Shown here: piece by piece, positions 1 to 64,000 of the stretch
Layout: each line of letters starts with the position of its first letter
Position numbering within the stretch: position 1 is the first letter of the stretch
Source: Dickeya fangzhongdai
GTDB lineage: Bacteria; Pseudomonadota; Gammaproteobacteria; Enterobacterales; Enterobacteriaceae
DNA: 64,000 nucleotides
Direction of reading: 5' to 3'
Assembly (NCBI RefSeq): GCF_002812485.1
Contig: NZ_CP025003.1
Location: 2,232,001 to 2,296,000, forward strand
Notes under the pieces: model-generated
What the model was told of the DNA's origin: nothing
What the model saw: only the letters and a program-made list of their open reading frames with translations
The model's database searches: none
Translations under genes and position numbers: made by a program

Positions 1-701
1 GCGACGTGGTGGAAGTTATGGTTCTGGACATCGACGAAGAACGTCGTCGTATCTCCCTGGGCCTGAAACAGTGCAAAGCCAACCCGTGGCAGCAGTTCGC
101 TGAAACCCACAACAAGGGTGACCGCGTAGAAGGCAAGATCAAGTCCATCACTGACTTTGGTATCTTCATCGGTCTGGATGGCGGTATCGATGGTCTGGTG
201 CACCTGTCTGACATCTCCTGGAACGTAGCTGGCGAAGAAGCCGTTCGCGAATACAAGAAAGGCGACGAAATCGCTGCTGTGGTTCTGCAGGTTGATGCCG
301 AGCGTGAGCGTATCTCCCTGGGCGTGAAACAACTGGCTGAAGACCCGTTCAACAACTACCTGTCTGTTAACAAGAAAGGTGCAATTGTTACAGGTAAAGT
401 CACCGCAGTTGACGCTAAAGGTGCTACAGTTGAATTAGCCGACGGTGTTGAAGGTTACCTGCGCGCTTCTGAAGCCTCTCGTGACCGCATCGAAGACGCA
501 ACCCTGGTTCTGAGCGTGGGTGATGAGATCGAAGCCAAATACACTGGCGTTGATCGCAAAAACCGCGTTGTCAGCCTGTCCATCCGTGCCAAGGATGAAG
601 CTGACGAGAAAGATGCTATCGCTTCTGTTAACAACAAACAGGAAGAAGGCAATTTCTCTAACGCCATGGCGGAAGCTTTCAAAGCTGCAAAAGGCGAGTA
701 A
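1..701 (+). CDS. rpsA: 30S ribosomal protein S1, C-terminal part (5' end outside window)
   Basis: The reading frame is open from the first base (first full codon at 3) and gives the last ~233 residues of ribosomal protein S1. S1 is the large RNA-binding protein that brings mRNA to the 30S subunit. Two and a half S1/OB-fold repeats are visible, each with the typical S1 pattern: '[21 protein letters not shown]' is split between a linker and a repeat start, followed later by '[20 protein letters not shown]'. The C-terminus ends in the family tail FKAAKGE. As in other enterobacteria, ihfB follows 90 bp downstream. The truncation is only the window edge. Confidence 0.97.
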
Positions 702-713
702 TGACGGTGGGTT

Positions 714-734
714 GGGCGGCGATACTTGCCGCCC
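714..734 (+). terminator. GC-rich hairpin between rpsA and ihfB
   Basis: Perfect 7-bp stem GGGCGGC/GCCGCCC with a 7-nt loop, 13 bp after the rpsA stop codon. No T-run follows, so it may protect or attenuate the rpsA mRNA rather than terminate it fully. Confidence 0.45.
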
Positions 735-791
735 GGCCTCAAACGGTAGTAAGTTAACGTGGCAGTAACTAACCACATGCTTGGAGGAATC

Positions 792-1076
792 ATGACCAAG
801 TCTGAACTTATCGAAAGACTTGCTGGACAGCAATCTCATATCCCGGCCAAGGTGGTTGAGGATGCGGTAAAAGAGATGCTGGAACAGATGGCCACAACAT
901 TGGCCACCGGTGATCGCATCGAAATCCGCGGGTTTGGCAGTTTTTCACTCCACTACCGTGCACCGCGTGTGGGTCGTAATCCGAAAACTGGCGAGAAGGT
1001 GGAACTGGAAGGCAAATACGTTCCTCATTTCAAACCGGGTAAAGAATTACGCGATCGCGCCAATATTTATGGCTGA
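792..1076 (+). CDS. ihfB: Integration host factor beta subunit
   Basis: 94-residue DNA-bending protein of the HU/IHF family. It pairs with IHF-alpha to bend DNA sharply in replication, recombination and at many promoters. The sequence matches the family end to end: the N-terminal [11 protein letters not shown] helix, the arm with [11 protein letters not shown] where the intercalating proline lies, and the C-terminal helix [10 protein letters not shown]. The start at 792 is set by the strong ribosome site TTGGAGGAAT 3-12 bases upstream. An upstream in-frame extension has no such site and is not found in the family. The rpsA-ihfB pairing is conserved. The next gene, an amidohydrolase, replaces the E. 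coli neighbour ycaI, which here lies 31 kb away. Confidence 0.98.
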
Positions 1077-1104
1077 TTAACCAGCTGTAACGCCTGTTTC
1101 ATGG

Positions 1105-1134
1105 ATAGCACCCAGTTGGGTGCTATTTTTTTTG
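1105..1134 (+). terminator. Rho-independent terminator of ihfB
   Basis: Stem ATAGCACCC/GGGTGCTAT with a 4-nt loop, followed by an uninterrupted run of eight T (1126-1133). It lies 28 bp after the ihfB stop codon. Confidence 0.92.
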
Positions 1135-1497
1135 TCACAACAACGTATTGTCGATCATTTTCCTCACCGTTCCCTGCCTGAAACGCTGTTTATTGATGCG
1201 TTTTTTCTGCCTGTCCACATGTTTTCCCGATGCAGACATACTGCCCGACCTTAGATTCATTGTTAATTACCTGAAAACACCATGACGATGGTGATACATA
1301 AAAAATGATAATTTAACTATTAAGCCGATATAGGCGCGACATGTTTCATGTAACGAAGATTTCACAAAAAACTTTTAAATATCAATAATGTTTTTTGATA
1401 AAAGTCATGGGTTGATTTCCCCAACTTGAAGAATTCTGCATTGTGGACCAGCTTTATATTGGTTTTTCTAAATAATTCATTGTTGGAAGGAAATTTT
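1135..1497. other. AT-rich intergenic region, ihfB to amidohydrolase
   Basis: 363 bp without a convincing gene. The second half is AT-rich. A translation start further upstream (TTG at 1426) is in frame with the next gene but has no ribosome site. This is the left junction where gene order departs from E. coli. I see no direct repeats, tRNA fragment or transposase remnant. Confidence 0.5.
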
Positions 1498-3393
1498 ATG
1501 ACGCAAGCATGCAATCATTCTGACAGTATTACCTGTTCCTGTTGTAGCCCGTTATGGAAGTCTTTCATTCCGGATATTACTATCAATATCTCCAATGATA
1601 TCAATAAGGTGAATGCAGAAACCCTTATCTTCCGCATTGCGACGGGCGCGGATGGCGCCGCCGGGGGAACCATTCTGACACTGGAGAATGGTCAGAGCGC
1701 ATCAGTCGAGGCGATGGGGATTCAGGACGGCATCATTGTCGCTACCGGGTCATATAATTATGTCAAAACGCAGATGCCGCCCGGTACGCAGGAACGTGTA
1801 CTGTCGGGCAGCCAAACCCTCATTCCCGGTTTGATTGAACCCCACGTACATATCATTCCTACTGCGGTTCTAAATCTGGCAACGGACGTTGGCCCATTTA
1901 TTGGACAGAATTTGCGCTCTCAGGTGGCGCAGAAGCCGGAAGATCAATACACCAGGCAATGGGTGACATCACAGTTAAAGCATGTCATGAAAAGCGGTCC
2001 GTATATGGGAGGATGGGTGATTGGTCATAATGTCGACCCCTCCCTTTTCCTTGGCGATGACAAGGCGTTCAATGCCACTATTCTCGATCAGGAAATAGGG
2101 ACGGATAAGCCGGTTTTTATCATGAATGCGTCGATGCATCTTGCCTATATTAACAACCATGCGATCACTGTCGTTCAGCAGTACTATAAAGACAAAGGCC
2201 AGCCGATCACCATCAGTCCGGATGGTATTCTGGCTGAAATAGAAGGCATTGCCCCTGTTATCGCTGTGATTACCAGCAGCCAGAATCCGTTAACCTTCCC
2301 GTTCCAGTTAAACCAATCCATTGACAATATATTTGTGCAAGCCAGTCAGCGGGGCGTGACTTATTTATTTGATGCGGGGATTGAGCCCTGGGATGGAAAA
2401 TCTCTGCTCAACCAGCCCTTGTTGTTGAAGTTAAAAGCACGCGCCAGCCGTTGTCCCACCAGAATTGGCGGGGCGCTGGTAGTGACAAGCCCTGATGATT
2501 TTAAAAACAAAATAAATAATCGATACCTCCCAAATACAGGTGATAGTCGCTTTAACCTGCCATGCATCAAGGTTGTTTCCGATGGGTCGAATCAGGGATT
2601 GACGGGATATCAACTACAGCCGTATTGCTGTGATAATAATTATGAAAAAAATGCATCAGAGCAGAATATTGGGGTCTTCAATTTTGATTACCCAACGGTA
2701 TTTAATCATCTGGTGAGTGAAGCGGTTCAATATAACTGGCCGTTGATGATCCATGCCAATGGCGGGCAGGCGATTGATCGTACCCTGCTGGCCTTCAGGC
2801 AGGCCGGAGTGACACAGAGCACATATAACGAGCGGCGAGATCGCATGGAACATGCCTCCCTGCTTTCCGATCAGAATCTTGATGATATGAAAGCGCTAGG
2901 TATTTCCCCCAGCTTTTTAATCGGTCATGTAGGGTATTGGGGATGGGTATTTCAGCAGACTATTCTTGGCGAACAGCGCGCCAGTTTGCTTGACCGCTGC
3001 CAGTCCGCGTTAAAACAAGGCATGAGAATTACCCTGCATAGCGATAACAGCGTGACGCCGCTGGGGCCTCTGCGCATGATGGAGCAGGCGATTTCCCGTG
3101 TGATGGAAGGCGCGCCGGCTAATGGTGACTCGCCTGTGCTGAATGAGCAGGAATCCATTTCCCGGTTCGACGCGTTAAAAGCCATGACCTATGATGCCGC
3201 CTGGCAATGTCATGCTGAGCAATGGGTTGGGTCACTGACCGCCGGAAAATGCGCTGATTTTGTCATTCTGGCCGATTCTCCCATCACTTATCATAGCGCC
3301 GATAAAAATAACCCTGTGGCGGGTATGCGCGATATTCCCGTCCTGGAAACCTGGAAAGGCGGCTGGCAGACGTATCCAAAATCAGCGTCATAA
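1498..3393 (+). CDS. YtcJ-like metal-dependent amidohydrolase
   Basis: About 631 residues, amidohydrolase family 3 (YtcJ/exoenzyme regulatory protein AepA-like). The metal-binding HxH appears as EPHVHI (His116, His118), followed by a TIM-barrel core with HANGGQAID, DRMEHASLL and the late Asp motif LHSDNSVTP. The C-terminal strand cluster GSLTAGKCADFVIL is typical of the composite beta-sandwich. Members hydrolyse amide or cyclic C-N bonds, but the substrate cannot be told from sequence. The start at 1498 is chosen for GGAAGGAAA 5 bases upstream. No signal peptide is visible, so the enzyme is probably cytoplasmic. The N-terminal CNHSDSITCSCC is unusually cysteine-rich. It is a single gene with its own upstream region, convergent with the next gene. 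Confidence 0.85.
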   Translation: MTQACNHSDSITCSCCSPLWKSFIPDITINISNDINKVNAETLIFRIATGADGAAGGTILTLENGQSASVEAMGIQDGIIVATGSYNYVKTQMPPGTQERVLSGSQTLIPGLIEPHVHIIPTAVLNLATDVGPFIGQNLRSQVAQKPEDQYTRQWVTSQLKHVMKSGPYMGGWVIGHNVDPSLFLGDDKAFNATILDQEIGTDKPVFIMNASMHLAYINNHAITVVQQYYKDKGQPITISPDGILAEIEGIAPVIAVITSSQNPLTFPFQLNQSIDNIFVQASQRGVTYLFDAGIEPWDGKSLLNQPLLLKLKARASRCPTRIGGALVVTSPDDFKNKINNRYLPNTGDSRFNLPCIKVVSDGSNQGLTGYQLQPYCCDNNYEKNASEQNIGVFNFDYPTVFNHLVSEAVQYNWPLMIHANGGQAIDRTLLAFRQAGVTQSTYNERRDRMEHASLLSDQNLDDMKALGISPSFLIGHVGYWGWVFQQTILGEQRASLLDRCQSALKQGMRITLHSDNSVTPLGPLRMMEQAISRVMEGAPANGDSPVLNEQESISRFDALKAMTYDAAWQCHAEQWVGSLTAGKCADFVILADSPITYHSADKNNPVAGMRDIPVLETWKGGWQTYPKSAS

Positions 3394-3410
3394 ATCCAGA
3401 CCGTTGCACA

Positions 3411-3437
3411 TCAGCTACAGGTCATTCCTGTAGCTGA
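3411..3437. terminator. Bidirectional stem-loop between convergent genes
   Basis: Perfect 11-bp stem TCAGCTACAGG/CCTGTAGCTGA with a 5-nt loop, between the amidohydrolase stop and the stop of the convergent exported-protein gene. T-runs are weak on both sides. Confidence 0.65.
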
Positions 3438-3524
3438 ATACGTAATTATTGATGCCGTTTACGCTCTGAGGATAAATACCGCAGCGTTTCTTTGGCAGTG
3501 AATCGACGACACACTGGTTCGGGA

Positions 3525-4160
3525 TTATTTCGCCAGAAGCACGTAGGCGAGAATGGGCTCTATTTTTTGAGGAGAGCGCAGCCAAGTGTTGAAAACGTTA
3601 CCTAGGCCCTTTTGCTTATATTCGGCATCGCAACTGCCCGATGTTCCTTTTACCCCGAGCCCAAAGGTGCCGCCGCCTTCCGCTTTGATTTGGCAGTGAT
3701 GCTTACTGTTGAAATCACTGTAAAGCCAGCCTGGTTCTATCGTACTGAATTGAATTATGACACCGGGTTTTTCGATGGTCAGATATTGAGCTGCGTAAGT
3801 ATATTCCGGTGTAATGCCGCAAAAGCTGTCCTGTTGCACGCAGGGTAGGGTTGTATATTTATTGGCGTCGAAAGTTTTGTATTCGGCAAATTGCATACCT
3901 CGATACCAGTACATCGCTTTGGCCGCATTCTCATCGGTAGCGCGGACTTTGGGATTAACAAGGATAAGTTTGTTCGGCGTTTCAGTTTGAATCTGTAGGC
4001 CGCCATTCTGGTACATGCTCAGTACCCGCGTATTATCCAGTCCGTTCTTTTTGATCAGGCTTTCCACTTTTGCGTCCGCCGCTGATGCACCCTGGCTAAT
4101 CAGGGACGCCAGCACAGCACCTAACATCGTGAGTTTGTAGCCTCGTATTTTTTGTTGCAT
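3525..4160 (-). CDS. Exported protein of unknown function, possible ADP-ribosyltransferase-like fold
   Basis: 211 residues, not recognised as a named family. Residues 1-27 form a signal peptide (KIRGYKL, then a hydrophobic stretch, then cleavage at ASA-AD), so the product is periplasmic or secreted. The start at 4160 has AAGGAAA 7 bases upstream. The mature protein has four cysteines that could form two disulfides (PCVQQDSFC; HHC and SGSC). The central order YRGM - GITP - EYTYAAQYL - GVIIQFS resembles the arginine strand, second motif and following strand of ADP-ribosyltransferase folds. This is an inference from pattern only, and no clear catalytic ExE was seen. The gene stands alone, convergent with the amidohydrolase and upstream of nothing co-transcribed. 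Confidence 0.6.
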   Translation of the reverse strand: MQQKIRGYKLTMLGAVLASLISQGASAADAKVESLIKKNGLDNTRVLSMYQNGGLQIQTETPNKLILVNPKVRATDENAAKAMYWYRGMQFAEYKTFDANKYTTLPCVQQDSFCGITPEYTYAAQYLTIEKPGVIIQFSTIEPGWLYSDFNSKHHCQIKAEGGGTFGLGVKGTSGSCDAEYKQKGLGNVFNTWLRSPQKIEPILAYVLLAK

Positions 4161-4366
4161 ATCGTTTTCCTTGCTGGGTGAAATGGCCGCATCCTGCGAT
4201 GCATTTCCGTCTCACAGGAGTGGGCCAGGTTGACTGCGATAGCGAAATTCTGCTGCGTCCGCAGCTGCTGTAAGCGAATAAAGTTTAATCAACGCGACAC
4301 ACGCAGACGCGGTTAAACCGGCCGAATATTTTGCCAAGGATGGGAAAGAACGGGGAAAGGGGGAAA

Positions 4367-4398
4367 CGCTTCACCGGCGGGGGATGGCTGGTGAAGCG
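4367..4398 (-). terminator. Candidate terminator of the his operon
   Basis: Stem CGCTTCACC/GGTGAAGCG (9 bp, 14-nt loop) beginning 10 bp after the hisI stop codon on the minus strand. It is followed by TTTCCCCCTTTCC, only moderately T-rich. Confidence 0.6.
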
Positions 4399-4407
4399 GA
4401 TGACGCA

Positions 4408-5015
4408 TTAGCGGTTATGACGCACTTTCAGGCGCTGAATGATCGTACCCAGATCCAACCCCTGATCCTGCAACAGCACCAGCAGGTGATAGACCAGATC
4501 GGAGGCTTCATTGGTCAATTCTTCACGGTCATGCACCGTGGCCGCCAGCGCGGTTTCCAGGCCCTCTTCACCGACCTTCTGGGCGATGCGCTTGGTACCG
4601 CTGGCGTACAGCTGGGCGGTATAGGAACTGGCCGGATCGGCGTGCTTACGCTCCGCCAGGAGTTGCTCCAGCTGGTACAAAAACTGCCACTGCGTTTCTG
4701 CCGGGTGGAAACAGCTGTTGTTGCCCAGATGGCAGGTCGGGCCAATCGGGTTGACCAGAATCAGCAGCGTGTCGTTGTCACAATCCGGCGTGATCGATAC
4801 AACGTTGAGAAAGTGGCCGGAGGATTCGCCTTTGGTCCATAACCGCTGCTTGGTGCGGGAATAGAACGTGACGTTACCCGTCTCTTCCGTAACCCGTAAC
4901 GCGTCCTGATTCATGTAGCCCAGCATCAGCACTTCGCCGGAAACCGCATGTTGTACGATGGCGGGTATCATGCCATCGGTTTTTTGCCAGTCGAGCTGGT
5001 TTCGCTGTTGTTCGG

Positions 5016-5022
<7 letters not shown>
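4408..5022 (-). CDS. hisI: Bifunctional phosphoribosyl-AMP cyclohydrolase / phosphoribosyl-ATP pyrophosphatase
   Basis: 204 residues carrying steps 2 and 3 of histidine synthesis. The N-terminal half (about 1-110) is the Zn/Mg cyclohydrolase, with the WTKGESSGH segment, the [12 protein letters not shown] metal-site region and conserved Cys in GPTCHLG. The C-terminal half is the PRATP pyrophosphohydrolase, with [14 protein letters not shown] and [14 protein letters not shown] acidic helices. The two-domain fusion and length match the enterobacterial HisIE. It is the last gene of the operon and overlaps hisF by 7 bp, indicating translational coupling. Confidence 0.97.
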
Positions 5023-6517
<1,495 letters not shown>

Positions 6518-7108
6518 TTACATCTCCAGAAAATTCTTCAGTAGCTGGGCACCCGCCGCGCCGGAGCGTTCCGGATGGAACTGGACGCCATAGAAGTTAT
6601 CCTTCTGCACCGCGGCGGTAAAGGCATCGCCATAGTGGGACTGGGCAATGGTACTGGCGCAAACCGGCATGGCGTAGCTATGCACAAAGTAGAAGTACGA
6701 GCCGTCCGGAATATCGCGGAACAGGCGGTGACCGGCCTGCGGCGTCACCTGATTCCAGCCCATGTGCGGCAAGGGCAGGCCGCGATCGACCATCGGCACC
6801 ACCGGCGTATCGATGAGACCCAGCGTATCCACGCCGTTATTCTCGTCGCTACGGCTGCCCAGCAACTGCATGCCGAGACAAATGCCCAGCACCGGCTGGG
6901 TACAGGCTTTAACCAGGCCGATCAACTGACGTTCGGCCAGTTGCTCCATCGCCGCCTGCGCGGTACCGACGCCCGGCAGAAACAGTTTATCGGCGCGCAG
7001 CACCACCTCCGGTTCGCGGCTGACCTGCGGGTCATACCCCAGCCGCTTGACCGCGTACATCACGGAAGACAGGTTGGCGCACCCGGTATCCAGAATCACC
7101 ACATTCAT
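6518..7108 (-). CDS. hisH: Imidazole glycerol phosphate synthase, glutaminase subunit
   Basis: 196-residue class I glutamine amidotransferase that supplies ammonia to HisF. The catalytic triad is visible: Cys77 in GICLGMQ, and His178 and Glu180 in VQFHPE. The oxyanion region PGVG is at 45-48. The start at 7108 is chosen because it gives the family N-terminus [12 protein letters not shown] and overlaps the hisB stop codon by one base (TGATG). A longer frame open upstream has no support in the family. Confidence 0.97.
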
Positions 7109-8175
7109 CACAGCACTCCTTTGGAGCTGGGCAAGGTGTCGCCTTCCACCCGGATGGCCTGACGCAGCGCGCGGCCAAAGACCTTGAACAGGCTTTCGAC
7201 ACGGTGATGATCGTTGCGGCCCTTGGTTTTCAGGTGCAGCGTGCAACCCATCGCGTAGGAGAGGGAACGGAAGAAGTGTTCCACCATTTCGGTACTGAGA
7301 TCGCCGACACGCTGATAGCTGAACTCCGCCTTGTATTCCAGATGCGGGCGGCCGGAGATATCGAGCGCGCAGCGCGCCAGACATTCATCCATCGGCAGCA
7401 CAAAGCCGAAACGGCCGATGCCGCGTTTGTCGCCCAGCGCGCTATTCAGCGCTTCGCCCAGCGCCAGACCGGTGTCTTCCACCGTGTGGTGGTCGTCGAT
7501 GTACAGATCGCCTTTTACGTCGATATTCATGCGAAAACCGCCGTGGGTGGCAATCTGATCCAGCATGTGGTCGAAAAAACCGACGCCGGTATGGATCTTG
7601 CTGCCGCCTTCGCGGTCCAGCCAGACGTTAACGTCAATGGCGGTTTCTCGGGTGACGCGGTTGACGTGGGCATGACGGTCGCGTTTGGTCAACTGGGTGG
7701 TAATTGCCTGCCAGTTAAGGCCGTCGCGCTGGTAACGCAGGCCGGTGATGCCCATGTTCTGCGCCAGCTGGACGTCGGTTTCGCGGTCGCCAATCACGTA
7801 GCTGTTGGCGCTGTCCATCACGTTGTCTTTCAGGAAAGCGTCCACCAGCGCGGTTTTCGGTTTGCGGCAGTCGCAGTTGTCGCCGGGGAAGTGCGGGCAA
7901 ATCAGCACTCGCTCGAAACGCACGCCCTGCGAGGTGAAAATCTGTATCATCAGATTGTGCGGCGGATCGAAATCCTCCTGCGGGAAACTGCTGGTGCCCA
8001 GGCCGTCCTGATTGGTGATCATCACCAGTTTGAAACCGGCCTTTTGCAGGGAAAGCAGCGACGGAATGACATCCGGCTCCAGCGCCAGCTTATCCAGTCG
8101 GTCTACCTGAAAGTCCTCGGGCGGCTCGGCAATCAGCGTGCCGTCACGGTCGATGAAAAGATACTTTAATCCCAC
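7108..8175 (-). CDS. hisB: Bifunctional histidinol-phosphatase / imidazoleglycerol-phosphate dehydratase
   Basis: 355 residues joining two his steps. The N-terminal domain (about 1-165) is a HAD-type phosphatase with the nucleophile motif IDRDGTL, a Zn-binding cluster [15 protein letters not shown] and [10 protein letters not shown]. The C-terminal domain is the Mn-dependent dehydratase with [25 protein letters not shown] and [11 protein letters not shown]. The fused form is characteristic of Enterobacterales and some other proteobacteria. The gene lies 14 bp after hisC and is coupled to hisH by a one-base overlap. Confidence 0.98.
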
Positions 8176-8189
8176 GGTGATTCCTCAAA

Positions 8190-10567
<2,378 letters not shown>

Positions 10568-10571
10568 GGCG

Positions 10572-11471
10572 TTACTCCATCATCTTCTCAATCGGCAACA
10601 CCAGAATAGAGCTGGCGCCCAGCACTTTCAGTTTTTCCATGGTTTCCCAAAACAGGGTTTCGCTGCTGACCATGTGCATGGCGACGCGATTCTGATCGCC
10701 GGCCAGCGGCAGAATGGTGGGGCGTTCGGCGCCCGGCAACAGCGCGATGACTTCGTCCAGACGCTCGCTGGGCGCGTGCAGCATAATGTACTTGGATTCA
10801 CGCGCCTGAATCACGCCCTGCATACGGGTCAACAGTTTGTCGATAAGCTGTTGTTTCTCGGCCGGCATCTCGCCGTCGCGCTGAATCAGGCAGGCTTTGG
10901 AGCGGTAAATCACCTCGACTTCCCGCAGGCCGTTGGCTTCCAGCGTCGCGCCGGTGGAAACCAAATCGCAGATGGCGTCAGCCAGGCCGGCGCGCGGCGC
11001 CACTTCTACCGAGCCATTGAGCAGACAGGATTTGAAATTGACGCCTTGCTTATCGAGGTACTGTTTGAGCAGGTGCGGGTAGGAGGTAGCGATACGTTTG
11101 TTGTGCAGACATTGCGGACCGGTGTATTCCTCGTCGAGCGGCATCGCCAGCGACAGGCGGCAACCGCCGAAATCCAGACGGCGCAGCGTGAAGTAGCGCG
11201 GGTCTTCGCCCTGTGCGCGACGGTTGAGCAACTCTTCTTCCAGCACGTTTTCGCCGATGATGCCCAAATCCACCACGCCATCCATGACCAGCCCCGGAAT
11301 ATCGTCATCGCGTACGCGCAGAATATCGATAGGCATGTTTTCGGCAAACGCGATCAGGCGCTGCTGGTGCAGATTGATTTTAATGCCGCAGCGGGCCAGC
11401 AGTTCCCGGGAGTCGTCGCTCAGGCGGCCTGATTTCTGCATCGCGATACGTAAACGTGTTTTATCCAGCAT
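10572..11471 (-). CDS. hisG: ATP phosphoribosyltransferase (long form)
   Basis: 299 residues, the first and feedback-inhibited enzyme of histidine synthesis, condensing ATP and PRPP. The N-terminal periplasmic-binding-like catalytic part includes the PRPP loop [13 protein letters not shown]. The C-terminal ~75 residues form the ACT-like domain that binds histidine, which marks the long, self-regulated HisG that needs no HisZ. It is the first enzyme gene of the operon, 60-65 bp after the attenuator terminator in the leader region. Confidence 0.98.
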
Positions 11472-11535
11472 GTGAACCTCAATTTATCCTGTCTGTGATG
11501 CCTGTTAAGCAGGCTTTTTTAAAAAATTCCGGCCC

Positions 11536-11573
11536 AAAAAAAAAAGCCCCCGGAATCGATCTTCCGGGGGCTT
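11536..11573 (-). terminator. his operon attenuator terminator
   Basis: On the minus strand a 12-bp stem AAGCCCCCGGAA/TTCCGGGGGCTT with a 6-nt loop runs into a stretch of about ten T before hisG. It lies after hisL, as in the E. coli his leader. Ribosome stalling on the His codons would favour an antiterminator instead. Confidence 0.95.
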
Positions 11574-11593
11574 TTCTTACGCGTTTACCGCCA

Positions 11594-11617
11594 CTGGAAG
11601 ATCTGAGTGTCTTCCAG
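11594..11617 (-). promoter_or_regulatory. his leader pause hairpin
   Basis: Stem CTGGAAGA/TCTTCCAG with an 8-nt loop, between the hisL stop codon and the attenuator terminator. The position matches the A:B pause hairpin that synchronises RNA polymerase with the leader ribosome. Confidence 0.8.
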
Positions 11618-11635
11618 CACCTATCGCCTGAAAGA

Positions 11636-11683
11636 CTAGTCAGGGTGATGGTGATGATGGTGGTTGAATTTAACGCGTAACAT
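11636..11683 (-). CDS. hisL: his operon leader peptide
   Basis: A 15-residue peptide, MLRVKFN followed by six consecutive His, then PD and TAG. Charged tRNA-His supply is sensed by how fast ribosomes cross the His codons (mix of CAC and CAT), which sets the fold of the downstream leader RNA. The E. coli leader has seven His, so this one is a residue shorter in the run. It is too short for routine gene calling. The context is decisive: promoter 50 bp upstream, pause hairpin and attenuator downstream, then hisG. Confidence 0.96.
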   Translation of the reverse strand: MLRVKFNHHHHHHPD

Positions 11684-11730
11684 GAATTCGTCTCTTTGTC
11701 GTCAAAGTAGAGTGATGTTGTCTGTTGGTT

Positions 11731-11760
11731 AACCTAAACCATGTTGATGTGGTAGCGCAA
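11731..11760 (-). promoter_or_regulatory. his operon promoter
   Basis: On the minus strand TTGCGC (plus 11755-11760), 18-bp spacer, TAGGTT (plus 11731-11736). The -10 and its surroundings TTTAGGTTAA match the E. coli his promoter, which also has an 18-bp spacer. The start of transcription would fall near 11724, about 40 bp before hisL. Confidence 0.8.
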
Positions 11761-11777
11761 CATTTTTTTACCCCACA

Positions 11778-11825
11778 GTGTACAAATCATATTGTGTACA
11801 AATTATCGTGCGTGCAAATCACATT
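11778..11825. repeat. Three tandem 16-bp repeats upstream of yeeZ
   Basis: Units begin at 11778, 11794 and 11810, exactly 16 bp apart. The first two share GTGTACAAAT and differ at three positions. The third starts GCGTGCAAATCACATT. They lie between the divergent his promoter and yeeZ and could be a regulator's binding array. No known regulator was recognised. Confidence 0.7.
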
Positions 11826-11912
11826 GCCGCCAGATGGGCGATAAGGGTACATAATGAAAAGCGCGGAATAGGCATCCGGAAACAGAAACGCCGGAAGGGC
11901 AGGAGAACGACG

Positions 11913-12734
11913 ATGAAAAAGGTAGCGATAATCGGACTGGGCTGGCTGGGTATGCCGCTGGCGTTGGCCTTACAGAGCCGGGGGTATCGGGTGGTGGGCA
12001 GCAAGAGCACCGATGATGGCGTGACGGCGGCGCGGCTGTCCGGTGTGGAGTGCTATCGCCTGTGCCTGACGCCGGAGCTGGAGTGCGAACCGGACGAACT
12101 GGACATACTGCTGAACGTGGACACGCTGATTATCACTCTGCCGCCGGGGCGCCTTGAGCGGGCTGGCGGCGCTTATCTGCAGGCGGTGCAGCAGGTGGTA
12201 AACAGCGCGCTGGCGCTGGGGGTGCCGCGCATTATGTACACCAGTTCCATTTCGGTCTACGGACCGCTCAGCGGCCGGGTGAAAGAAAACAGTCCGTTGC
12301 AGCCGGAAACCGGTACGGGCAAGGTCTTACTGGCGCTGGAGCAGTGGCTGCACGCGTTGCCTCATACCGAGGTGGATATTTTGCGGCTGGCCGGGCTGGT
12401 GGGGAGCAATCGCCATCCGGGGCGCTTTCTTGCCGGACGGCGCGATCTACCGGATGGCAGTCACGGCGTGAATCTGGTCCATCTGGAGGACGTGATCGGC
12501 GCGATTACGCTGTTGCTGCAGCGTCCGCATGGCGGGCATCTCTACAACCTGTGCGCGCCGGCGCATCCGGCTAAACAGGATTTCTATCCGGCGCAGGCGC
12601 GCCAGATGGGGATGGAGCCGCCACAGTTTCTGCCGGGCGACCCCGCGCAGGCCCGATTGATTGACGGGCAACGGATCTGCAGCGAACTGGGGTTTGAGTA
12701 TCAGCACCCGGACCCGATGACGATGGTGTTTTAG
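11913..12734 (+). CDS. yeeZ: YeeZ-like NAD(P)-binding sugar-epimerase-fold protein
   Basis: 273 residues, extended short-chain dehydrogenase (NAD-dependent epimerase) fold. The Rossmann motif IIGLGWLGMPLA is at the N-terminus, and MYTSSISVYG is the Ser...Tyr region of the active site. The closing part resembles sugar epimerases with reduced C-terminal domains. The reaction is not known for the family. The start at 11913 is set by AGGAG 8 bases upstream. A longer frame begins inside the 16-bp repeats and was not used. The gene sits divergently beside hisL as in E. coli, which supports orthology. Confidence 0.9.
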   Translation: MKKVAIIGLGWLGMPLALALQSRGYRVVGSKSTDDGVTAARLSGVECYRLCLTPELECEPDELDILLNVDTLIITLPPGRLERAGGAYLQAVQQVVNSALALGVPRIMYTSSISVYGPLSGRVKENSPLQPETGTGKVLLALEQWLHALPHTEVDILRLAGLVGSNRHPGRFLAGRRDLPDGSHGVNLVHLEDVIGAITLLLQRPHGGHLYNLCAPAHPAKQDFYPAQARQMGMEPPQFLPGDPAQARLIDGQRICSELGFEYQHPDPMTMVF

Positions 12735-12801
12735 GCCGGGTGGCGGCGGTTTCCTCATTAACATCCGTCCGCCATCTCTGGTTTTCGTGTGTATCAAAAA
12801 G

Positions 12802-12828
12802 AAACGGCCCGCCAGAAGCGGGCCGTTT
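12802..12828. terminator. Bidirectional terminator, yeeZ / chemoreceptor
   Basis: 11-bp stem AAACGGCCCGC/GCGGGCCGTTT with a 5-nt loop between convergent yeeZ and the chemoreceptor gene. A-rich left and T-rich right flanks suit termination from either side. Confidence 0.85.
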
Positions 12829-12879
12829 GTCAGGATAACGTCTGAACTATCAAGTCAACGCGACCACAAGTCAGCGCGC

Positions 12880-14838
12880 TCAAAAGGAAGCCCAGTCGTC
12901 CTGATGATTTTTAGCGGCCGGTTTCGCCGATGCCTTACCGGCGGCGGGCAGAGCCTGCAGCGGGCGGCGCGGGTTATTTAGCGCAGCAGGGCGCGGTGAC
13001 GTCGCCGGGGATTCGGACAACCGGAACGTGGCGACCAGTTTTTCCAACAGCATCGCCTGTTCTTCCAGCGCATTGGCGGCAGAGGATGACTGCGAAACCA
13101 GCGCGGCGTTTTGCTGCGTGGTGCTGTCCAGTTCGGTTATGGCGCGGGAGATCTGTTCGATACCGCGGCTTTGCTCTTCCGAGGCGGAGGAAATCTCGCC
13201 CATAATATCGTTAACGCGGGATACCGAGTTGACGATGCTCTCCATGGTTTGTCCCGCTTCCGCTACCAGCGTACTGCCGGCATTGGTTCTTTCCACGGAT
13301 TCGGCAATCAGGGCGGCGATATCTTTGGCGGCCTGAGAGCTACGCTGGGAAAGGCTGCGCACCTCGCCGGCCACCACGGCAAAACCACGTCCTTGTTCGC
13401 CGGCGCGAGCGGCTTCCACGGCGGCGTTCAGCGCCAGAATGTTGGTCTGGAAAGCGATGCTATTGATGACCGCGGTGATATCGGCGATTTTCCTCGAGCT
13501 GGCGGCGATATCATCCATAGTTTTCACCACGTTTTGCACCACTTCGCCGCCTTTATGCGCATTTTGGGATGCGTCGGAAGCAATCTGGCTGGCATGACGG
13601 GCGTTTTCCGTGTTGTTCTTCACCGTTGACGTCAGTTCTTCCATGCTGGCGGCGGTTTGCACCACGGCGGCGGATTGCTGTTCGGTTCGGGAGGCGAGAT
13701 CGCTATTGCCGGCGGCAATGTCGGCGGCAGAATGGGTGACATGACCAACGCTGTCGCGGACATCGGAAATCATCTGACGCAGACGGTCGTTCATGGCGGC
13801 CATCGCGGCGGTCAGCTTGCCCAGTTCATCGTGGCGATCGACGTTGATAGTGGCGGTCAGGTCGCCGCTGGCGATGCGTTCCGCCAGCATCAGGTTATGC
13901 ATTACCGGGCGGGTGATCTGGCGAATGATATAGACGGCAATCAGGATACCGATGATCACCGCGATCAACCCGATCAGCAGTGTAATGTTGGCTGAACCGT
14001 ACGCCAGCGCATCGTTCTGGTTTTTCACCGTCGTGATCAGAGATTTGATCACCGCGCTGCTTTTATCCCCGCCGGTTTTCACGGCATTTTCCGCTTTTTT
14101 CAGATCGCTCCAGGCACGGGAATAGTCCTGATTCTGCGAGGCGTATTGCCCGGTGTATTTCCAGAGATCTTCCACCAGTTTCTGCGTTTCGCCGGAGAGC
14201 GTCGGCAGCAGAGCCTGATAAGCCTTCTGCACCTCGACATAGCGGCTGCTAAACGCCTTGGCGGCATCGTCAGTGCCGGTAAGCTGCAATTCATACGAGA
14301 GGTTCTTCAGCGACGCGGTGGCGTAAGCCAATTCATCCACGCGCTGGTACAACGCGGTGTCCAGTTGCTGATTTTGCAGGCCGTCGCGAAAACTTTTGAC
14401 GGCATCCTGCGCATTCAGCGTGGCGATCTGCTTTCTCAGCGCGACCACCTGTTGCGTGGCGGCTGACATATCTGCGACCGATTTCTGGAAATCCACCATG
14501 ATCTTATCCAGATCATTGATGTAACCGAGTTCGTCGCTGTGCCAGGAGAGCGTGTGGGCGCTTTGGGTCAGGTCGGCGGCGTGTTTGACGAAGCCGGTCA
14601 GAACGGTTTGCGTGCTGTCGTCCGGAGTATAGAAATATTTCAGGCGGTTGATTTTGGCCTGGAAGACTTCAATGTTGATGTTGTAAATCAGATTGGTTTT
14701 TTCGTAGATATCGCGAATGTCGCGAAAGCGTATCGCGCTGAGTGAGGAAGCCATTACCACCAGCAATAACACTACGCCGAATCCCAGGTAGAGTTTGTGA
14801 GAAATTTTGGTATTTTTTATCGTGCTGCTGAACCCCAT
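12880..14838 (-). CDS. Methyl-accepting chemotaxis protein with HBM-sized ligand domain
   Basis: 652-residue transmembrane chemoreceptor. TM1 is about 16-35 and TM2 about 285-305. The ~250-residue all-helical periplasmic domain between them is the size of a helical bimodular (HBM) domain, known from P. putida McpS, which senses TCA-cycle acids. A HAMP domain follows (about 305-358), then a methylation helix pair around the signalling tip [25 protein letters not shown]. The C-terminus DDWASF resembles the CheR/CheB-tethering pentapeptide (xWxxF). The start has AAGGAG 7 bases upstream. The neighbours are citrate-sensing and citrate-use genes, so a carboxylic-acid ligand is inferred. A sigma-28-like promoter lies upstream. 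Confidence 0.93.
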
Positions 14839-14940
14839 TGCCGTACTCCTTGAAATAAATTACCTGAGTGTTGTTATTGGTCTGGTGCTGTGAACGTCGG
14901 TGGTGCATAAGCCACGTTTTTGCGACGTCCGGTCAGTGTG

Positions 14941-14968
14941 TTATCGGTGCCTGCAGTATAGAGATTTA
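14941..14968 (-). promoter_or_regulatory. Sigma-28-like promoter of the chemoreceptor gene
   Basis: On the minus strand TAAATCTC, 12-bp spacer, ACCGATAA. The -10 matches the FliA consensus GCCGATAA at 7 of 8 bases. The -35 matches TAAAGTTT at 5 of 8, and the spacer is one base longer than usual. It lies about 100 bp upstream of the start codon. Confidence 0.5.
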
Positions 14969-15184
14969 GTTGTACTTGCGCTGCTTGATAGTTTTTTGTG
15001 ACGTGAGGCTGTTTATCTGGCGAAATGCCTAAGTACGTTAGGTCTGTTGACTGAAATCGACGGCCGGCTGGAAACGCGCCATTCTGCCGCTTACCGAGCC
15101 ACCGCACACCCCTGGCATGCTGGTATCACAGGGGCTTTCATACCGTGAACACATACCGTGAAGAGGCGGCTGGTGAGGGGGAAC

Positions 15185-15214
15185 GCCATACCGACAAGAG
15201 GCGGTCGGTATGGC
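15185..15214. terminator. Stem-loop after dpiA with flanking repeats
   Basis: Perfect 11-bp stem GCCATACCGAC/GTCGGTATGGC with an 8-nt loop, 30 bp past the dpiA stop. CATACCG also occurs at 15139 and 15152. The last copy is followed by AAGAGGCGG, as is the copy in the stem, so the stem seems to have grown from a local duplication. No T-run is present. Confidence 0.55.
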
Positions 15215-15243
15215 GGGCAGGAAAGGGCGCTCGAACGCGCGTG

Positions 15244-15969
15244 TCAGTCCAGGTGTTTTTTGCGGTAGAGGCGCCGGGGGTGGCCAATCTTGCCGTAGCG
15301 CATTTCTACATCCAGAAAATGGTTTTCAAGCCCGAACTCCAGATAACGCCGGGCGGTGGTTTTGCTTAATCCGGTTTTTTCCACCACTTCATCCACGGAG
15401 AACAGGGCTTGTGGATCGTCCTGAAAGATCTGTTTGATCAGACTAAGGGTGTTTTCTTCGATGCCTTTGCTGCCCGGCCCGTTAGGTATGGTAGACGCCT
15501 GCAACTGATAAAGCACGTCCACGTTCTGCTGATCGACGACCTTGTAGGTATGCTGGGTTTTGACGAACTGGATAAAGCGCTCCAGCGATGAGCGCAGCCG
15601 CGGATAGGACACCGGCTTGATGATGTAATCAAAGGCGCCGCACCGAATGGCTTGCGCGCAGGTGTTCATGTCGCTGGCGGCGGTGATGAAAATCACCGAA
15701 CAGTTGATGCTGCGCATCAGGTCGCTTTCGATCAGCTGAACGCCTTCGCCGTCCGGCAGGTAGTTATCCAGCAGCATCAGACGGGGTTTGTACTGTTGCA
15801 GCATGCGTTTGGCTTCGTTCAGGGTTGACGCAGTGCCCACCACCCGCAGCGCGAAATTCTTTTCGATAAATTCCGCGTGGATATTTGCCAGCTTTCTTTC
15901 ATCTTCAACGATCAGTACGTCGAAGTTTTCAATGGTTCGTTCAGTCGGCATGGTGCTCGCAATCGGCAT
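15244..15969 (-). CDS. dpiA: Response regulator of the CitB/DpiA family
   Basis: 241 residues. The receiver domain (about 16-135) has the acidic pair ED, the phosphoacceptor Asp in LLDNYLPDGEG, Thr/Ser in ITAASD and Lys in IIKPVSY. The C-terminal part has a winged-helix segment with the CitB-type motif GLSKTTARRYLEFGLE and ends in GKIGHPRRLYRKK. This family activates citrate or C4-dicarboxylate transport and fermentation genes. It is co-transcribed after its kinase (24-bp gap). A 15-bp repeat with 18-bp period duplicates the start codon region, so translation can begin at 15969 or 15951. The second gives a length closer to E. coli DpiA. Confidence 0.93.
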   Translation of the reverse strand: MPIASTMPTERTIENFDVLIVEDERKLANIHAEFIEKNFALRVVGTASTLNEAKRMLQQYKPRLMLLDNYLPDGEGVQLIESDLMRSINCSVIFITAASDMNTCAQAIRCGAFDYIIKPVSYPRLRSSLERFIQFVKTQHTYKVVDQQNVDVLYQLQASTIPNGPGSKGIEENTLSLIKQIFQDDPQALFSVDEVVEKTGLSKTTARRYLEFGLENHFLDVEMRYGKIGHPRRLYRKKHLD

Positions 15970-15993
15970 GGTGCTCGTATTCCCTGTTTTTGG

Positions 15994-17589
15994 TTATATG
16001 GTGGTTTTTGGAATGAAAATAGAAAAAATAGCGCCGTGAGGCGAATTGTCAGAAACCTCGATCACACCCTGTGCCTGGCTGACATAGCTGGAAACCAGAT
16101 GCAGGCCCAGCCCGTGATCGCCTTCCTGTTTGCTGGTGACGCCCATTTCAAATACCCGATCCGCAATGGCGGGGTCAATCCCTGTACCTTGATCGGCGAC
16201 TTCAATGACCAGTTCCTGCTCACCATCGTGGATATACACTTCGACAGGATGGTAAGCCGGGGTACTGGCCAGTGTGGCTTCTACTGCATTATCGATTAAA
16301 TTCCCAATAATTGACATCAACTCTGTTTCACTGAGGGACGCAGGGATGCCGCTGAGCTGGCAGCGCGGATCAAAACGCAGTTCGATGCCTTTTTCTCGGG
16401 CGCTGGCGTATTTACCCAGCAGCAGGCCGCAAAGCGCCGGGGAACAAAAGCGGCTGGAGATAAAATCCAGCACTACCTGCGCCCCTTCGGACTGCGCCTC
16501 AATGTAACGCACGGCTTCATCATAACGGCGTAAATGCAACAGCCCGGCCAGCGTGGCGGTCCAGTTCAGTTGTTCGTGCCGCAGAATGCGCAAGCTGTTG
16601 GCGTAGCGTTTCACCTGGCTGAGCTGCATGCTCAGGGTGTGGAGGTCGTTCTTGTCGCGAAAACTGATGACCCAACCTTGCAGTTCGTCCTCCAGCATAA
16701 TGCGTACGCGGCTGGCGATAACCGTAATCTGGTTGAAGCGGCAGATCTCATCATGGGTATCGTTGACCCAGATGTCTTTATTGGAGAAAAACGGCACCGG
16801 CGCGATGACATCATCGATCGGTTTACCGCGTAACTGATATGAGGGCATGGTCAGACCAAGCAAATCTTTTGCCGCATGGTTGATCACCGCGATGTTACGC
16901 TGCTTGTCGATGGCGATCACGCCTTCATAAATGGACTCCAGCAACGCCTTTTGCTGCCTGACCAGCAACCGGATTTCCAGCGGCTCCAGCCCGAACATCT
17001 GCTTTTTCAGGTTACGGGAAAACCACCAGGAGAAAAAGAACAAGGCGACCAGCATGGCGACGATCGCCAGGCCGACATGGGCGACTTTACTGAATGTCAG
17101 GTTGTCGATGCGCTTTTTCAGATACCCCACCGAGACAATGCCGATAACCTGATCGCCTTCCATGATCGGCGCTTTACTGCGCAGCGAAATACCGATGGCG
17201 CCACGGCGCAGCGTGATGGTGCTTTGCCCTTCCAGCACCTCTTTGTTATCGCCGCCGATCATTTCGGTGCCGAGCAGCGAGGGTTCTTCCGAGTGATAAA
17301 GGTGGGTGGCGTTGCGATCGCCGATAACGATAAAGCTGGCGTCGCTGCGTGCTTTGATTTGGTCGACCAGGTCGTCGATGGTGGCGGTGTCGCCGTGTTT
17401 TACCGCCTCAACCAGTGAGGGAATAATCGCGATTTCACGCGCCTGAATCTGCGCCCGGCTGCCCAGTTCATCATAAAGTTGCTGGTCTACCGCCCGGTAA
17501 TAGTAAAGCCCCGCGGTGATAAGCAGCAGAGAAAAAAAGATCATCAGGTAGATGAACAGCTTGAGATGGAACGGTAGCCTGACAGTCAT
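15994..17589 (-). CDS. dpiB: Sensor histidine kinase of the CitA/DpiB family
   Basis: 531 residues. TM1 is about 7-28. The periplasmic PASp domain of ~140 residues contains the ligand region around DASFIVIGDRNATHLYHSEEPSLLG, typical of citrate/C4-dicarboxylate sensors. TM2 is about 172-192, followed by a cytoplasmic PAS domain (EGVIAIDKQRNIAVINHAA). The kinase core has the unusual H-box ILRHEQLNWTATLAGLLHL, the N-box NLIDNAVEA, and ATP-lid segments DQGTGI and GDHGLGLHLV. The protein is in the inner membrane. It is divergent from the transporter gene it presumably controls, through a 427-bp regulatory region. Confidence 0.93.
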   Translation of the reverse strand: MTVRLPFHLKLFIYLMIFFSLLLITAGLYYYRAVDQQLYDELGSRAQIQAREIAIIPSLVEAVKHGDTATIDDLVDQIKARSDASFIVIGDRNATHLYHSEEPSLLGTEMIGGDNKEVLEGQSTITLRRGAIGISLRSKAPIMEGDQVIGIVSVGYLKKRIDNLTFSKVAHVGLAIVAMLVALFFFSWWFSRNLKKQMFGLEPLEIRLLVRQQKALLESIYEGVIAIDKQRNIAVINHAAKDLLGLTMPSYQLRGKPIDDVIAPVPFFSNKDIWVNDTHDEICRFNQITVIASRVRIMLEDELQGWVISFRDKNDLHTLSMQLSQVKRYANSLRILRHEQLNWTATLAGLLHLRRYDEAVRYIEAQSEGAQVVLDFISSRFCSPALCGLLLGKYASAREKGIELRFDPRCQLSGIPASLSETELMSIIGNLIDNAVEATLASTPAYHPVEVYIHDGEQELVIEVADQGTGIDPAIADRVFEMGVTSKQEGDHGLGLHLVSSYVSQAQGVIEVSDNSPHGAIFSIFIPKTTI

Positions 17590-17791
17590 AATGTGCTAAT
17601 CACCGGTAAAGCGCGGAAACGAAGATGGCTAATTTATCATGAAAGGCGTACAAGAAAGGGTATAAAAAATAGTCTTGTGAAGCGCTCCGCGTAAATTGTG
17701 AAAATAGTATTCTTATTTCTGCATTTTTAAATAAAGCGTAAATTAAGCGTCACGGACAGAGGACATTTTAATTACTTTTTTTCAACATATA

Positions 17792-17807
17792 ATTCCATCG
17801 ACGGAAT
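17792..17807. repeat. 16-bp near-palindrome in the dpiB-citS control region
   Basis: ATTCCATCGACGGAAT is self-complementary at 14 of 16 positions. It lies 200 bp before dpiB and 210 bp before citS, in otherwise AT-rich DNA, so it is a possible operator. No regulator is recognised. Confidence 0.5.
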
Positions 17808-17823
17808 AGGTGCCATTCGCTTC

Positions 17824-17917
17824 ATAAAAACCATAAAAACCACGAAAATAATCCTCGCTTGATGATCTTTTATTTTATTGATTTATAATCGAAAATTAAT
17901 AAAAACCATAAAAACCA
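17824..17917. promoter_or_regulatory. Paired 19-bp repeats, candidate DpiA/CitB binding sites
   Basis: ATAAAAACCATAAAAACCA occurs exactly at 17824-17842 and 17899-17917, 75 bp apart (about seven helical turns). Each copy is itself two tandem 9-bp units ATAAAAACC plus A. The AT-rich direct-repeat form fits CitB/DcuR-type response regulators. Copies lie 28-120 bp upstream of the CRP site. Confidence 0.65.
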
Positions 17918-17942
17918 TAAGCACCATTAAAACTCATTTTTT

Positions 17943-17994
17943 AATTTGAGGATTGTCACATAATAATTGGTGTTGAGCTCTTACTATGCCCGGG
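17943..17994 (+). promoter_or_regulatory. CRP site and class II promoter of citS
   Basis: TTTGA-N6-TCACA (17945-17960) matches the CRP core at 9 of 10 bases, with AA before it. Its centre is 17952.5. A -10 hexamer TACTAT lies at 17982-17987, placing the start near 17994, so the CRP centre is at -41.5, the class II position. No good -35 is present, as expected for an activator-dependent promoter. Confidence 0.7.
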
Positions 17995-18016
17995 AAAATA
18001 ACAAGGGGAGAAAGTT

Positions 18017-19384
18017 ATGAGTACCACTGATGATTCTTATATCGTTGTAAAAGATGAGGCCTCTGGGAAGGTTTCATTAAAAGAAAAATGGTGGCATGTT
18101 CTGGATAACTATAAAATTGGTGTTATTCCAGTGCCGCTGTTTATCCTTGCCGGGCTATTGATTGCACTGGACTGCCTTGAAGGGAAACTGCCCAGCGATA
18201 TCGTGGTGATGGTCGCCACGCTGGCGTTCTTCGGTTTTGCCTGTGGTGAGTTCGGTAAGCGTTTGCCGCTTATCGGCAAAATGGGTGCGGCGGCTATCTG
18301 CGCCACCTTTATTCCGTCTGCGCTGGTGTATTACGGCCTGCTGCCGCAGGTAGTTGTAGACTCCACCACCAAATTCTATAAATCCACCAACATTCTGTAT
18401 CTGTATATCTGCTGCATTATCGTCGGCAGCATCATGAGCATGAACCGGCAGACGCTGATTCAGGGCTTCCTGCGTATTTTTTTCCCCATGCTGTGCGGTG
18501 AAATAGTGGGCATGATTGTCGGTATGGGCGTCGGCATTATGCTGGGGATGGACCCGTTCCAGATCTTCTTCTTCCTGGTGCTGCCGATCATGGCTGGCGG
18601 CGTGGGTGAAGGGGCGATTCCGCTTTCTATCGGTTACGCCACGCTGCTGCACATGGAACAGGGCGTCGCGCTGGGCCGTATCCTGCCAATCGTCATGCTG
18701 GGCAGCCTGACCGCTATCGTTCTTGCCGGTGTACTGAATCAACTGGGTAAACGTTATCCGCACCTGACCGGTGAAGGCGACCTGATGCCGAACAAGGCAA
18801 ACGGCACCGAACAGGCTCCGGCCACACTCACCAGCACGCTGAGCGGCAAAATGGACCCGGCCAATCTGGCTGCGGGCGCTCTGCTGGCTATCTTGCTGTA
18901 CATGATCGGTATGCTGGGCTACAAGCTGATTGGTCTGCCGGCCCCGGTAGGCATGCTGTTCGCCGCGGTGATCGTGAAACTGCTCAATGGTGCGTCTCCG
19001 CGTCTGCTGGAAGGCTCCCAGGTGGTTTACAAATTCTTCCAGACGTCTGTGACCTATCCGATTCTGTTCGCCGTTGGTGTGGCGATCACGCCGTGGGAAG
19101 AACTGGTGCACGCGTTCACCATTACCAACCTGCTGGTGATTGTTTCCACCGTGGTAGCGCTGGTTACCACCGGTTTCTTCGTCGGCAAGAAAATCGGTAT
19201 GCATCCGATTGATGTTGCCATCATCTCCTGCTGCCAGAGCGGGCAGGGCGGTACCGGCGACGTGGCTATTCTCACCGCCGGCAACCGTATGGTGCTGATG
19301 CCATTCGCTCAGATTGCTACCCGTATTGGTGGGGCAATCAACGTCTCCGTGGCCTTGCTGGTTCTTGGCAAGTTCCTGGTGTGA
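18017..19384 (+). CDS. citS: 2-hydroxycarboxylate (citrate) : Na+ symporter, CitS family
   Basis: 455 residues, inner-membrane secondary transporter of the 2HCT family (CitS, CitP, CimH). Eleven or more hydrophobic segments are seen. The two re-entrant-loop signatures GGVGEG (PIMAGGVGEGAIPLS) and GGTGD (SGQGGTGDVAI) mark the two inverted halves. The C-terminal NRMVLMPFAQIATRIGG contains the arginine region used for carboxylate binding. In Klebsiella CitS imports citrate with Na+. The ribosome site AAGGGGAGAAAGTT lies just upstream. It is first in the cluster, divergent from dpiBA, under a CRP-type promoter. Malate or another 2-hydroxy acid remains possible. Confidence 0.93.
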   Translation: MSTTDDSYIVVKDEASGKVSLKEKWWHVLDNYKIGVIPVPLFILAGLLIALDCLEGKLPSDIVVMVATLAFFGFACGEFGKRLPLIGKMGAAAICATFIPSALVYYGLLPQVVVDSTTKFYKSTNILYLYICCIIVGSIMSMNRQTLIQGFLRIFFPMLCGEIVGMIVGMGVGIMLGMDPFQIFFFLVLPIMAGGVGEGAIPLSIGYATLLHMEQGVALGRILPIVMLGSLTAIVLAGVLNQLGKRYPHLTGEGDLMPNKANGTEQAPATLTSTLSGKMDPANLAAGALLAILLYMIGMLGYKLIGLPAPVGMLFAAVIVKLLNGASPRLLEGSQVVYKFFQTSVTYPILFAVGVAITPWEELVHAFTITNLLVIVSTVVALVTTGFFVGKKIGMHPIDVAIISCCQSGQGGTGDVAILTAGNRMVLMPFAQIATRIGGAINVSVALLVLGKFLV

Positions 19385-19409
19385 CGGTTGTATGACAAAA
19401 ACAAATAAC

Positions 19410-19427
19410 GCCGCGATAGCAAGCGGC
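19410..19427 (+). terminator. Weak hairpin after citS
   Basis: Five-bp stem GCCGC/GCGGC with an 8-nt loop followed by CTTATTT. It could lower expression of the downstream genes relative to the transporter. Confidence 0.35.
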
Positions 19428-19448
19428 CTTATTTAAACAGGAAAGATT

Positions 19449-20333
19449 ATGAAACTTGCAAGTTACCGCCATCACGGCAAAAACAGCTACGGGATCCACA
19501 CGCCTGCGGGCCTGATTGATTTGGGAAGCCGGCTCGGCGACCGTTATTCGGACCTGAAAGCGTTGCTGGCTGGCGATGCGCTCCAGGAAGCTGCGGCTTT
19601 CCAGAGCGAGACTCCGGACGTCGCCGTGGCAGACGTGACCTTCCTGCCGGTGATTGTGGCGCCGTCCAAAATCCTGTGCGTCGGCATGAACTACGCCGAC
19701 AAACGTAAAGAGTTCAACGAACAGAACCCGGCGCCGACGCTGTTTGTGCGTTTCGCCGACTCGCAGACCGGCCACGGCACCCAGGTGCTCAAGCCGCACT
19801 ACTCCAGCGAGTTCGACTATGAAGGCGAGCTGGCGGTCATCATCGGTAAAGATGGTCAGAACATCAGCCGCGACGAAGCGCTGTCGTTTGTCGCCGGTTA
19901 CAGCTGCTATATGGACGGTTCCGCCCGCGACTGGCAGCACAGCTGGTTTACCGCCGGTAAGAACTGGCAGAAAACCGGTGCGTTCGGGCCTTACCTCACT
20001 ACCCGTGACGAAATTCCGGATCCGCACGCGCTGGCCATCCGTACCTACCTGAACGGCCGCATGGTACAGGACGACAATACCGCCAGCATGATTCACAAAG
20101 TGGCGGATCTGATTGAGTACATCAGTACCTTCACCGCGCTGAGCGCCGGTGACGTGATTATTACCGGTTCGCCTGGCGGCGTCGGTAAGAAACGTACTCC
20201 GCCGCTGTTCATGAAACCGGGCGACAGCATTGAAGTGGAAATTGAAAACGTGGGTCACCTGCGCAACACCATTGGTGAAGTCGCTCAGCCGGTGAAAACC
20301 CCGCGAGCGGCACCCGCCGCTGTGGGGCACTGA
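19449..20333 (+). CDS. Fumarylacetoacetate hydrolase (FAH) family protein, possible oxaloacetate decarboxylase
   Basis: 294 residues with the FAH C-terminal catalytic fold (about 75-285). Metal-site residues are in FDYEGELAVIIG (ExE) and the following Asp region MDGSARDWQ. The substrate-proximal GMNYADK and the late ITGSPGGVGKKRTPPLFMKPGD are also present. FAH enzymes act on 2-oxo acids as hydrolases, isomerases, decarboxylases or tautomerases. FAHD1 and C. glutamicum Cg1458 decarboxylate oxaloacetate. It sits between citS and citC, exactly where citrate fermenters need oxaloacetate removed, and oadGAB genes are absent here. The role is inferred from context and homology, not shown. Confidence 0.85.
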   Translation: MKLASYRHHGKNSYGIHTPAGLIDLGSRLGDRYSDLKALLAGDALQEAAAFQSETPDVAVADVTFLPVIVAPSKILCVGMNYADKRKEFNEQNPAPTLFVRFADSQTGHGTQVLKPHYSSEFDYEGELAVIIGKDGQNISRDEALSFVAGYSCYMDGSARDWQHSWFTAGKNWQKTGAFGPYLTTRDEIPDPHALAIRTYLNGRMVQDDNTASMIHKVADLIEYISTFTALSAGDVIITGSPGGVGKKRTPPLFMKPGDSIEVEIENVGHLRNTIGEVAQPVKTPRAAPAAVGH

Positions 20334-20340
20334 CAGGCAT

Positions 20341-20362
20341 CGCCTCCGGTTCGCCGGAGGCG
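20341..20362 (+). repeat. Stable TTCG-tetraloop hairpin between the FAH gene and citC
   Basis: Nine-bp stem CGCCTCCGG/CCGGAGGCG closed by a TTCG loop, starting 7 bp after the FAH stop. There is no T-run, so it is more likely an mRNA-stabilising or processing element than a strong terminator. Confidence 0.65.
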
Positions 20363-20408
20363 TCGACCCCACGAGTTATGTGGTACAGCAAAAAGCAGGA
20401 TAACCGTT

Positions 20409-21452
20409 ATGTACGCCGATGAGAGTTTTACTTTTTCCACGCTGGATGTTCGCGTCCAACCCCGTGAAGTGGCTGAAGTCAGTCAGTTTCTCGGGATGTG
20501 CCAGTTGGGCATGGACAAGGATATCGAGTTTTTTGTGGTGGGCAGGCATAACGGCCAACTGGTTGCCTGTGCCGGGTTGTGCGCGAATACCATCAAGTGT
20601 GTGGCGGTGGATCCCGGCTATCGTGACCTCAACCTGGGGGTGAAAGTGGTGAACGAGGTGGTGCAGTTCGCTGCCGAACGTGGCCAGTTCCATCTGTTTC
20701 TCTACACCCGCCCCTGCAATATCACGGTTTTCCGCGGTTGCGGTTTCTACCCGCTGGCCTGTTATGAAGACAAGGCCGTGTTGATGGAAAATACGCCTAT
20801 CGGCATCAAACAGTATTGCCAGTCCCTGGCGACACAGGTCAAACCGGGTCGGGATATCGGCACCATCGTGATGAACGCCAACCCGTTCACGCTGGGGCAT
20901 TGTTATCTGGCGGAGCAAGCCGCCCGCGCCTGTGACTGGCTGCATATTTTCGTGGTGCGGGAAGATGTGTCCTTTTTCCCGTTCACCGAACGGCTGGACA
21001 TGGTACGTCAGGGGGTGGCGCACATCCCGAATCTGACGGTTCACGCCGGGTCGGAATACATGATCTCCAAAGCCACGTTTCCGGGCTATTTCCTGAAAGA
21101 AGAGCAACTGATTACTCAGGCCCATGCGGCGCTGGATCTGATCATCTTTCGCCAGTACATCGCACCGGCGCTCGGTATTACCCGGCGCTTTGTCGGCACA
21201 GAACCCTTCTGCCCGGTAACGCACCGTTATAACCAGGATATGCACCACTGGCTGGAGCAGGCCGGGCAGGTTGCCGCGCCGGCGCTGGAAGTGGTGGAAA
21301 TTGAACGCACTCGCGAACACTCCGGCCTGGCGATTTCCGCCTCTGAAGTGCGCCGGTTACTGAAGCTGCGTCAGTTTGAACATATCCGCGAGATCGTCCC
21401 GGCGACTACGTTTGCGCATTTACAACGCTATGGCGAACTCGCCTGTGCGTAA
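20409..21452 (+). CDS. citC: [Citrate (pro-3S)-lyase] ligase
   Basis: 347 residues. It acetylates the prosthetic group of citrate lyase using acetate and ATP, switching the lyase on. The N-terminal ~130 residues resemble a GNAT-type acetyltransferase domain. The C-terminal part is a nucleotidyltransferase with the HxGH-like motif NPFTLGHCYL, and EHSGLAISASEVRRLL near the end corresponds to the ISxS/T motif. First of the citCDEFXG set, with the classical enterobacterial order. AGGATAACC lies upstream of the start. Confidence 0.95.
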   Translation: MYADESFTFSTLDVRVQPREVAEVSQFLGMCQLGMDKDIEFFVVGRHNGQLVACAGLCANTIKCVAVDPGYRDLNLGVKVVNEVVQFAAERGQFHLFLYTRPCNITVFRGCGFYPLACYEDKAVLMENTPIGIKQYCQSLATQVKPGRDIGTIVMNANPFTLGHCYLAEQAARACDWLHIFVVREDVSFFPFTERLDMVRQGVAHIPNLTVHAGSEYMISKATFPGYFLKEEQLITQAHAALDLIIFRQYIAPALGITRRFVGTEPFCPVTHRYNQDMHHWLEQAGQVAAPALEVVEIERTREHSGLAISASEVRRLLKLRQFEHIREIVPATTFAHLQRYGELACA

Positions 21453-21484
21453 CGTGTTTTTAATGTATTAAGCAGGTAAACAAC

Positions 21485-21775
21485 ATGAAAATTATCAAGG
21501 AGGCCCTGGCGGGCACCTTTGAATCCAGCGACTTGCTGGTCAAGGTGGCGCCGGCGGAAGGCCAGTTGACCGTGGTGATAAACAGTGAAGTCATCAAACA
21601 GTTTGGCGCACAGATCAAGCAGGTGGTGAACGACACCCTGAGCACGCTGGGCGTAGAGTCCGGCACCATCGTGGTTGAAGACAAGGGCGCGCTGGATTGC
21701 GTAATTCGTGCCCGGGTGCAGAGCGCCGTGCTGCGTGCCGCCGATGTTGATCAGATTGACTGGGAGAAACTGTGA
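21485..21775 (+). CDS. citD: Citrate lyase acyl carrier protein (gamma subunit)
   Basis: 96 residues. It carries the 2'-(5''-phosphoribosyl)-3'-dephospho-CoA arm that CitX attaches to a serine. Ser14 in AGTFESSD aligns with the modified Ser14 of E. coli CitD (AGTLESGD). The C-terminal [20 protein letters not shown] is conserved. The stop overlaps the citE start by one base (TGATG), coupling the two subunits. Confidence 0.96.
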
Positions 21776-22665
21776 TGAGCACCACTCAGCCGAAAAAACT
21801 GCGCCGTAGTATGCTGTTCCTGCCGGGCGCGAATGCCGCCATGTTGTCCAACGCTTTCATCTACAAACCGGACTCCATCATGTTTGACCTGGAGGACGCC
21901 GTTTCCCTGCGTGAGAAAGATACCGCGCGCCTGCTGGTTCACCATGCGTTGCAGCACCCGATGTATCAGGGCATCGAAACCGTGGTGCGTATCAATCAGC
22001 TCAATACTCCGTTCGGTCTTAAGGATCTGGAAGCGTCTGTGCGAGGCGGCGCGGATGTCATCCGTTTGCCGAAAACCGACTCTACCGACGATGTCGCCGA
22101 GCTGGAACACCATCTGGCGCGCATCGAAAAAGAGTGCGGTCGTGAAGTCGGTTCGACCCGCATCATGGCGGCGATCGAGTCCGCGGTCGGGGTGATCAAT
22201 GCCGTGTCTATCGCCCGCTCCTCCGAGCGCATGATCGGCATCGCGCTGGCGGCGTTCGACTATGTGATGGATATGCAAACCGAACGCGGCGACGGCACCG
22301 AGTTGTTCTATGCCCGCTGCGCGGTGCTGCATGCCGCTCGCGCTGCCGGTATCGACGCCTTTGACGTGGTGTACTCCAACGTCAACGACGAAGAAGGGTT
22401 CCTGAAAGAAGTGGAACTGATCCGCAAACTGGGCTTCAACGGCAAATCGCTGATCAACCCGCGCCAGATTGAACTGCTGCACAACGCCTACGCGCCGACT
22501 CAGGATGAGGTGGACTACGCTCATCTGGTCATCAAGGCGGCGGAAGACGGCGAACGCGCTGGTTTGGGGGTAATTTCGCTGAACGGAAAAATGATCGACG
22601 GCCCGATTATCGACCACGCCCGCCGGGTGGTGGAGCGTGCGCTGGCCTCCGGCGTGCGCAAATAA
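21775..22665 (+). CDS. citE: Citrate lyase beta subunit (citryl-ACP lyase)
   Basis: 296 residues, (beta/alpha)8 barrel of the HpcH/HpaI aldolase family. It cleaves citryl-ACP to oxaloacetate and acetyl-ACP with Mg2+. The N-terminal [14 protein letters not shown] and [12 protein letters not shown] (metal Glu/Asp), [12 protein letters not shown] (substrate Arg), and the Glu of [14 protein letters not shown] are visible. The start ATG at 21775 overlaps the citD stop. A GTG one codon upstream is also in frame. An unusually long gap of 106 bp follows before citF. Confidence 0.96.
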
Positions 22666-22771
22666 ACGCAGGCCGGGTAACCGGATGGAGTCTGGTTTGT
22701 AATAGTTTCCGCACTGGCCAGCTGGCGGCGTGATAGCGCGCTAGCGGGCCTCGCAATGACAGGATTGGATC
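22666..22771. other. 106-bp gap between citE and citF
   Basis: citE and citF normally abut or overlap. Here a GC-rich spacer holds small palindromes (GGCCAGCTGGC at about 22715; TAGCGCGCTA at about 22735) and ends in a weak ribosome site GGATTGG. No open frame or terminator was found. Confidence 0.6.
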
Positions 22772-24301
22772 ATGAGTAACTTTATTGAAGCACTGCAGAA
22801 GCAATATCCAGAAAAAAGCCATCTGCAACCGTTCGTCAATGCCAACCACAGTACCCCCTGGCTGAATGACGTCACCGAAAAACACCAGCGCAAGCTGTGC
22901 GCCGATCTGGAAGAAGCCATTCGCAAAAGCGGGCTGCAGGACGGCATGACGATTTCGTTCCACCACGCGTTCCGTGAAGGGGACAAGGTGATTAACCACG
23001 TGGTGGACACCCTGGCCCGTCTGGGTTTTAAAAACCTGACGCTGGCTTCCAGTTCGTTGATGACCTGCAACGCGCCGCTGATCGAGCATATCCGCAATGG
23101 CGTGATTACCCGTATTTACACCTCCGGCATGCGCGGCAAGCTGGCGGACGCCATCTCTCACGGCCTGATGAAAGAGCCGGTACAGATTCACTCTCACGGC
23201 GGCCGCGTGCATCTGCTGCAGAGCGGCGAGCTGAAGATTGACGTCGCATTCCTCGGGGTGCCGAGCAGCGACGAATTCGGCAACGCCAACGGCACGTCGG
23301 GTAAATCCCGCTGCGGCTCGCTCGGCTACGCGATGGTCGATGCGCAGTACGCCGGTAAAGTAGTGCTGCTGACCGAAAGTCTGGTGCCGTTCCCTAACAT
23401 GCCGGCCAGTCTGGTGCAGGATCAGGTGGACTTTGTGGTGCCGGTGGAAGAAGTCGGCGACCCGGCGAAAATCAGCGTAGGCGCGGCGCGCGTCACCAGC
23501 AACCCGCGTGAACTGCTGATTGCCCGCAGCGCGGCAGACGTGATCGAACACTCCGGCTATTTCAAACCGGGCTTTTCGATCCAGACCGGTTCCGGCGCAG
23601 CGTCTACCGCCTGTACCCGTTTTCTGGAAGATCGCATGCAGAAGCAGGGCGTGGTGGCGAGTTTCGCACTCGGCGGCATCACCGGCAGCATTGTCGACTT
23701 GCATGAAAAAGGACTGATTGAAAAGCTGCTGGACACCCAGTGCTTTGACGCCAACGCCGCGGCATCGCTGGCGAAGAACCCCAACCATGTGGAAATCTCC
23801 ACCAATGTCTACGCCAACCCCAGCTCCAAGGCCGCCTGCTGCGACCAGTTGGACGTGGTGATTCTGAGCGCGCTGGAAATCGATACCCAGTTTAACGTCA
23901 ACGTGATCACCGGTTCCGACGGTGTCATGCGCGGCGCGTCCGGCGGCCATTGCGACGTGGCGACGGCGGCTAACCTGACTATCGTGGTCGCGCCGTTGAT
24001 TCGCAGCCGTATTCCGACGGTAGTCCGTCAGGTAACGACCTGCGTGACGCCGGGCAGCGCCATCGACGTGTTGGTGACTGACCACGGCATCGCCGTTAAC
24101 CCGGCGCGTCCGGATGTAGCGGAACGCCTGATCAACGCCGGTCTGAGCGTGATGTCGATTGAAGAACTGTACCAGCGTGCGATTCAACTGGTGGGCGAAC
24201 CTAAAGCCATTGAATTCCACGATCGCATCGTCGGGGTGATTCGCTACCGTGACGGCAGCGTGATTGACGTGGTACGTCAGGTTAAAGAGGACAACGAGTG
24301 A
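22772..24301 (+). CDS. citF: Citrate lyase alpha subunit (citrate:acetyl-ACP transferase)
   Basis: 509 residues. It swaps the acetyl group on the acyl carrier protein for citrate, so CitE can cleave it. CoA-transferase fold: the half containing TISFHHAFREGDKVIN and a second half with GSGAASTACTRFLEDRM and GGVTGS-like GGITGSIVDLHEKG. The length matches E. coli CitF (510). The stop overlaps the GTG start of citX by 4 bp (GTGA). Confidence 0.96.
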   Translation: MSNFIEALQKQYPEKSHLQPFVNANHSTPWLNDVTEKHQRKLCADLEEAIRKSGLQDGMTISFHHAFREGDKVINHVVDTLARLGFKNLTLASSSLMTCNAPLIEHIRNGVITRIYTSGMRGKLADAISHGLMKEPVQIHSHGGRVHLLQSGELKIDVAFLGVPSSDEFGNANGTSGKSRCGSLGYAMVDAQYAGKVVLLTESLVPFPNMPASLVQDQVDFVVPVEEVGDPAKISVGAARVTSNPRELLIARSAADVIEHSGYFKPGFSIQTGSGAASTACTRFLEDRMQKQGVVASFALGGITGSIVDLHEKGLIEKLLDTQCFDANAAASLAKNPNHVEISTNVYANPSSKAACCDQLDVVILSALEIDTQFNVNVITGSDGVMRGASGGHCDVATAANLTIVVAPLIRSRIPTVVRQVTTCVTPGSAIDVLVTDHGIAVNPARPDVAERLINAGLSVMSIEELYQRAIQLVGEPKAIEFHDRIVGVIRYRDGSVIDVVRQVKEDNE

Positions 24302-24840
24302 GCGATGCTGCGATAGACTCAACGATCGCCGTCTCACTGGAAAGCCTGCTAGCGGCGAAGGAACGCCGCTGTGCCCGCCAGCAGCAATTGCTGGCGCGGC
24401 ACCAGTCTACGCTGGTGTCGCTGACGCTGGTGACGCCGGGTCCGGTTAAAGATTCGCCGCTATATCGCCGGGCGATGACGGAAGCGGTCGCGGCGTTCAA
24501 TGACTTGTGCCTGGCGCGCGGCTGGGAAGCGCTGGAGCAACAGTTGCACTGGCTGGATACCGGCGCAGAGGCATTCTGGGTCATCACCAAGGATGCATTG
24601 AGCGTTAAGGCGGCGGCCATTGCACTGGAAGATCAGCACCCGTTGGGGCGGCTGTGGGATTTTGACGTATTTTGTCCGCAGGAAGGGTCGATCAGCCGAA
24701 CGTTACTGGCGCATGATCGTCGTCGATGTATACTCTGTGATGAATCGGCGCATGCCTGCGCGCGTTCGCGCCGCCATGCGTTACCGGACGTGATTGAAAA
24801 AATCGAGGGTATCCTCCATGCCTGGTTTAACGCACACTGA
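24298..24840 (+). CDS. citX: Apo-citrate lyase phosphoribosyl-dephospho-CoA transferase
   Basis: 180 residues. It transfers the preformed prosthetic group onto Ser14 of CitD. Family patterns: SLESLLAAKERRCARQQQLL at the start, LVTPGPVKDSP, DFDVFCPQEG with conserved acidic residues, and the Cys-rich end RRCILCDESAHACARSRRH. The start is GTG, overlapping the citF stop. Its 3' end overlaps citG by 23 bp. Confidence 0.94.
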   Translation: MSDAAIDSTIAVSLESLLAAKERRCARQQQLLARHQSTLVSLTLVTPGPVKDSPLYRRAMTEAVAAFNDLCLARGWEALEQQLHWLDTGAEAFWVITKDALSVKAAAIALEDQHPLGRLWDFDVFCPQEGSISRTLLAHDRRRCILCDESAHACARSRRHALPDVIEKIEGILHAWFNAH

Positions 24841-25726
24841 GTCGAGTGTTTCCTCTCCGTTACTGACAACGCTATTTCCTGATGCCACCGGCGCGCTGGT
24901 GGCACTACCTACGATTCACCAGCAGGTGGCTGACGCCCTGACCATTGAGGTGATGCTGACGCCAAAACCCGGTCTGGTGGATCGGGATAACAACGGCGCT
25001 CATCGCGATATGGATGTGCCGCTGTTTCAGGCCAGTATCGCCGCGCTGGCTCCCTGGTTTTCACGTTTTACCGAAGCAGGCATGGCGCATAGCGCGTTGC
25101 CGATAACCCAGCTCCTGCCGCAGGCGCGGCCTATCGGCATCGCCGCCGAACAGGCGATGCTGGCTGCGACGGGCGGCGTGAATACGCACAAAGGCGGCAT
25201 TTTCGCCTTTGGATTACTGTGCAGCGCAGCCGGTTGGCTGGCGGGCCGTCGGCTACAACTGACGCAGGACAGCCTGTGCCAGTGCGCCGCGCGGATGAGC
25301 GCCGATTTGGTGCGTAATGAGCTGGAGAACAGCCAGCACACCGCGACGGCTGGAGAACATCTGTTCCGGCGTCACGGCTTGACCGGTGCGCGGGGAGAAG
25401 CCGCCAGCGGTTTTGCTACCGTTCGTCAGCATGCGCTGCCCGCTTATCTGCGCGCTCGCGCCCAGGGGCAGGACGACGAATCGGCCTTGCTGCAGACGCT
25501 GGTGGTATTAATGGCCCACAATCCGGATACCAACGTAGTCTCCCGTGGCGGAATGGAAGGGCTGGCGTTCGTACAGTCGCATGCGCGGGCATTGCTGTCC
25601 GGCGGTGTGACCCGACGGGGTCTGCAGGAGATGAATCAGGCGCTGGTCGAACGTAACATCAGCCCTGGCGGCAGCGCCGATCTGCTGGCGCTAACCTGGC
25701 TGCTTTCTCACTATCCCCGCGTCTGA
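24818..25726 (+). CDS. citG: Triphosphoribosyl-dephospho-CoA synthase
   Basis: 302 residues. It makes the citrate lyase prosthetic-group precursor from ATP and dephospho-CoA. Conserved segments: EVMLTPKPGLVDRDNNGAHRDM, TGGVNTHKGGIFAFGLL, HNPDTNVVSRGG and NISPGGSADLLALTWLL. The ATG at 24818 is preferred because GAGGGT lies 8 bases upstream. A TTG 24 bases earlier is in frame but lacks this. Last gene of the cluster; no citT follows. Confidence 0.94.
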   Translation: MPGLTHTESSVSSPLLTTLFPDATGALVALPTIHQQVADALTIEVMLTPKPGLVDRDNNGAHRDMDVPLFQASIAALAPWFSRFTEAGMAHSALPITQLLPQARPIGIAAEQAMLAATGGVNTHKGGIFAFGLLCSAAGWLAGRRLQLTQDSLCQCAARMSADLVRNELENSQHTATAGEHLFRRHGLTGARGEAASGFATVRQHALPAYLRARAQGQDDESALLQTLVVLMAHNPDTNVVSRGGMEGLAFVQSHARALLSGGVTRRGLQEMNQALVERNISPGGSADLLALTWLLSHYPRV

Positions 25727-25854
25727 ACCTCGTCTATTATTGGCAAGCAGTCCCCCCATTCTTTTCATGAGTTTTCGCCTCGCGCTGCGGGGCGTTACTG
25801 TGTGCCGGCATGTTCCATGCGTACAGTGCATAAGCGAATGAACAGATAAAACCC

Positions 25855-25881
25855 TAAAGTTGATGGCATGAATGTCGATAC
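25855..25881 (+). promoter_or_regulatory. Sigma-28 (FliA) promoter of ycgR
   Basis: TAAAGTTG, exactly 11-bp spacer, GTCGATAC, against the FliA consensus TAAAGTTT-N11-GCCGATAA: 7 of 8 and 6 of 8 bases. Transcription would start near 25889. It overlaps the most upstream in-frame ATG (25868), which therefore cannot be the start. Confidence 0.75.
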
Positions 25882-25972
25882 TAGTGCCATGCTGTATCCT
25901 GGGGGTTCTGGGACACTGAATGACGCATTAACCATTCAATTGACGGTGGGGATGGATGTAGTGGATAACAAT

Positions 25973-26704
25973 ATGAAAGAGCAGTACGCCAGGCGCAATA
26001 AAATGGCTATTTGCGCCACATTACGCGGACTGCAAAAGCAAGACGCCACAGTAATGGTGTATCACACGCACGGTCAGTTCATCAGCAAGATCCTTGAGGT
26101 TGATTCAGACGAAGAGGAGTTTCTGTTTGACCTCGGCGCGCTAGAGCGTGAAAACAGTCGGGCGTTGTTTGCGGGTGAACTGGAGTTTGCGGCAGAAACG
26201 GCTGGCGCCAAGGTTGAATTTCGTTCCACGATCATCAGAACGGTCGAACATGACGGTTTTCCCGCCTTCTGCGCGGCGGTTCCCGACGTGCTGTACTATA
26301 TCCAGCGCCGTAATTTTTTCCGCATCAATTCACCTGCCTGGCCGCCCATGAGCTGTCGGGGAGAGCTGCCGGATAACACCCATTTCGAATTTAGCCTGAA
26401 GGATTTGTCGCTGGGCGGTCTGTCTATGTACACCGACGACAAAGCGATGGCTGAATTGTTTGAACCGGGCATGCTCCTGAAAAACATTGATGTGGATCTC
26501 GCCAGCTACGGGCAATTCTGTCTGGACTTGCATTTTGTCAACCATGCCACCACCAAAGTCGTTGACAGTAAAGGCGAGGTGAAGCAGATCGAGCGTCTGA
26601 GCTTCAAGTTTTCGACGCTAAATGCCGCGCAAGAACGGGGATTACAGCAGGTGATAACCGAACTTGAACTGGATCAAAACGAAAAACGCAAACGGCTTCG
26701 CTGA
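25973..26704 (+). CDS. ycgR: Flagellar brake protein with PilZ domain, YcgR-like
   Basis: 243 residues. In E. coli YcgR binds cyclic di-GMP and slows the flagellar motor. The N-terminal YcgR domain (about 1-105) is followed by PilZ, with the c-di-GMP motif RRNFFR (112-117) and DLSLGG (144-149). Both halves of RxxxR / DxSxxG are intact. The start at 25973 is chosen for two reasons: a sigma-28 promoter at 25855-25881 rules out the upstream ATG at 25868, and this start gives almost the E. coli length (244) with EQ near the N-terminus aligned. 25952 is an alternative. Its position beside the chemoreceptor and citrate genes joins motility control to the module. Confidence 0.88.
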   Translation: MKEQYARRNKMAICATLRGLQKQDATVMVYHTHGQFISKILEVDSDEEEFLFDLGALERENSRALFAGELEFAAETAGAKVEFRSTIIRTVEHDGFPAFCAAVPDVLYYIQRRNFFRINSPAWPPMSCRGELPDNTHFEFSLKDLSLGGLSMYTDDKAMAELFEPGMLLKNIDVDLASYGQFCLDLHFVNHATTKVVDSKGEVKQIERLSFKFSTLNAAQERGLQQVITELELDQNEKRKRLR

Positions 26705-26811
26705 GCCGTTTGATTCGTGCCGGCGACAGAATTGACCGCGCAAGTCGTACACGATTGGCTTCACAGGTCTTGTCTCTGATTGCCGACTGGGGCAAAATAC
26801 GCGCCCTGAAA

Positions 26812-26846
26812 AACCGACGCATACCTATCGCGTCGGTTATTTTTTT
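26812..26846 (+). terminator. Terminator downstream of ycgR
   Basis: Stem AACCGACGC/GCGTCGGTT (9 bp, 9-nt loop) followed by ATTTTTTT. It is 108 bp after the ycgR stop. A smaller hairpin AAACGGCT/AGCCGTTT spans the ycgR stop codon itself. Confidence 0.88.
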
Positions 26847-27198
26847 GTATTTCATTAAGAGGCCGGCGCTGTTGATGGCACCGGACAGATATCGGTAAAA
26901 CGCATGCTACGGGCTGCGTAGAGTTAATAGAGAGACATAATGGGGCAATCAGTTGTTTTGGAGCCGGTGCCCGCCGGCTGGTGCTGCAAGCGCAGCGACA
27001 AGGGCGCCATGCTGGCGTGCCTGACATCGGGCGGCGTATCGGCTGCTCACCTCGGCTACGGCGACACCGCTCGTCCGTTCGCTTCCAGACGTTCTGGATA
27101 CCTGAAACACCGCCGCACGGCGTCTTCGTCATTCATATCGGGATCATGGATGGTGAGTGGCGCCGATAAGGCCGCTGTCGGTAAAGGAGGTCTGCGTC
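26847..27198. other. Region upstream of plaP
   Basis: 352 bp holding an 88-codon open frame (26940-27206) that overlaps the first codons of plaP. Its composition (Ser, Arg and Gly rich, no recognisable motif) argues against a real protein. I see no clear promoter or riboswitch-like structure. AAAGGAGG at 27184-27190 is the plaP ribosome site. Confidence 0.5.
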
Positions 27199-28557
27199 AT
27201 GACTGATTCCACTGTTTCCACGCCGCGCGTACAACTGCGTAAAACTCTGACCCTGGTTCCTGTCGTGATGATGGGCCTGGCCTACATGCAGCCGATGACG
27301 CTGTTTGATACCTTCGGTATCGTTTCCGGTCTGACCGATGGTCACGTCGCCACCGCATACGCGTTTGCGCTGATTGCCATTCTGTTTACCGCACTCAGCT
27401 ACGGCAAACTGGTTCGTCGTTTCCCGTCCGCCGGGTCGGCCTATACCTATGCCCAGAAAGCGATTAGTCCGACTGTCGGCTTCATGGTGGGATGGTCGTC
27501 GTTGCTGGATTATCTGTTCATGCCGATGATCAACATCCTGCTGGCGAAAATCTATTTTGAAACCCTGATCCCCAGTATTCCGTCGTGGATTTTTGTGGTG
27601 TTGCTGGTAGGCTTCATGACGCTGTCCAACCTGCGCGGCATCAAAACCGTCGCCAACTTCAATAGCCTGATCGTCGTGCTGCAGGTCGCCGTGATGGTGG
27701 CCATCACCGGTATGGTGATTTATGGTGTGGCGCATGGCGAGGGCGCGGGTACGCTGACCAGCAGCCGTCCGTTCTGGTCCGATAACGCCCATGTGGTGCC
27801 GATGATCACAGGCGCGACGATCCTGTGCTTTTCGTTCCTTGGTTTTGACGGCATCAGTTCGCTGTCTGAAGAGACCAAAGATGCAGGCCGTGTGATTCCG
27901 AAAGCCATTTTTCTGACGGCGTTGCTCGGCGGCGTAATTTTCGTGGTGGTGTCCTACTTCCTGCAACTGTACTTCCCGGATATTTCACGTTTTCAACATC
28001 CGGATGCCTCTCAGCCTGAAATCATGCTGTACGTGGCGGGTAAGGCCTTCCAGTTCGGCATTCTGATTTTCTCCTGCGTCACCGTACTGGCGTCCGGTAT
28101 GGCGGCGCATGCCGGCGTGTCCCGTCTGATGTATGTGATGGGGCGTGACGGCGTATTCCCGGAACGCTTCTTCGGTTATGTACATCCGCGCTGGCGGACG
28201 CCGGCGTTGAACGTACTGCTGGTCGGCGTTATCGCGCTGTCTGCCATCTCGTTCGATCTGGTTACCGCGACGGCGTTGATCAACTTCGGGGCGCTGGTGG
28301 CTTTCACCTTCGTCAACCTGTCGGTGATTTCTCAGTTCTATATCCGTGAACGCCGCAACAAGACGCTGAAAGACACCGTGAACTACCTGATTCTGCCGGT
28401 CATGGGCGCGTTGACCGTCGGCGCGCTGTGGCTGAATCTGGAAAGCACCTCAATGACGCTGGGGCTGGTATGGGCAGCGATTGGTCTGCTCTATCTGACG
28501 TTCGTGACGCGCAGTTTCAGACAGCCGGTACCGCAGTACAACGAAGATCTGGCGTAA
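27199..28557 (+). CDS. plaP: Putrescine importer PlaP (APC superfamily)
   Basis: 452-residue inner-membrane permease with twelve hydrophobic segments. The N-terminal [28 protein letters not shown] and the segment [25 protein letters not shown] are nearly those of E. coli PlaP (YeeF), a low-affinity, proton-driven putrescine importer linked to surface motility. The C-terminal [10 protein letters not shown] also matches. The start at 27199 follows the strong AAAGGAGG. The plaP-sbcB neighbourhood next to yeeZ-his is conserved with E. coli, interrupted here by the citrate module. Confidence 0.94.
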
Positions 28558-28574
28558 TGTGCTGACTGACGATG

Positions 28575-28602
28575 ACAGGCTCCCGCGGGAGCCTGTTTCT
28601 TT
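28575..28602 (+). terminator. Terminator of plaP
   Basis: ACAGGCTCC-CGCG-GGAGCCTGT (9-bp stem, 11 if fully paired) followed by TTCTTT, 18 bp after the plaP stop. It can also serve the convergent gene on the minus strand. Confidence 0.9.
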
Positions 28603-28639
28603 ATACGCCGGATGTGTGTCGTTTATCTGTATGCTGCGC

Positions 28640-29227
28640 TTATAGCGGAGCGGCGGCGAACAAATTGGTGCCACCCTGCCATACGCGAATAAAACGGATA
28701 TGGTCTAGCACCAGCATAGCGGGCGACGTTTTCGCGTTCAGAAGTTGCTTGACGGTCGGCGATACGGTCGTGATTTCATCTTTTTCGTCCAGCAATGCGC
28801 CATAGGCAGCGACAACCGCGGCAAGATTATCGATGCCAGACTGCTGCGTCCCATCGCCAGCCACTATCAGTTTCAGCACAGTGATTCTCCCGGTGGCTTG
28901 AGAAACTTCACTGGTGAGTTTGATGTGTGAGTAAGTGCCGGAAGAGGCTTCGCTACTAAGCGGATCGTTGCCCATCGTGAACCTGAAAGTGCAGTGCAGG
29001 CGGAACAGGTTGTCATTAATGCGTGTGACCAATTCCCTGGGCGTGATAGCAAAAGACTTTTCTGCAACCTGCTGGGACGGTGAGACTAACTGGACCTGAG
29101 CGGACGCGGGCTGAATAAACGGCGCGGCACTGGCCGTCGGTAACATGATGGCCGACAAAGCAGCAAAAAAGACGATGCCAGAGCTGCAACAACGGGCAAT
29201 CCGGTGTAACCGCGGCAGTAAGCGCAT
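28640..29227 (-). CDS. Exported protein of unknown function
   Basis: 195 residues, not recognised. The N-terminus MRLLPRLHRIARC followed by a hydrophobic run ending TASA-AP is a signal peptide, so the product is periplasmic or outer. The mature part has FRLHCTFRFTMGNDPLSS and IRVWQGGTNLFAAAPL without known motifs. The start at 29227 leaves 31 bp to the sbcB stop. An in-frame start further upstream (29287) would overlap sbcB and hide the signal peptide. Co-transcription after sbcB is possible. It lies in the place of yeeD-yeeE of the E. coli map. Confidence 0.65.
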   Translation of the reverse strand: MRLLPRLHRIARCCSSGIVFFAALSAIMLPTASAAPFIQPASAQVQLVSPSQQVAEKSFAITPRELVTRINDNLFRLHCTFRFTMGNDPLSSEASSGTYSHIKLTSEVSQATGRITVLKLIVAGDGTQQSGIDNLAAVVAAYGALLDEKDEITTVSPTVKQLLNAKTSPAMLVLDHIRFIRVWQGGTNLFAAAPL

Positions 29228-29258
29228 GATGCTTGTCCCGGTGTGATGTTGCCACATT

Positions 29259-30689
29259 TCAGGCGACCAGCCGTTGGGCATAGGCAACCAGTGCTTTTAG
29301 TAGCGCGGTTTTTTTCTCGTCATCCGCGTACTGCTGATACAAACTCTCCAGCACATCCGAATAAGACTGTAACCGCTCCGGGGTAAAGACCTCGCGACGA
29401 TGCGCCAGCCAGCGCTGCTGCTCCTGCTCATCAAGCGTGCCGGGGAAATTGCGCGCCCGGTAGCGGAACAGCAATTCCTCCACCCGGCGATCGGCAAACT
29501 GAAGGTTCAGGGCCGGAAGGTGCTGGGAATCGGTTTTACGAATGATGTCCATCGCAGCCCGATCGGCGTCGCTGAAAAAGCCATCGTACAGTTGCAGGTC
29601 CACATCCGTCGACGCTTCAAACGGCGGGGCATCGGCAAATAGCGCCACCACTTTCTCCCGTACGCTGCCATGCTGACGCAGCAGTTGCAGATTGTTCAGG
29701 CAGTGCTGACGGTCAATGCCCAGCCGCTCTGCGTCTTCCGGACGCAACGTGCTGGCCGGCGCCAGAACCGGGCATTTATTGATATGCACCAGTTTGATCG
29801 GCACCGGCGATTCATCTTCCGCCAGCAGCGCACGACGGGTATAAAGCCGGGTGCGCAGTTCATCCGCATTCAGCTCCAGCAACGGCTGAATATCGCCCGC
29901 CAGATCGCAGACGATGACTGCATTGCGGTTATCCGGATGCCAGGCCAGCGGCACAATCCAGCTAGTATTACCGCGCGCGGCGCCAAACATGCCGGAAACG
30001 TGTACCAGCGGTTTCATTTGCGGAATATCGATTAACGCGCTGACCTTGTTTTTGTTACGCAACGCGTAGAGATAGTCGAACAGTTTCGGCTGCGACTGTT
30101 TGAGCAGGCGCGCCATGGCAATGGTGGCATACACATCCGACATGGCGTCGTGCGCCTGAGTGTGTTCGACGCCATTGGCGTGCGTCAGGTGTTCCAGCCT
30201 GAAGCTGGGAAAACCGTCGTCGTTTTCCGGCCAGATAATGCCATCCGGACGCAAGGCATAGCACGCCCGCAGCATGTCCAGTAAATCCCAGCGAGAGTTG
30301 CCGTTTTGCCAACTGTAGGCATACGGGTCGTAGAAGTTGCGATAAAACAGATTCCGGCTGACTTCGTCATCAAACCGAATGTTGTTGTATCCCATGATGC
30401 AGGTGCCCGGCTCGCTGAACGCCTCATGGATATGGCGGGCGAACTCCGCTTCGCGTATCCCACGGCTTTGCGCCACCTGTGGCGTGATGCCGGTAATCAT
30501 CACCGCTTCCGGGTCGGGCAGATAATCGTCGGTTGGCTGGCAGTAGATCACTACCGGCTCGCCAATCACGTTAAAATTCAAATCGGTACGGATGCCGGCG
30601 AACTGAGCCGGGCGATCTTTGGCCGGATGTTTACCAAAGGTCTCATAGTCATGAATGAAAAAAGTGGGTTCGGTGTGTTGATTTTGCAC
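29259..30689 (-). CDS. sbcB: Exodeoxyribonuclease I
   Basis: 476-residue 3'-5' single-strand DNA exonuclease used in recombination and mismatch repair. DEDDh exonuclease motifs: FIHDYETFG (DxE), GYNNIRFDDE, and HDAMSDVYATIAMA with the catalytic His-Asp. An SH3-like domain and a C-terminal helical region follow, with FYRNFYDPYAYSW and NFPGTLDEQEQQRWL as in E. coli. The start is GTG at 30689, preceded by AGAGAGAAAC. It gives VQNQHTEPTFF, close to the E. coli N-terminus. The longer upstream frame has no family support. Confidence 0.95.
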   Translation of the reverse strand: MQNQHTEPTFFIHDYETFGKHPAKDRPAQFAGIRTDLNFNVIGEPVVIYCQPTDDYLPDPEAVMITGITPQVAQSRGIREAEFARHIHEAFSEPGTCIMGYNNIRFDDEVSRNLFYRNFYDPYAYSWQNGNSRWDLLDMLRACYALRPDGIIWPENDDGFPSFRLEHLTHANGVEHTQAHDAMSDVYATIAMARLLKQSQPKLFDYLYALRNKNKVSALIDIPQMKPLVHVSGMFGAARGNTSWIVPLAWHPDNRNAVIVCDLAGDIQPLLELNADELRTRLYTRRALLAEDESPVPIKLVHINKCPVLAPASTLRPEDAERLGIDRQHCLNNLQLLRQHGSVREKVVALFADAPPFEASTDVDLQLYDGFFSDADRAAMDIIRKTDSQHLPALNLQFADRRVEELLFRYRARNFPGTLDEQEQQRWLAHRREVFTPERLQSYSDVLESLYQQYADDEKKTALLKALVAYAQRLVA

Positions 30690-31203
30690 GGTTTCTCTCT
30701 GTTCAGCCTGGCGACGGCAAACGCTGGTAAACCAGTCATACCGCCGCGAAGCGTGTTTGTCACCGTCGGTTTTGCCCAGCGCAAGCGCCATGCGGAACGG
30801 CCCGCCAGTTTAAGGGCAAATCATCGTTCTTTCAGTAAAAACGGTGACGGACAACACAAAGCCGTCATGGTAAACCATCCTGCTGTTTGACAGAAGCCGA
30901 CATGTGTGCCGCCCTGCGGTGTTGAATCGAGTCAGGTGCAATCAGAACGCGGGAGTGATAGGGTGCACATAAAGACAACGATTGCATCGGCGATATGGGA
31001 AAACCACCTTGTCGACGATAGTGGCTAACCTGTATGGTTAGTCTATGTTCCGCAATGATGCGCGTCGCTGGTATCGCTCACACAGTGTTATCAAAGCAAC
31101 GATTGTTATCAGGGTGGAGGAGGATGCGCATTATTGCGGGATACAGCCTGGAGTAACGCGGTCTCCGCATAACGAATTTTGATCGTTAAGTAAGGGTAGA
31201 AAA
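30690..31203. other. Intergenic region between divergent sbcB and tmaR
   Basis: 514 bp without a credible gene. In E. coli this interval holds dacD, sbmC and yeeA, which are absent here. An inverted repeat CTAACC-TGTAT-GGTTAG at 31025-31041 could be an operator or the top of a leader stem for tmaR. The 5' promoter of sbcB should also lie here. Nothing else stands out. Confidence 0.5.
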
Positions 31204-31542
31204 ATGGAGAAGGGTAACACTAAGCCATGTTTCCAGGATGTACTGGAATTCGTGCGTATGTTCCGTCGCAAGAACAAGCTGCAGCGTGAAATTGCGGATA
31301 ATGAAAAGAAAATCCGCGATAACCAGAAACGTGTGCTGCTGCTGGATAACCTGAGCGAGTACATCAAACCGGGTATGTCGATTGAAGATATCCAGAACAT
31401 TATCGCCAACATGCGTAGCGACTATGAGGACCGCGTGGATGAATACATCATCAAAAACGCGGAACTGTCGAAAGAGCGCCGCGAGCTGTCCCGTAAAATC
31501 AAGGAAATGGGTGAAATCAAACCGCCGGTGGAGGCGAAATAA
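31204..31542 (+). CDS. tmaR: Pole-localizer protein TmaR (YeeX)
   Basis: 112 residues, mostly coiled-coil. In E. coli TmaR forms polar clusters and holds enzyme I of the PTS at the pole, tuning sugar uptake. The core [24 protein letters not shown] and [25 protein letters not shown] is nearly that of E. coli, including the conserved [13 protein letters not shown] that carries the phosphorylated Tyr region. The N-terminus is three residues longer. Single-gene unit with a strong terminator. Confidence 0.96.
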
Positions 31543-31554
31543 TTTCACTGACGT

Positions 31555-31585
31555 TCAGGGCCGGTTTCCGGCCCTGATGCTTTTT
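31555..31585 (+). terminator. Terminator of tmaR
   Basis: 10-bp stem TCAGGGCCGG/CCGGCCCTGA with a TTT loop, followed by TGCTTTTT, 13 bp after the stop codon. Confidence 0.9.
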
Positions 31586-31614
31586 GGGGCGGTGTGACTA
31601 TTCAGGCAGCCCGA

Positions 31615-31977
31615 CTATGACTGACTCATCACGATTTCCGGCGCCAGCGCGTTTCTCTGCATCATGCAGTCGCGCCATGCGCTGCCTGTCTCGCCTTTAT
31701 CCAGCGCGTCTGCGTTGATGGCGGGGATCTCCCGCACTTGTGTGTCGATGACCTTGCCGCCGGTGGTGTCGATAGTCTGGTTTTTGATGTAATACCGCGT
31801 CATTACCCGGTATTTCCCGTCGAGGTGCCTTACCTGCGCCAGTAAATCAGTGGTGCACTCGTTGGCGGCGCGCGCCACATGCTGGAAGGCGGTATCGGCC
31901 GGTTCGTTGCGCGGCGTCATCGCGCAGGCTGACAACGCCAATACGCTGATGATGAAAATCCTGTTTTTAGCCGTCAT
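31615..31977 (-). CDS. Small putative lipoprotein
   Basis: 120 residues, not recognised. The N-terminus MTAKNRIFIISVLALSACA has a lipobox (LSAC, Cys at about 18), so the protein is probably lipidated and anchored in the envelope. Two further cysteines (NECTTD and WRDCMMQ) could pair. The start at 31977 is chosen for AAAGGA 10 bases upstream and the clean signal. A longer in-frame start lacks both. It is convergent with tmaR and divergent from ycaI, and marks the right junction of the his-tmaR block. Confidence 0.7.
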   Translation of the reverse strand: MTAKNRIFIISVLALSACAMTPRNEPADTAFQHVARAANECTTDLLAQVRHLDGKYRVMTRYYIKNQTIDTTGGKVIDTQVREIPAINADALDKGETGSAWRDCMMQRNALAPEIVMSQS

Positions 31978-32274
31978 GTGCCAATGTTTCCTTTCGTTTT
32001 TCGCCAATTTTCGTTTTTCACTAATAATCCGTGGCATATCCCTGCTTACGCCACGATTAACCATAAACCGTCAGACGTGGCCTGAGGCATACCATTCAAT
32101 GAGCCACTTCTGCTTGTCAAGGCGAGAGTCGGCGGGCTGTTGTCGCGCTCATGCCGCTTCGCATTGTTGTTGCAATGGATTGCAACCGTTGCGGTTGTTT
32201 GCGTAGCCGATTCCGGGGTTGTCATGCGTTGCTTTCGCTAACGTTCATGGGTTGGCACACTGCGTCCCAGCAGG

Positions 32275-34575
32275 ATGACCGCCGGAAATTCGGCGATAAA
32301 TGGTAAGGGACAAACCATCAGAATTTCATTGAACCAACTGGCGGCGACGTTGATAGCGGGCCCGTTGCTGTTGCTGATATTGCCGGATTTGCCGGATAGA
32401 CGTTCTCTGATGTGGGGGCTGCCTGCGCTGTGGCTGCTTAAGACGCGCTTTTATCCGGTCGGCCTGGTGGTGCTTGGGGTGATTTGGAGCCTCTACAGTG
32501 GCCGGGCGATACTGAATCAGGTGGATCAGTTTACCCTGCGACCGGTGACGGCAAGGGTTGGCGTCAGTAGCGTCCGATTTGCGCAGGCGGATGCCGGGCA
32601 GGTCGTGGTGCGGTTGTGGGAGATCAACGGGCGTTGGGTGTTCCCGCCGCTCTATGCGCGGCTGGATGCACAGCCGCAGATGGCGGACTGGTGCGGCGGG
32701 CAGCAGTGGGAAGTCCGGTTGCGGTTACGTCCGGTGCACAGCCGGTTGAACGAGGGCGGTTTTGACCGTCAGCGTTGGGCGCTGGCTAAGGCGCAGCCAT
32801 TGACCGGGCGGATACTCTCTGCCTCGGTGCTGACGCCAGAATGCGGTTTGCGCCAGCGTCTGGTTGAACAGGCGGAACGGCAAACGCGGTCATTGCCGTG
32901 GCGATCGATCATACTGGCGTTGGCGATCGGTGAGATGACACTGGTGGAGGATGACATCCTCGACGTGCTTCGGCAAACCGGAATCATGCACCTGATGGCG
33001 ATATCGGGGCTACATATCGTGCTGGCGGCATTGTCTGGCTGGGGCGTGGTGCGTGCGGTGCAATATCTGTTGCCGGTTCATTGGGTAGAACATCGCGCGC
33101 CGTTGTGGTGTGGGTTGTGCTGCGCCTGGGGATACGTCTGGCTGGCCGGAGGAAACCCGCCGGCGGTAAGAGCTGCGCTGGCGTTATCATGCTGGACGTG
33201 GCTAAGGATACGCGGCGTATCGGTTTCATCGTGGCAAGTATGGCTATGGTGTGTGGCGTTGATTCTGGTTAGTGACCCACTGAGCGTGTTGTCGGACAGT
33301 TTCTGGCTCTCCGCGCTGGCGGTCGCAGCGCTGATTTTCTGGTACCAGTGGGCGCCGCTACCGCCGCATCTGCAACGGCCCAAACGTTGGGTATGGCTAC
33401 GCGGATTGCATTTGCAGACGGGAATCACACTGTTGCTGATGCCGCTGCAAGTGTTGCTGTTTCACGGCGTCAGCCTGAGTTCGTTGCCGGCCAATCTGTG
33501 GGCGGTGCCGTTGGTATCGTTTATTACAACGCCATTGATTCTGCTGGCGTTGCCGATGATGGTCATCCCGGTGGCGGCGCAAGGCCTGTGGTGGCTGGCC
33601 GATCGTTCACTGGCGCTGGTTTTCCTGCCGTTGCAGGCTATGCCGCCGGGCTGGTTGTCGCTGGGCGAAAGTGCGGTGCCTTACAGTATGGCGGGATGGC
33701 TGGCGGTGATCGTCTGGCGTTTCGCCTGGTGGCGAACTTATCCCTTCAGCCTGCTGGCGCTGGTACTGGTGATGCTGCTGCGCCCCAAATCGCCCGCGCC
33801 GTCGTGGCGGGTTGACATGCTGGATGTCGGTCACGGATTGGCGGTGGTGATTGAACGACAGGGCAAAGCCTGGCTGTATGATACCGGTCCCGGCTGGGAC
33901 GGCGGCAACATGGCCGATCGTGAAATCCTGCCTTATCTTAAATGGCGGGGATTGCTGCTGGAGGGCATCATTCTCAGTCACAGCCATCTGGATCACCGCG
34001 GCGGACTGGAGGCATTACAGCGCGCGTTTCCGCATGTCCCGGTATACAGCCCGTTGCTTGAGTCGGGGCACCGACCTTGCATACAAGGCGAACGATGGCG
34101 CTGGCAAGGGTTGACGTTCAGCGTCATCTGGCCGCCGTTGCGGGTGCGCGAAGCCGGTAATCACGACTCCTGCGTGGTGCGGGTGGACGATGGACGCTAT
34201 CGGGTTCTGCTGACGGGCGATCTGGAGCGTGAAGATGAAGCCATACTGCTGCGTACGCAACGCGAAATGCTGGCGGCGGATATTCTGCAGGTGCCGCATC
34301 ATGGCAGTACCACGTCATCATCGCCGCCATTTTTACGGGCGGTGGGGGCGGGGCAGGCGTTGTCGTCCAACTCCCGATACAATCCGTGGCGTTTACCGGC
34401 TGTCGGCGTGGTGCGTCGTTACCGTCAGGGGGGAGATCGCTGGCGCGATACCGCCAGCGACGGACAGCTGAGTGTGCGTTTTTTCGACGAAGGCATCGAA
34501 ATGTTGCGCTACCGGGGTGAAATATCCCCTCGCTGGTACCATCAGTGGTTTGGCGCTTACCGGGATAATGAGTAA
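32275..34575 (+). CDS. ycaI: ComEC/Rec2-family membrane protein (YcaI)
   Basis: 766 residues. The N-terminal hydrophobic segments flank an OB-like DUF4131 region, then a competence domain with many membrane helices (about 210-480), including [16 protein letters not shown] and [14 protein letters not shown]. The C-terminal metallo-beta-lactamase domain has [25 protein letters not shown] and VPHHGS. In competent bacteria ComEC carries one DNA strand across the inner membrane. Its role in enterobacteria is uncertain. The length is close to E. coli YcaI (754). The start at 32275 has CAGCAGG just upstream, and a later start near 32329 is possible. Followed by msbA as in E. coli. Confidence 0.93.
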
Positions 34576-34613
34576 TAATAGACGGCTATTTATCAAAGGC
34601 TCAGGTTTATTGC

Positions 34614-36362
34614 ATGATTAATGATAAAGATCTCTCCACGTGGCAGACGTTTCGTCGCCTATGGCCGATGATCACCCCTTATAAGGCCGGGCTTGCGGTC
34701 GCGGCGGTGGCGCTGGTGGTTAACGCCGCCGGCGATACGCTGATGCTGTCCCTGCTTAAGCCGCTGCTGGATGACGGATTCGGTAAGGCCGACCGCAGCG
34801 TGCTGGTGTGGATGCCGCTGGCTATCATCGGACTGATGATTATGCGCGGTATCTCCAGCTATATTTCCAGTTATTGTGTGGCCTGGGTATCGGGCAAAGT
34901 GGTGATGAACATGCGTCGTCGTCTGTTCAGCCACATCATGGGGATGCCGGTTTCCTTCTTCGATCAGCAGTCTACCGGTACGTTGTTGTCACGTATTACC
35001 TATGATTCCGAGCAGGTGGCTGCCTCTTCGTCAAACGCGCTGGTGACCGTGGTGCGGGAAGGGGCCTCCATCATTGGCCTGTTCGTGCTGATGTTCTGGT
35101 ACAGCTGGCAGTTGTCGCTGATTCTGGTGCTGATCGCGCCGATTGTTTCCTACAGTATGCGCGTGGTGTCCAAACGTTTTCGCAGCATCAGCAAAAACAT
35201 GCAGAACACCATGGGGCAGGTGACGACCAGCGCCGAGCAAATGTTGAAAGGGCACAAAGAAGTGCTGATTTTCGGCGGACAAACCGTGGAAGTGGAGCGT
35301 TTCGACGCGGTCAGCAATCGCATGCGCCAACAAGGCATGAAGATGGTATCGGCATCCTCCATTTCTGATCCGGTAGTCCAGCTGATTGCCTCGCTGGCGC
35401 TGGCATTTGTACTGTACGCCGCCAGTTTCCCGGCGGTAATGGCAACCCTGACCGCCGGCACAATCACGGTGGTGTTCTCTTCCATGTTTACCCTGATGCG
35501 CCCGCTTAAGTCGCTCACCAACGTCAACGCCCAGTTCCAGCGCGGTATGGCGGCCTGCCAGACCCTGTTCACCATTCTGGATATGGAGCAGGAAAAAGAT
35601 ACCGGCACACGTGTACTGGAACATGCTAAGGGCGACATCGAGTTCCGTGGCGTCAACTTCGCTTATCCGGGCAAAGAAACGCTGGCGCTGAAAAATATCA
35701 GCCTGCATATTCCGCCGGGAAAAACGGTGGCGCTGGTAGGGCGTTCCGGTTCAGGTAAATCGACTATCGCCAACCTCATCACCCGGTTTTACGATATTCA
35801 GTCCGGTGAGATTTTGCTGGATGGGCACGACCTGCGCGATTACACATTGCCGTCATTGCGTAGCCAGGTTGCGTTGGTGTCCCAGAATGTCCACCTGTTC
35901 AATGATACGATTGCCAACAATATCGCTTATGCCTGCGGTGACCGCTATAGCCGTGAGGATATTGAGCGCGCCGCCAAAATGGCGCATGCGATGGATTTCA
36001 TCGGCAAGCTGGAGCAGGGCCTGGATACGGTGATCGGCGAAAACGGCGTGCTGCTGTCCGGCGGCCAGCGTCAGCGTATCGCGATTGCCCGCGCCCTGTT
36101 GCGCGATTGCCCGATTCTGGTGCTGGATGAGGCCACCTCGGCGCTGGATACCGAGTCGGAGCGCGCCATTCAGGCGGCGCTGGACGAATTGCAGAAAAAC
36201 CGTACCGCATTGGTGATCGCCCACCGGTTGTCCACCATTGAGAAGGCGGACGAAATTCTGGTGGTGGAAGATGGGCAGATCATCGAACGCGGTCAGCACG
36301 GTGAGTTGCTGGCCCGAAACGGGGCGTATGCCCAACTGCATAAACTGCAGTTTGGCGCATGA
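34614..36362 (+). CDS. msbA: Lipid A / lipopolysaccharide core flippase, ABC transporter
   Basis: 582-residue ABC half-transporter working as a homodimer. It flips lipid A-core across the inner membrane. Six transmembrane helices (about 20-315) are followed by a nucleotide-binding domain with Walker [11 protein letters not shown]-loop, signature [16 protein letters not shown] and Walker [14 protein letters not shown], and H-loop IAHRLST. Full length and intact. It lies 38 bp after ycaI and overlaps lpxK by 4 bp, the conserved msbA-lpxK pair. Confidence 0.98.
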
Positions 36363-37372
36363 TTGATCGCATCTGGTCGGGGCGCTCCCCGCTGTACCGG
36401 CTGTTGCTGCCGCTGTCGTTGCTCTATGGCCTGATCAGTCATCTTATCCGGCTGAGTTACCGTTACGGCTGGCGCAGGGTGTGGCGAGCACCAGTGCCGG
36501 TGGTCGTGGTGGGTAACCTGACCGCCGGCGGCAACGGCAAAACACCGGTGGTGATTTGGCTGGTAGAGCAGTTGCAACAGCAGGGATATCGCGTTGGGGT
36601 GGTATCGCGTGGTTATGGTGGTAAGACGGAGCGCTATCCGCTGCGGGTCACCGATGAGGTGACCTCCGCTCAGGCCGGCGATGAGCCGGTGCTGATTTAT
36701 CAGCGCACCGGCGCGCCGGTCGCCGTGGCGCCCAAACGGTGTGACGCGGTAGCGGCATTGCTGGCTCATCAGCCGCTGGACGTAATCGTGACCGATGATG
36801 GCCTGCAGCATTACGCGCTGGCGCGGGATATGGAACTGGTGGTGGTGGATGGCGTGCGCCGCTTTGGCAATGGCTGGTGGCTGCCAGCCGGGCCGATGCG
36901 GGAACGAGCCTCGCGCCTGAGTTCGGTTGACGCTGTCATTGTGAATGGCGGCGAGGCGAAAAGCGGTGAAATCGCCATGCAGCTCACGGCAGGGGACGCG
37001 GTTAATCTGCTGACCGGAGAACGCCGCCCGGTATCAACATTGCCTTCGCTGGTCGCCATGGCGGGGATCGGTCATCCACCGCGCTTCTTTGCTACGCTGA
37101 AAGCGCTGGGAAGTACGCTGGTGCGTGAAGTGGCGTTTGTCGACCATCAGCACTGGCAACCGGAAGAATTACAGGCGCTGACCGACAATGACCGGCAGCC
37201 CCTGATCATGACGGAAAAGGATGCGGTGAAATGTCGCGTCTTTGCTCGCGCCAACTGGTGGTATCTGCCGGTTGACGCTGTATTGTCAGCGCCAGAATCG
37301 GCATTACTGTTACAGCGTCTGACGCGCCTGATTGATACGCATTGCGTGTCGCGCCAGACGGAAACCGGGTGA
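36359..37372 (+). CDS. lpxK: Tetraacyldisaccharide 4'-kinase
   Basis: 337 residues, membrane-associated kinase adding the 4'-phosphate of lipid A. N-terminal hydrophobic helix ([19 protein letters not shown]), then the P-loop [15 protein letters not shown], the catalytic Asp region [11 protein letters not shown] and MTEKDAVKC near the end. It overlaps msbA by 4 bp and is followed by ycaR. The E. coli gene ycaQ between them is absent here. Confidence 0.97.
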
Positions 37373-37412
37373 CCGGCTATATTTTTGATAATCGCTTCTT
37401 GATGGAGGAAGC

Positions 37413-37595
37413 ATGGATCATCGTTTGCTTGAAATCGTGGCTTGTCCAGTGTGTAACGGGCGGCTGATTTTTGACAAAGAAAAGCAGGAACTGATTTGCA
37501 AAATCGAAGGGCTGGCTTACCCGGTGCGGGACGGCATTCCTGTCCTGCTGGAAAATGAAGCCCGTACGCTGGCGCCGGATGAGATCGCACAATGA
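37413..37595 (+). CDS. ycaR: Trm112-family protein YcaR
   Basis: 60 residues, zinc-ribbon-like Trm112 family. The start [16 protein letters not shown] holds a CPxC pair, and [16 protein letters not shown] is the family core. One cysteine pair is clear, with a further Cys in LICKIEG. Function in bacteria is not established. It overlaps kdsB by 4 bp, as in E. coli, so it is probably co-translated with it. Confidence 0.93.
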
Positions 37596-38344
37596 CGTTT
37601 ACTGCAATTATTCCCGCCCGCTATGCCTCCACCCGGTTGCCGGGCAAGCCGCTGGCGGATATTCATGGCAAGCCGATGGTGGTACACGTGATGGAACGCG
37701 CCCGCGAGTCTGGCGCCAGCCGTGTAGTGGTGGCAACCGATCACGCGGATGTCGCCCGCGCCATTGAACTGGCGGGAGGTGAAGTTTGCCTGACCAGCCC
37801 GGATCATAACTCCGGCACCGAACGACTGGCCGAGGTTATCGACCGTTACGGTTTTGCCGATGATGAAATTATCGTCAACGTGCAGGGCGATGAGCCGCTG
37901 ATTCCACCGGTGATCATCCGCCAGGTAGCGGACAATCTGGCCGGCAGTCGTGCAGGTATGGCTACGCTGGCGGTGCCGATTACCACGTGTGAAGAAGCGT
38001 TCAATCCGAACGCGGTAAAAGTGGTGACGGATGCCGAAGGGTATGCGCTTTACTTCTCGCGCGCCACCATTCCGTGGGAGCGGGACCGTTTTGCCGAATC
38101 CCGTGATGCTATTGGCGATCATTTCCTGCGCCATATTGGTATTTATGCCTACCGTGCCGGATTTATTCGCCGCTATGTCGGCTGGGCGCCCAGCCAGTTG
38201 GAGAAAATCGAAATGCTGGAGCAACTGCGCGTGCTCTGGTACGGCGAGAAAATCCATGTGGCCGTCGCCAAAGAAGTGCCGAGCGTCGGGGTGGACACGC
38301 CTGAAGATCTGGCGCGTGTCAGAGCGGTGATGTCGGCAGCCTGA
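37592..38344 (+). CDS. kdsB: CMP-KDO synthetase
   Basis: 250 residues. It activates KDO with CTP for addition to lipid A. Nucleotidyltransferase motifs: [15 protein letters not shown] at the N-terminus, VQGDEPLI (metal Asp), and PWERDRFA. The length is as in E. coli. Last gene of the msbA-lpxK-ycaR-kdsB run, with a strong terminator after it. Confidence 0.98.
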
Positions 38345-38371
38345 TTCCGGCTCTCCGCGAATCTTTTCGAT

Positions 38372-38406
38372 AAGCGTATGCGTTGTTGGCGTATACGCTT
38401 TTTTTT
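38372..38406 (+). terminator. Terminator of the msbA-kdsB operon
   Basis: 11-bp stem AAGCGTATGCG/CGTATACGCTT (one G-U pair) with a 7-nt loop and a run of eight T, 27 bp after the kdsB stop. Confidence 0.92.
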
Positions 38407-38493
38407 ATCCCGCAGATTATCGGCTATCACTAAAGCCGGGAAATACGCTAATCACTCGCCGCTATTGTTATGCCACAAATGGTATAGCTTAAT

Positions 38494-38507
38494 TAATAAA
38501 TTTATTA
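38494..38507. promoter_or_regulatory. Perfect AT palindrome upstream of pelN
   Basis: TAATAAATTTATTA, a 14-bp perfect palindrome 125 bp before the start codon in AT-rich DNA. It could be part of the control region of the pectate lyase gene. It does not fit the KdgR consensus well, and no clear KdgR or CRP box was found. Confidence 0.4.
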
Positions 38508-38631
38508 GCAGGAATAATAAAAACCTGTGCCGCAGGTGCACAATTGTTAATCATGACTTATTATTGGTCGGCATTTATCCGATGGCGGTAAATGCTCTGG
38601 GTTTTGTTTTACTTAAGGATGGAGTGACACA

Positions 38632-39951
38632 ATGAAAGTGAATAAAAAATTTTTACCCGCAATAATTGGATGCGTATTAGCCGGGACGGCAGCACAAAGT
38701 CTGGCCGCCGAATATTATCTGGCGCCGAATGGCAGTGATTCAGCCAGCGGCAGCAAAAGCGCACCCTGGAAGTCTTTTGCCCGCGCGCAGCAGACCCTCT
38801 CTCCCGGCGACCGCCTGTGGGTCCGCGGCGGAACCTACACCTTCACCGCCGGAATTAACAGCTGCGCCAGCCAGACGGATATCGTGAACGCCATTACCCT
38901 GAATAAGAGTGGTACTTCGGGTAGCCGTATCGAATATGTGGCTTATACCGGCGAAACGCCGGTGTTTGATTTCAGCCAGATGAAAGATGATTGCCGCGTT
39001 AAAGGATTTAACGTAGTAGCCAGCTGGGTTACCCTCAAAGGGTTGGAAATCAAAGGGGTGCCGCAAAATAACAACAAGAACCACGAATCCTGGGGGGTGT
39101 GGATTAACGGCAGCAACAACCGTTTCGAACAACTCAATATTCACCACATCATGGGGACCGGGCTGTTTTTAAAGAATGGAGCCAACAATACCGTACTCAA
39201 CACCGATTCTCATCACAACTATGACCCGCTGACCTCCAATGGCGCCGGCCAGAGTGGCGATGGTTTCGGCGCGCACATTGCCGCCAATATGCCGGGCAAC
39301 ATTTTCAGCGGCTGCCGCGCCTGGGCCAACTCGGATGACGGCTTTGACCTGATCAACGCCTACTCATCGGTAACGATTGAGAACTCCTGGGCCTGGTCGC
39401 ACGGCTACCTGCCGGGTACTACCACGTCGCTGCCCGCTGGTAACGGCAACGGTTTCAAAGCCGGGGGTTACGGCGCGCAGTACGTGAGCAATGCGCCGAA
39501 ACACATCGTGCGGAACTCGGTGGCGTTCCTGAATAAAGCCGCGGGTTTCTATGCTAACCATCACCCGGTGGCGAATGATTTCTTCAACAATACGTCGTTC
39601 AAAAATACCGTCAATTACAGCATGCGGGGCATCGATGCGAGCGGTAACGCCATCGCGTTGGGCACGCTGCGTAACAACATCTCTTATGCCGCACGTTCGC
39701 AATCGCTGGCTTATACCGATGGCGCCAACATGCGTTACAACTCCTGGAACTTCAGCAACGTGATTTCCGATTCTGAATTCCAGAGCGTGTCCACCACCGG
39801 CTGGGATGCGGCGCGTCAGGCTGACGGTAGTCTGCCGGTGCTGAAGCACCTGCGTCTGGCGTCAGACAGCTGGATGATCGACAAAGGCGGCGATGTCAAG
39901 ATCGCCTATAAAGGCGCTGCACCGGATCTGGGCGCGTTTGAGCTGAAATAA
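38632..39951 (+). CDS. pelN: Secreted pectate lyase, polysaccharide lyase family 9 (PelN type)
   Basis: 439 residues. A signal peptide (MKVNKKF, hydrophobic core, cleavage near SLAA-EYY) sends it to the periplasm, and the type II (Out) system probably exports it. It cleaves pectate by beta-elimination. The right-handed beta-helix has the PL9 site: Asp210 in GDGFG, Asp235, Asp236 and Asp239 in SDDGFD as metal ligands, and the catalytic Lys276 in GNGNGFK. These align with Asp209/233/234/237 and Lys273 of PelL (Pel9A), but overall sequence and length differ from PelL and from the much longer PelX, leaving PelN as the best name. Single gene inserted between kdsB and ycbJ, with its own terminator. 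Confidence 0.82.
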   Translation: MKVNKKFLPAIIGCVLAGTAAQSLAAEYYLAPNGSDSASGSKSAPWKSFARAQQTLSPGDRLWVRGGTYTFTAGINSCASQTDIVNAITLNKSGTSGSRIEYVAYTGETPVFDFSQMKDDCRVKGFNVVASWVTLKGLEIKGVPQNNNKNHESWGVWINGSNNRFEQLNIHHIMGTGLFLKNGANNTVLNTDSHHNYDPLTSNGAGQSGDGFGAHIAANMPGNIFSGCRAWANSDDGFDLINAYSSVTIENSWAWSHGYLPGTTTSLPAGNGNGFKAGGYGAQYVSNAPKHIVRNSVAFLNKAAGFYANHHPVANDFFNNTSFKNTVNYSMRGIDASGNAIALGTLRNNISYAARSQSLAYTDGANMRYNSWNFSNVISDSEFQSVSTTGWDAARQADGSLPVLKHLRLASDSWMIDKGGDVKIAYKGAAPDLGAFELK

Positions 39952-40010
39952 GCGGCGAAAATGCTGCTATCCGCGGTGTTCATCGGAGAAGCCGCTCGAT
40001 GACGTAACAG

Positions 40011-40036
40011 ATGCCCGCTTCGGCGGGCATTTTTTT
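40011..40036 (+). terminator. Terminator of pelN
   Basis: ATGCCCGC-TTCG-GCGGGCAT followed by seven T. 8-bp stem with a TTCG tetraloop, 60 bp after the pelN stop. Confidence 0.95.
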
Positions 40037-40213
40037 GCCGATGACGACGGCAATTGCAGCGTGGGCGCGCTGTCTATGCTTAATTCCGCCTTTCGTTAAC
40101 CGACATGCGTCGCTACATATCCTGTTTTCTTTGATCTGTATTGGGGAAATTGTTGTGTGCTGCTCGCATGATAAGTGCAAGAGCGTGCCTGTAACAGCGA
40201 GATCTTATCGCCT

Positions 40214-41110
40214 ATGGAACTGTTAAAAGCCGAGTTGAGTACGGTGCTGGGCGAGTCGCTCAGCCGTCTTGAACGCATCAGTGAACAACCCTATGCGCAT
40301 CTGTATGCTTTGTATGACCGCGCGGGCAATGCCATGCCGTTGCTGGCGAAAAGTTATATCTGTCAGGGGATTGCCGGACAGGAAGCCTACAAGCTGACCA
40401 TGCTGGCCCGGGAAGGCGAAGTCAGGCTGCCGACGGTCTACGGGATGGTGATGACCCATCAGTCCCCTTACAAAGAGCTGCTGCTTATCGAGCGTTTGCG
40501 CGGCGTGTCGGTGGAAGCGCCGTCCCGTTCGCCTCAGCGTTGGACGCTGCTGATGGACCAGATCGTCGAAAGCATGCTGGCGTGGCATCGTATCGATAGC
40601 CACGGCTGCGTCGGCACGGTGGACAGCACGCAGGACAACAGCTGGCCGAACTGGTATCGCCAGCGGCTGGAAGTGCTGTGGGCTACGCTGATGAACGTCA
40701 ACGCCGCGCAGCTGACGCAGCAGGATCGCGCCGTACTGTACCGATCCCGGCAGAGCCTGCCCGCGCTGTTTGCGGATTTCGATGACAATTGCGTGCTGGT
40801 GCACGGCAACCTGACCCTGCGCAGCATGCTGAAAGATCCGCGCAGCGATCAACTGCTGGCGATGATCAATCCCGGCATGATGCTGTGGGCGCCGCGTGAG
40901 TACGACCTGTTCCGTTTATGTGAAGAGTCGGGCATGCCGGAACAACTGTTTTACCACTACCTGAAGCAGGCGCCGCTGGCCGAATCCTTCGTCTGCCGCC
41001 GCTGGCTGTACATCCTGTGGGCCGCGGTTTCCCGCTACATCCACACCGGCCAGTTGGACCGCCCGTTGTTCGATACCGCGACCCGCGAATTACTGCCCTG
41101 GCTGGAATAA
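40214..41110 (+). CDS. ycbJ: YcbJ family protein (kinase-like fold)
   Basis: 298 residues, aminoglycoside-phosphotransferase-like (protein-kinase-like) fold. The patterns LLLIERLRGVSVEAPSRSPQRW, MLAWHRIDSHGCVGTVD and CVLVHGNLTLRSMLKDPRSDQLLAMINPG correspond to the hinge, catalytic loop (HGN) and metal-site area. The closing WAPREYDLFRL matches E. coli YcbJ almost exactly. The function is unknown. The start at 40214 gives the family N-terminus MELLKAELS. It keeps its E. coli place before elyC and cmoM. Confidence 0.9.
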   Translation: MELLKAELSTVLGESLSRLERISEQPYAHLYALYDRAGNAMPLLAKSYICQGIAGQEAYKLTMLAREGEVRLPTVYGMVMTHQSPYKELLLIERLRGVSVEAPSRSPQRWTLLMDQIVESMLAWHRIDSHGCVGTVDSTQDNSWPNWYRQRLEVLWATLMNVNAAQLTQQDRAVLYRSRQSLPALFADFDDNCVLVHGNLTLRSMLKDPRSDQLLAMINPGMMLWAPREYDLFRLCEESGMPEQLFYHYLKQAPLAESFVCRRWLYILWAAVSRYIHTGQLDRPLFDTATRELLPWLE

Positions 41111-41116
41111 TCGGCG

Positions 41117-41143
41117 ACGCGGGCGATCCTTGATCACCCGCGT
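41117..41143. terminator. Hairpin between convergent ycbJ and elyC
   Basis: 12-bp stem ACGCGGGCGATC/GATCACCCGCGT with one C-A mismatch and a 3-nt loop. It fills nearly the whole 40-bp gap and can serve both genes. Confidence 0.65.
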
Positions 41144-41150
41144 ACAGGTA

Positions 41151-41930
41151 TCAGGATTCCGGCGGCGGAGTAACGCCTTTCATTTGTTGCCAGATCAGAC
41201 CCAATCCTTCATACCAGGCGCGCTCGCTGTGCGACAGATAAAGTGCGGACGGAAATACCCGTTCCCATGGATTAAGCGGCGAAGTGATGGCTAACTGGTT
41301 GGCCGGCGCCGGGATCGGGTGCAGCCCGCGCGCCTGGAAAAAGTAGATGGCGCGAGGCAGATGATTGGCGGACGTCACCAACAGGAACGGCTGTTTGCCG
41401 ACCAGCGCTTCGGTTCCGGCCGCCTCTTCTTCGGTGTCGCGCGCCTGATCCACCAACAGGATATCCTGTGCTGGGACGCCCAGGCTTTCGGCGACGCGGG
41501 CGGAGGTGCTGGCGCTGGTAACCGGATTGCCCTGCGCGGCTGCGCCGGTGAAGATCAGCTTGGAGCCAGGGTTGGCGCGCCATAGCCTGATGCCTTCGGT
41601 GACGCGCGCCAGACTGTTGTTGATCAGGTTGGCGCTGGGGGGCCAGTCCGGGTTGAAGGTGTAACCGCCGCCCAGCACCACGATGTAATTCGCCATGGGG
41701 AAATCCGGCGTCCAGGTCGGATAGCGGGACTCCAGCGGCAACAGCAGCCGATCGGCCACCGGCTGCAGACTCAGCAACAGCAACGCCAGCCAGCCGCCGG
41801 TCAGCAGGATCCGGGCGGTTTTCTGCCAACGGGAAAACCACAGCAGGGCGAGGGCAAGCCCCATCACCAGCATCAGCAGCGGTAGCGGAAGCAACAGACT
41901 ACCGATGTATTTTTTGACGGCAAACAGCAT
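41151..41930 (-). CDS. elyC: Envelope biogenesis factor ElyC
   Basis: 259 residues. Two N-terminal hydrophobic segments (about 8-32 and 38-60) are followed by a DUF218 domain with YIVVLGGGYTFNPDWPPS, FTGAAAQGN and LVDQARDTEEEA, then VTSANHLPRAIYFFQARG. In E. coli ElyC (YcbC) affects peptidoglycan synthesis at low temperature and the undecaprenyl carrier or colanic/ECA balance. The inner-membrane location and full length match. Divergent from cmoM, as in E. coli. Confidence 0.94.
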   Translation of the reverse strand: MLFAVKKYIGSLLLPLPLLMLVMGLALALLWFSRWQKTARILLTGGWLALLLLSLQPVADRLLLPLESRYPTWTPDFPMANYIVVLGGGYTFNPDWPPSANLINNSLARVTEGIRLWRANPGSKLIFTGAAAQGNPVTSASTSARVAESLGVPAQDILLVDQARDTEEEAAGTEALVGKQPFLLVTSANHLPRAIYFFQARGLHPIPAPANQLAITSPLNPWERVFPSALYLSHSERAWYEGLGLIWQQMKGVTPPPES

Positions 41931-42081
41931 AAAATAGCGTCCCTTTTGAATGAAAAAACGCCATACGGGCGAAAATAGGCGTTCAGACCATTTATTCTAG
42001 GCCAGCCTGTGACAGAATGTCAGGTTCAGAGAAAAACCAGTTGTTTAGGTAGTGCAGTCACCCATCATGCGGAACCGTGGA

Positions 42082-42903
42082 ATGCAGGATCGTAATTTTA
42101 ACGATATCGCTGACAAATTTGCCCGAAACATTTATGGCACCACCAAAGGGCGGCTGCGTCAGGCGGTATTGTGGCAGGATCTGGAAATCTTGTTGACGCG
42201 CCTGCCGTCGCAACCGCTGCGTATTCTGGATGCAGGCGGCGGCGAAGGGCCGATGTCCCGTCGTCTGGCCGCGTTGGGGCATCAGGTGTTGTTGTGCGAC
42301 CTGTCCGATGAGATGATTGCGCGCGCCCGTGAGGCGGCGCAGGAAGCGGGGGTGGCTGATAATATGCGCTTCGTGCGGTGCGCCGCGCAGGATGTCGGCG
42401 CGCATTTGTCACAGCCGGTGGATCTGGTGCTGTTTCACGCCGTGCTGGAGTGGGTGGCGGAGCCGCAGCAGGCGCTGCGTGCGTTGACCGACTGTCTGGC
42501 GCCGGGCGGCGCGCTGTCGCTGATGTTTTACAACCATCAGGCGTTGGTGATGCGTAACATGGTGCTGGGCAATTTCGGCTATGTGGACGCCGGCATGCCC
42601 AAGCGCAAACGCCGTTCGCTGTCGCCGGATCACCCGCTTGACCCGCCGCAGGTCTATCAGTGGCTCGCCGAACTGGGGCTACAGCTGAACGGTAAGACCG
42701 GCATACGGGTGTTTCATGACTACCTACAGAACAAGCAACAACAGATTGACGATTTTGATCTGCTGCTGGCGCTGGAACAGCGTTACTGCCGGCAGGAACC
42801 CTTTGTCAGCCTGGGGCGCTACATCCATGTTATGGCACACAAGCATGTTATGGCACACAAGCATGTCATGGCGCACAAGCCCCCTATGAAGGATGCATTA
42901 TGA
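42082..42903 (+). CDS. cmoM: tRNA 5-carboxymethoxyuridine methyltransferase
   Basis: 273 residues, class I SAM methyltransferase (formerly SmtA). It methyl-esterifies cmo5U in tRNA. SAM site [17 protein letters not shown] and [10 protein letters not shown], and the [11 protein letters not shown] segment. The start at 42082 gives the family N-terminus [23 protein letters not shown]. In-frame starts at 42052 (GTG) and 42067 cannot be excluded. The C-terminus is unusual: HVMAHK is repeated three times, encoded by an 18-bp tandem repeat, where E. coli has a single HVTARK. The stop overlaps mukF by 4 bp. Confidence 0.95.
42826..42879 (+). repeat. Three 18-bp tandem repeats in the 3' end of cmoM
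   Basis: CATGTTATGGCACACAAG at 42826 and 42844, and a copy with two changes at 42862. The in-frame repeat adds HVMAHK units to the protein. Its identical first two copies point to recent slippage. Confidence 0.93.
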
Positions 42904-44222
42904 GTGATTTTTCCCAGACCGTACCCGAACTGGTTGCCTGGGCGAGAAAAAATGACTTCGCCATTACGCTGCCCACCGAGCGTCTGGCGTTTTTGCTGGC
43001 TATCGCCACCCTGAACGGCGAGCGCATGGACGGCGAAATGAGCGAAGGGGAACTGGTGGACGCCTTCCGTCACGTCAGCAAGGGTTTTGAGCAGACCAAT
43101 GAAACCATTCCGGTGCGCGCCAATAATGCGATCAACGATCTGGTGCGTCAGCGGTTGATCAACCGTTTTACCAGCGAACTGGCGGACGGCAACGCTATTT
43201 ATCGCCTGACGCCGCTGGGTATCGGCATCACCGACTATTACATTCGTCAGCGCGAGTTTTCCGCACTGCGCCTGTCGATGCAGTTGTCGATCGTGGCACA
43301 GGAGCTGGGACGAGCGGCGGAAGCGGCGGAAGAGGGCGGCGACGAGTTCCATTGGCATCGCAATGTTTTCGCGCCGCTCAAGTATTCGGTGGCGGAGATT
43401 TTCGACAGCATCGACCTGTCGCAGCGGGTGATGGATGAGCAGCAACAAGGGGTGAAAGAGAATATCGCCGGGCTGCTCAATCAGGACTGGCGCGCTGCGA
43501 TTTCCAGCTGTGAAAAGCTGTTGACCGAGACTTCCGATACCCTGCGGGAATTGCAGGACACGCTGGAAGCGGCGGGCGACAAGCTACAGACCAGCCTGCT
43601 GCGTATTCAGGACGCCACGCTCGGTCAGGCGGCGCTGTCGTTTGTCGACAATCTGGTCTTCGACCTGCAGGGCAAACTCGATCGCATCATTAGCTGGGGT
43701 CAGCAGAGCATCGACCTGTGGATCGGCTATGACCGTCACGTACATAAATTCATCCGTACCGCCATCGATATGGATAAAAATCGCGTGTTTTCCCAGCGTT
43801 TGCGCCAGTCGGTACAGAGCTATTTCGAGGCGCCGTGGGCGCTGACCTACGCCAATGCCGATCGTCTGCTGGATATGCGCGATGAAGAGCTGGCGCTGCG
43901 TTCCGAGGAAGTCACCGGCGAATTGCCGCCGGATTTGGAGTATGAAGCCTTTAGCGAAATCCGTGAGCAGATCGCCGCGATGATCGAGCAGGCGCTGCAA
44001 AAATACAAACAGCAACAAATACCGCTTAATCTGGGCGACGTAGTGCGGGAGTACCTGACGCAGTATCCGCGCTCGCAGCATTTCGACGTTGCCCGAATCG
44101 TGGTCGACCAGGCGGTTCGCCTGGGCGTGGCCGAAGCTGATTTCACTGGATTGCCTGCGCTGTGGCAGGCAATCAATGATTACGGAGCCAAGGTGCAGGC
44201 CCATGTCATCGATAAATATTGA
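42900..44222 (+). CDS. mukF: Chromosome partition protein MukF (kleisin)
   Basis: 440 residues. The kleisin subunit bridges the MukB heads and binds MukE. N-terminal winged-helix domain ([21 protein letters not shown]), a middle four-helix region, and a C-terminal winged helix (about 350-440). Length matches E. coli (440). ATGA overlap with cmoM and 20-bp overlap with mukE show the tight cmoM-mukF-mukE-mukB operon. Confidence 0.98.
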
Positions 44223-44937
44223 TCAACACGTTTGTGCGCGGCTGATGACCGCGCTCTCCAACACATTGTTTCCGGCGCTGGACAGCCAGTTGCGCGCCGG
44301 GCGCCACATTGGCGTGGAGGAGCTGGAGAATCACGTTTTCCTGATGGATTTTCAGGATGAGCTGGAACAATTCTACGGCCGTTACAACGTGGAGCTGATT
44401 CGCGCGCCGGAAGGCTTTTTCTACCTGCGGCCGCGCTCCACCACGCTGATCCCGCGCTCGGTGCTGTCCGAGCTGGACATGATGGTGGGCAAGATCCTTT
44501 GCTACCTCTACCTCAGCCCGGAACGTCTGGCGCACGAGGGGATTTTCAGCCAGCAGGAACTGTACGAGGAACTGCTGAGCCTGGCGGACGAAAACAAACT
44601 GCTGAAGCTGGTGAACCAGCGTTCCACTGGGTCGGACCTCGACCGGCAGAAACTGCAGGAGAAAGTCCGCACCTCGCTCAACCGTCTACGCCGTCTCGGC
44701 ATGATTTATTTCATGGGGACCGACAGCAGCAAATTCCGCATTACCGAGGCGGTGTTCCGCTTCGGCGCCGATGTGCGCAGCGGCGACGATCCGCGCGAAG
44801 CACAACTGCGGATGATTCGCGACGGCGAAGCCATGCCGGTTGATGGCAGCCTGTCGCTGGACGATAGCGATGATGGCGACGGCGCCGGCGATAACGCTTC
44901 CAGTGATGACCAACGTGCTGAGGATGAACAGGAATGA
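44203..44937 (+). CDS. mukE: Chromosome partition protein MukE
   Basis: 244 residues, dimeric winged-helix (KITE) protein of the MukBEF condensin. The conserved middle [50 protein letters not shown] is split across helices, and [27 protein letters not shown] is nearly the E. coli sequence. The start at 44203, inside mukF, gives the family N-terminus MSSINIDQ. The acidic C-terminal tail is longer than in E. coli. The stop overlaps mukB by 4 bp. Confidence 0.97.
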
Positions 44938-47900
44938 TTGAACGCGGTAAATTTCGCTCACTGACGCTGGTTAACTGGAACGGTTTCTTTGCCCGCACCT
45001 TTGATCTGGACGAACTGGTGACCACCCTGTCCGGGGGCAACGGCGCCGGGAAATCCACTACCATGGCGGCGTTTATCACCGCGCTGATCCCGGACCTGAC
45101 GCTGCTGCACTTCCGTAATACCACGGAAGCGGGCGCCACCAGCGGCTCCCGCGACAAGGGGCTGCACGGCAAGCTGCGCGCCGGCGTGTGTTACTCGGTG
45201 CTGGATGTGGTCAATTCGCGCCATCAGCGCGTGCTGGTCGGGGTCCGGCTGCAGCAGGTCGCCGGGCGCGACCGCAAGGTCGACATCAAACCCTTCACCA
45301 TTCAGGGGCTGCCGGTCGCCGTCTCGCCGACGCAGATCCTCACCCAGACGGTGGGCGATCGTCAGGCGCGGGTGTTGTCGCTGCAGGAAGTGAAAGACCG
45401 GCTCGACGAGTACGAAAGCGTCCAGTTCAAGCAGTTCAACTCCATCACCGATTACCATTCGCTGATGTTCGATCTCGGCGTCGTGCCGCGGCGCCTGCGT
45501 TCGGCATCGGACCGCAGCAAGTTCTATCGCCTGATCGAAGCCTCGCTGTACGGCGGGATTTCCAGCGCCATCACCCGGTCGCTGCGCGACTACCTGCTGC
45601 CGGAAAACAGCGGGGTGCGTAAAGCTTTCCAGGACATGGAAGCCGCGCTGCGCGAAAACCGCATGACGCTGGAGGCGATTCGCGTCACCCAGTCGGACCG
45701 TGACCTGTTCAAGCACCTGATTTCCGAAGCCACCTCTTACGTGGCGGCGGATTACATGCGCCACGCCAATGAACGGCGCATCCATCTGGACGGCTCGCTG
45801 GCGCTGCGTCGCGAATTGTTCGCCAGCCGCAAGCAGTTGATCACCGAGCAGACCCGTCATGTGGAAATGGCGCGGGAACTGCAAGAGCAGAGCGGCGCTG
45901 AAAGCGATCTGGAAACCGATTATCAGGCCGCCAGCGATCACCTCAATCTGGTGCAGACCGCGATGCGTCAGCAGGAGAAGATCGAACGTTACAACGCCGA
46001 TCTGGAAGAACTGAGCTACCGGCTGGAAGAGCAAAACGAGGTGGTGGAAGAGGCGCGCGATCAGTTGGAAGAGAGCGAAGCCCGCGCCGACGCCGCCGAG
46101 CAGGAAGTGGACGAACTGAAAAGCCAACTGGCCGACTACCAGCAGGCGCTGGATGTGCAGCAGACGCGCGCCATTCAGTACAATCAGGCGCAGCAGGCGC
46201 TGGAGCGCGCCCGCAGATTGTGTCAAGTGCCGGAACTGACGCCGGACAATGCCGATGAATGGCTCGACAGTTTCCAGGCTAAAGAGCAGGAAGCCACCGA
46301 ACTGCTGTTGATGCTGGAGCAGAAACTGAGCGTGGCGGACGCCGCCAACAGCCAGTTCGAACACGCGTACCAACTGGTGTGCCGCATCGCCGGCGCCATC
46401 AGCCGCAGCGAAGCCTGGGACGTGGCCCGCGATGTGCTGCGCGACAGCTCTTCTCAGCGCTATCTGGCCGAGCAGGTGCAGCCGCTGCGTATGCGGTTGT
46501 CGGAACTGGAACAACGCCGGCGCGAGCAGCAGGACGCCGAGCGTCTGTTGCAGGAGTTCGTCAAGCGCAGCGGTCAGGATTACCAGCCGGAAGATCTCGA
46601 CAGCCTGCAGCAGGAGCTGGAAGCCCGTATCGAAGACCTGTCTGTCCGCGTGTCGGAAGCCGGCGAGCATCGTCTGGCGCTGCGTCAGGAACTGGAGCAG
46701 ATCCAGCAGCGTATCGCGCAACTGACCGCCCGCGCGCCGGTATGGCTGGCGGCGCAGGAAGCCCTGACCCAGCTTGGCGAACAGAGCGGCGAAAACTTTG
46801 CCGACAGTCAGCAGGTCACCGAATTCATGCAGCAACTGCTGGAGCGCGAACGTGAAACCACGGTGGAACGCGACCGCGTCGCGGTACGCAAGCAGCAGGT
46901 GGATGCGCAGATTGAGCGCCTGAGCCAGCCAGGCGGTTCCGAAGATCCGCGCCTTAACGCGCTGGCGGAACGGTTTGGCGGGGTGCTGCTATCCGAAATC
47001 TATGACGACGTCACGTTGGATGACGCGCCGTATTTCTCCGCGTTATACGGTCCGTCGCGCCACGCCATCGTGGTGGCGGATCTGTCGCTGGTGCGCGAGC
47101 AACTGGCCGGTCTGGACGATTGCCCGGAAGATCTCTACCTGATCGAGGGGGATCCGCAGTCGTTCGACGACAGCGTGTTCGAGGTGGAAGAGCTGGAAAA
47201 AGCGGTGGTGGTGAAAATCGCCGAGCGCCAGTGGCGCTACTCGCGCTTCCCGGAAGTGCCGCTTTTCGGCCGCGCCGCCCGCGAGCAGCGGCTGGAGAGC
47301 TTGCGTGAAGAGCGCGAGCAACTGGCCGAGCAGTACGCCACGCTGTCGTTTGACGTGCAGAAGATTCAGCGTCTGCATCAGGCGTTCAGCCGCTTTATCG
47401 GCAGCCACCTGGCGGTGGTATTCGAATCGGATCCGGAAGCGGAAATTCGCCAGATCAGCACCCGACGCGGCGAGCTGGAGCGCGCCATCAGCAATTTCGA
47501 TAGCGAAAACCAGCAGCAGCGTCAGCAGTATGAACAAGCGAAAGAGCAGGTCGGTATGTTAAACCGCCTGATCCCGCGCATCAGCCTGCTGTGTGATGAT
47601 GCGCTGGCCGATCGGGTGGAAGAACTGCGTGAAGAGTTGGACGAAGCCGAAGACGCCGCGCGCTTTATGCAGCAGCATGGTGCTTCGTTGGTGAAACTGG
47701 AGCCGCTGGCGGCGGTGTTGCAGAACGACCCGCAGCAACATGAACAGATGCGCGAAGATTACGCGCAGGCGCAGGCGGCGCAGCGTGCCGCCAAACAGCA
47801 GGCGTTCGCCCTGACTGAGGTGGTACAACGTCGCGCCCATTTCAGTTACACCGATTCGGCGGGCATGCTCAACGCCAACGCCGATCTCAACGATAAACTG

Positions 47901-49364
47901 CGTCAGCGGCTGGAGCAGGCGGAGCAGGAACGTACCCGCGCCCGCGAACAACTGCGCCAGCAGCAGGCGCAACTGACGCAGTACAGCCAGTTGCAGGCGT
48001 CGCTGAAGAGCTCTTCCGACGCCAAACGCGACATGCTGAAGGAACTGACGCAGGAACTGTCGGACATCGGCGTGCGCGCCGATGCGGACGCCGAAGCACG
48101 CGCTCGTACGCGTCGCGATGAACTGCACGCCGCCCTGAGCGCCAACCGTTCCCGCCGTAATCAACTGGAGAAACAGATCACCTTCTGTGAAGCGGAAATG
48201 GACGGCCTGCAGAAGAAACTGCGCAAGCTGGAGCGCGATTACCACGTCATGCGCGAGCAGGTGGTGACCGCCAAGGCGGGCTGGTGCGCGGTGATGCGGC
48301 TGGTGAAAGACAATGGCGTCGAGCGCCGTCTGCATCGCCGTGAATTGGCGTACATGAGCGGCGACGAACTGCGTTCTATGTCGGATAAGGCGCTGGGGGC
48401 GTTGCGTCAGGCGGTGGCGGACAACGAGCATCTGCGCGATGTGCTGCGTATGTCGGAAGATCCGAAACGGCCGGAACGCAAAGTGCAGTTCTACATTGCG
48501 GTGTACCAGCATCTGCGCGAGCGTATCCGTCAGGATATCATCCGTACCGATGACCCGGTGGAAGCCATCGAACAGATGGAGATTGAGCTGAACCGGCTGA
48601 CCGAAGAACTGACTGCCCGCGAGAAGACGCTGGCGATCAGTTCACGCAGCGTGGCGAACATTATCCGCAAGACTATTCAGCGCGAGCAGAACCGTATCCG
48701 TATGCTTAATCAGGGGCTACAGGCGGTAGCGTTCGGTCAGGTGAAGAGCGTGCGGCTGAATGTCAACGTACGCGAAACTCACACCACGCTGCTTAATGTG
48801 CTGTCCGAGCAGCAGGAACTGCATCAGGACCTGTTCAACAGCACCCGCCTGACCTTCTCCGAAGCGTTGGCGAAGCTGTATCAGCGCCTGAACCCGGAAA
48901 TCGATATGGGGCAGCGCACGCCGCAGACCATCGGCGAAGAACTGCTGGATTACCGCAACTATCTGGAGATGGAAGTGGAAGTCAACCGCGGCGCCGACGG
49001 CTGGCTGCGGGCCGAGAGCGGGGCGCTGTCCACCGGTGAAGCTATCGGTACCGGGATGTCGATTCTGGTGATGGTGGTGCAGAGCTGGGAAGAAGAGTCC
49101 CGTCGCCTGCGCGGCAAGGATATTTCGCCGTGCCGTCTGCTGTTCCTCGACGAAGCGGCGCGTTTGGACGCCAAGTCCATCGCCACCTTGTTCGAACTGT
49201 GCGAACGGCTGGAAATGCAGCTGATTATCGCGGCGCCGGAGAACATCAGCCCGGAAAAAGGCACCACTTACAAACTGGTGCGAAAAGTGTTCCAGAACCA
49301 CGAACATGTGCACGTGGTCGGGCTGCGCGGGTTTGGTGGCGATGCTGCGCCGCTGGCGTCGTAG
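44934..49364 (+). CDS. mukB: Chromosome partition protein MukB (SMC-like ATPase)
   Basis: 1476 residues, the condensin ATPase that compacts and segregates the nucleoid. N-terminal head with Walker [10 protein letters not shown] (34-42), a long coiled coil (about 280-650), a hinge (about 660-780, globular, with [14 protein letters not shown]), a returning coiled coil, and a C-terminal head with the ABC signature [12 protein letters not shown] and Walker [14 protein letters not shown]. Length is near that of E. coli (1486). Last gene of the operon, followed by a strong terminator. The E. coli downstream gene ldtD (ycbB) is missing. Confidence 0.98.
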
Positions 49365-49384
49365 TTGCGTTGGTTTGAAAATGG

Positions 49385-49415
49385 AAAAAGCCTGCTACAG
49401 CAGGCTTTTTCTTTT
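49385..49415 (+). terminator. Terminator of cmoM-mukFEB
   Basis: AAAAAGCCTGC-TACA-GCAGGCTTTTT followed by CTTTT, 20 bp after the mukB stop. Confidence 0.95.
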
Positions 49416-49666
49416 GTACCGCACGGCAGCATCCGCAATATCGTCGTTGTTACCGGCCCAGTCTGGGAAATCGCTATGTTAAGCGTGATTTCGGCGGGTG
49501 GATCGGCGAATAAATGCAGCTACGGTTGCGGCAGCGAACTAAATCCTGGCGGTGGATGGCGAAGAGAAGGGGGCATCTGGCGTGATAAAGAATAATTGGT
49601 CAATGTCGGGAGATACGCTGTCGGAAAATAGATCGGGCCGATAGATATCGGCCCGCGGCGGAAAAA
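49416..49666. other. Intergenic region after mukB
   Basis: About 250 bp where E. coli has ldtD and aminotransferase-related genes. A 76-codon open frame across it (49365-49595) begins inside the mukB stop area and has no family features. A hairpin CGGGCCGATA/TATCGGCCCG (49634-49655) followed on the minus strand by ATCTATTTTC terminates the exported-protein gene. Confidence 0.55.
49634..49655 (-). terminator. Terminator of the small exported protein gene
   Basis: 10-bp stem CGGGCCGATA/TATCGGCCCG, T-rich on the minus strand side, 12 bp after the stop codon at 49667. Confidence 0.7.
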
Positions 49667-50128
49667 TTATTGCTGCCATTTTTCAATAATGACTTTTACC
49701 GATCCGGAGTCATCCGATCTTTGCCAGTCTTCAAGAAATAAATCGAAGCCGCCACCCTGCGGAAATGCATGGATAATTCCCGCGGCCTGGATACCATCAT
49801 TATTTAACCCATAGTAATTGACGGAAGCCGTATGATCGGCTGTGCTGGTCCGGTTGTAGACCCGCAGCGCAGCGGATTTGGATTGCGTGTTGCCGGCCTG
49901 TCCGCTGGCATAGTCAACACCTGCTGAGGTTGGATCAATTCTGAATCGATAGACGCCGGCCTGAACATCTTTTTCGACATAGGCGGAGCCGCCCGGAATA
50001 AGGTTTCCATACCCGTCCAACGTAACGGTCTTATACGATTGCCAATCGGCCAGTGCAGAATGAGACATTAACAGTGAAGTGGCTGCCAATGAGGAAGCAA
50101 TGATTAGTTTTTTTACTGTCTTGTTCAT
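49667..50128 (-). CDS. Small exported protein of unknown function
   Basis: 153 residues, not recognised. A signal peptide (MNKTVKKLIIASSLAATSL, cleavage at ALA-DW) gives a mature ~128-residue, likely beta-rich protein with no cysteine. It has VEKDVQAGVYRFRIDPTS, typical of a jelly-roll-like edge, and a C-terminal VKVIIEKWQQ. The start at 50128 is set by AAAGGA 11 bases upstream. Single gene with its own terminator. Its low-GC upstream region and position in a variable slot suggest an accessory secreted factor. Confidence 0.7.
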   Translation of the reverse strand: MNKTVKKLIIASSLAATSLLMSHSALADWQSYKTVTLDGYGNLIPGGSAYVEKDVQAGVYRFRIDPTSAGVDYASGQAGNTQSKSAALRVYNRTSTADHTASVNYYGLNNDGIQAAGIIHAFPQGGGFDLFLEDWQRSDDSGSVKVIIEKWQQ

Positions 50129-50344
50129 ATTTAAATATCCTTTTAAAAAAAGCGGATTAATGATTGATTCATTGACATATAAAATCAAGCACTAACGTTA
50201 AACATAATGTGAATGCCGCTGTAATGTGTTACTGCGACTCATCAATAACGATGATGAAATGTGCCGGTGAAAGAGCCAATTGCACGCCGCAATTGGCTGT
50301 GGGCGGTATGCTGTACAGAGAACGGTTTTAAATAGGAGAATAAT

Positions 50345-51658
50345 TTGAACATCAATGCATTACCACTGGATGCCAACACCAATGGCTGGTCGGCGATGTT
50401 GTCGCCGCGAGAAAGCCGACCGGCGTTGCGCCGCTCGATCACCGCCGACTGGCTGGTGATTGGCGCGGGTTACGCCGGGCTGGCGTTTGCCCGCCGGATA
50501 GCGGAGAACCGCCCGCATGAGCAGGTGGTGGTGCTGGATGCCGTCGACATTGACGACAGCGCGTCCGCGCGGAATTCCGGCTTCGCCATCGACCTGCCGC
50601 ACAATATCGGCAGCTCCACCGCGGAGCTGGAAAAAGCCGCCAACTATCGTCGCCTGCTGCACGCCGGGCTGGCGCAACTGGAAACGCTGATCGCCCGTTA
50701 TGGCATTGATTGCGACTGGAACCGCCACGGCAAGTATCATTGCATTGTTCGACCTGAACTGAATGGATTGCTGGAGCAGTACGCCCACGAATTGCAGGCG
50801 CTGTCGGAGCCGTACCAGTTAGTGCAGGGCGATGCGCTGGCTCGCAAGCTGGGTACGTCCTATTACCATGCGGCGATCCATACGCCGAATTGCGTGTTGC
50901 TCAACCCGGCGGCGCTGGTGCGTGGGCTGGCGGATAGCCTGCCCGACAACGTGACGCTGTATGAGCGCTCGCCGGCGCTGGAGATCCAACCCGGCAAAAC
51001 GGTGCGGGTGCGCACGCCTTACGGCGAGGTGCGAGCCCGGCATCTGATGGTGGCGACCAACGGCTGCGCCCGGCAACTGCCGATGTTCTCCCGTCAGGTG
51101 GTGGGGTTATCGACGTTTGCCACGCTCACTGAACCGCTGACGGCGGAACAGCAACAGCGGATCGGCCAGATTGGCGAGTGGGGTATGACGCCGGCTAATG
51201 CCATCGCGGGCGCTACGCTGCGTTACACCCGCGATCGTCGTTTCCTGATTCGCCAGCATGTGGCTTATGTTCCGAGTTACACTGTCACGGCGCGCCACAC
51301 TGCGGAGATTACGCGGCAGCATCAGGCGATTTTTCTGTCCCGCTTCCCGCAACTGGCCGAGGTATCGGTTGCCCATACCTGGTCCGGCATGATCAGCGTC
51401 ACCCGTAACGGGGCGCCGGGCTGGGGAAAATATAGCGATAATTTGTATGCCGCCGTGGGGTGCAACGGCGCCGGTATCTCTAAGCAGACCGTCGCAGGCA
51501 GCACGCTGGCGGATCTGGCGACCGGTGTCGATAACCCGCTGATCGCTGATATGCAGGCGTTGGGTCGGCCCAGTTATATCCCGCCACGTCCGTTGCTGGA
51601 TATGGGCGTACGCGGCAGTATTTTGAAAGAGTGCTGGCTGGGACGAAAGGAATATTAG
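50345..51658 (+). CDS. FAD-dependent oxidoreductase, D-amino-acid oxidase (DAO) family
   Basis: 437 residues. FAD-binding GxGxxG as WLVIGAGYAGLAFARR (about 36-51), then the ARNSGFAIDLPHN segment seen in PuuB/OrdL-like amine or amino-acid oxidoreductases, and a C-terminal FAD motif YAAVGCNGAGISKQTVAG. Such enzymes oxidise amines or amino acids. The substrate is unknown. The start is TTG at 50345, supported by AGGAG 8 bases upstream. No covalent-flavin Cys pattern is obvious. Convergent with the ATP-grasp gene across a region with two hairpins. Confidence 0.87.
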   Translation: MNINALPLDANTNGWSAMLSPRESRPALRRSITADWLVIGAGYAGLAFARRIAENRPHEQVVVLDAVDIDDSASARNSGFAIDLPHNIGSSTAELEKAANYRRLLHAGLAQLETLIARYGIDCDWNRHGKYHCIVRPELNGLLEQYAHELQALSEPYQLVQGDALARKLGTSYYHAAIHTPNCVLLNPAALVRGLADSLPDNVTLYERSPALEIQPGKTVRVRTPYGEVRARHLMVATNGCARQLPMFSRQVVGLSTFATLTEPLTAEQQQRIGQIGEWGMTPANAIAGATLRYTRDRRFLIRQHVAYVPSYTVTARHTAEITRQHQAIFLSRFPQLAEVSVAHTWSGMISVTRNGAPGWGKYSDNLYAAVGCNGAGISKQTVAGSTLADLATGVDNPLIADMQALGRPSYIPPRPLLDMGVRGSILKECWLGRKEY

Positions 51659-51661
51659 GCA

Positions 51662-51709
51662 CGCTCTGCAATTATTCAGGTCTGACGTGCTCCGAATAAT
51701 TGCGAAGCG
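51662..51709. repeat. Long imperfect inverted repeat after the FAD oxidoreductase gene
   Basis: GCAATTATTC (51668-51677) pairs with GAATAATTGC (51694-51703), and CGCT/AGCG extend the stem beyond a short internal loop. The 16-nt loop is long for a terminator. Confidence 0.6.
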
Positions 51710-51752
51710 CCATTTAAGCAGAACACCCTGTAAACTGAACACCTTTTCAATC

Positions 51753-51780
51753 GGGCCGCGTCATGGATGACGGGCTTTTT
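51753..51780 (+). terminator. Terminator of the FAD oxidoreductase gene
   Basis: GCCGC-GTCAT / ATGAC-GGGC imperfect stem (one bulge) followed by five T. It lies 36 bp before the stop of the convergent gene. Confidence 0.65.
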
Positions 51781-51815
51781 CCGGTTGCCGTGTTGCGGCG
51801 TTTTTATCCGCTCAA

Positions 51816-52841
51816 TTAATGCTGTGTGATGGTGCTTTCCTGTTGAATCAGCAGCAGGATTTGCCGGTAAAGGGCTTTCACGCGCTCTCGTTGCTCCGGT
51901 CCTAGCGCTGCGTAATTGTTTAATCCCGGCGCAGAATTGATTTCGATAATATTCCAGGGCTGTGTAGCGGCATCCGTACATAAATCACGACAGATAATAT
52001 CCACGCCGGCGATACGCAGCCCCAATGACGCCGTGGCCGTTATTGCCAACTCGGCGAAGCTTTGATGGATGGTATCGGTAAAATCCACCGAGGTTCCGCC
52101 AGTGGAGAGATTGGCGTTATCAAGAAGAAAGGTTTTCTGCCCCGCAGGCAGAATGGTCTTGCGGCTCAGGCCCATATCGGCCAGCTTGATATCGATACGC
52201 GGGTCGTGCGGGTTAATCTGGCTGCCGGGGCGCCCGCGATGAGTCAGACTCTGTTGCGCCGCGACCAGCAGTTGCTGGATTGTCCGCATGCCATCGCCAT
52301 AAACGGCCAGCGGAAATCGCTCGTATGCCGAGATCACGGTTCCACCCAGCACCACCACCCGGTAGTCCCGCCCCTGACACACTTGTTCCACCAATAACAC
52401 ATCCGTGCGGGAAAAAATATGGTTGCAGATCGCCGCCATCGACGGCATATCATAAACTTTGGTGACCCAGGCTCCCTGACTCAGATTGTTGGGTTTTACA
52501 AATACCGGCAACCCGAGCGAGCCGGCAAACCGTCCGGCGGCAGCAATGCCTCTTCTGCTTTCCGGCGCCAGTCGGTTATTCAGCGTTTCCGAAAAGAAGG
52601 TTTTTCCCAGCGGCACGTTAAACCCATTTTTGCGCAAGAAATATTTCGTGTAGGACTTGTCCTGAGCGATAGCGGAGGATGCGGAAGGATTAAGGTTGAG
52701 ATTGGTGTTTTTGAATAAATGTTTCTTTCCGTCAGGGAATATTATTTCACCGACAAAACTGAATTCCGGCTCAAATTCGATTTGGATGCCTAATGTGGGT
52801 GCTATTTCTGATAGCAAAGCGGAAACAAAGGGATAATTCAT
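51816..52841 (-). CDS. Stand-alone ATP-grasp ligase, cyanophycin synthetase/GshF-like
   Basis: 341 residues, ATP-grasp fold. The order is DKSYTKYFLRKNGFNVPLG (ATP-grasp entry as in cyanophycin synthetase and GshF), VFVKPNNLSQGAWVTKV (ATP lysine and flexible loop), LVEQVCQGRDYRVVVLGG (adenine-side Glu and Arg), AGVDII and the Mg site WNIIEINSAPGLNNY. Such enzymes join an acyl phosphate to an amine, often an amino acid or peptide. The partner substrate is unknown. No biosynthetic neighbours are seen apart from the convergent FAD oxidoreductase. Weak GAGA ribosome site. Confidence 0.85.
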   Translation of the reverse strand: MNYPFVSALLSEIAPTLGIQIEFEPEFSFVGEIIFPDGKKHLFKNTNLNLNPSASSAIAQDKSYTKYFLRKNGFNVPLGKTFFSETLNNRLAPESRRGIAAAGRFAGSLGLPVFVKPNNLSQGAWVTKVYDMPSMAAICNHIFSRTDVLLVEQVCQGRDYRVVVLGGTVISAYERFPLAVYGDGMRTIQQLLVAAQQSLTHRGRPGSQINPHDPRIDIKLADMGLSRKTILPAGQKTFLLDNANLSTGGTSVDFTDTIHQSFAELAITATASLGLRIAGVDIICRDLCTDAATQPWNIIEINSAPGLNNYAALGPEQRERVKALYRQILLLIQQESTITQH

Positions 52842-53111
52842 TTTTCATCTCGCTATACGGTGTATTACCGATAATGACATTGTCTTCGGCGTTATTATTG
52901 CAAAGCGAGGTGCGGGAGCTGAAATGCGCTGGAGTAAAATCAGAGTGGTCCGAGTAAAGCATTCAGCGGTTATAGCGGCTGAATGATGAAAAATAAAAAT
53001 ATATCTACTGTTTAATAAAAATGTCTTTTTGTTGTTCCTGAGACGGGCTTGGATTCTGTCGAGCCTTATATTCACAGTACGGAAATACGTAGTGGAATGG
53101 AATAAAAACGC
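52842..53111. other. AT-rich region between the ATP-grasp gene and cueO
   Basis: 270 bp without a gene. It has an inverted repeat CATTCAGC/GCTGAATG (52959-52984, 10-nt loop), possibly an operator for the ATP-grasp gene. Confidence 0.45.
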
Positions 53112-53142
53112 TTGACCTTCCTGTTACTGGAAGGTGCAGTCT
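53112..53142 (+). promoter_or_regulatory. CueR-type promoter of cueO
   Basis: TTGACC at -35 (53112-53117), a 19-bp spacer, then CAGTCT at -10. The spacer region holds the dyad ACCTTCC-N7-GGAAGGT (53115-53135). The E. coli copA and cueO promoters share the TTGACCTTCC start and 19-bp spacer that CueR untwists on copper binding. Confidence 0.85.
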
Positions 53143-53195
53143 GCCAGCGACTACCAATCATTTTCCTGAATGATATCCGCATGGAGGAGAGACGT

Positions 53196-54875
53196 ATGCG
53201 TCGCCGCGAGTTTATCAAATTGAGCGCCATGCTGGGGGCGGCTAGCGCTTTGCCCTGGTGGAGCCGTTCCGTCTGGGCCGAGGAGCGCCCGACCTTGCCG
53301 GTGCCGCCGCTGCTGGCGCCGGATGCGGGCGGCAATATCGCCCTGAAGTTGCAGACCGGCAGCATGCGCTGGCTGACAGGGCTGGAAACCGCCACCTGGG
53401 GCGTCAACGGCGGATTTCTGGGGCCGGCGCTGCAACTGGAACAGGGGCAAGCGGTGACCCTCAACGTCACCAACACCCTGCCTGAAACCACCACGCTGCA
53501 CTGGCATGGGATGGAAATTCCGGGTAATGCGGATGGCGGTCCGCAGGCGGAGATCGCGCCGGGCAAAACCTGGACCGCCGCGTTCCGGGTAGAGCAGCCG
53601 GCGGCGACAGCGTGGTTTCATCCGCATACCCACGGTGTGACCGGCCGTCAGGTGGCGATGGGGCTGGGCGGCCTGATTCTGATTCAGGATGCCGCCAGCC
53701 GGGCATTGCCGCTGCCATCGCAGTGGGGCGTGGATGATATCCCGCTGATCCTGCAAGACAAGCGTCTGGATACGAAAGGGCAAATTGACTATCAGCTGGA
53801 TGTTATGTCGGCGGCGGTCGGCTGGTTTGGCGATCTGATGCTGACCAACGGCGCGCGCTATCCGCAACACGCTGCGCCACGCGGGTGGCTGCGACTGCGG
53901 GTCCTGAACGGCTGTAACGCGCGTTCGCTGACGCTGGCGGCCAGCGACGGGCGACCGCTGTATGTGATTGGCAGCGATGGCGGCCTGCTGGCGGAGCCGG
54001 TGGCAGTGAGCGCATTGAACGTGCTGATGGGTGAACGCTTTGAGGTGCTGGTGGATGCACGTGACGGTAAGGCGTTCGATGTGGTGACGCTGCCGGTTAC
54101 GCAGATGGGGATGAGCGTGCCGCCGTTTGATCAGCCCTTGCCGGTATTACGCATTCAGCCAACCCTGAAACCCGGCACCGGTACGCTGCCGGAAACGCTG
54201 GCGACACTACCGGCGCTGCCGTCAACGTCGGGGCTGAAAACGCGCCAGTTGCAGCTAACCATGGACCCGCAGCTCGATATGCTGGGCATGCAGGCGCTGA
54301 TGCAGCGCTATGGCATGAACGCGATGGCGGGCATGGATATGGCGGGACTCGGCGCTATGCAGGGGATGTCGCATGGTGGTATGGACATGTCGTCATCCTC
54401 GTCGTCCGGAATGCGGCATGGCGGTATGAGCATGAATCATGGCGGCATGGAGCAGGGTGGGATGAACCACGGAGGAATGAACCACGGCGGTATGAACCAT
54501 CAGACGGGGCAGGCGTCGGCGCCGTTGGATATCCTGTCCGGCAACCGCATCAATGGCGCGGCGTTCCAGATGGGGCAGCCCCTGTTTGACGTCCGGCGCG
54601 GCGACGTCGAGGTGTGGAGCATATCCGGGCAAGGCGACATGATGCTGCATCCCTTCCATATTCACGGCACCCGTTTTCGCATCCTGTCCGAAAATGGCAA
54701 ACCGCCCGCCGCACACCGGCGTGGCTGGAAAGACATTGTGCATGTGGAAGGCGCTCGCAGCGAGGTGCTGGTGCAGTTCAATCACCCGGCGCCGAAAGAG
54801 CGGGCGTTTATGGCGCATTGCCATCTGCTGGAGCATGAAGACACCGGCATGATGATGTCGTTTACCGTGTCCTGA
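53196..54875 (+). CDS. cueO: Multicopper oxidase CueO
   Basis: 559 residues, periplasmic cuprous oxidase that protects against copper. A Tat signal ([10 protein letters not shown], cleavage after about residue 28) exports it folded. Copper ligands: HWHG (His102, His104), HPHTH (142-146), HPFHIH (from 485) and [13 protein letters not shown] with the type 1 Cys542 and axial Met552. The methionine-rich insert (about 389-438) is long, with repeated GMNHGG units rich in His. The start at 53196 has GGAGGAGA upstream. A TTG at 53112 is the promoter -35 element, not a start. Expression is likely CueR-controlled; cueR is not in the window. Confidence 0.95.
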
Positions 54876-54920
54876 TACCGCTCGCCTGATAGGCGATGTC
54901 CGCGCACCGACGGCCTTTAT

Positions 54921-55325
54921 TCAGGCGTTGCTGTCGGACATCGCTCTGGTTTGTTCTTCCAGCCGTTGGTCAAAGGTTTCCCGCGCCAGCGCCACTTGCG
55001 GCAGGTATTCCACCGTCCAGCGGTAAAGCGCCTGAAACGGTTCTTTCAGGGTGTGTCCGAGCGGGGTGATGTGGTATTCCACCGCAATCGGCGAGAAAGT
55101 CAGCACCCGCCGCTCCACGATACCGTTGCGCTCCAGTTTGCGCAGACACTGCGTCAGCGCTTTTTGCGTAATGCCTTCCAGGCTGCGTTTGATTTCGTTA
55201 AAGCGTAGTGGTTTTTCACACAGCGCGCCCAGCACCAGCACCGACCATTTATCGGCGATCTGTTCCAGCAGAAAGCGGCTGGGGCAGTTGGCATGCGAGA
55301 ACGGGGATACGCAGGGTTTCAGCAT
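54921..55325 (-). CDS. HxlR-family transcription regulator
   Basis: 134 residues. Winged-helix HxlR domain: the N-terminal NCPSRFLLEQIADKWSVLVLGALCEKPLRFNEIKRSLEGI split by turns, the recognition helix ALTQCLRKLERNGIVER and the wing VEYHITPLGHTL. Two cysteines (CVSPF, NCPS) near the N-terminus recall redox- or quinone-sensing members such as YodB. It is divergent from an old-yellow-enzyme gene with two inverted repeats between them, so it probably represses both. Confidence 0.92.
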   Translation of the reverse strand: MLKPCVSPFSHANCPSRFLLEQIADKWSVLVLGALCEKPLRFNEIKRSLEGITQKALTQCLRKLERNGIVERRVLTFSPIAVEYHITPLGHTLKEPFQALYRWTVEYLPQVALARETFDQRLEEQTRAMSDSNA

Positions 55326-55342
55326 ATAGTGGTTTCCTTTAG

Positions 55343-55395
55343 GCTACCTGGTAGCATTCATGTGCCTGATTGACACCAGGTTTACATTGTATACC
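55343..55395. promoter_or_regulatory. Candidate HxlR operators
   Basis: Perfect palindrome GCTACC-T-GGTAGC (55343-55355) and near-palindrome GGTTTACA-T-TGTATACC (55379-55395, 7 of 8 paired) in the 102-bp divergent gap. TTGACA at 55370-55375 between them could be a -35. Both share GGTNNAC/GTANCC-like half sites. Confidence 0.65.
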
Positions 55396-55427
55396 ATCAC
55401 GGATTCATGCCCAAGGAGATGAATTAC

Positions 55428-56540
55428 ATGGCTAATACTGAAGTTCTGTTCCGTCCGTTTACGCTAAAAACGCTGGAATTAAAAAACCGTATCGTGATGG
55501 CGCCGATGAGCCGCACCTTCGCGCCTGAAGGCATTCCGGGCGATGATATTGCCGCCTATTATCGCCGTCGGGCGCAAGGCGAGGTAGGCCTGATTCTGTC
55601 GGAAGGCACCGTGGTGGATCGTCCCGGTTCGCGCAACCACCCCGGCATTCCGTTCTTCCACGGCGAACGCGCGCTGAATGGCTGGCAGAAGGTGATTAAC
55701 GAGGTTCACGCCGCGGGCGGCAAAATGGGGCCGCAGCTGTGGCATGTCGGTTCGGCGCCGCTTAACGGCGTGGATTGGGAGCCGGATTACATCGAAAGCC
55801 CGTCTGGTTTGTTCTCGCCGGAGGTGGAGCGCGGCCATGCCATGACCGATGAAGACATCGCCGATACCATTTCCGCATTTGGCCGCGCGGCTGCCGACGC
55901 GAAACGTCTGGGTTTTGATACGCTGGAACTGCACGGCGCGCACGGCTACCTGATCGACCAGTTCTTCTGGGGCGGAACCAACCAGCGCACCGATGCATTC
56001 GGCGGCGCGACGATCAAACAACGCGCCCGGTTTGCCGCCGAGGTAGTGAAAAGCGTCCGCGAAGCGGTAGGACCGGACTTCCCGTTGATTCTGCGCGTTA
56101 GCCAGTGGAAACAGCAGGATTACAGCGCCCGTCTGGCGCCGACGCCGCTGGCGCTGGAAGACTGGCTGGCGCCGCTGGTGTCCGCCGGTGTGGATATTCT
56201 GCACTGCTCCCAGCGTCGTTTCTGGGAACCGGAATTCCCGGATGTGGATGGCGAAAACGGCCTGAACTTCGCCGGCTGGACCAAAAAAGTGACCGGTGCG
56301 GCCACGATCAGCGTGGGTTCCGTCGGGCTGTCGGATGAATTCTTCAGCGCCTTTGCCGGCAAAGGCTCCAACCCGGCTAGCCTCGATAAGCTGCTGGACC
56401 GCATGGCGCGTGATGAGTTTGATTTGATCGCGGTGGGGCGTGCGCTGCTGACCGATCCAAACTGGGCCGCAAAAGTCCGTCAGCAGGAGCTGGAAACCCT
56501 CAAAGGGTTCGAACCGGCTTCCCTCGGCCAACTGGTGTAA
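55428..56540 (+). CDS. Old yellow enzyme family NADH:flavin oxidoreductase
   Basis: 370 residues, FMN-binding TIM barrel that reduces activated C=C bonds or quinones. Visible: LKNRIVMAPMSRTFAPEG (FMN phosphate side), DTLELHGAHGYLIDQFFW with the HGAHGYL core, the region RVSQWKQQDY, and the closing phosphate site FDLIAVGRALLTDPNWAAKV. The start at 55428 follows AAGGAG by 12 bases. Earlier in-frame ATGs are inside or too near the ribosome site. Likely regulated by the divergent HxlR protein. Substrate unknown (electrophile detoxification is the inference). Confidence 0.93.
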   Translation: MANTEVLFRPFTLKTLELKNRIVMAPMSRTFAPEGIPGDDIAAYYRRRAQGEVGLILSEGTVVDRPGSRNHPGIPFFHGERALNGWQKVINEVHAAGGKMGPQLWHVGSAPLNGVDWEPDYIESPSGLFSPEVERGHAMTDEDIADTISAFGRAAADAKRLGFDTLELHGAHGYLIDQFFWGGTNQRTDAFGGATIKQRARFAAEVVKSVREAVGPDFPLILRVSQWKQQDYSARLAPTPLALEDWLAPLVSAGVDILHCSQRRFWEPEFPDVDGENGLNFAGWTKKVTGAATISVGSVGLSDEFFSAFAGKGSNPASLDKLLDRMARDEFDLIAVGRALLTDPNWAAKVRQQELETLKGFEPASLGQLV

Positions 56541-56550
56541 ACGTTATCAG

Positions 56551-56568
56551 GCCCCGGCGCGCCGGGGC
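56551..56568 (+). terminator. Hairpin after the old-yellow-enzyme gene
   Basis: GCCCCGG-CGCG-CCGGGGC, 7-bp stem (fully palindromic 18 bp), 10 bp past the stop, followed by TATTGCTTCC. A weak T-run, shared with the convergent Nudix gene. Confidence 0.65.
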
Positions 56569-56598
56569 TATTGCTTCCGTTTATCGCATTTACGGCGG

Positions 56599-57087
56599 TT
56601 ATAGCATCCGAATCGCGGCGTTGACGACAAAGCGACTCTCTTCGCTGATGGGGCAGTCTTCCGGAATATCCGCAGGCTGACGCACGATCTGCCAGGCATC
56701 GTGCTCTTGTCCATTCAGACACACCTCTTCCTGCATGACGTCGACCAGAAAATTCCACTGACGAACTTTCTCGTTAACCGGCGTCAGATAATCGAAAAAG
56801 CCCAGATAATGACGGATATAACGCAACCGCAGGCCGGTCTCTTGCTGTAATTCCCGCATCAGGGTGGCAAGCAGGTTGTGATCGCCGGGCTCGCGGCTGC
56901 CGCCGGGGATCTCCCAGTGGCCGGGCAGCACCGGATCGTTGGCGCTACGGCGCACCAGCAGAATTCCGCCCCGGAATACTACCGCGGCAGCCATTGTCTG
57001 ACGGGTAATCCCTTCCTGTTGCGCCTGAAATTCAAACTGGCACAACATCCTGGTGTAGGTGCTGTCCTGAGGTGAAAACAAAAACAT
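56599..57087 (-). CDS. Nudix hydrolase family protein
   Basis: 162 residues. The Nudix box is recognisable but divergent: GGSREPGDHNLLATLMRELQQETGL has Asp instead of the first Glu and one extra residue before REL. It keeps the REL..ET core that binds metal. It resembles MutT/NUDIX proteins acting on nucleoside diphosphate derivatives; the substrate is unknown. The start at 57087 gives MFLFSPQD with AGG nearby. A longer frame to 57165 lacks a ribosome site. Confidence 0.8.
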   Translation of the reverse strand: MFLFSPQDSTYTRMLCQFEFQAQQEGITRQTMAAAVVFRGGILLVRRSANDPVLPGHWEIPGGSREPGDHNLLATLMRELQQETGLRLRYIRHYLGFFDYLTPVNEKVRQWNFLVDVMQEEVCLNGQEHDAWQIVRQPADIPEDCPISEESRFVVNAAIRML

Positions 57088-57240
57088 GCTGTATACCTGC
57101 ACTGGGGTGAATGGGGTATGTCCAACCGGGCATGCTAACGATCCCGGATGACAGTGATATTTCACATGCAGAATAAATACAATAGAAATCTTTACAAAAG
57201 TAAATATTGTTATTCAATGTATCTACATTCACTGACAGTA

Positions 57241-57260
57241 AGCCCGCCGCCAGGCGGGCT
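57241..57260 (-). terminator. Hairpin downstream of the RNase I gene
   Basis: AGCCCGCC/GGCGGGCT 8-bp stem, 4-nt loop, 42 bp after the stop codon at 57302. No long T-run. Confidence 0.55.
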
Positions 57261-57301
57261 AAAAGGAGCACTCTACCGTGCGCCAGGCACGAGAGGACGG
57301 A

Positions 57302-57940
57302 TCAACGCACGTTAGGAACGCGGATGTTACCGTCGCGACACTGGGTTTTTACCGCTTTGCCGCAGGACTGGAAGTTCAGGTCTTTGTCCATACAGACGCG
57401 GATTTCAGACAGTTCCGCGCCGCTGCAAACTGCGACGATACTCTCTTGCGGCAGCGCGGGATTACTCTGGTGAAACGCGGTCAGAATCTGCTGCGCCGTC
57501 AGTTGCAACGGCTTGACCGGCGCCTGGAAACTGGCCGGAATTTTCACCTTGGTCAGCGCGTTATCTGCCGCCTGAAGGTAACCGTTCGCTCCCAGTCCGC
57601 TGCAGGTACCGTGCTTGGTCCATTCGTGGGTGAGCAAGGTATCGGTGGGGAACAGGGTATTGCCGTATTTGCGCTCCTGCGCGGTAAGCGCGGTAATCGG
57701 CGGGCAGTCCTGCGGCCAGCCGCCGTTGGCATATTGCGGCCATAAACCGTGCAACACAAAGCCATACCCTTTGGTGCATTGTTCATTATTGGCGTGGGTC
57801 AGGCAGAAAGTAGGCGACCAGGATAAGGTCAGCAGGTAGTAATCAAAAACGCCCGCCTGACCTTTGGCCTGAACGGCGGGACTGGACATGATGCCGGCAG
57901 CCAGCATCAATCCGGCCAGTAACGAACATATTTTCTTCAT
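57302..57940 (-). CDS. rna: Ribonuclease I (T2 family), periplasmic
   Basis: 212 residues. Signal peptide (MKKICSLLAGLMLAAGIM, cleavage near VQA-KG) sends it to the periplasm, where it degrades RNA without base preference. T2 active sites: CAS I FVLHGLWPQ and CAS II HEWTKHGTCSG, both intact. Several cysteines for disulfides (FCLTHANNEQC, DCPPI, RVCMDKDLNFQSC, TQC). The start at 57940 has AGAGGGTT just upstream. A longer in-frame start would disrupt the signal peptide. About 55 residues shorter than E. coli RNase I. Confidence 0.93.
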   Translation of the reverse strand: MKKICSLLAGLMLAAGIMSSPAVQAKGQAGVFDYYLLTLSWSPTFCLTHANNEQCTKGYGFVLHGLWPQYANGGWPQDCPPITALTAQERKYGNTLFPTDTLLTHEWTKHGTCSGLGANGYLQAADNALTKVKIPASFQAPVKPLQLTAQQILTAFHQSNPALPQESIVAVCSGAELSEIRVCMDKDLNFQSCGKAVKTQCRDGNIRVPNVR

Positions 57941-58398
57941 AACCCTCTCCTGTCGTGTATTTCTGTGTTTCAGGCACGCATTCTCGTGCCCAATTTGTGT
58001 TGATAAACGCATTCGGATGCGATGAGCACACCCCTGAACACGGATAAATAACCCATGAACCTTTGCCATTGACCTTATTTTTTAAGATCGAAAACGGGGA
58101 ATAAATAACCGTAAAACCTGTGCGATGATCGCAGACAGGTGTAATAGTGTATGAAGATAAAAACGCGAAATGTCAATTTTCAGGGAGGGTTTTATTAAAA
58201 ACGTCTGTTGAATAAACGGGTTGGCGAGCTGTGAATCTAAGGGGCGATTTATCGTTGGTTGTCATCCTAAAAAAAGAAAGACGCATAATAATCGAAGTGA
58301 AATAAATAAAGATGACAAGTAATTCTTTGGCTAATTATTATTTTTCCCCACCGGGTGGGGAAAAGAACATGTGCGCGGTACGCGCACATGAATAACCA
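57941..58398. other. AT-rich intergenic region, rna to gstA
   Basis: 458 bp without a gene. It must hold the rna promoter and, at its right end, two tandem hairpins after gstA. The middle (about 58180-58330) is markedly AT-rich with no recognisable element. Confidence 0.5.
58342..58390 (-). terminator. Two tandem hairpins after gstA
   Basis: CATGTGCGCG-N3-CGCGCACATG (58368-58390) directly after the gstA stop on the minus strand, followed by TTCTTTT. Then a second stem TTTTCCCCAC-N3-GTGGGGAAAA (58342-58364). Both stems are 10 bp and perfect. Confidence 0.8.
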
Positions 58399-59007
58399 TC
58401 AGTCGCGGTGTTCCGCCGCCAGCGTTGCTTTTACCGCCGGTCGTTCGGCGACGCGCGTCATATAGGCGTTAAGCGCGTTCAGGTCGGCAAGCTCAATACC
58501 GACGTAACCAGCCCAGCGCGTTACGGTGAACAGGTAGGCGTCCGCCACACTGAAGGTGTCGCCGCAAAACCAGGGCTGCGTGCTCAGGCGTTGGTTAATT
58601 CGGTTGAACAGGGTGCGCAGACGTTCACGCGCCGTGGCCTGCGTACTTTCGTGCGTATTCGGGCGAAAGAGCGGCGAGAAGGATTTGTGCAGTTCGGAAC
58701 TGATGAAGTTCAGGGCTTCCTGCAACTGGTAGCGGCCCAGCGTACCGTTTTCCGGCGCCAGCGCTTTGGCAGGAGCCTGATCGGCCAGATATTGCAGGAT
58801 GGCGACGCCTTCGCTCAGGCGCGCGCCATTTTCCAGCTCCAGCAACGGCACTTGCCCGGCGGCATGGATGTGGTAGTAATCGGAGCCGTCTTCCAGCGTA
58901 TGCGTGGCAAGGTTCACGGGGACTGCGGTAAAAGGCAGCCCGGATTCGCGCAGAATGATATGGGATGCCATTGAGCAGGCGCCGGGAGAATAATACAGTT
59001 TCATCAT
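58399..59007 (-). CDS. gstA: Glutathione S-transferase GstA (beta class)
   Basis: 202 residues (201 if the second ATG is used). N-terminal thioredoxin-like domain with MKLYYSPGACSMASHIILRESG and the beta-class Cys10, GQVPLLELENGARLSEGVAI with the cis-Pro and Glu/Ser glutathione contacts, then a helical C-terminal domain with ELHKSFSPLFRP and FSVADAYLFTVTRWAGYV. Very close to E. coli GstA. A detoxification role is the family norm. Confidence 0.93.
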   Translation of the reverse strand: MMKLYYSPGACSMASHIILRESGLPFTAVPVNLATHTLEDGSDYYHIHAAGQVPLLELENGARLSEGVAILQYLADQAPAKALAPENGTLGRYQLQEALNFISSELHKSFSPLFRPNTHESTQATARERLRTLFNRINQRLSTQPWFCGDTFSVADAYLFTVTRWAGYVGIELADLNALNAYMTRVAERPAVKATLAAEHRD

Positions 59008-59054
59008 GATGATTCAGTCATCCATTATTACGTTCAGGATTATGTTCAGGGGAA

Positions 59055-59076
59055 CGGCGAGTTATTACACTCGCCG
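59055..59076 (-). terminator. Hairpin between nudK and gstA
   Basis: CGGCGAGT-TATTAC-ACTCGCCG, 8-bp stem, 31 bp after the nudK stop on the minus strand. No T-run follows, so read-through into gstA is possible. Confidence 0.5.
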
Positions 59077-59106
59077 AAAAACTTATCAAAATTCAGTGAA
59101 TTGGCA

Positions 59107-59715
59107 TTAACGCTTCGTGCCGTCGAACGGCAGGCTGCGATGCAGTGCGACGTATTGCACCAGCATGATGGTTTTGGCGTCCATAATCGTGCCGTCGTCA
59201 ATCGCCGCCAGTGCCTGCGGCAGGGTCATTTCCAGCGTTTCCACGTCTTCGCCTTCGTCCTCCACGCCGCCGCCCGCGCCGATACGGGAATGGTCGTCGT
59301 ATTCGCCCAGAAAGAAGTAGAGTTTTTCCGTCACCGAACCGGGGCTCATGTACGACTCCATCACCTTGCGGACATTAAATACCCGGTAGCCGGTTTCTTC
59401 CTCCGCCTCGGCGCGAATACGCACCTCGGGTTCCGCGTGGTCGAGCAGGCCGGCGGCGGCTTCAATCAGCATCCCGTCGTGCCCGTTGACGAACACGGGG
59501 AAGCGAAACTGGCGGGTCAGCAGCAGCGTCTGTTTCTGGCGATGATACAGCAGGATAACGGCGCCGTTGCCGCGATCATAGGTTTCCCGGCTCTGTCGCT
59601 GCCAGGTGCCATCGCGGCGCAGAAAGTCGAAGGTGGTTTTTTTCAGCAGATACCAGTCGTTAGCCAATACAACGCTGTCGATAATGCGTATCCGGTCTCG
59701 TGTGGCAAGCATCAT
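59107..59715 (-). CDS. nudK: GDP-mannose pyrophosphatase (NudK)
   Basis: 202 residues. Nudix family: YDRGNGAVILLYH and LTRQFRFPVFVNGHDGMLIEAAAGLLD lead into the Nudix box with EAEEETGYRV, followed by SPGSVTEKLYFFLGEYDD and GGGVEDEGEDVE. The pattern is that of E. coli NudK, which hydrolyses GDP-mannose. The start at 59715 follows CAGGAG by 4 bases. A longer frame begins 15 bases upstream without a better site. Divergent from the DeoR-type regulator gene. Confidence 0.92.
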   Translation of the reverse strand: MMLATRDRIRIIDSVVLANDWYLLKKTTFDFLRRDGTWQRQSRETYDRGNGAVILLYHRQKQTLLLTRQFRFPVFVNGHDGMLIEAAAGLLDHAEPEVRIRAEAEEETGYRVFNVRKVMESYMSPGSVTEKLYFFLGEYDDHSRIGAGGGVEDEGEDVETLEMTLPQALAAIDDGTIMDAKTIMLVQYVALHRSLPFDGTKR

Positions 59716-59896
59716 GACTCTCCTGAACAAGTAGTGAGCGGTTATCCTAACGTAACCTTTCGTGCACTATCAATTATTATCATGCAATTTCGTGCGCTTT
59801 GTTGTGCCCGAAAAAGACCGATAATAACCATAAACGTGCAAAATCAGGCGGTATCAGGTAAATAGGGGGGTGTGACTGACTCATTCGGGGAACACC

Positions 59897-60652
59897 ATGC
59901 TGACTACGCAGCGCAAACAGCGGATTCTGGAACAACTGGCGGCCGAAGGGCAGGTGCTGGCGAAACAATTGAGCGAGGCATTTGGCGTATCGGAAGATAC
60001 CATCCGGCGTGATTTGCGGGAGCTGGCCAGCGAGGGCCGATTGCAACGAGTGCACGGCGGCGCGTTGCCCGCGTCCGGCACGGTGGTCAGTTTTGAAGCG
60101 CGCAGCCGGATGGCGACAGGCGCCAAACATCAGCTGGCGCGGGCCGCGGCCGCCATGATCCTGCCGGGGCAGGTGGTGATGATTGACGGCGGCACCACCA
60201 GCGGCGAACTGGTGAAATCTCTGCCGCTTACGCTGACCGCCACGGTGGTGACCCACAGCCCGAGCGTGGCGGTGGCGCTGGTAAACCATCCGGGCATTGA
60301 GGTGGTATTGATTGGCGGGCGTCTCTACAAACACTCTCTGGTGGCGGTGGGTGCCGCTGCGGTGGAAGCGCTGGCTCCGATTCGGGCCGACGTGTTTTTT
60401 ATGGGGGTGACCGGCGTGCATCCGCAGGCGGGGTTCAGTACCGGCGATCTGGAAGAGGCGTATATCAAGCGGGCGCTGGCGGCGCGCGCGGCGGAAACGG
60501 TGGTCATGGCGACGCAGGATAAGCTGAACGTGGCCTCCCGCTATGCGATTGGCGAATTAACCATGGCCGGCACGCTGATTGTGGAATCCACCGTCCCGGA
60601 TGAGGTTATTGCGCCTTTTGCGCAGGCTGGGTTAAGTCTGGTTCGGGCTTAG
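59897..60652 (+). CDS. DeoR-family transcription regulator
   Basis: 251 residues. N-terminal helix-turn-helix RKQRILEQLAAEGQVLAKQLSEAFGVSEDTIRRDLREL is split here by residue limits, and the VHGGALP hinge follows. The C-terminal sugar-phosphate sensing domain has MIDGGTTSGELVKSL, VLIGGRLYKHSLVAVG and the late KLNVASRYAIGEL. These usually respond to phosphorylated sugars. No sugar operon is adjacent, so its target is unknown. Confidence 0.93.
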   Translation: MLTTQRKQRILEQLAAEGQVLAKQLSEAFGVSEDTIRRDLRELASEGRLQRVHGGALPASGTVVSFEARSRMATGAKHQLARAAAAMILPGQVVMIDGGTTSGELVKSLPLTLTATVVTHSPSVAVALVNHPGIEVVLIGGRLYKHSLVAVGAAAVEALAPIRADVFFMGVTGVHPQAGFSTGDLEEAYIKRALAARAAETVVMATQDKLNVASRYAIGELTMAGTLIVESTVPDEVIAPFAQAGLSLVRA

Positions 60653-60742
60653 GCTCGGTAATACGACGTGAGCGCTATCGTAATGGGAGAACGTGCAGAA
60701 ACGTGCATGACGCGGCCTATACGCCAGTGCAAACGTCGACTA

Positions 60743-61681
60743 TCACTGCTCAGATAACGGGCGAGCCGGCGCGAACCACTGAAACTCGCCCGCCAACTGG
60801 CTGAGCGTTTCACGCACCAGACGAACCGCGCTGTCACGGATGACGGTCGGCCGGAATCCCAGCTCGATGGCATAATCCGGCATGGACAACGGACAAGGCA
60901 GGCAGCGCAGATGTGGCGTACGGGCGGCGATGGCCTGAGCGGCGTGGGCGGGCAGCGTCGCCAACAGGGTGTCATCCTGCAACAGCCAGGGGATCGCGGC
61001 AAAATGGGTGGTGGAGGCGGCAATACGCCGACTGAGCCCCTGTTCCGCCAGCTGTTCATCCACCAGCCCGATGTGCCCGCCGTGCGAGATCAGCAGGTGC
61101 GGCGTCTGAATAAACCGCTCCAGCGATAGTGCGGTCACGTCACGGATCACCAGACAGGCATAGCCGCCGCTGGCGACCTGTACCTTCGAGAGTGAGCGGT
61201 AGCTGAAGCCGCCAGCCGTCAGCGCCAGATCCAGTTCGTGGCGCAGCAGCAGGTCCGCCGCGATCTGACTGTGGGCCTGACGAAACACCAGCCGTAATCC
61301 CGGCGCCCGCTGTTGCAGGCGGGCGATCAGCGCCTGCCCCAGCGCCAGTTCAAAATCATCCGACAGCCCCAGGGTTACGGTGCGGCCGGCATACGCCTGC
61401 GGATTGGGTTGAAGCAACGTCAGCGTTTCACGGCACTTGTTGAGCGCATCGCTGACCAGCGGTTGCAGCTCATGTGCCCGCGGCGTCGGCATCAAACCCC
61501 GCCCGGTACGCACGAACAGCGGGTCGCCGTACCACTGCTTCAGCCGTTTTAGCGCCGCGCTGACGGCGGACTGGGTGATGCCAAGGCGTAAGCCGGCCCG
61601 GCTGGCGCTGCCTTCCTCGTATAACGCTTCAAAGGTTTTGAGCAGGTTCAAATCCAGACTGCTGATATTTATTTCATTCAT
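60743..61681 (-). CDS. LysR-family transcription regulator
   Basis: 312 residues. N-terminal winged helix DLNLLKTFEALYEEGSASRAGLRLGITQSAVSAALKRLKQWYGDPLF broken over two helices, then RTGRGLMPTPRA and a periplasmic-binding-type effector domain (VTLGLSDDFELALG, LLLRHELDLALTAGG). The start at 61681 gives MNEINISSLDL. The ribosome site is weak, and 61708 is an alternative. Divergent from the nitrilase gene 101 bp away, so it probably controls it. Confidence 0.92.
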   Translation of the reverse strand: MNEINISSLDLNLLKTFEALYEEGSASRAGLRLGITQSAVSAALKRLKQWYGDPLFVRTGRGLMPTPRAHELQPLVSDALNKCRETLTLLQPNPQAYAGRTVTLGLSDDFELALGQALIARLQQRAPGLRLVFRQAHSQIAADLLLRHELDLALTAGGFSYRSLSKVQVASGGYACLVIRDVTALSLERFIQTPHLLISHGGHIGLVDEQLAEQGLSRRIAASTTHFAAIPWLLQDDTLLATLPAHAAQAIAARTPHLRCLPCPLSMPDYAIELGFRPTVIRDSAVRLVRETLSQLAGEFQWFAPARPLSEQ

Positions 61682-61782
61682 ATCAATCAACAACGAAATG
61701 GGCTTCATTCAACTCAGCGGGATAGGCAGCATATCACTATCGCTGGCCCGTCGGGCCATCGCAACTAACCGGAGAACAAACT

Positions 61783-62709
61783 ATGGCGACATCGGTGGTG
61801 GCAGCATTGCAAATCGGGAGTTCACCCGCCGGCAAAGCAGCGACGCTGGAGGCGATTCTGGCATGGGAAGGGGACATTGCCCGCAGCGGCGCGAAGCTGG
61901 TGGTCATGCCGGAAGCGCTATTGGGGGGATACCCGAAGGGCGAGACGTTCGGCACCTATCTGGGCTATCGCCTGCCGCAAGGGCGCGAAGCGTTTGCACA
62001 GTATTACCACCACGCCGTCGATCTGGATGGCGAAGAGTGTGCGGCGCTGGCGACGTTGTCGGCTCGTACCGGCGCCACGCTGGTGGTGGGCGCCATTGAA
62101 CGTGACGGCAACACGCTATATTGCACGGCGTTGTTTTTCACGCCGGAGGCCGGGCTGGCGGGCAAGCACCGCAAACTGATGCCCACTGGCGCCGAGCGGC
62201 TGATCTGGGGGCAGGGCGACGGTTCCACCTTGACGGTGCTGGATTCACCGGTGGGTAAAGTCGGCGCGGCGATCTGTTGGGAAAACCACATGCCATTGCT
62301 GCGTATGGCGATGTACGGCAAAGGGGTACAGATCTGGTGCGCGCCGACGGTGGACGAACGCGATATCTGGCAAGCCTCGATGCGGCATATCGCCCACGAA
62401 GGGCGCTGCTTCGTGATTACCGCCTGTCAGGTGCAGCCGTCGCCTGCCGCGTTGGGCATTGAGGTGCCCGGCTGGGATCCGCAACGGCCGCTGATCAACG
62501 GCGGCAGCCTGATCGTCGATCCGCTGGGCAACGTACTGGCCGGGCCGCTGACCGGTCAGGCCGGCTTGCTGACGGCGGAAATCGACACCGACCTGCTGGT
62601 CGGCGCCCGTTATGACCTGGACGTGGTCGGCCACTACGCCCGGCCGGACGTGTTCTCGCTGACGGTGGATGAGCGGGAGCGGAAGGCGGTGAGGTATTGG
62701 GGGGATTAG
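61783..62709 (+). CDS. Nitrilase
   Basis: 308 residues, nitrilase branch of the carbon-nitrogen hydrolases. It converts nitriles to acids and ammonia. The catalytic triad is present: Glu44 in [14 protein letters not shown], Lys131 in KHRKLMPT, and Cys165 in [22 protein letters not shown] and the [11 protein letters not shown] form are typical of true nitrilases rather than amidases. The substrate may be a plant nitrile or indole acetonitrile, which is not provable here. CGGAG lies upstream. Likely controlled by the divergent LysR gene. Confidence 0.94.
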
Positions 62710-62815
62710 GCTTTACAGGCTGTTATTGAATCTGGCGATTAGGGCGTATTTTAAATTCTTGGGAGTGATTACTTATCCATTTTACATCGATGAGTGGTGA
62801 TGCCCCTCTTAATTA

Positions 62816-62835
62816 GGGTGGGCTTTAGCCCGCCC
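62816..62835. terminator. GC hairpin between the nitrilase and DUF6966-like genes
   Basis: GGGTGGGC-TTTA-GCCCGCCC, 8-bp stem with one G-U pair, between convergent genes. Confidence 0.55.
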
Positions 62836-62874
62836 CAGTAAAGAAGCGAACAAGTTGAACCGTTTGTTATGTTG

Positions 62875-63204
62875 TTATGTGCGACGGCGGGCATCGATTT
62901 CTTCGGCATATAACTTTTTGGCTTTTTCCGCCACCGCACTCAGTAGTGATTCGAGCTTAACGTTAGCTGTTTGAATCTGCTCTTCTGTTATTTTGTGGCC
63001 ATTCATTGGGTGAATAACCAGATCATTGATGCTACCCATACCACCAAATGCTGATAAAATACCTTCAATACCCCTGAAGTCGGATCCGCGGATTAACTCA
63101 GCATCTTTTTCAAACCAATGTGCCCAATGTTTCTCACCTACGGATAGTAGAAAGTCTATAAATACCTGAAGGTCTTGGGATAATGCTTCGACATCTGGAT
63201 GCAT
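62875..63204 (-). CDS. DUF6966-like small protein
   Basis: 109 residues, cytoplasmic, helical. The pattern LSAFGGMGSINDLVIHP resembles the DUF6966 signature; function unknown. The start at 63204 follows AGGTG by 7 bases. The gene and its surroundings are richer in A and T than the preceding 13 kb, and it has no conserved core neighbour. It could belong to an accessory segment beginning near 62.75 kb. Confidence 0.65.
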   Translation of the reverse strand: MHPDVEALSQDLQVFIDFLLSVGEKHWAHWFEKDAELIRGSDFRGIEGILSAFGGMGSINDLVIHPMNGHKITEEQIQTANVKLESLLSAVAEKAKKLYAEEIDARRRT

Positions 63205-63460
63205 ATGACACCTAACTAGCTGTATCAAATAGTAAATCTCGTTGGGGGGAACTCAGCCCTATGTAATGAAAGGAGAAGTAGCCTGCTAGTCAATTTGTAT
63301 CAAACCCTAGTGCAACACATGTTATGAAATATTCCACAAGGAAATAGTCTTGAAATTGTTTTCGCGAGTACCGTACGTAGTTAGTTGCTATTTTTTCCAA
63401 TTTACTCAATTTCCTATTTGAATATAACGTTTGATGTGAGGAGGCTTCTTGGCTAAAGGA
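63205..63460. other. AT-rich intergenic region near the right edge
   Basis: 256 bp, nothing recognised. No tRNA, direct repeat or terminator-like stem was found. Confidence 0.5.
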
Positions 63461-64000
63461 TTAGATGTGCAGCTTAATCTGTGCGGCAACTTTTTCAACG
63501 ATATCCACGGAAGCATTGTCATGGCTAGAAACCAGCCACGATTCATGCTCTCTGCTGTAAAGACAGATATGCAACTTAGGTGAGGTTAGAGCCTCAGTCA
63601 CTACGGCCATTCGATAAAGTGGGTGAGCTTCAGACCAAGCCTTAAATTCATTTGGGGATAGCTCAACATGGGGATTTGAGCCCGATAAACCTTTCACCTC
63701 AATTCGCAATTTTGTTTTATGTTGAGATGCCTCCAGATCCCAGCCAACATTATCCTTTTCCACGCTGATTAGCTCGTAGCCAAGTTCTTCGTAGTACTTC
63801 CAAACCAAGTTAATGGCAGTCTTTTCAACCTTAGCGTTATGCTCAGGATCTGTAGTGCGTATACTTCTCGATTTGTGCGTTGGCCGGTTTCCTTTTGATA
63901 ATGCATCTATATCAGCCGCGATTTTACGACCAATTTTAGAATCCCCGTACCATACGTTTGACTGGCCAATGCTGCCTTGTGTTTTTCTCTGAATTTGATA
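63461..64000 (-). CDS. DUF3883 domain protein, C-terminal part (continues beyond window)
   Basis: 179 residues up to the window edge; the frame is open to base 64000, so the true start lies outside. A start at 63808 (TTG) would cut a continuous frame: the preceding codons read YQIQRKTQGSIGQSN and KVEKTAINLVWKYY without a stop. The C-terminal ~110 residues are DUF3883: GWDLEASQHKTKLRIEVKG gives the PD-(D/E)XK-like Asp...Glu-x-Lys pattern, followed by VELSPNEFKAW and MAVVTEAL. This domain is a nuclease-like module found in defence and restriction-like proteins. The N-terminal partner domain, which would decide the role, is not in view. Confidence 0.75.
   Translation of the reverse strand, partial: YQIQRKTQGSIGQSNVWYGDSKIGRKIAADIDALSKGNRPTHKSRSIRTTDPEHNAKVEKTAINLVWKYYEELGYELISVEKDNVGWDLEASQHKTKLRIEVKGLSGSNPHVELSPNEFKAWSEAHPLYRMAVVTEALTSPKLHICLYSREHESWLVSSHDNASVDIVEKVAAQIKLHI

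Follow-up and report, generated by a model that had tools for sequence, protein, structure and literature searches.

A CitW-type citrate-fermentation locus with an adjoining, predicted citrate chemoreceptor in Dickeya fangzhongdai

A 64 000-nucleotide stretch of the genome of the plant-associated Dickeya fangzhongdai (hereafter the window) quite probably carries the CitW-type anaerobic citrate-fermentation locus of the Pectobacteriaceae together with an HBM-type citrate chemoreceptor made under FliA control, with ycgR as a mere neighbour. Gene content, conservation, linkage, a predicted fold and promoter matches are the observations behind this reading. External citrate would be sensed by CitAB, inducing citW and an operon of an FAH-family gene and citCDEFXG; CitW would bring citrate in and carry acetate out, citrate lyase would cleave the imported citrate to acetate plus oxaloacetate, and the latter would probably be passed on towards pyruvate by the FAH-family protein. 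The chemoreceptor encoded beside citB would be expressed with the flagellar regulon via FliA, independently of CitAB, and would most likely bind citrate and signal to the general Che pathway.

A preliminary description had named the genes of this stretch, and a check of the open reading frames found every one of them open where it had been placed, with profile matches above the curated cut-offs for MCPsignal, HAMP, 2HCT, FAH, Response_reg with a DpiA-type HTH, sCache_3_2, PilZN and PilZ. The reverse strand encodes a CitB/DpiA-type response regulator (15244..15969) and a CitA/DpiB-type sensor kinase with an sCache domain (15994..17589). Divergent from this CitAB-type pair, as recognized by Pfam profiles and locus comparison, the forward strand encodes a CitW-type 2-hydroxycarboxylate (2HCT) transporter (18017..19384), the FAH-family enzyme (19449..20333), citrate lyase ligase (citC, 20409..21452), the acyl carrier protein (citD, 21485..21775), beta (citE, 21772..22665) and alpha (citF, 22772..24301) subunits of the lyase, citX (24298..24840) and citG (24794..25726, start uncertain). 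All six genes from citC to citG exceed the cut-offs of NCBIfam equivalog or equivalog-domain models; the regulator, kinase and transporter of the window did not reach those of the NCBIfam DpiA, DpiB and CitS equivalogs. The arrangement citAB-citW-FAH-citCDEFXG is a known type of citrate-fermentation locus: in the available part of its description, the Pectobacterium versatile locus (citAB / citW-citYCDEFXG; PMC7843439) is identical in gene set and order, and its citY would, from its position, be the FAH gene. The same part of that description makes no mention of an adjacent chemoreceptor or ycgR.

The citrate block sits inside the yeeZ-plaP interval, as had been proposed; we retain the two gene names from that description, and the NCBIfam search gave no equivalog for either gene. 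Among 19 other genera with both genes, a count that leaves out the Musicola-like G022 with its citrate block, the pair is only 0.4-2.6 kb apart in nine (G009, G012, G017, G019, G025, G027, G031, G035, G036), 3.6 kb apart in G030 and 6-7 kb apart in G028 and G039; the two genes are more than 20 kb apart in G011, G024 and G033 and on separate contigs in G010, G020, G032 and G064. The suggestion that the citrate genes are accessory did not hold, as citW and citF occur in all nine Dickeya genomes. The lyase operon is damaged in two of these: G005 has no citC and is missing most of the FAH gene as well as the beginning of citD, and citF is split into two pieces in G007.

Citrate/acetate antiport is the predicted activity of the CitW-type transporter, for which database names range from malate permease to citrate/acetate antiporter. 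In alignments, two ligand residues of CitA are substituted (T58 by V, R66 by H), as is R402 of CitS (by Q); every aligned row that has a residue at the site concerned shows the R66 or R402 change. Given these substitutions, the acid sensed or carried could be another tricarboxylate. The split names and the altered arginines would also fit a transporter and kinase devoted to a different hydroxy-acid, malate or isocitrate, with the lyase secondary, but the K109-type tricarboxylate residue is conserved, in most genera, though not at 15 Serratia loci, the transporter gene lies with those for citrate lyase, and the P. versatile transporter is named CitW in the available part of its description (PMC7843439). 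We consider such a specialization very unlikely and favour citrate as the substrate of the locus.

For the step beyond the lyase, the FAH-family protein is the gene product to consider. The Na+-pumping oxaloacetate decarboxylase has its place in the Klebsiella clusters. Unlike the Klebsiella-type citS-oadGAB arrangement, none of the nine Dickeya genomes yielded an OAD_beta gene for this pump, and the operon includes an FAH enzyme; a control search for OAD_beta gave matches in two of 14 named genomes, neither enterobacterial. Because no gene for the pump was found in Dickeya, the FAH protein becomes a candidate for the oxaloacetate step. At the position of what we take to be the catalytic His of the aligned FAH enzymes HpcE and 8sky, it has a lysine (Lys85). 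We suggest, tentatively and as something short of an even bet, that the FAH gene, flanked by citW and citC, encodes an enzyme dedicated to oxaloacetate, a keto-enol tautomerase and/or soluble decarboxylase, that uses Lys for His and stands in for the Na+-pumping decarboxylase on which classical citrate fermentation relies. As far as their published account is available, the Klebsiella pneumoniae citW and citS/oad clusters have the 2HCT transporter and citrate lyase in common with Dickeya (PMC2453333).

The methyl-accepting chemotaxis protein (MCP; 12880..14838, reverse strand), identified by MCPsignal and HAMP, has a periplasmic ligand-binding domain (LBD; 13984..14751, reverse strand) that we assign to the HBM fold by structure-model comparison. 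The predicted model of residues 30-285 has the six-helix bimodular arrangement of HBM and matches Pseudomonas putida McpS best, bearing out the HBM-sized domain reported earlier, and sequence identity to the HBM receptors McpS and McpQ is 11-12%. We know of no link between McpS or McpQ and a citrate locus. The LBD scores 19.8 bits against PF16591 (E 6e-4; gathering cut-off 29.8), and two relatives, P0024 (52%) and P0026 (51%), bear precomputed PF16591 annotations. The C-terminus, ...DWASF when read directly, resembles what we take to be the CheR-docking pentapeptide.

Mapping of published primers placed two Pectobacterium receptors, MCPcit1 and MCPcit2 of P. brasiliense, at the same genomic place as the single receptor of Dickeya. 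Their LBDs are HBM-type relatives of the Dickeya domain, whereas the P. brasiliense study labels them 4HB and gives an HBM profile for one of the two. The LBD tree unites the Dickeya receptor with MCPcit1 (support 0.95), and outside Dickeya/Symbiopectobacterium its nearest neighbours are receptor copies at the citrate locus; judged by shared place and clade, it is the orthologue of MCPcit1, and citrate is most likely its ligand. In P. brasiliense, deletion of MCPcit1/MCPcit2 abolished the citrate halo. According to the abstract of that study growth on citrate was attenuated too, and the halo assay confounds growth with taxis.

Since its LBD is only about 48-50% identical to those of the tested Pectobacterium receptors, the Dickeya receptor could have a different ligand. 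Its proximity to citAB might then be purely historical and another acid sensed, such as malate, succinate or a citrate-metal complex. The McpS crystal structure, with malate and succinate bound, would be in keeping with this, as would the two Dickeya genomes with damaged lyase operons, in both of which the receptor gene is open, an observation that lowers our confidence in the preferred explanation. Against it stand the common genomic place and the position of the locus copies in the tree, the behaviour of the P. brasiliense mutants, which of the 24 compounds listed in Table 1 lost the halo for citrate only, and the described involvement of both McpQ and McpS in citrate sensing. We therefore regard a receptor for another acid as unlikely and retain citrate as the predicted ligand. 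The receptor occurs in six of the nine Dickeya genomes; it was not found in the other three, in two of nine Pectobacterium genomes or at the Lonsdalea and Musicola-like loci, all of which retain citrate genes, so it is dispensable for the locus.

The preliminary description had combined chemotaxis, uptake, fermentation and motor control in one unit. Its linkage of sensing, import and fermentation is credible, given a citrate-fermentation locus with a linked receptor whose Pectobacterium positional homologues are needed for the citrate halo; motor control through ycgR is not. A FliA (sigma-28)-type promoter match precedes the receptor gene (TAAA-N16-ACCGATAA, 14941..14968, reverse strand), and such a match with at most two mismatches recurs in all 20 MCP rows (19 distinct) from Dickeya and Pectobacterium. 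Weighing against FliA control, only six of 27 further MCP genes surveyed in this genome have a match to the FliA consensus at up to two mismatches, and 17 of 27 at up to three. The divergent citAB-citW promoter region carries two clusters of ACCATAAAA repeats (17821..17929, no strand assigned), candidate sites at which CitB may bind. Window matches with at most two mismatches all fall within 17821-17920, the genome has a single match at one mismatch or fewer, and neither search found the repeat near the MCP gene or ycgR. A stem-loop 3' of citB (15184..15215, reverse strand; 12-bp perfect stem without a U-tract, z -4.9) may separate the transcription of citAB from that of the MCP gene.

The ycgR frame (25868..26704, forward strand) probably starts too far upstream, because the conserved -10 box of its own FliA-type match (TAAA-N15-GTCGATAC, 25855..25881, forward strand) lies downstream of that ATG; matches with at most two mismatches occur at 18 of 21 ycgR loci, including all nine in Dickeya. 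PilZN and PilZ domains are shared with E. coli YcgR, the YcgR equivalog of NCBIfam scores 221.8 (cut-off 400), and RxxxR and DxSxxG can be read directly, presumably the motifs proper to such a protein. In E. coli, ycgR is under FliA control and has a different genomic place. A co-regulated module, in which receptor, uptake, fermentation and flagellar brake act together on citrate, would account for the real physical clustering, for relatives of the receptor being citrate receptors at the same place, and for ycgR adjoining citG, or in L089 the remains of a 2HCT gene, in the compared Pectobacteriaceae loci that extend that far. This seems highly improbable to us: ycgR is the sole PilZN gene in all nine Dickeya genomes and is kept in G030 despite the loss of its citrate genes, three Dickeya genomes lack the receptor, the stem-loop behind citB is strong, and FliA-type matches stand at both genes where the citrate-promoter repeat is missing. 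With that repeat missing, a single regulatory unit is not credible, and ycgR is a core flagellar brake gene that merely adjoins citG.

The same stretch of DNA, also present in Dickeya, thus contains both the P. versatile locus for citrate fermentation and the chemoreceptors for citrate identified genetically in P. brasiliense, a link not drawn in the available parts of those publications. The comparison sets a real linkage of catabolism and chemotaxis apart from a chance neighbour, ycgR, offers the FAH protein as a candidate for handling oxaloacetate during citrate fermentation, and predicts a specific ligand for one of this genome's 47 MCP matches.

The segment carries the HBM-type chemoreceptor gene (12880-14838, minus strand) together with a CitB/CitA-type two-component pair on the minus strand, and a citW-type 2HCT transporter gene, an FAH-family gene, citCDEFXG and ycgR (25868-26704, plus strand) on the divergent strand, according to gene and profile calls in the window. 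By our assignment its neighbours are yeeZ and his genes at one end and plaP and sbcB at the other, and its proteins are 94-100% identical to those of D. undicola 2B12 (L001). The proposal that the citrate block was inserted between yeeZ and plaP proved right: 9 of 19 other genera possessing both genes keep them 0.4-2.6 kb apart, and the pair flanks the block in a Musicola-like genome (G022), in Pectobacterium and Lonsdalea loci, and in eight Dickeya genomes, counting those with both ends of the interval on one fetched stretch (in D. oryzae, G002, an assembly break falls within the block). The insertion therefore predates the genus Dickeya. Outside the Pectobacteriaceae the 2HCT gene was found in 68 further loci, 66 of them with citAB; yeeZ, ycgR, plaP and the receptor occurred in none of the 68 in the stored flanks searched, some of which are short.

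Deletion of AED-0003671 (MCPcit1) or AED-0001492 (MCPcit2) in P. brasiliense 1692 left citric acid halos of 0.2 and 0.3 cm, compared with 2.3 cm in the wild type and 2.2 cm after complementation, and halos on the other 23 tabulated compounds were close to wild type (PMC8100591); the words 'cluster' and 'locus' do not occur in the main text of that paper. Mapped onto the locus of another strain, P. brasiliense CFBP8736 (L005), the published primers flank both receptors, which stand between yeeZ and citB. Six of the eight MCPcit1 primers were found (1356, 1411, 4463, 4798, 5468 and 5527; 0-3 mismatches), as were all eight for MCPcit2 (3687, 3857, 4775, 4784, 6727, 7070, 7790 and 7884; 0-2 mismatches, but 4 at 7070), and none of the four xylose- and aspartate-receptor primers was placed in the locus. 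Shuffled primers gave 0 of 400 hits at up to three mismatches and 1 of 400 at up to four.

In a tree of the ligand-binding domain (LBD), the Dickeya clade, which includes Symbiopectobacterium (support 1.0), joined the yeeZ-proximal Pectobacterium copy, that is, MCPcit1 (support 0.95). All 13 LBD matches of at least 45% in the nine whole Pectobacterium genomes searched are the 13 at the citrate locus; the locus receptor is missing from P. aroidearum and P. zantedeschiae, where whole-genome searches matched only a 27% paralogue. Six of nine Dickeya genomes have the receptor, each time at the citrate locus, and at E 1e-20 nothing matched in G001, G004 and G006. Homologues of 40-44% are encoded in Acerihabitans, Winslowiella, Kosakonia and Superficieibacter genomes, outside the flanks of their own citrate loci. 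In Pectobacterium sp. PL152 an internal stop interrupts one of the locus's two chemoreceptors (L009:5906-6619).

FliA-type sites with at most two mismatches lie upstream of the receptor in all 20 rows, 19 of them distinct, and before ycgR in 18 of 21 loci (all nine Dickeya; absent from L004, L009 and L011), the window background being 0.043 per 460 nt. The 5.03 Mb genome gave 47 matches to an MCP query, and of the other MCP genes that were examined an equally good site preceded only 6 of 27. Two clusters of ACCATAAAA direct repeats occupy the divergent citAB-citW promoter (17821-17929) and are kept, with small variation, in each of the 10 Dickeya and Musicola-like loci that were aligned. A 16-mer of the repeat occurs once in the genome at up to one mismatch, and at up to two every match in the window falls inside this promoter. 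A 12-bp stem-loop lies 3' of citB (z -4.9); a similar stem folds there in several relatives, with none in L001, L085 or L003. The receptor and ycgR therefore look separately regulated, and the idea of a single co-regulated module was not borne out.

Every one of the nine Dickeya genomes has exactly one PF07317 gene, and G030 (L089), which has lost its two-component and lyase genes and keeps a 2HCT remnant, still has ycgR and plaP, the ycgR match carrying one stop codon. We therefore read ycgR as the core copy and, contrary to its proposed membership of the citrate unit, as a bystander. Since its FliA-type site (25855-25881) overlaps the mechanical start, the true start is probably downstream, at a subsequent in-frame ATG.

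The kinase domain lies closest to CitA. In CitA numbering, 85 of 85 rows with residues there (86 examined) retain ligand residues H69, R107, K109 and S124 and carry V in place of T58 and H in place of R66. In the transporter, CitS R428 is retained and R402 is replaced by Q in 88 rows (89 examined). A second gene of the 2HCT family, which shares 35% identity with the one in the window, lies at G000:C1:4847719-4848981, and all nine Dickeya have one such 35-36% match. The citW and citF genes have matches in 9 of 9 Dickeya genomes. In G007 (L086) citF matches in two separate pieces, and is thus possibly interrupted or misassembled in that species. G005 lacks FAH beyond residue 117, all of citC, and citD before residue 35 in both of its operon copies (L084 and L092), which may leave this species without active citrate lyase, unless the assembly is wrong there. 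For P. versatile, citAB and divergent citW and citYCDEFXG have been described, with 3.8-fold activation of citW by PhoP and low expression of the locus in that study (PMC7843439); the citrate part was thus already known.

A second FAH-citC-citDEF copy stands at another locus in G001, G004, G005 and G006 (L090, L091, L092 and L093), and possibly in G002 (L096); a citF search found only one citF in the window's genome. The neighbours of this second copy in L090 and L091, namely LysR, PrpF-like, MFS transporter and AcnB-type aconitase genes, suggest aconitate use. The citDEF copies of one genome are 98.4-100% identical, compared with 80-94% between most species and 97-98% within two closely related pairs, G001/G006 and G002/G005; the same internal deletion in both G005 copies points to gene conversion or recent duplication.

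In the FAH gene the metal-type E-x-E...D pattern is retained in the 72 rows (of 74) that cover the motif, but all 74 show Lys85 at a position where HpcE and 8sky have His in the aligned sequence. No OAD_beta gene was found in any of the nine Dickeya. FAHD1 has been reviewed as an oxaloacetate tautomerase and decarboxylase (PMC12176266), and by analogy the Dickeya enzyme may act likewise; two other FAH-family genes in the window's genome could share its task.

The segment is thus a citrate-fermentation locus that was already known, and the receptor linked to it belongs to a kind studied before; this much of the sense-swim-import-ferment module in the preliminary description is credible, and its motor control is not. 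What is new is the placement of MCPcit1 and MCPcit2 at the citrate locus, the split in promoters, and a candidate role for the FAH enzyme.
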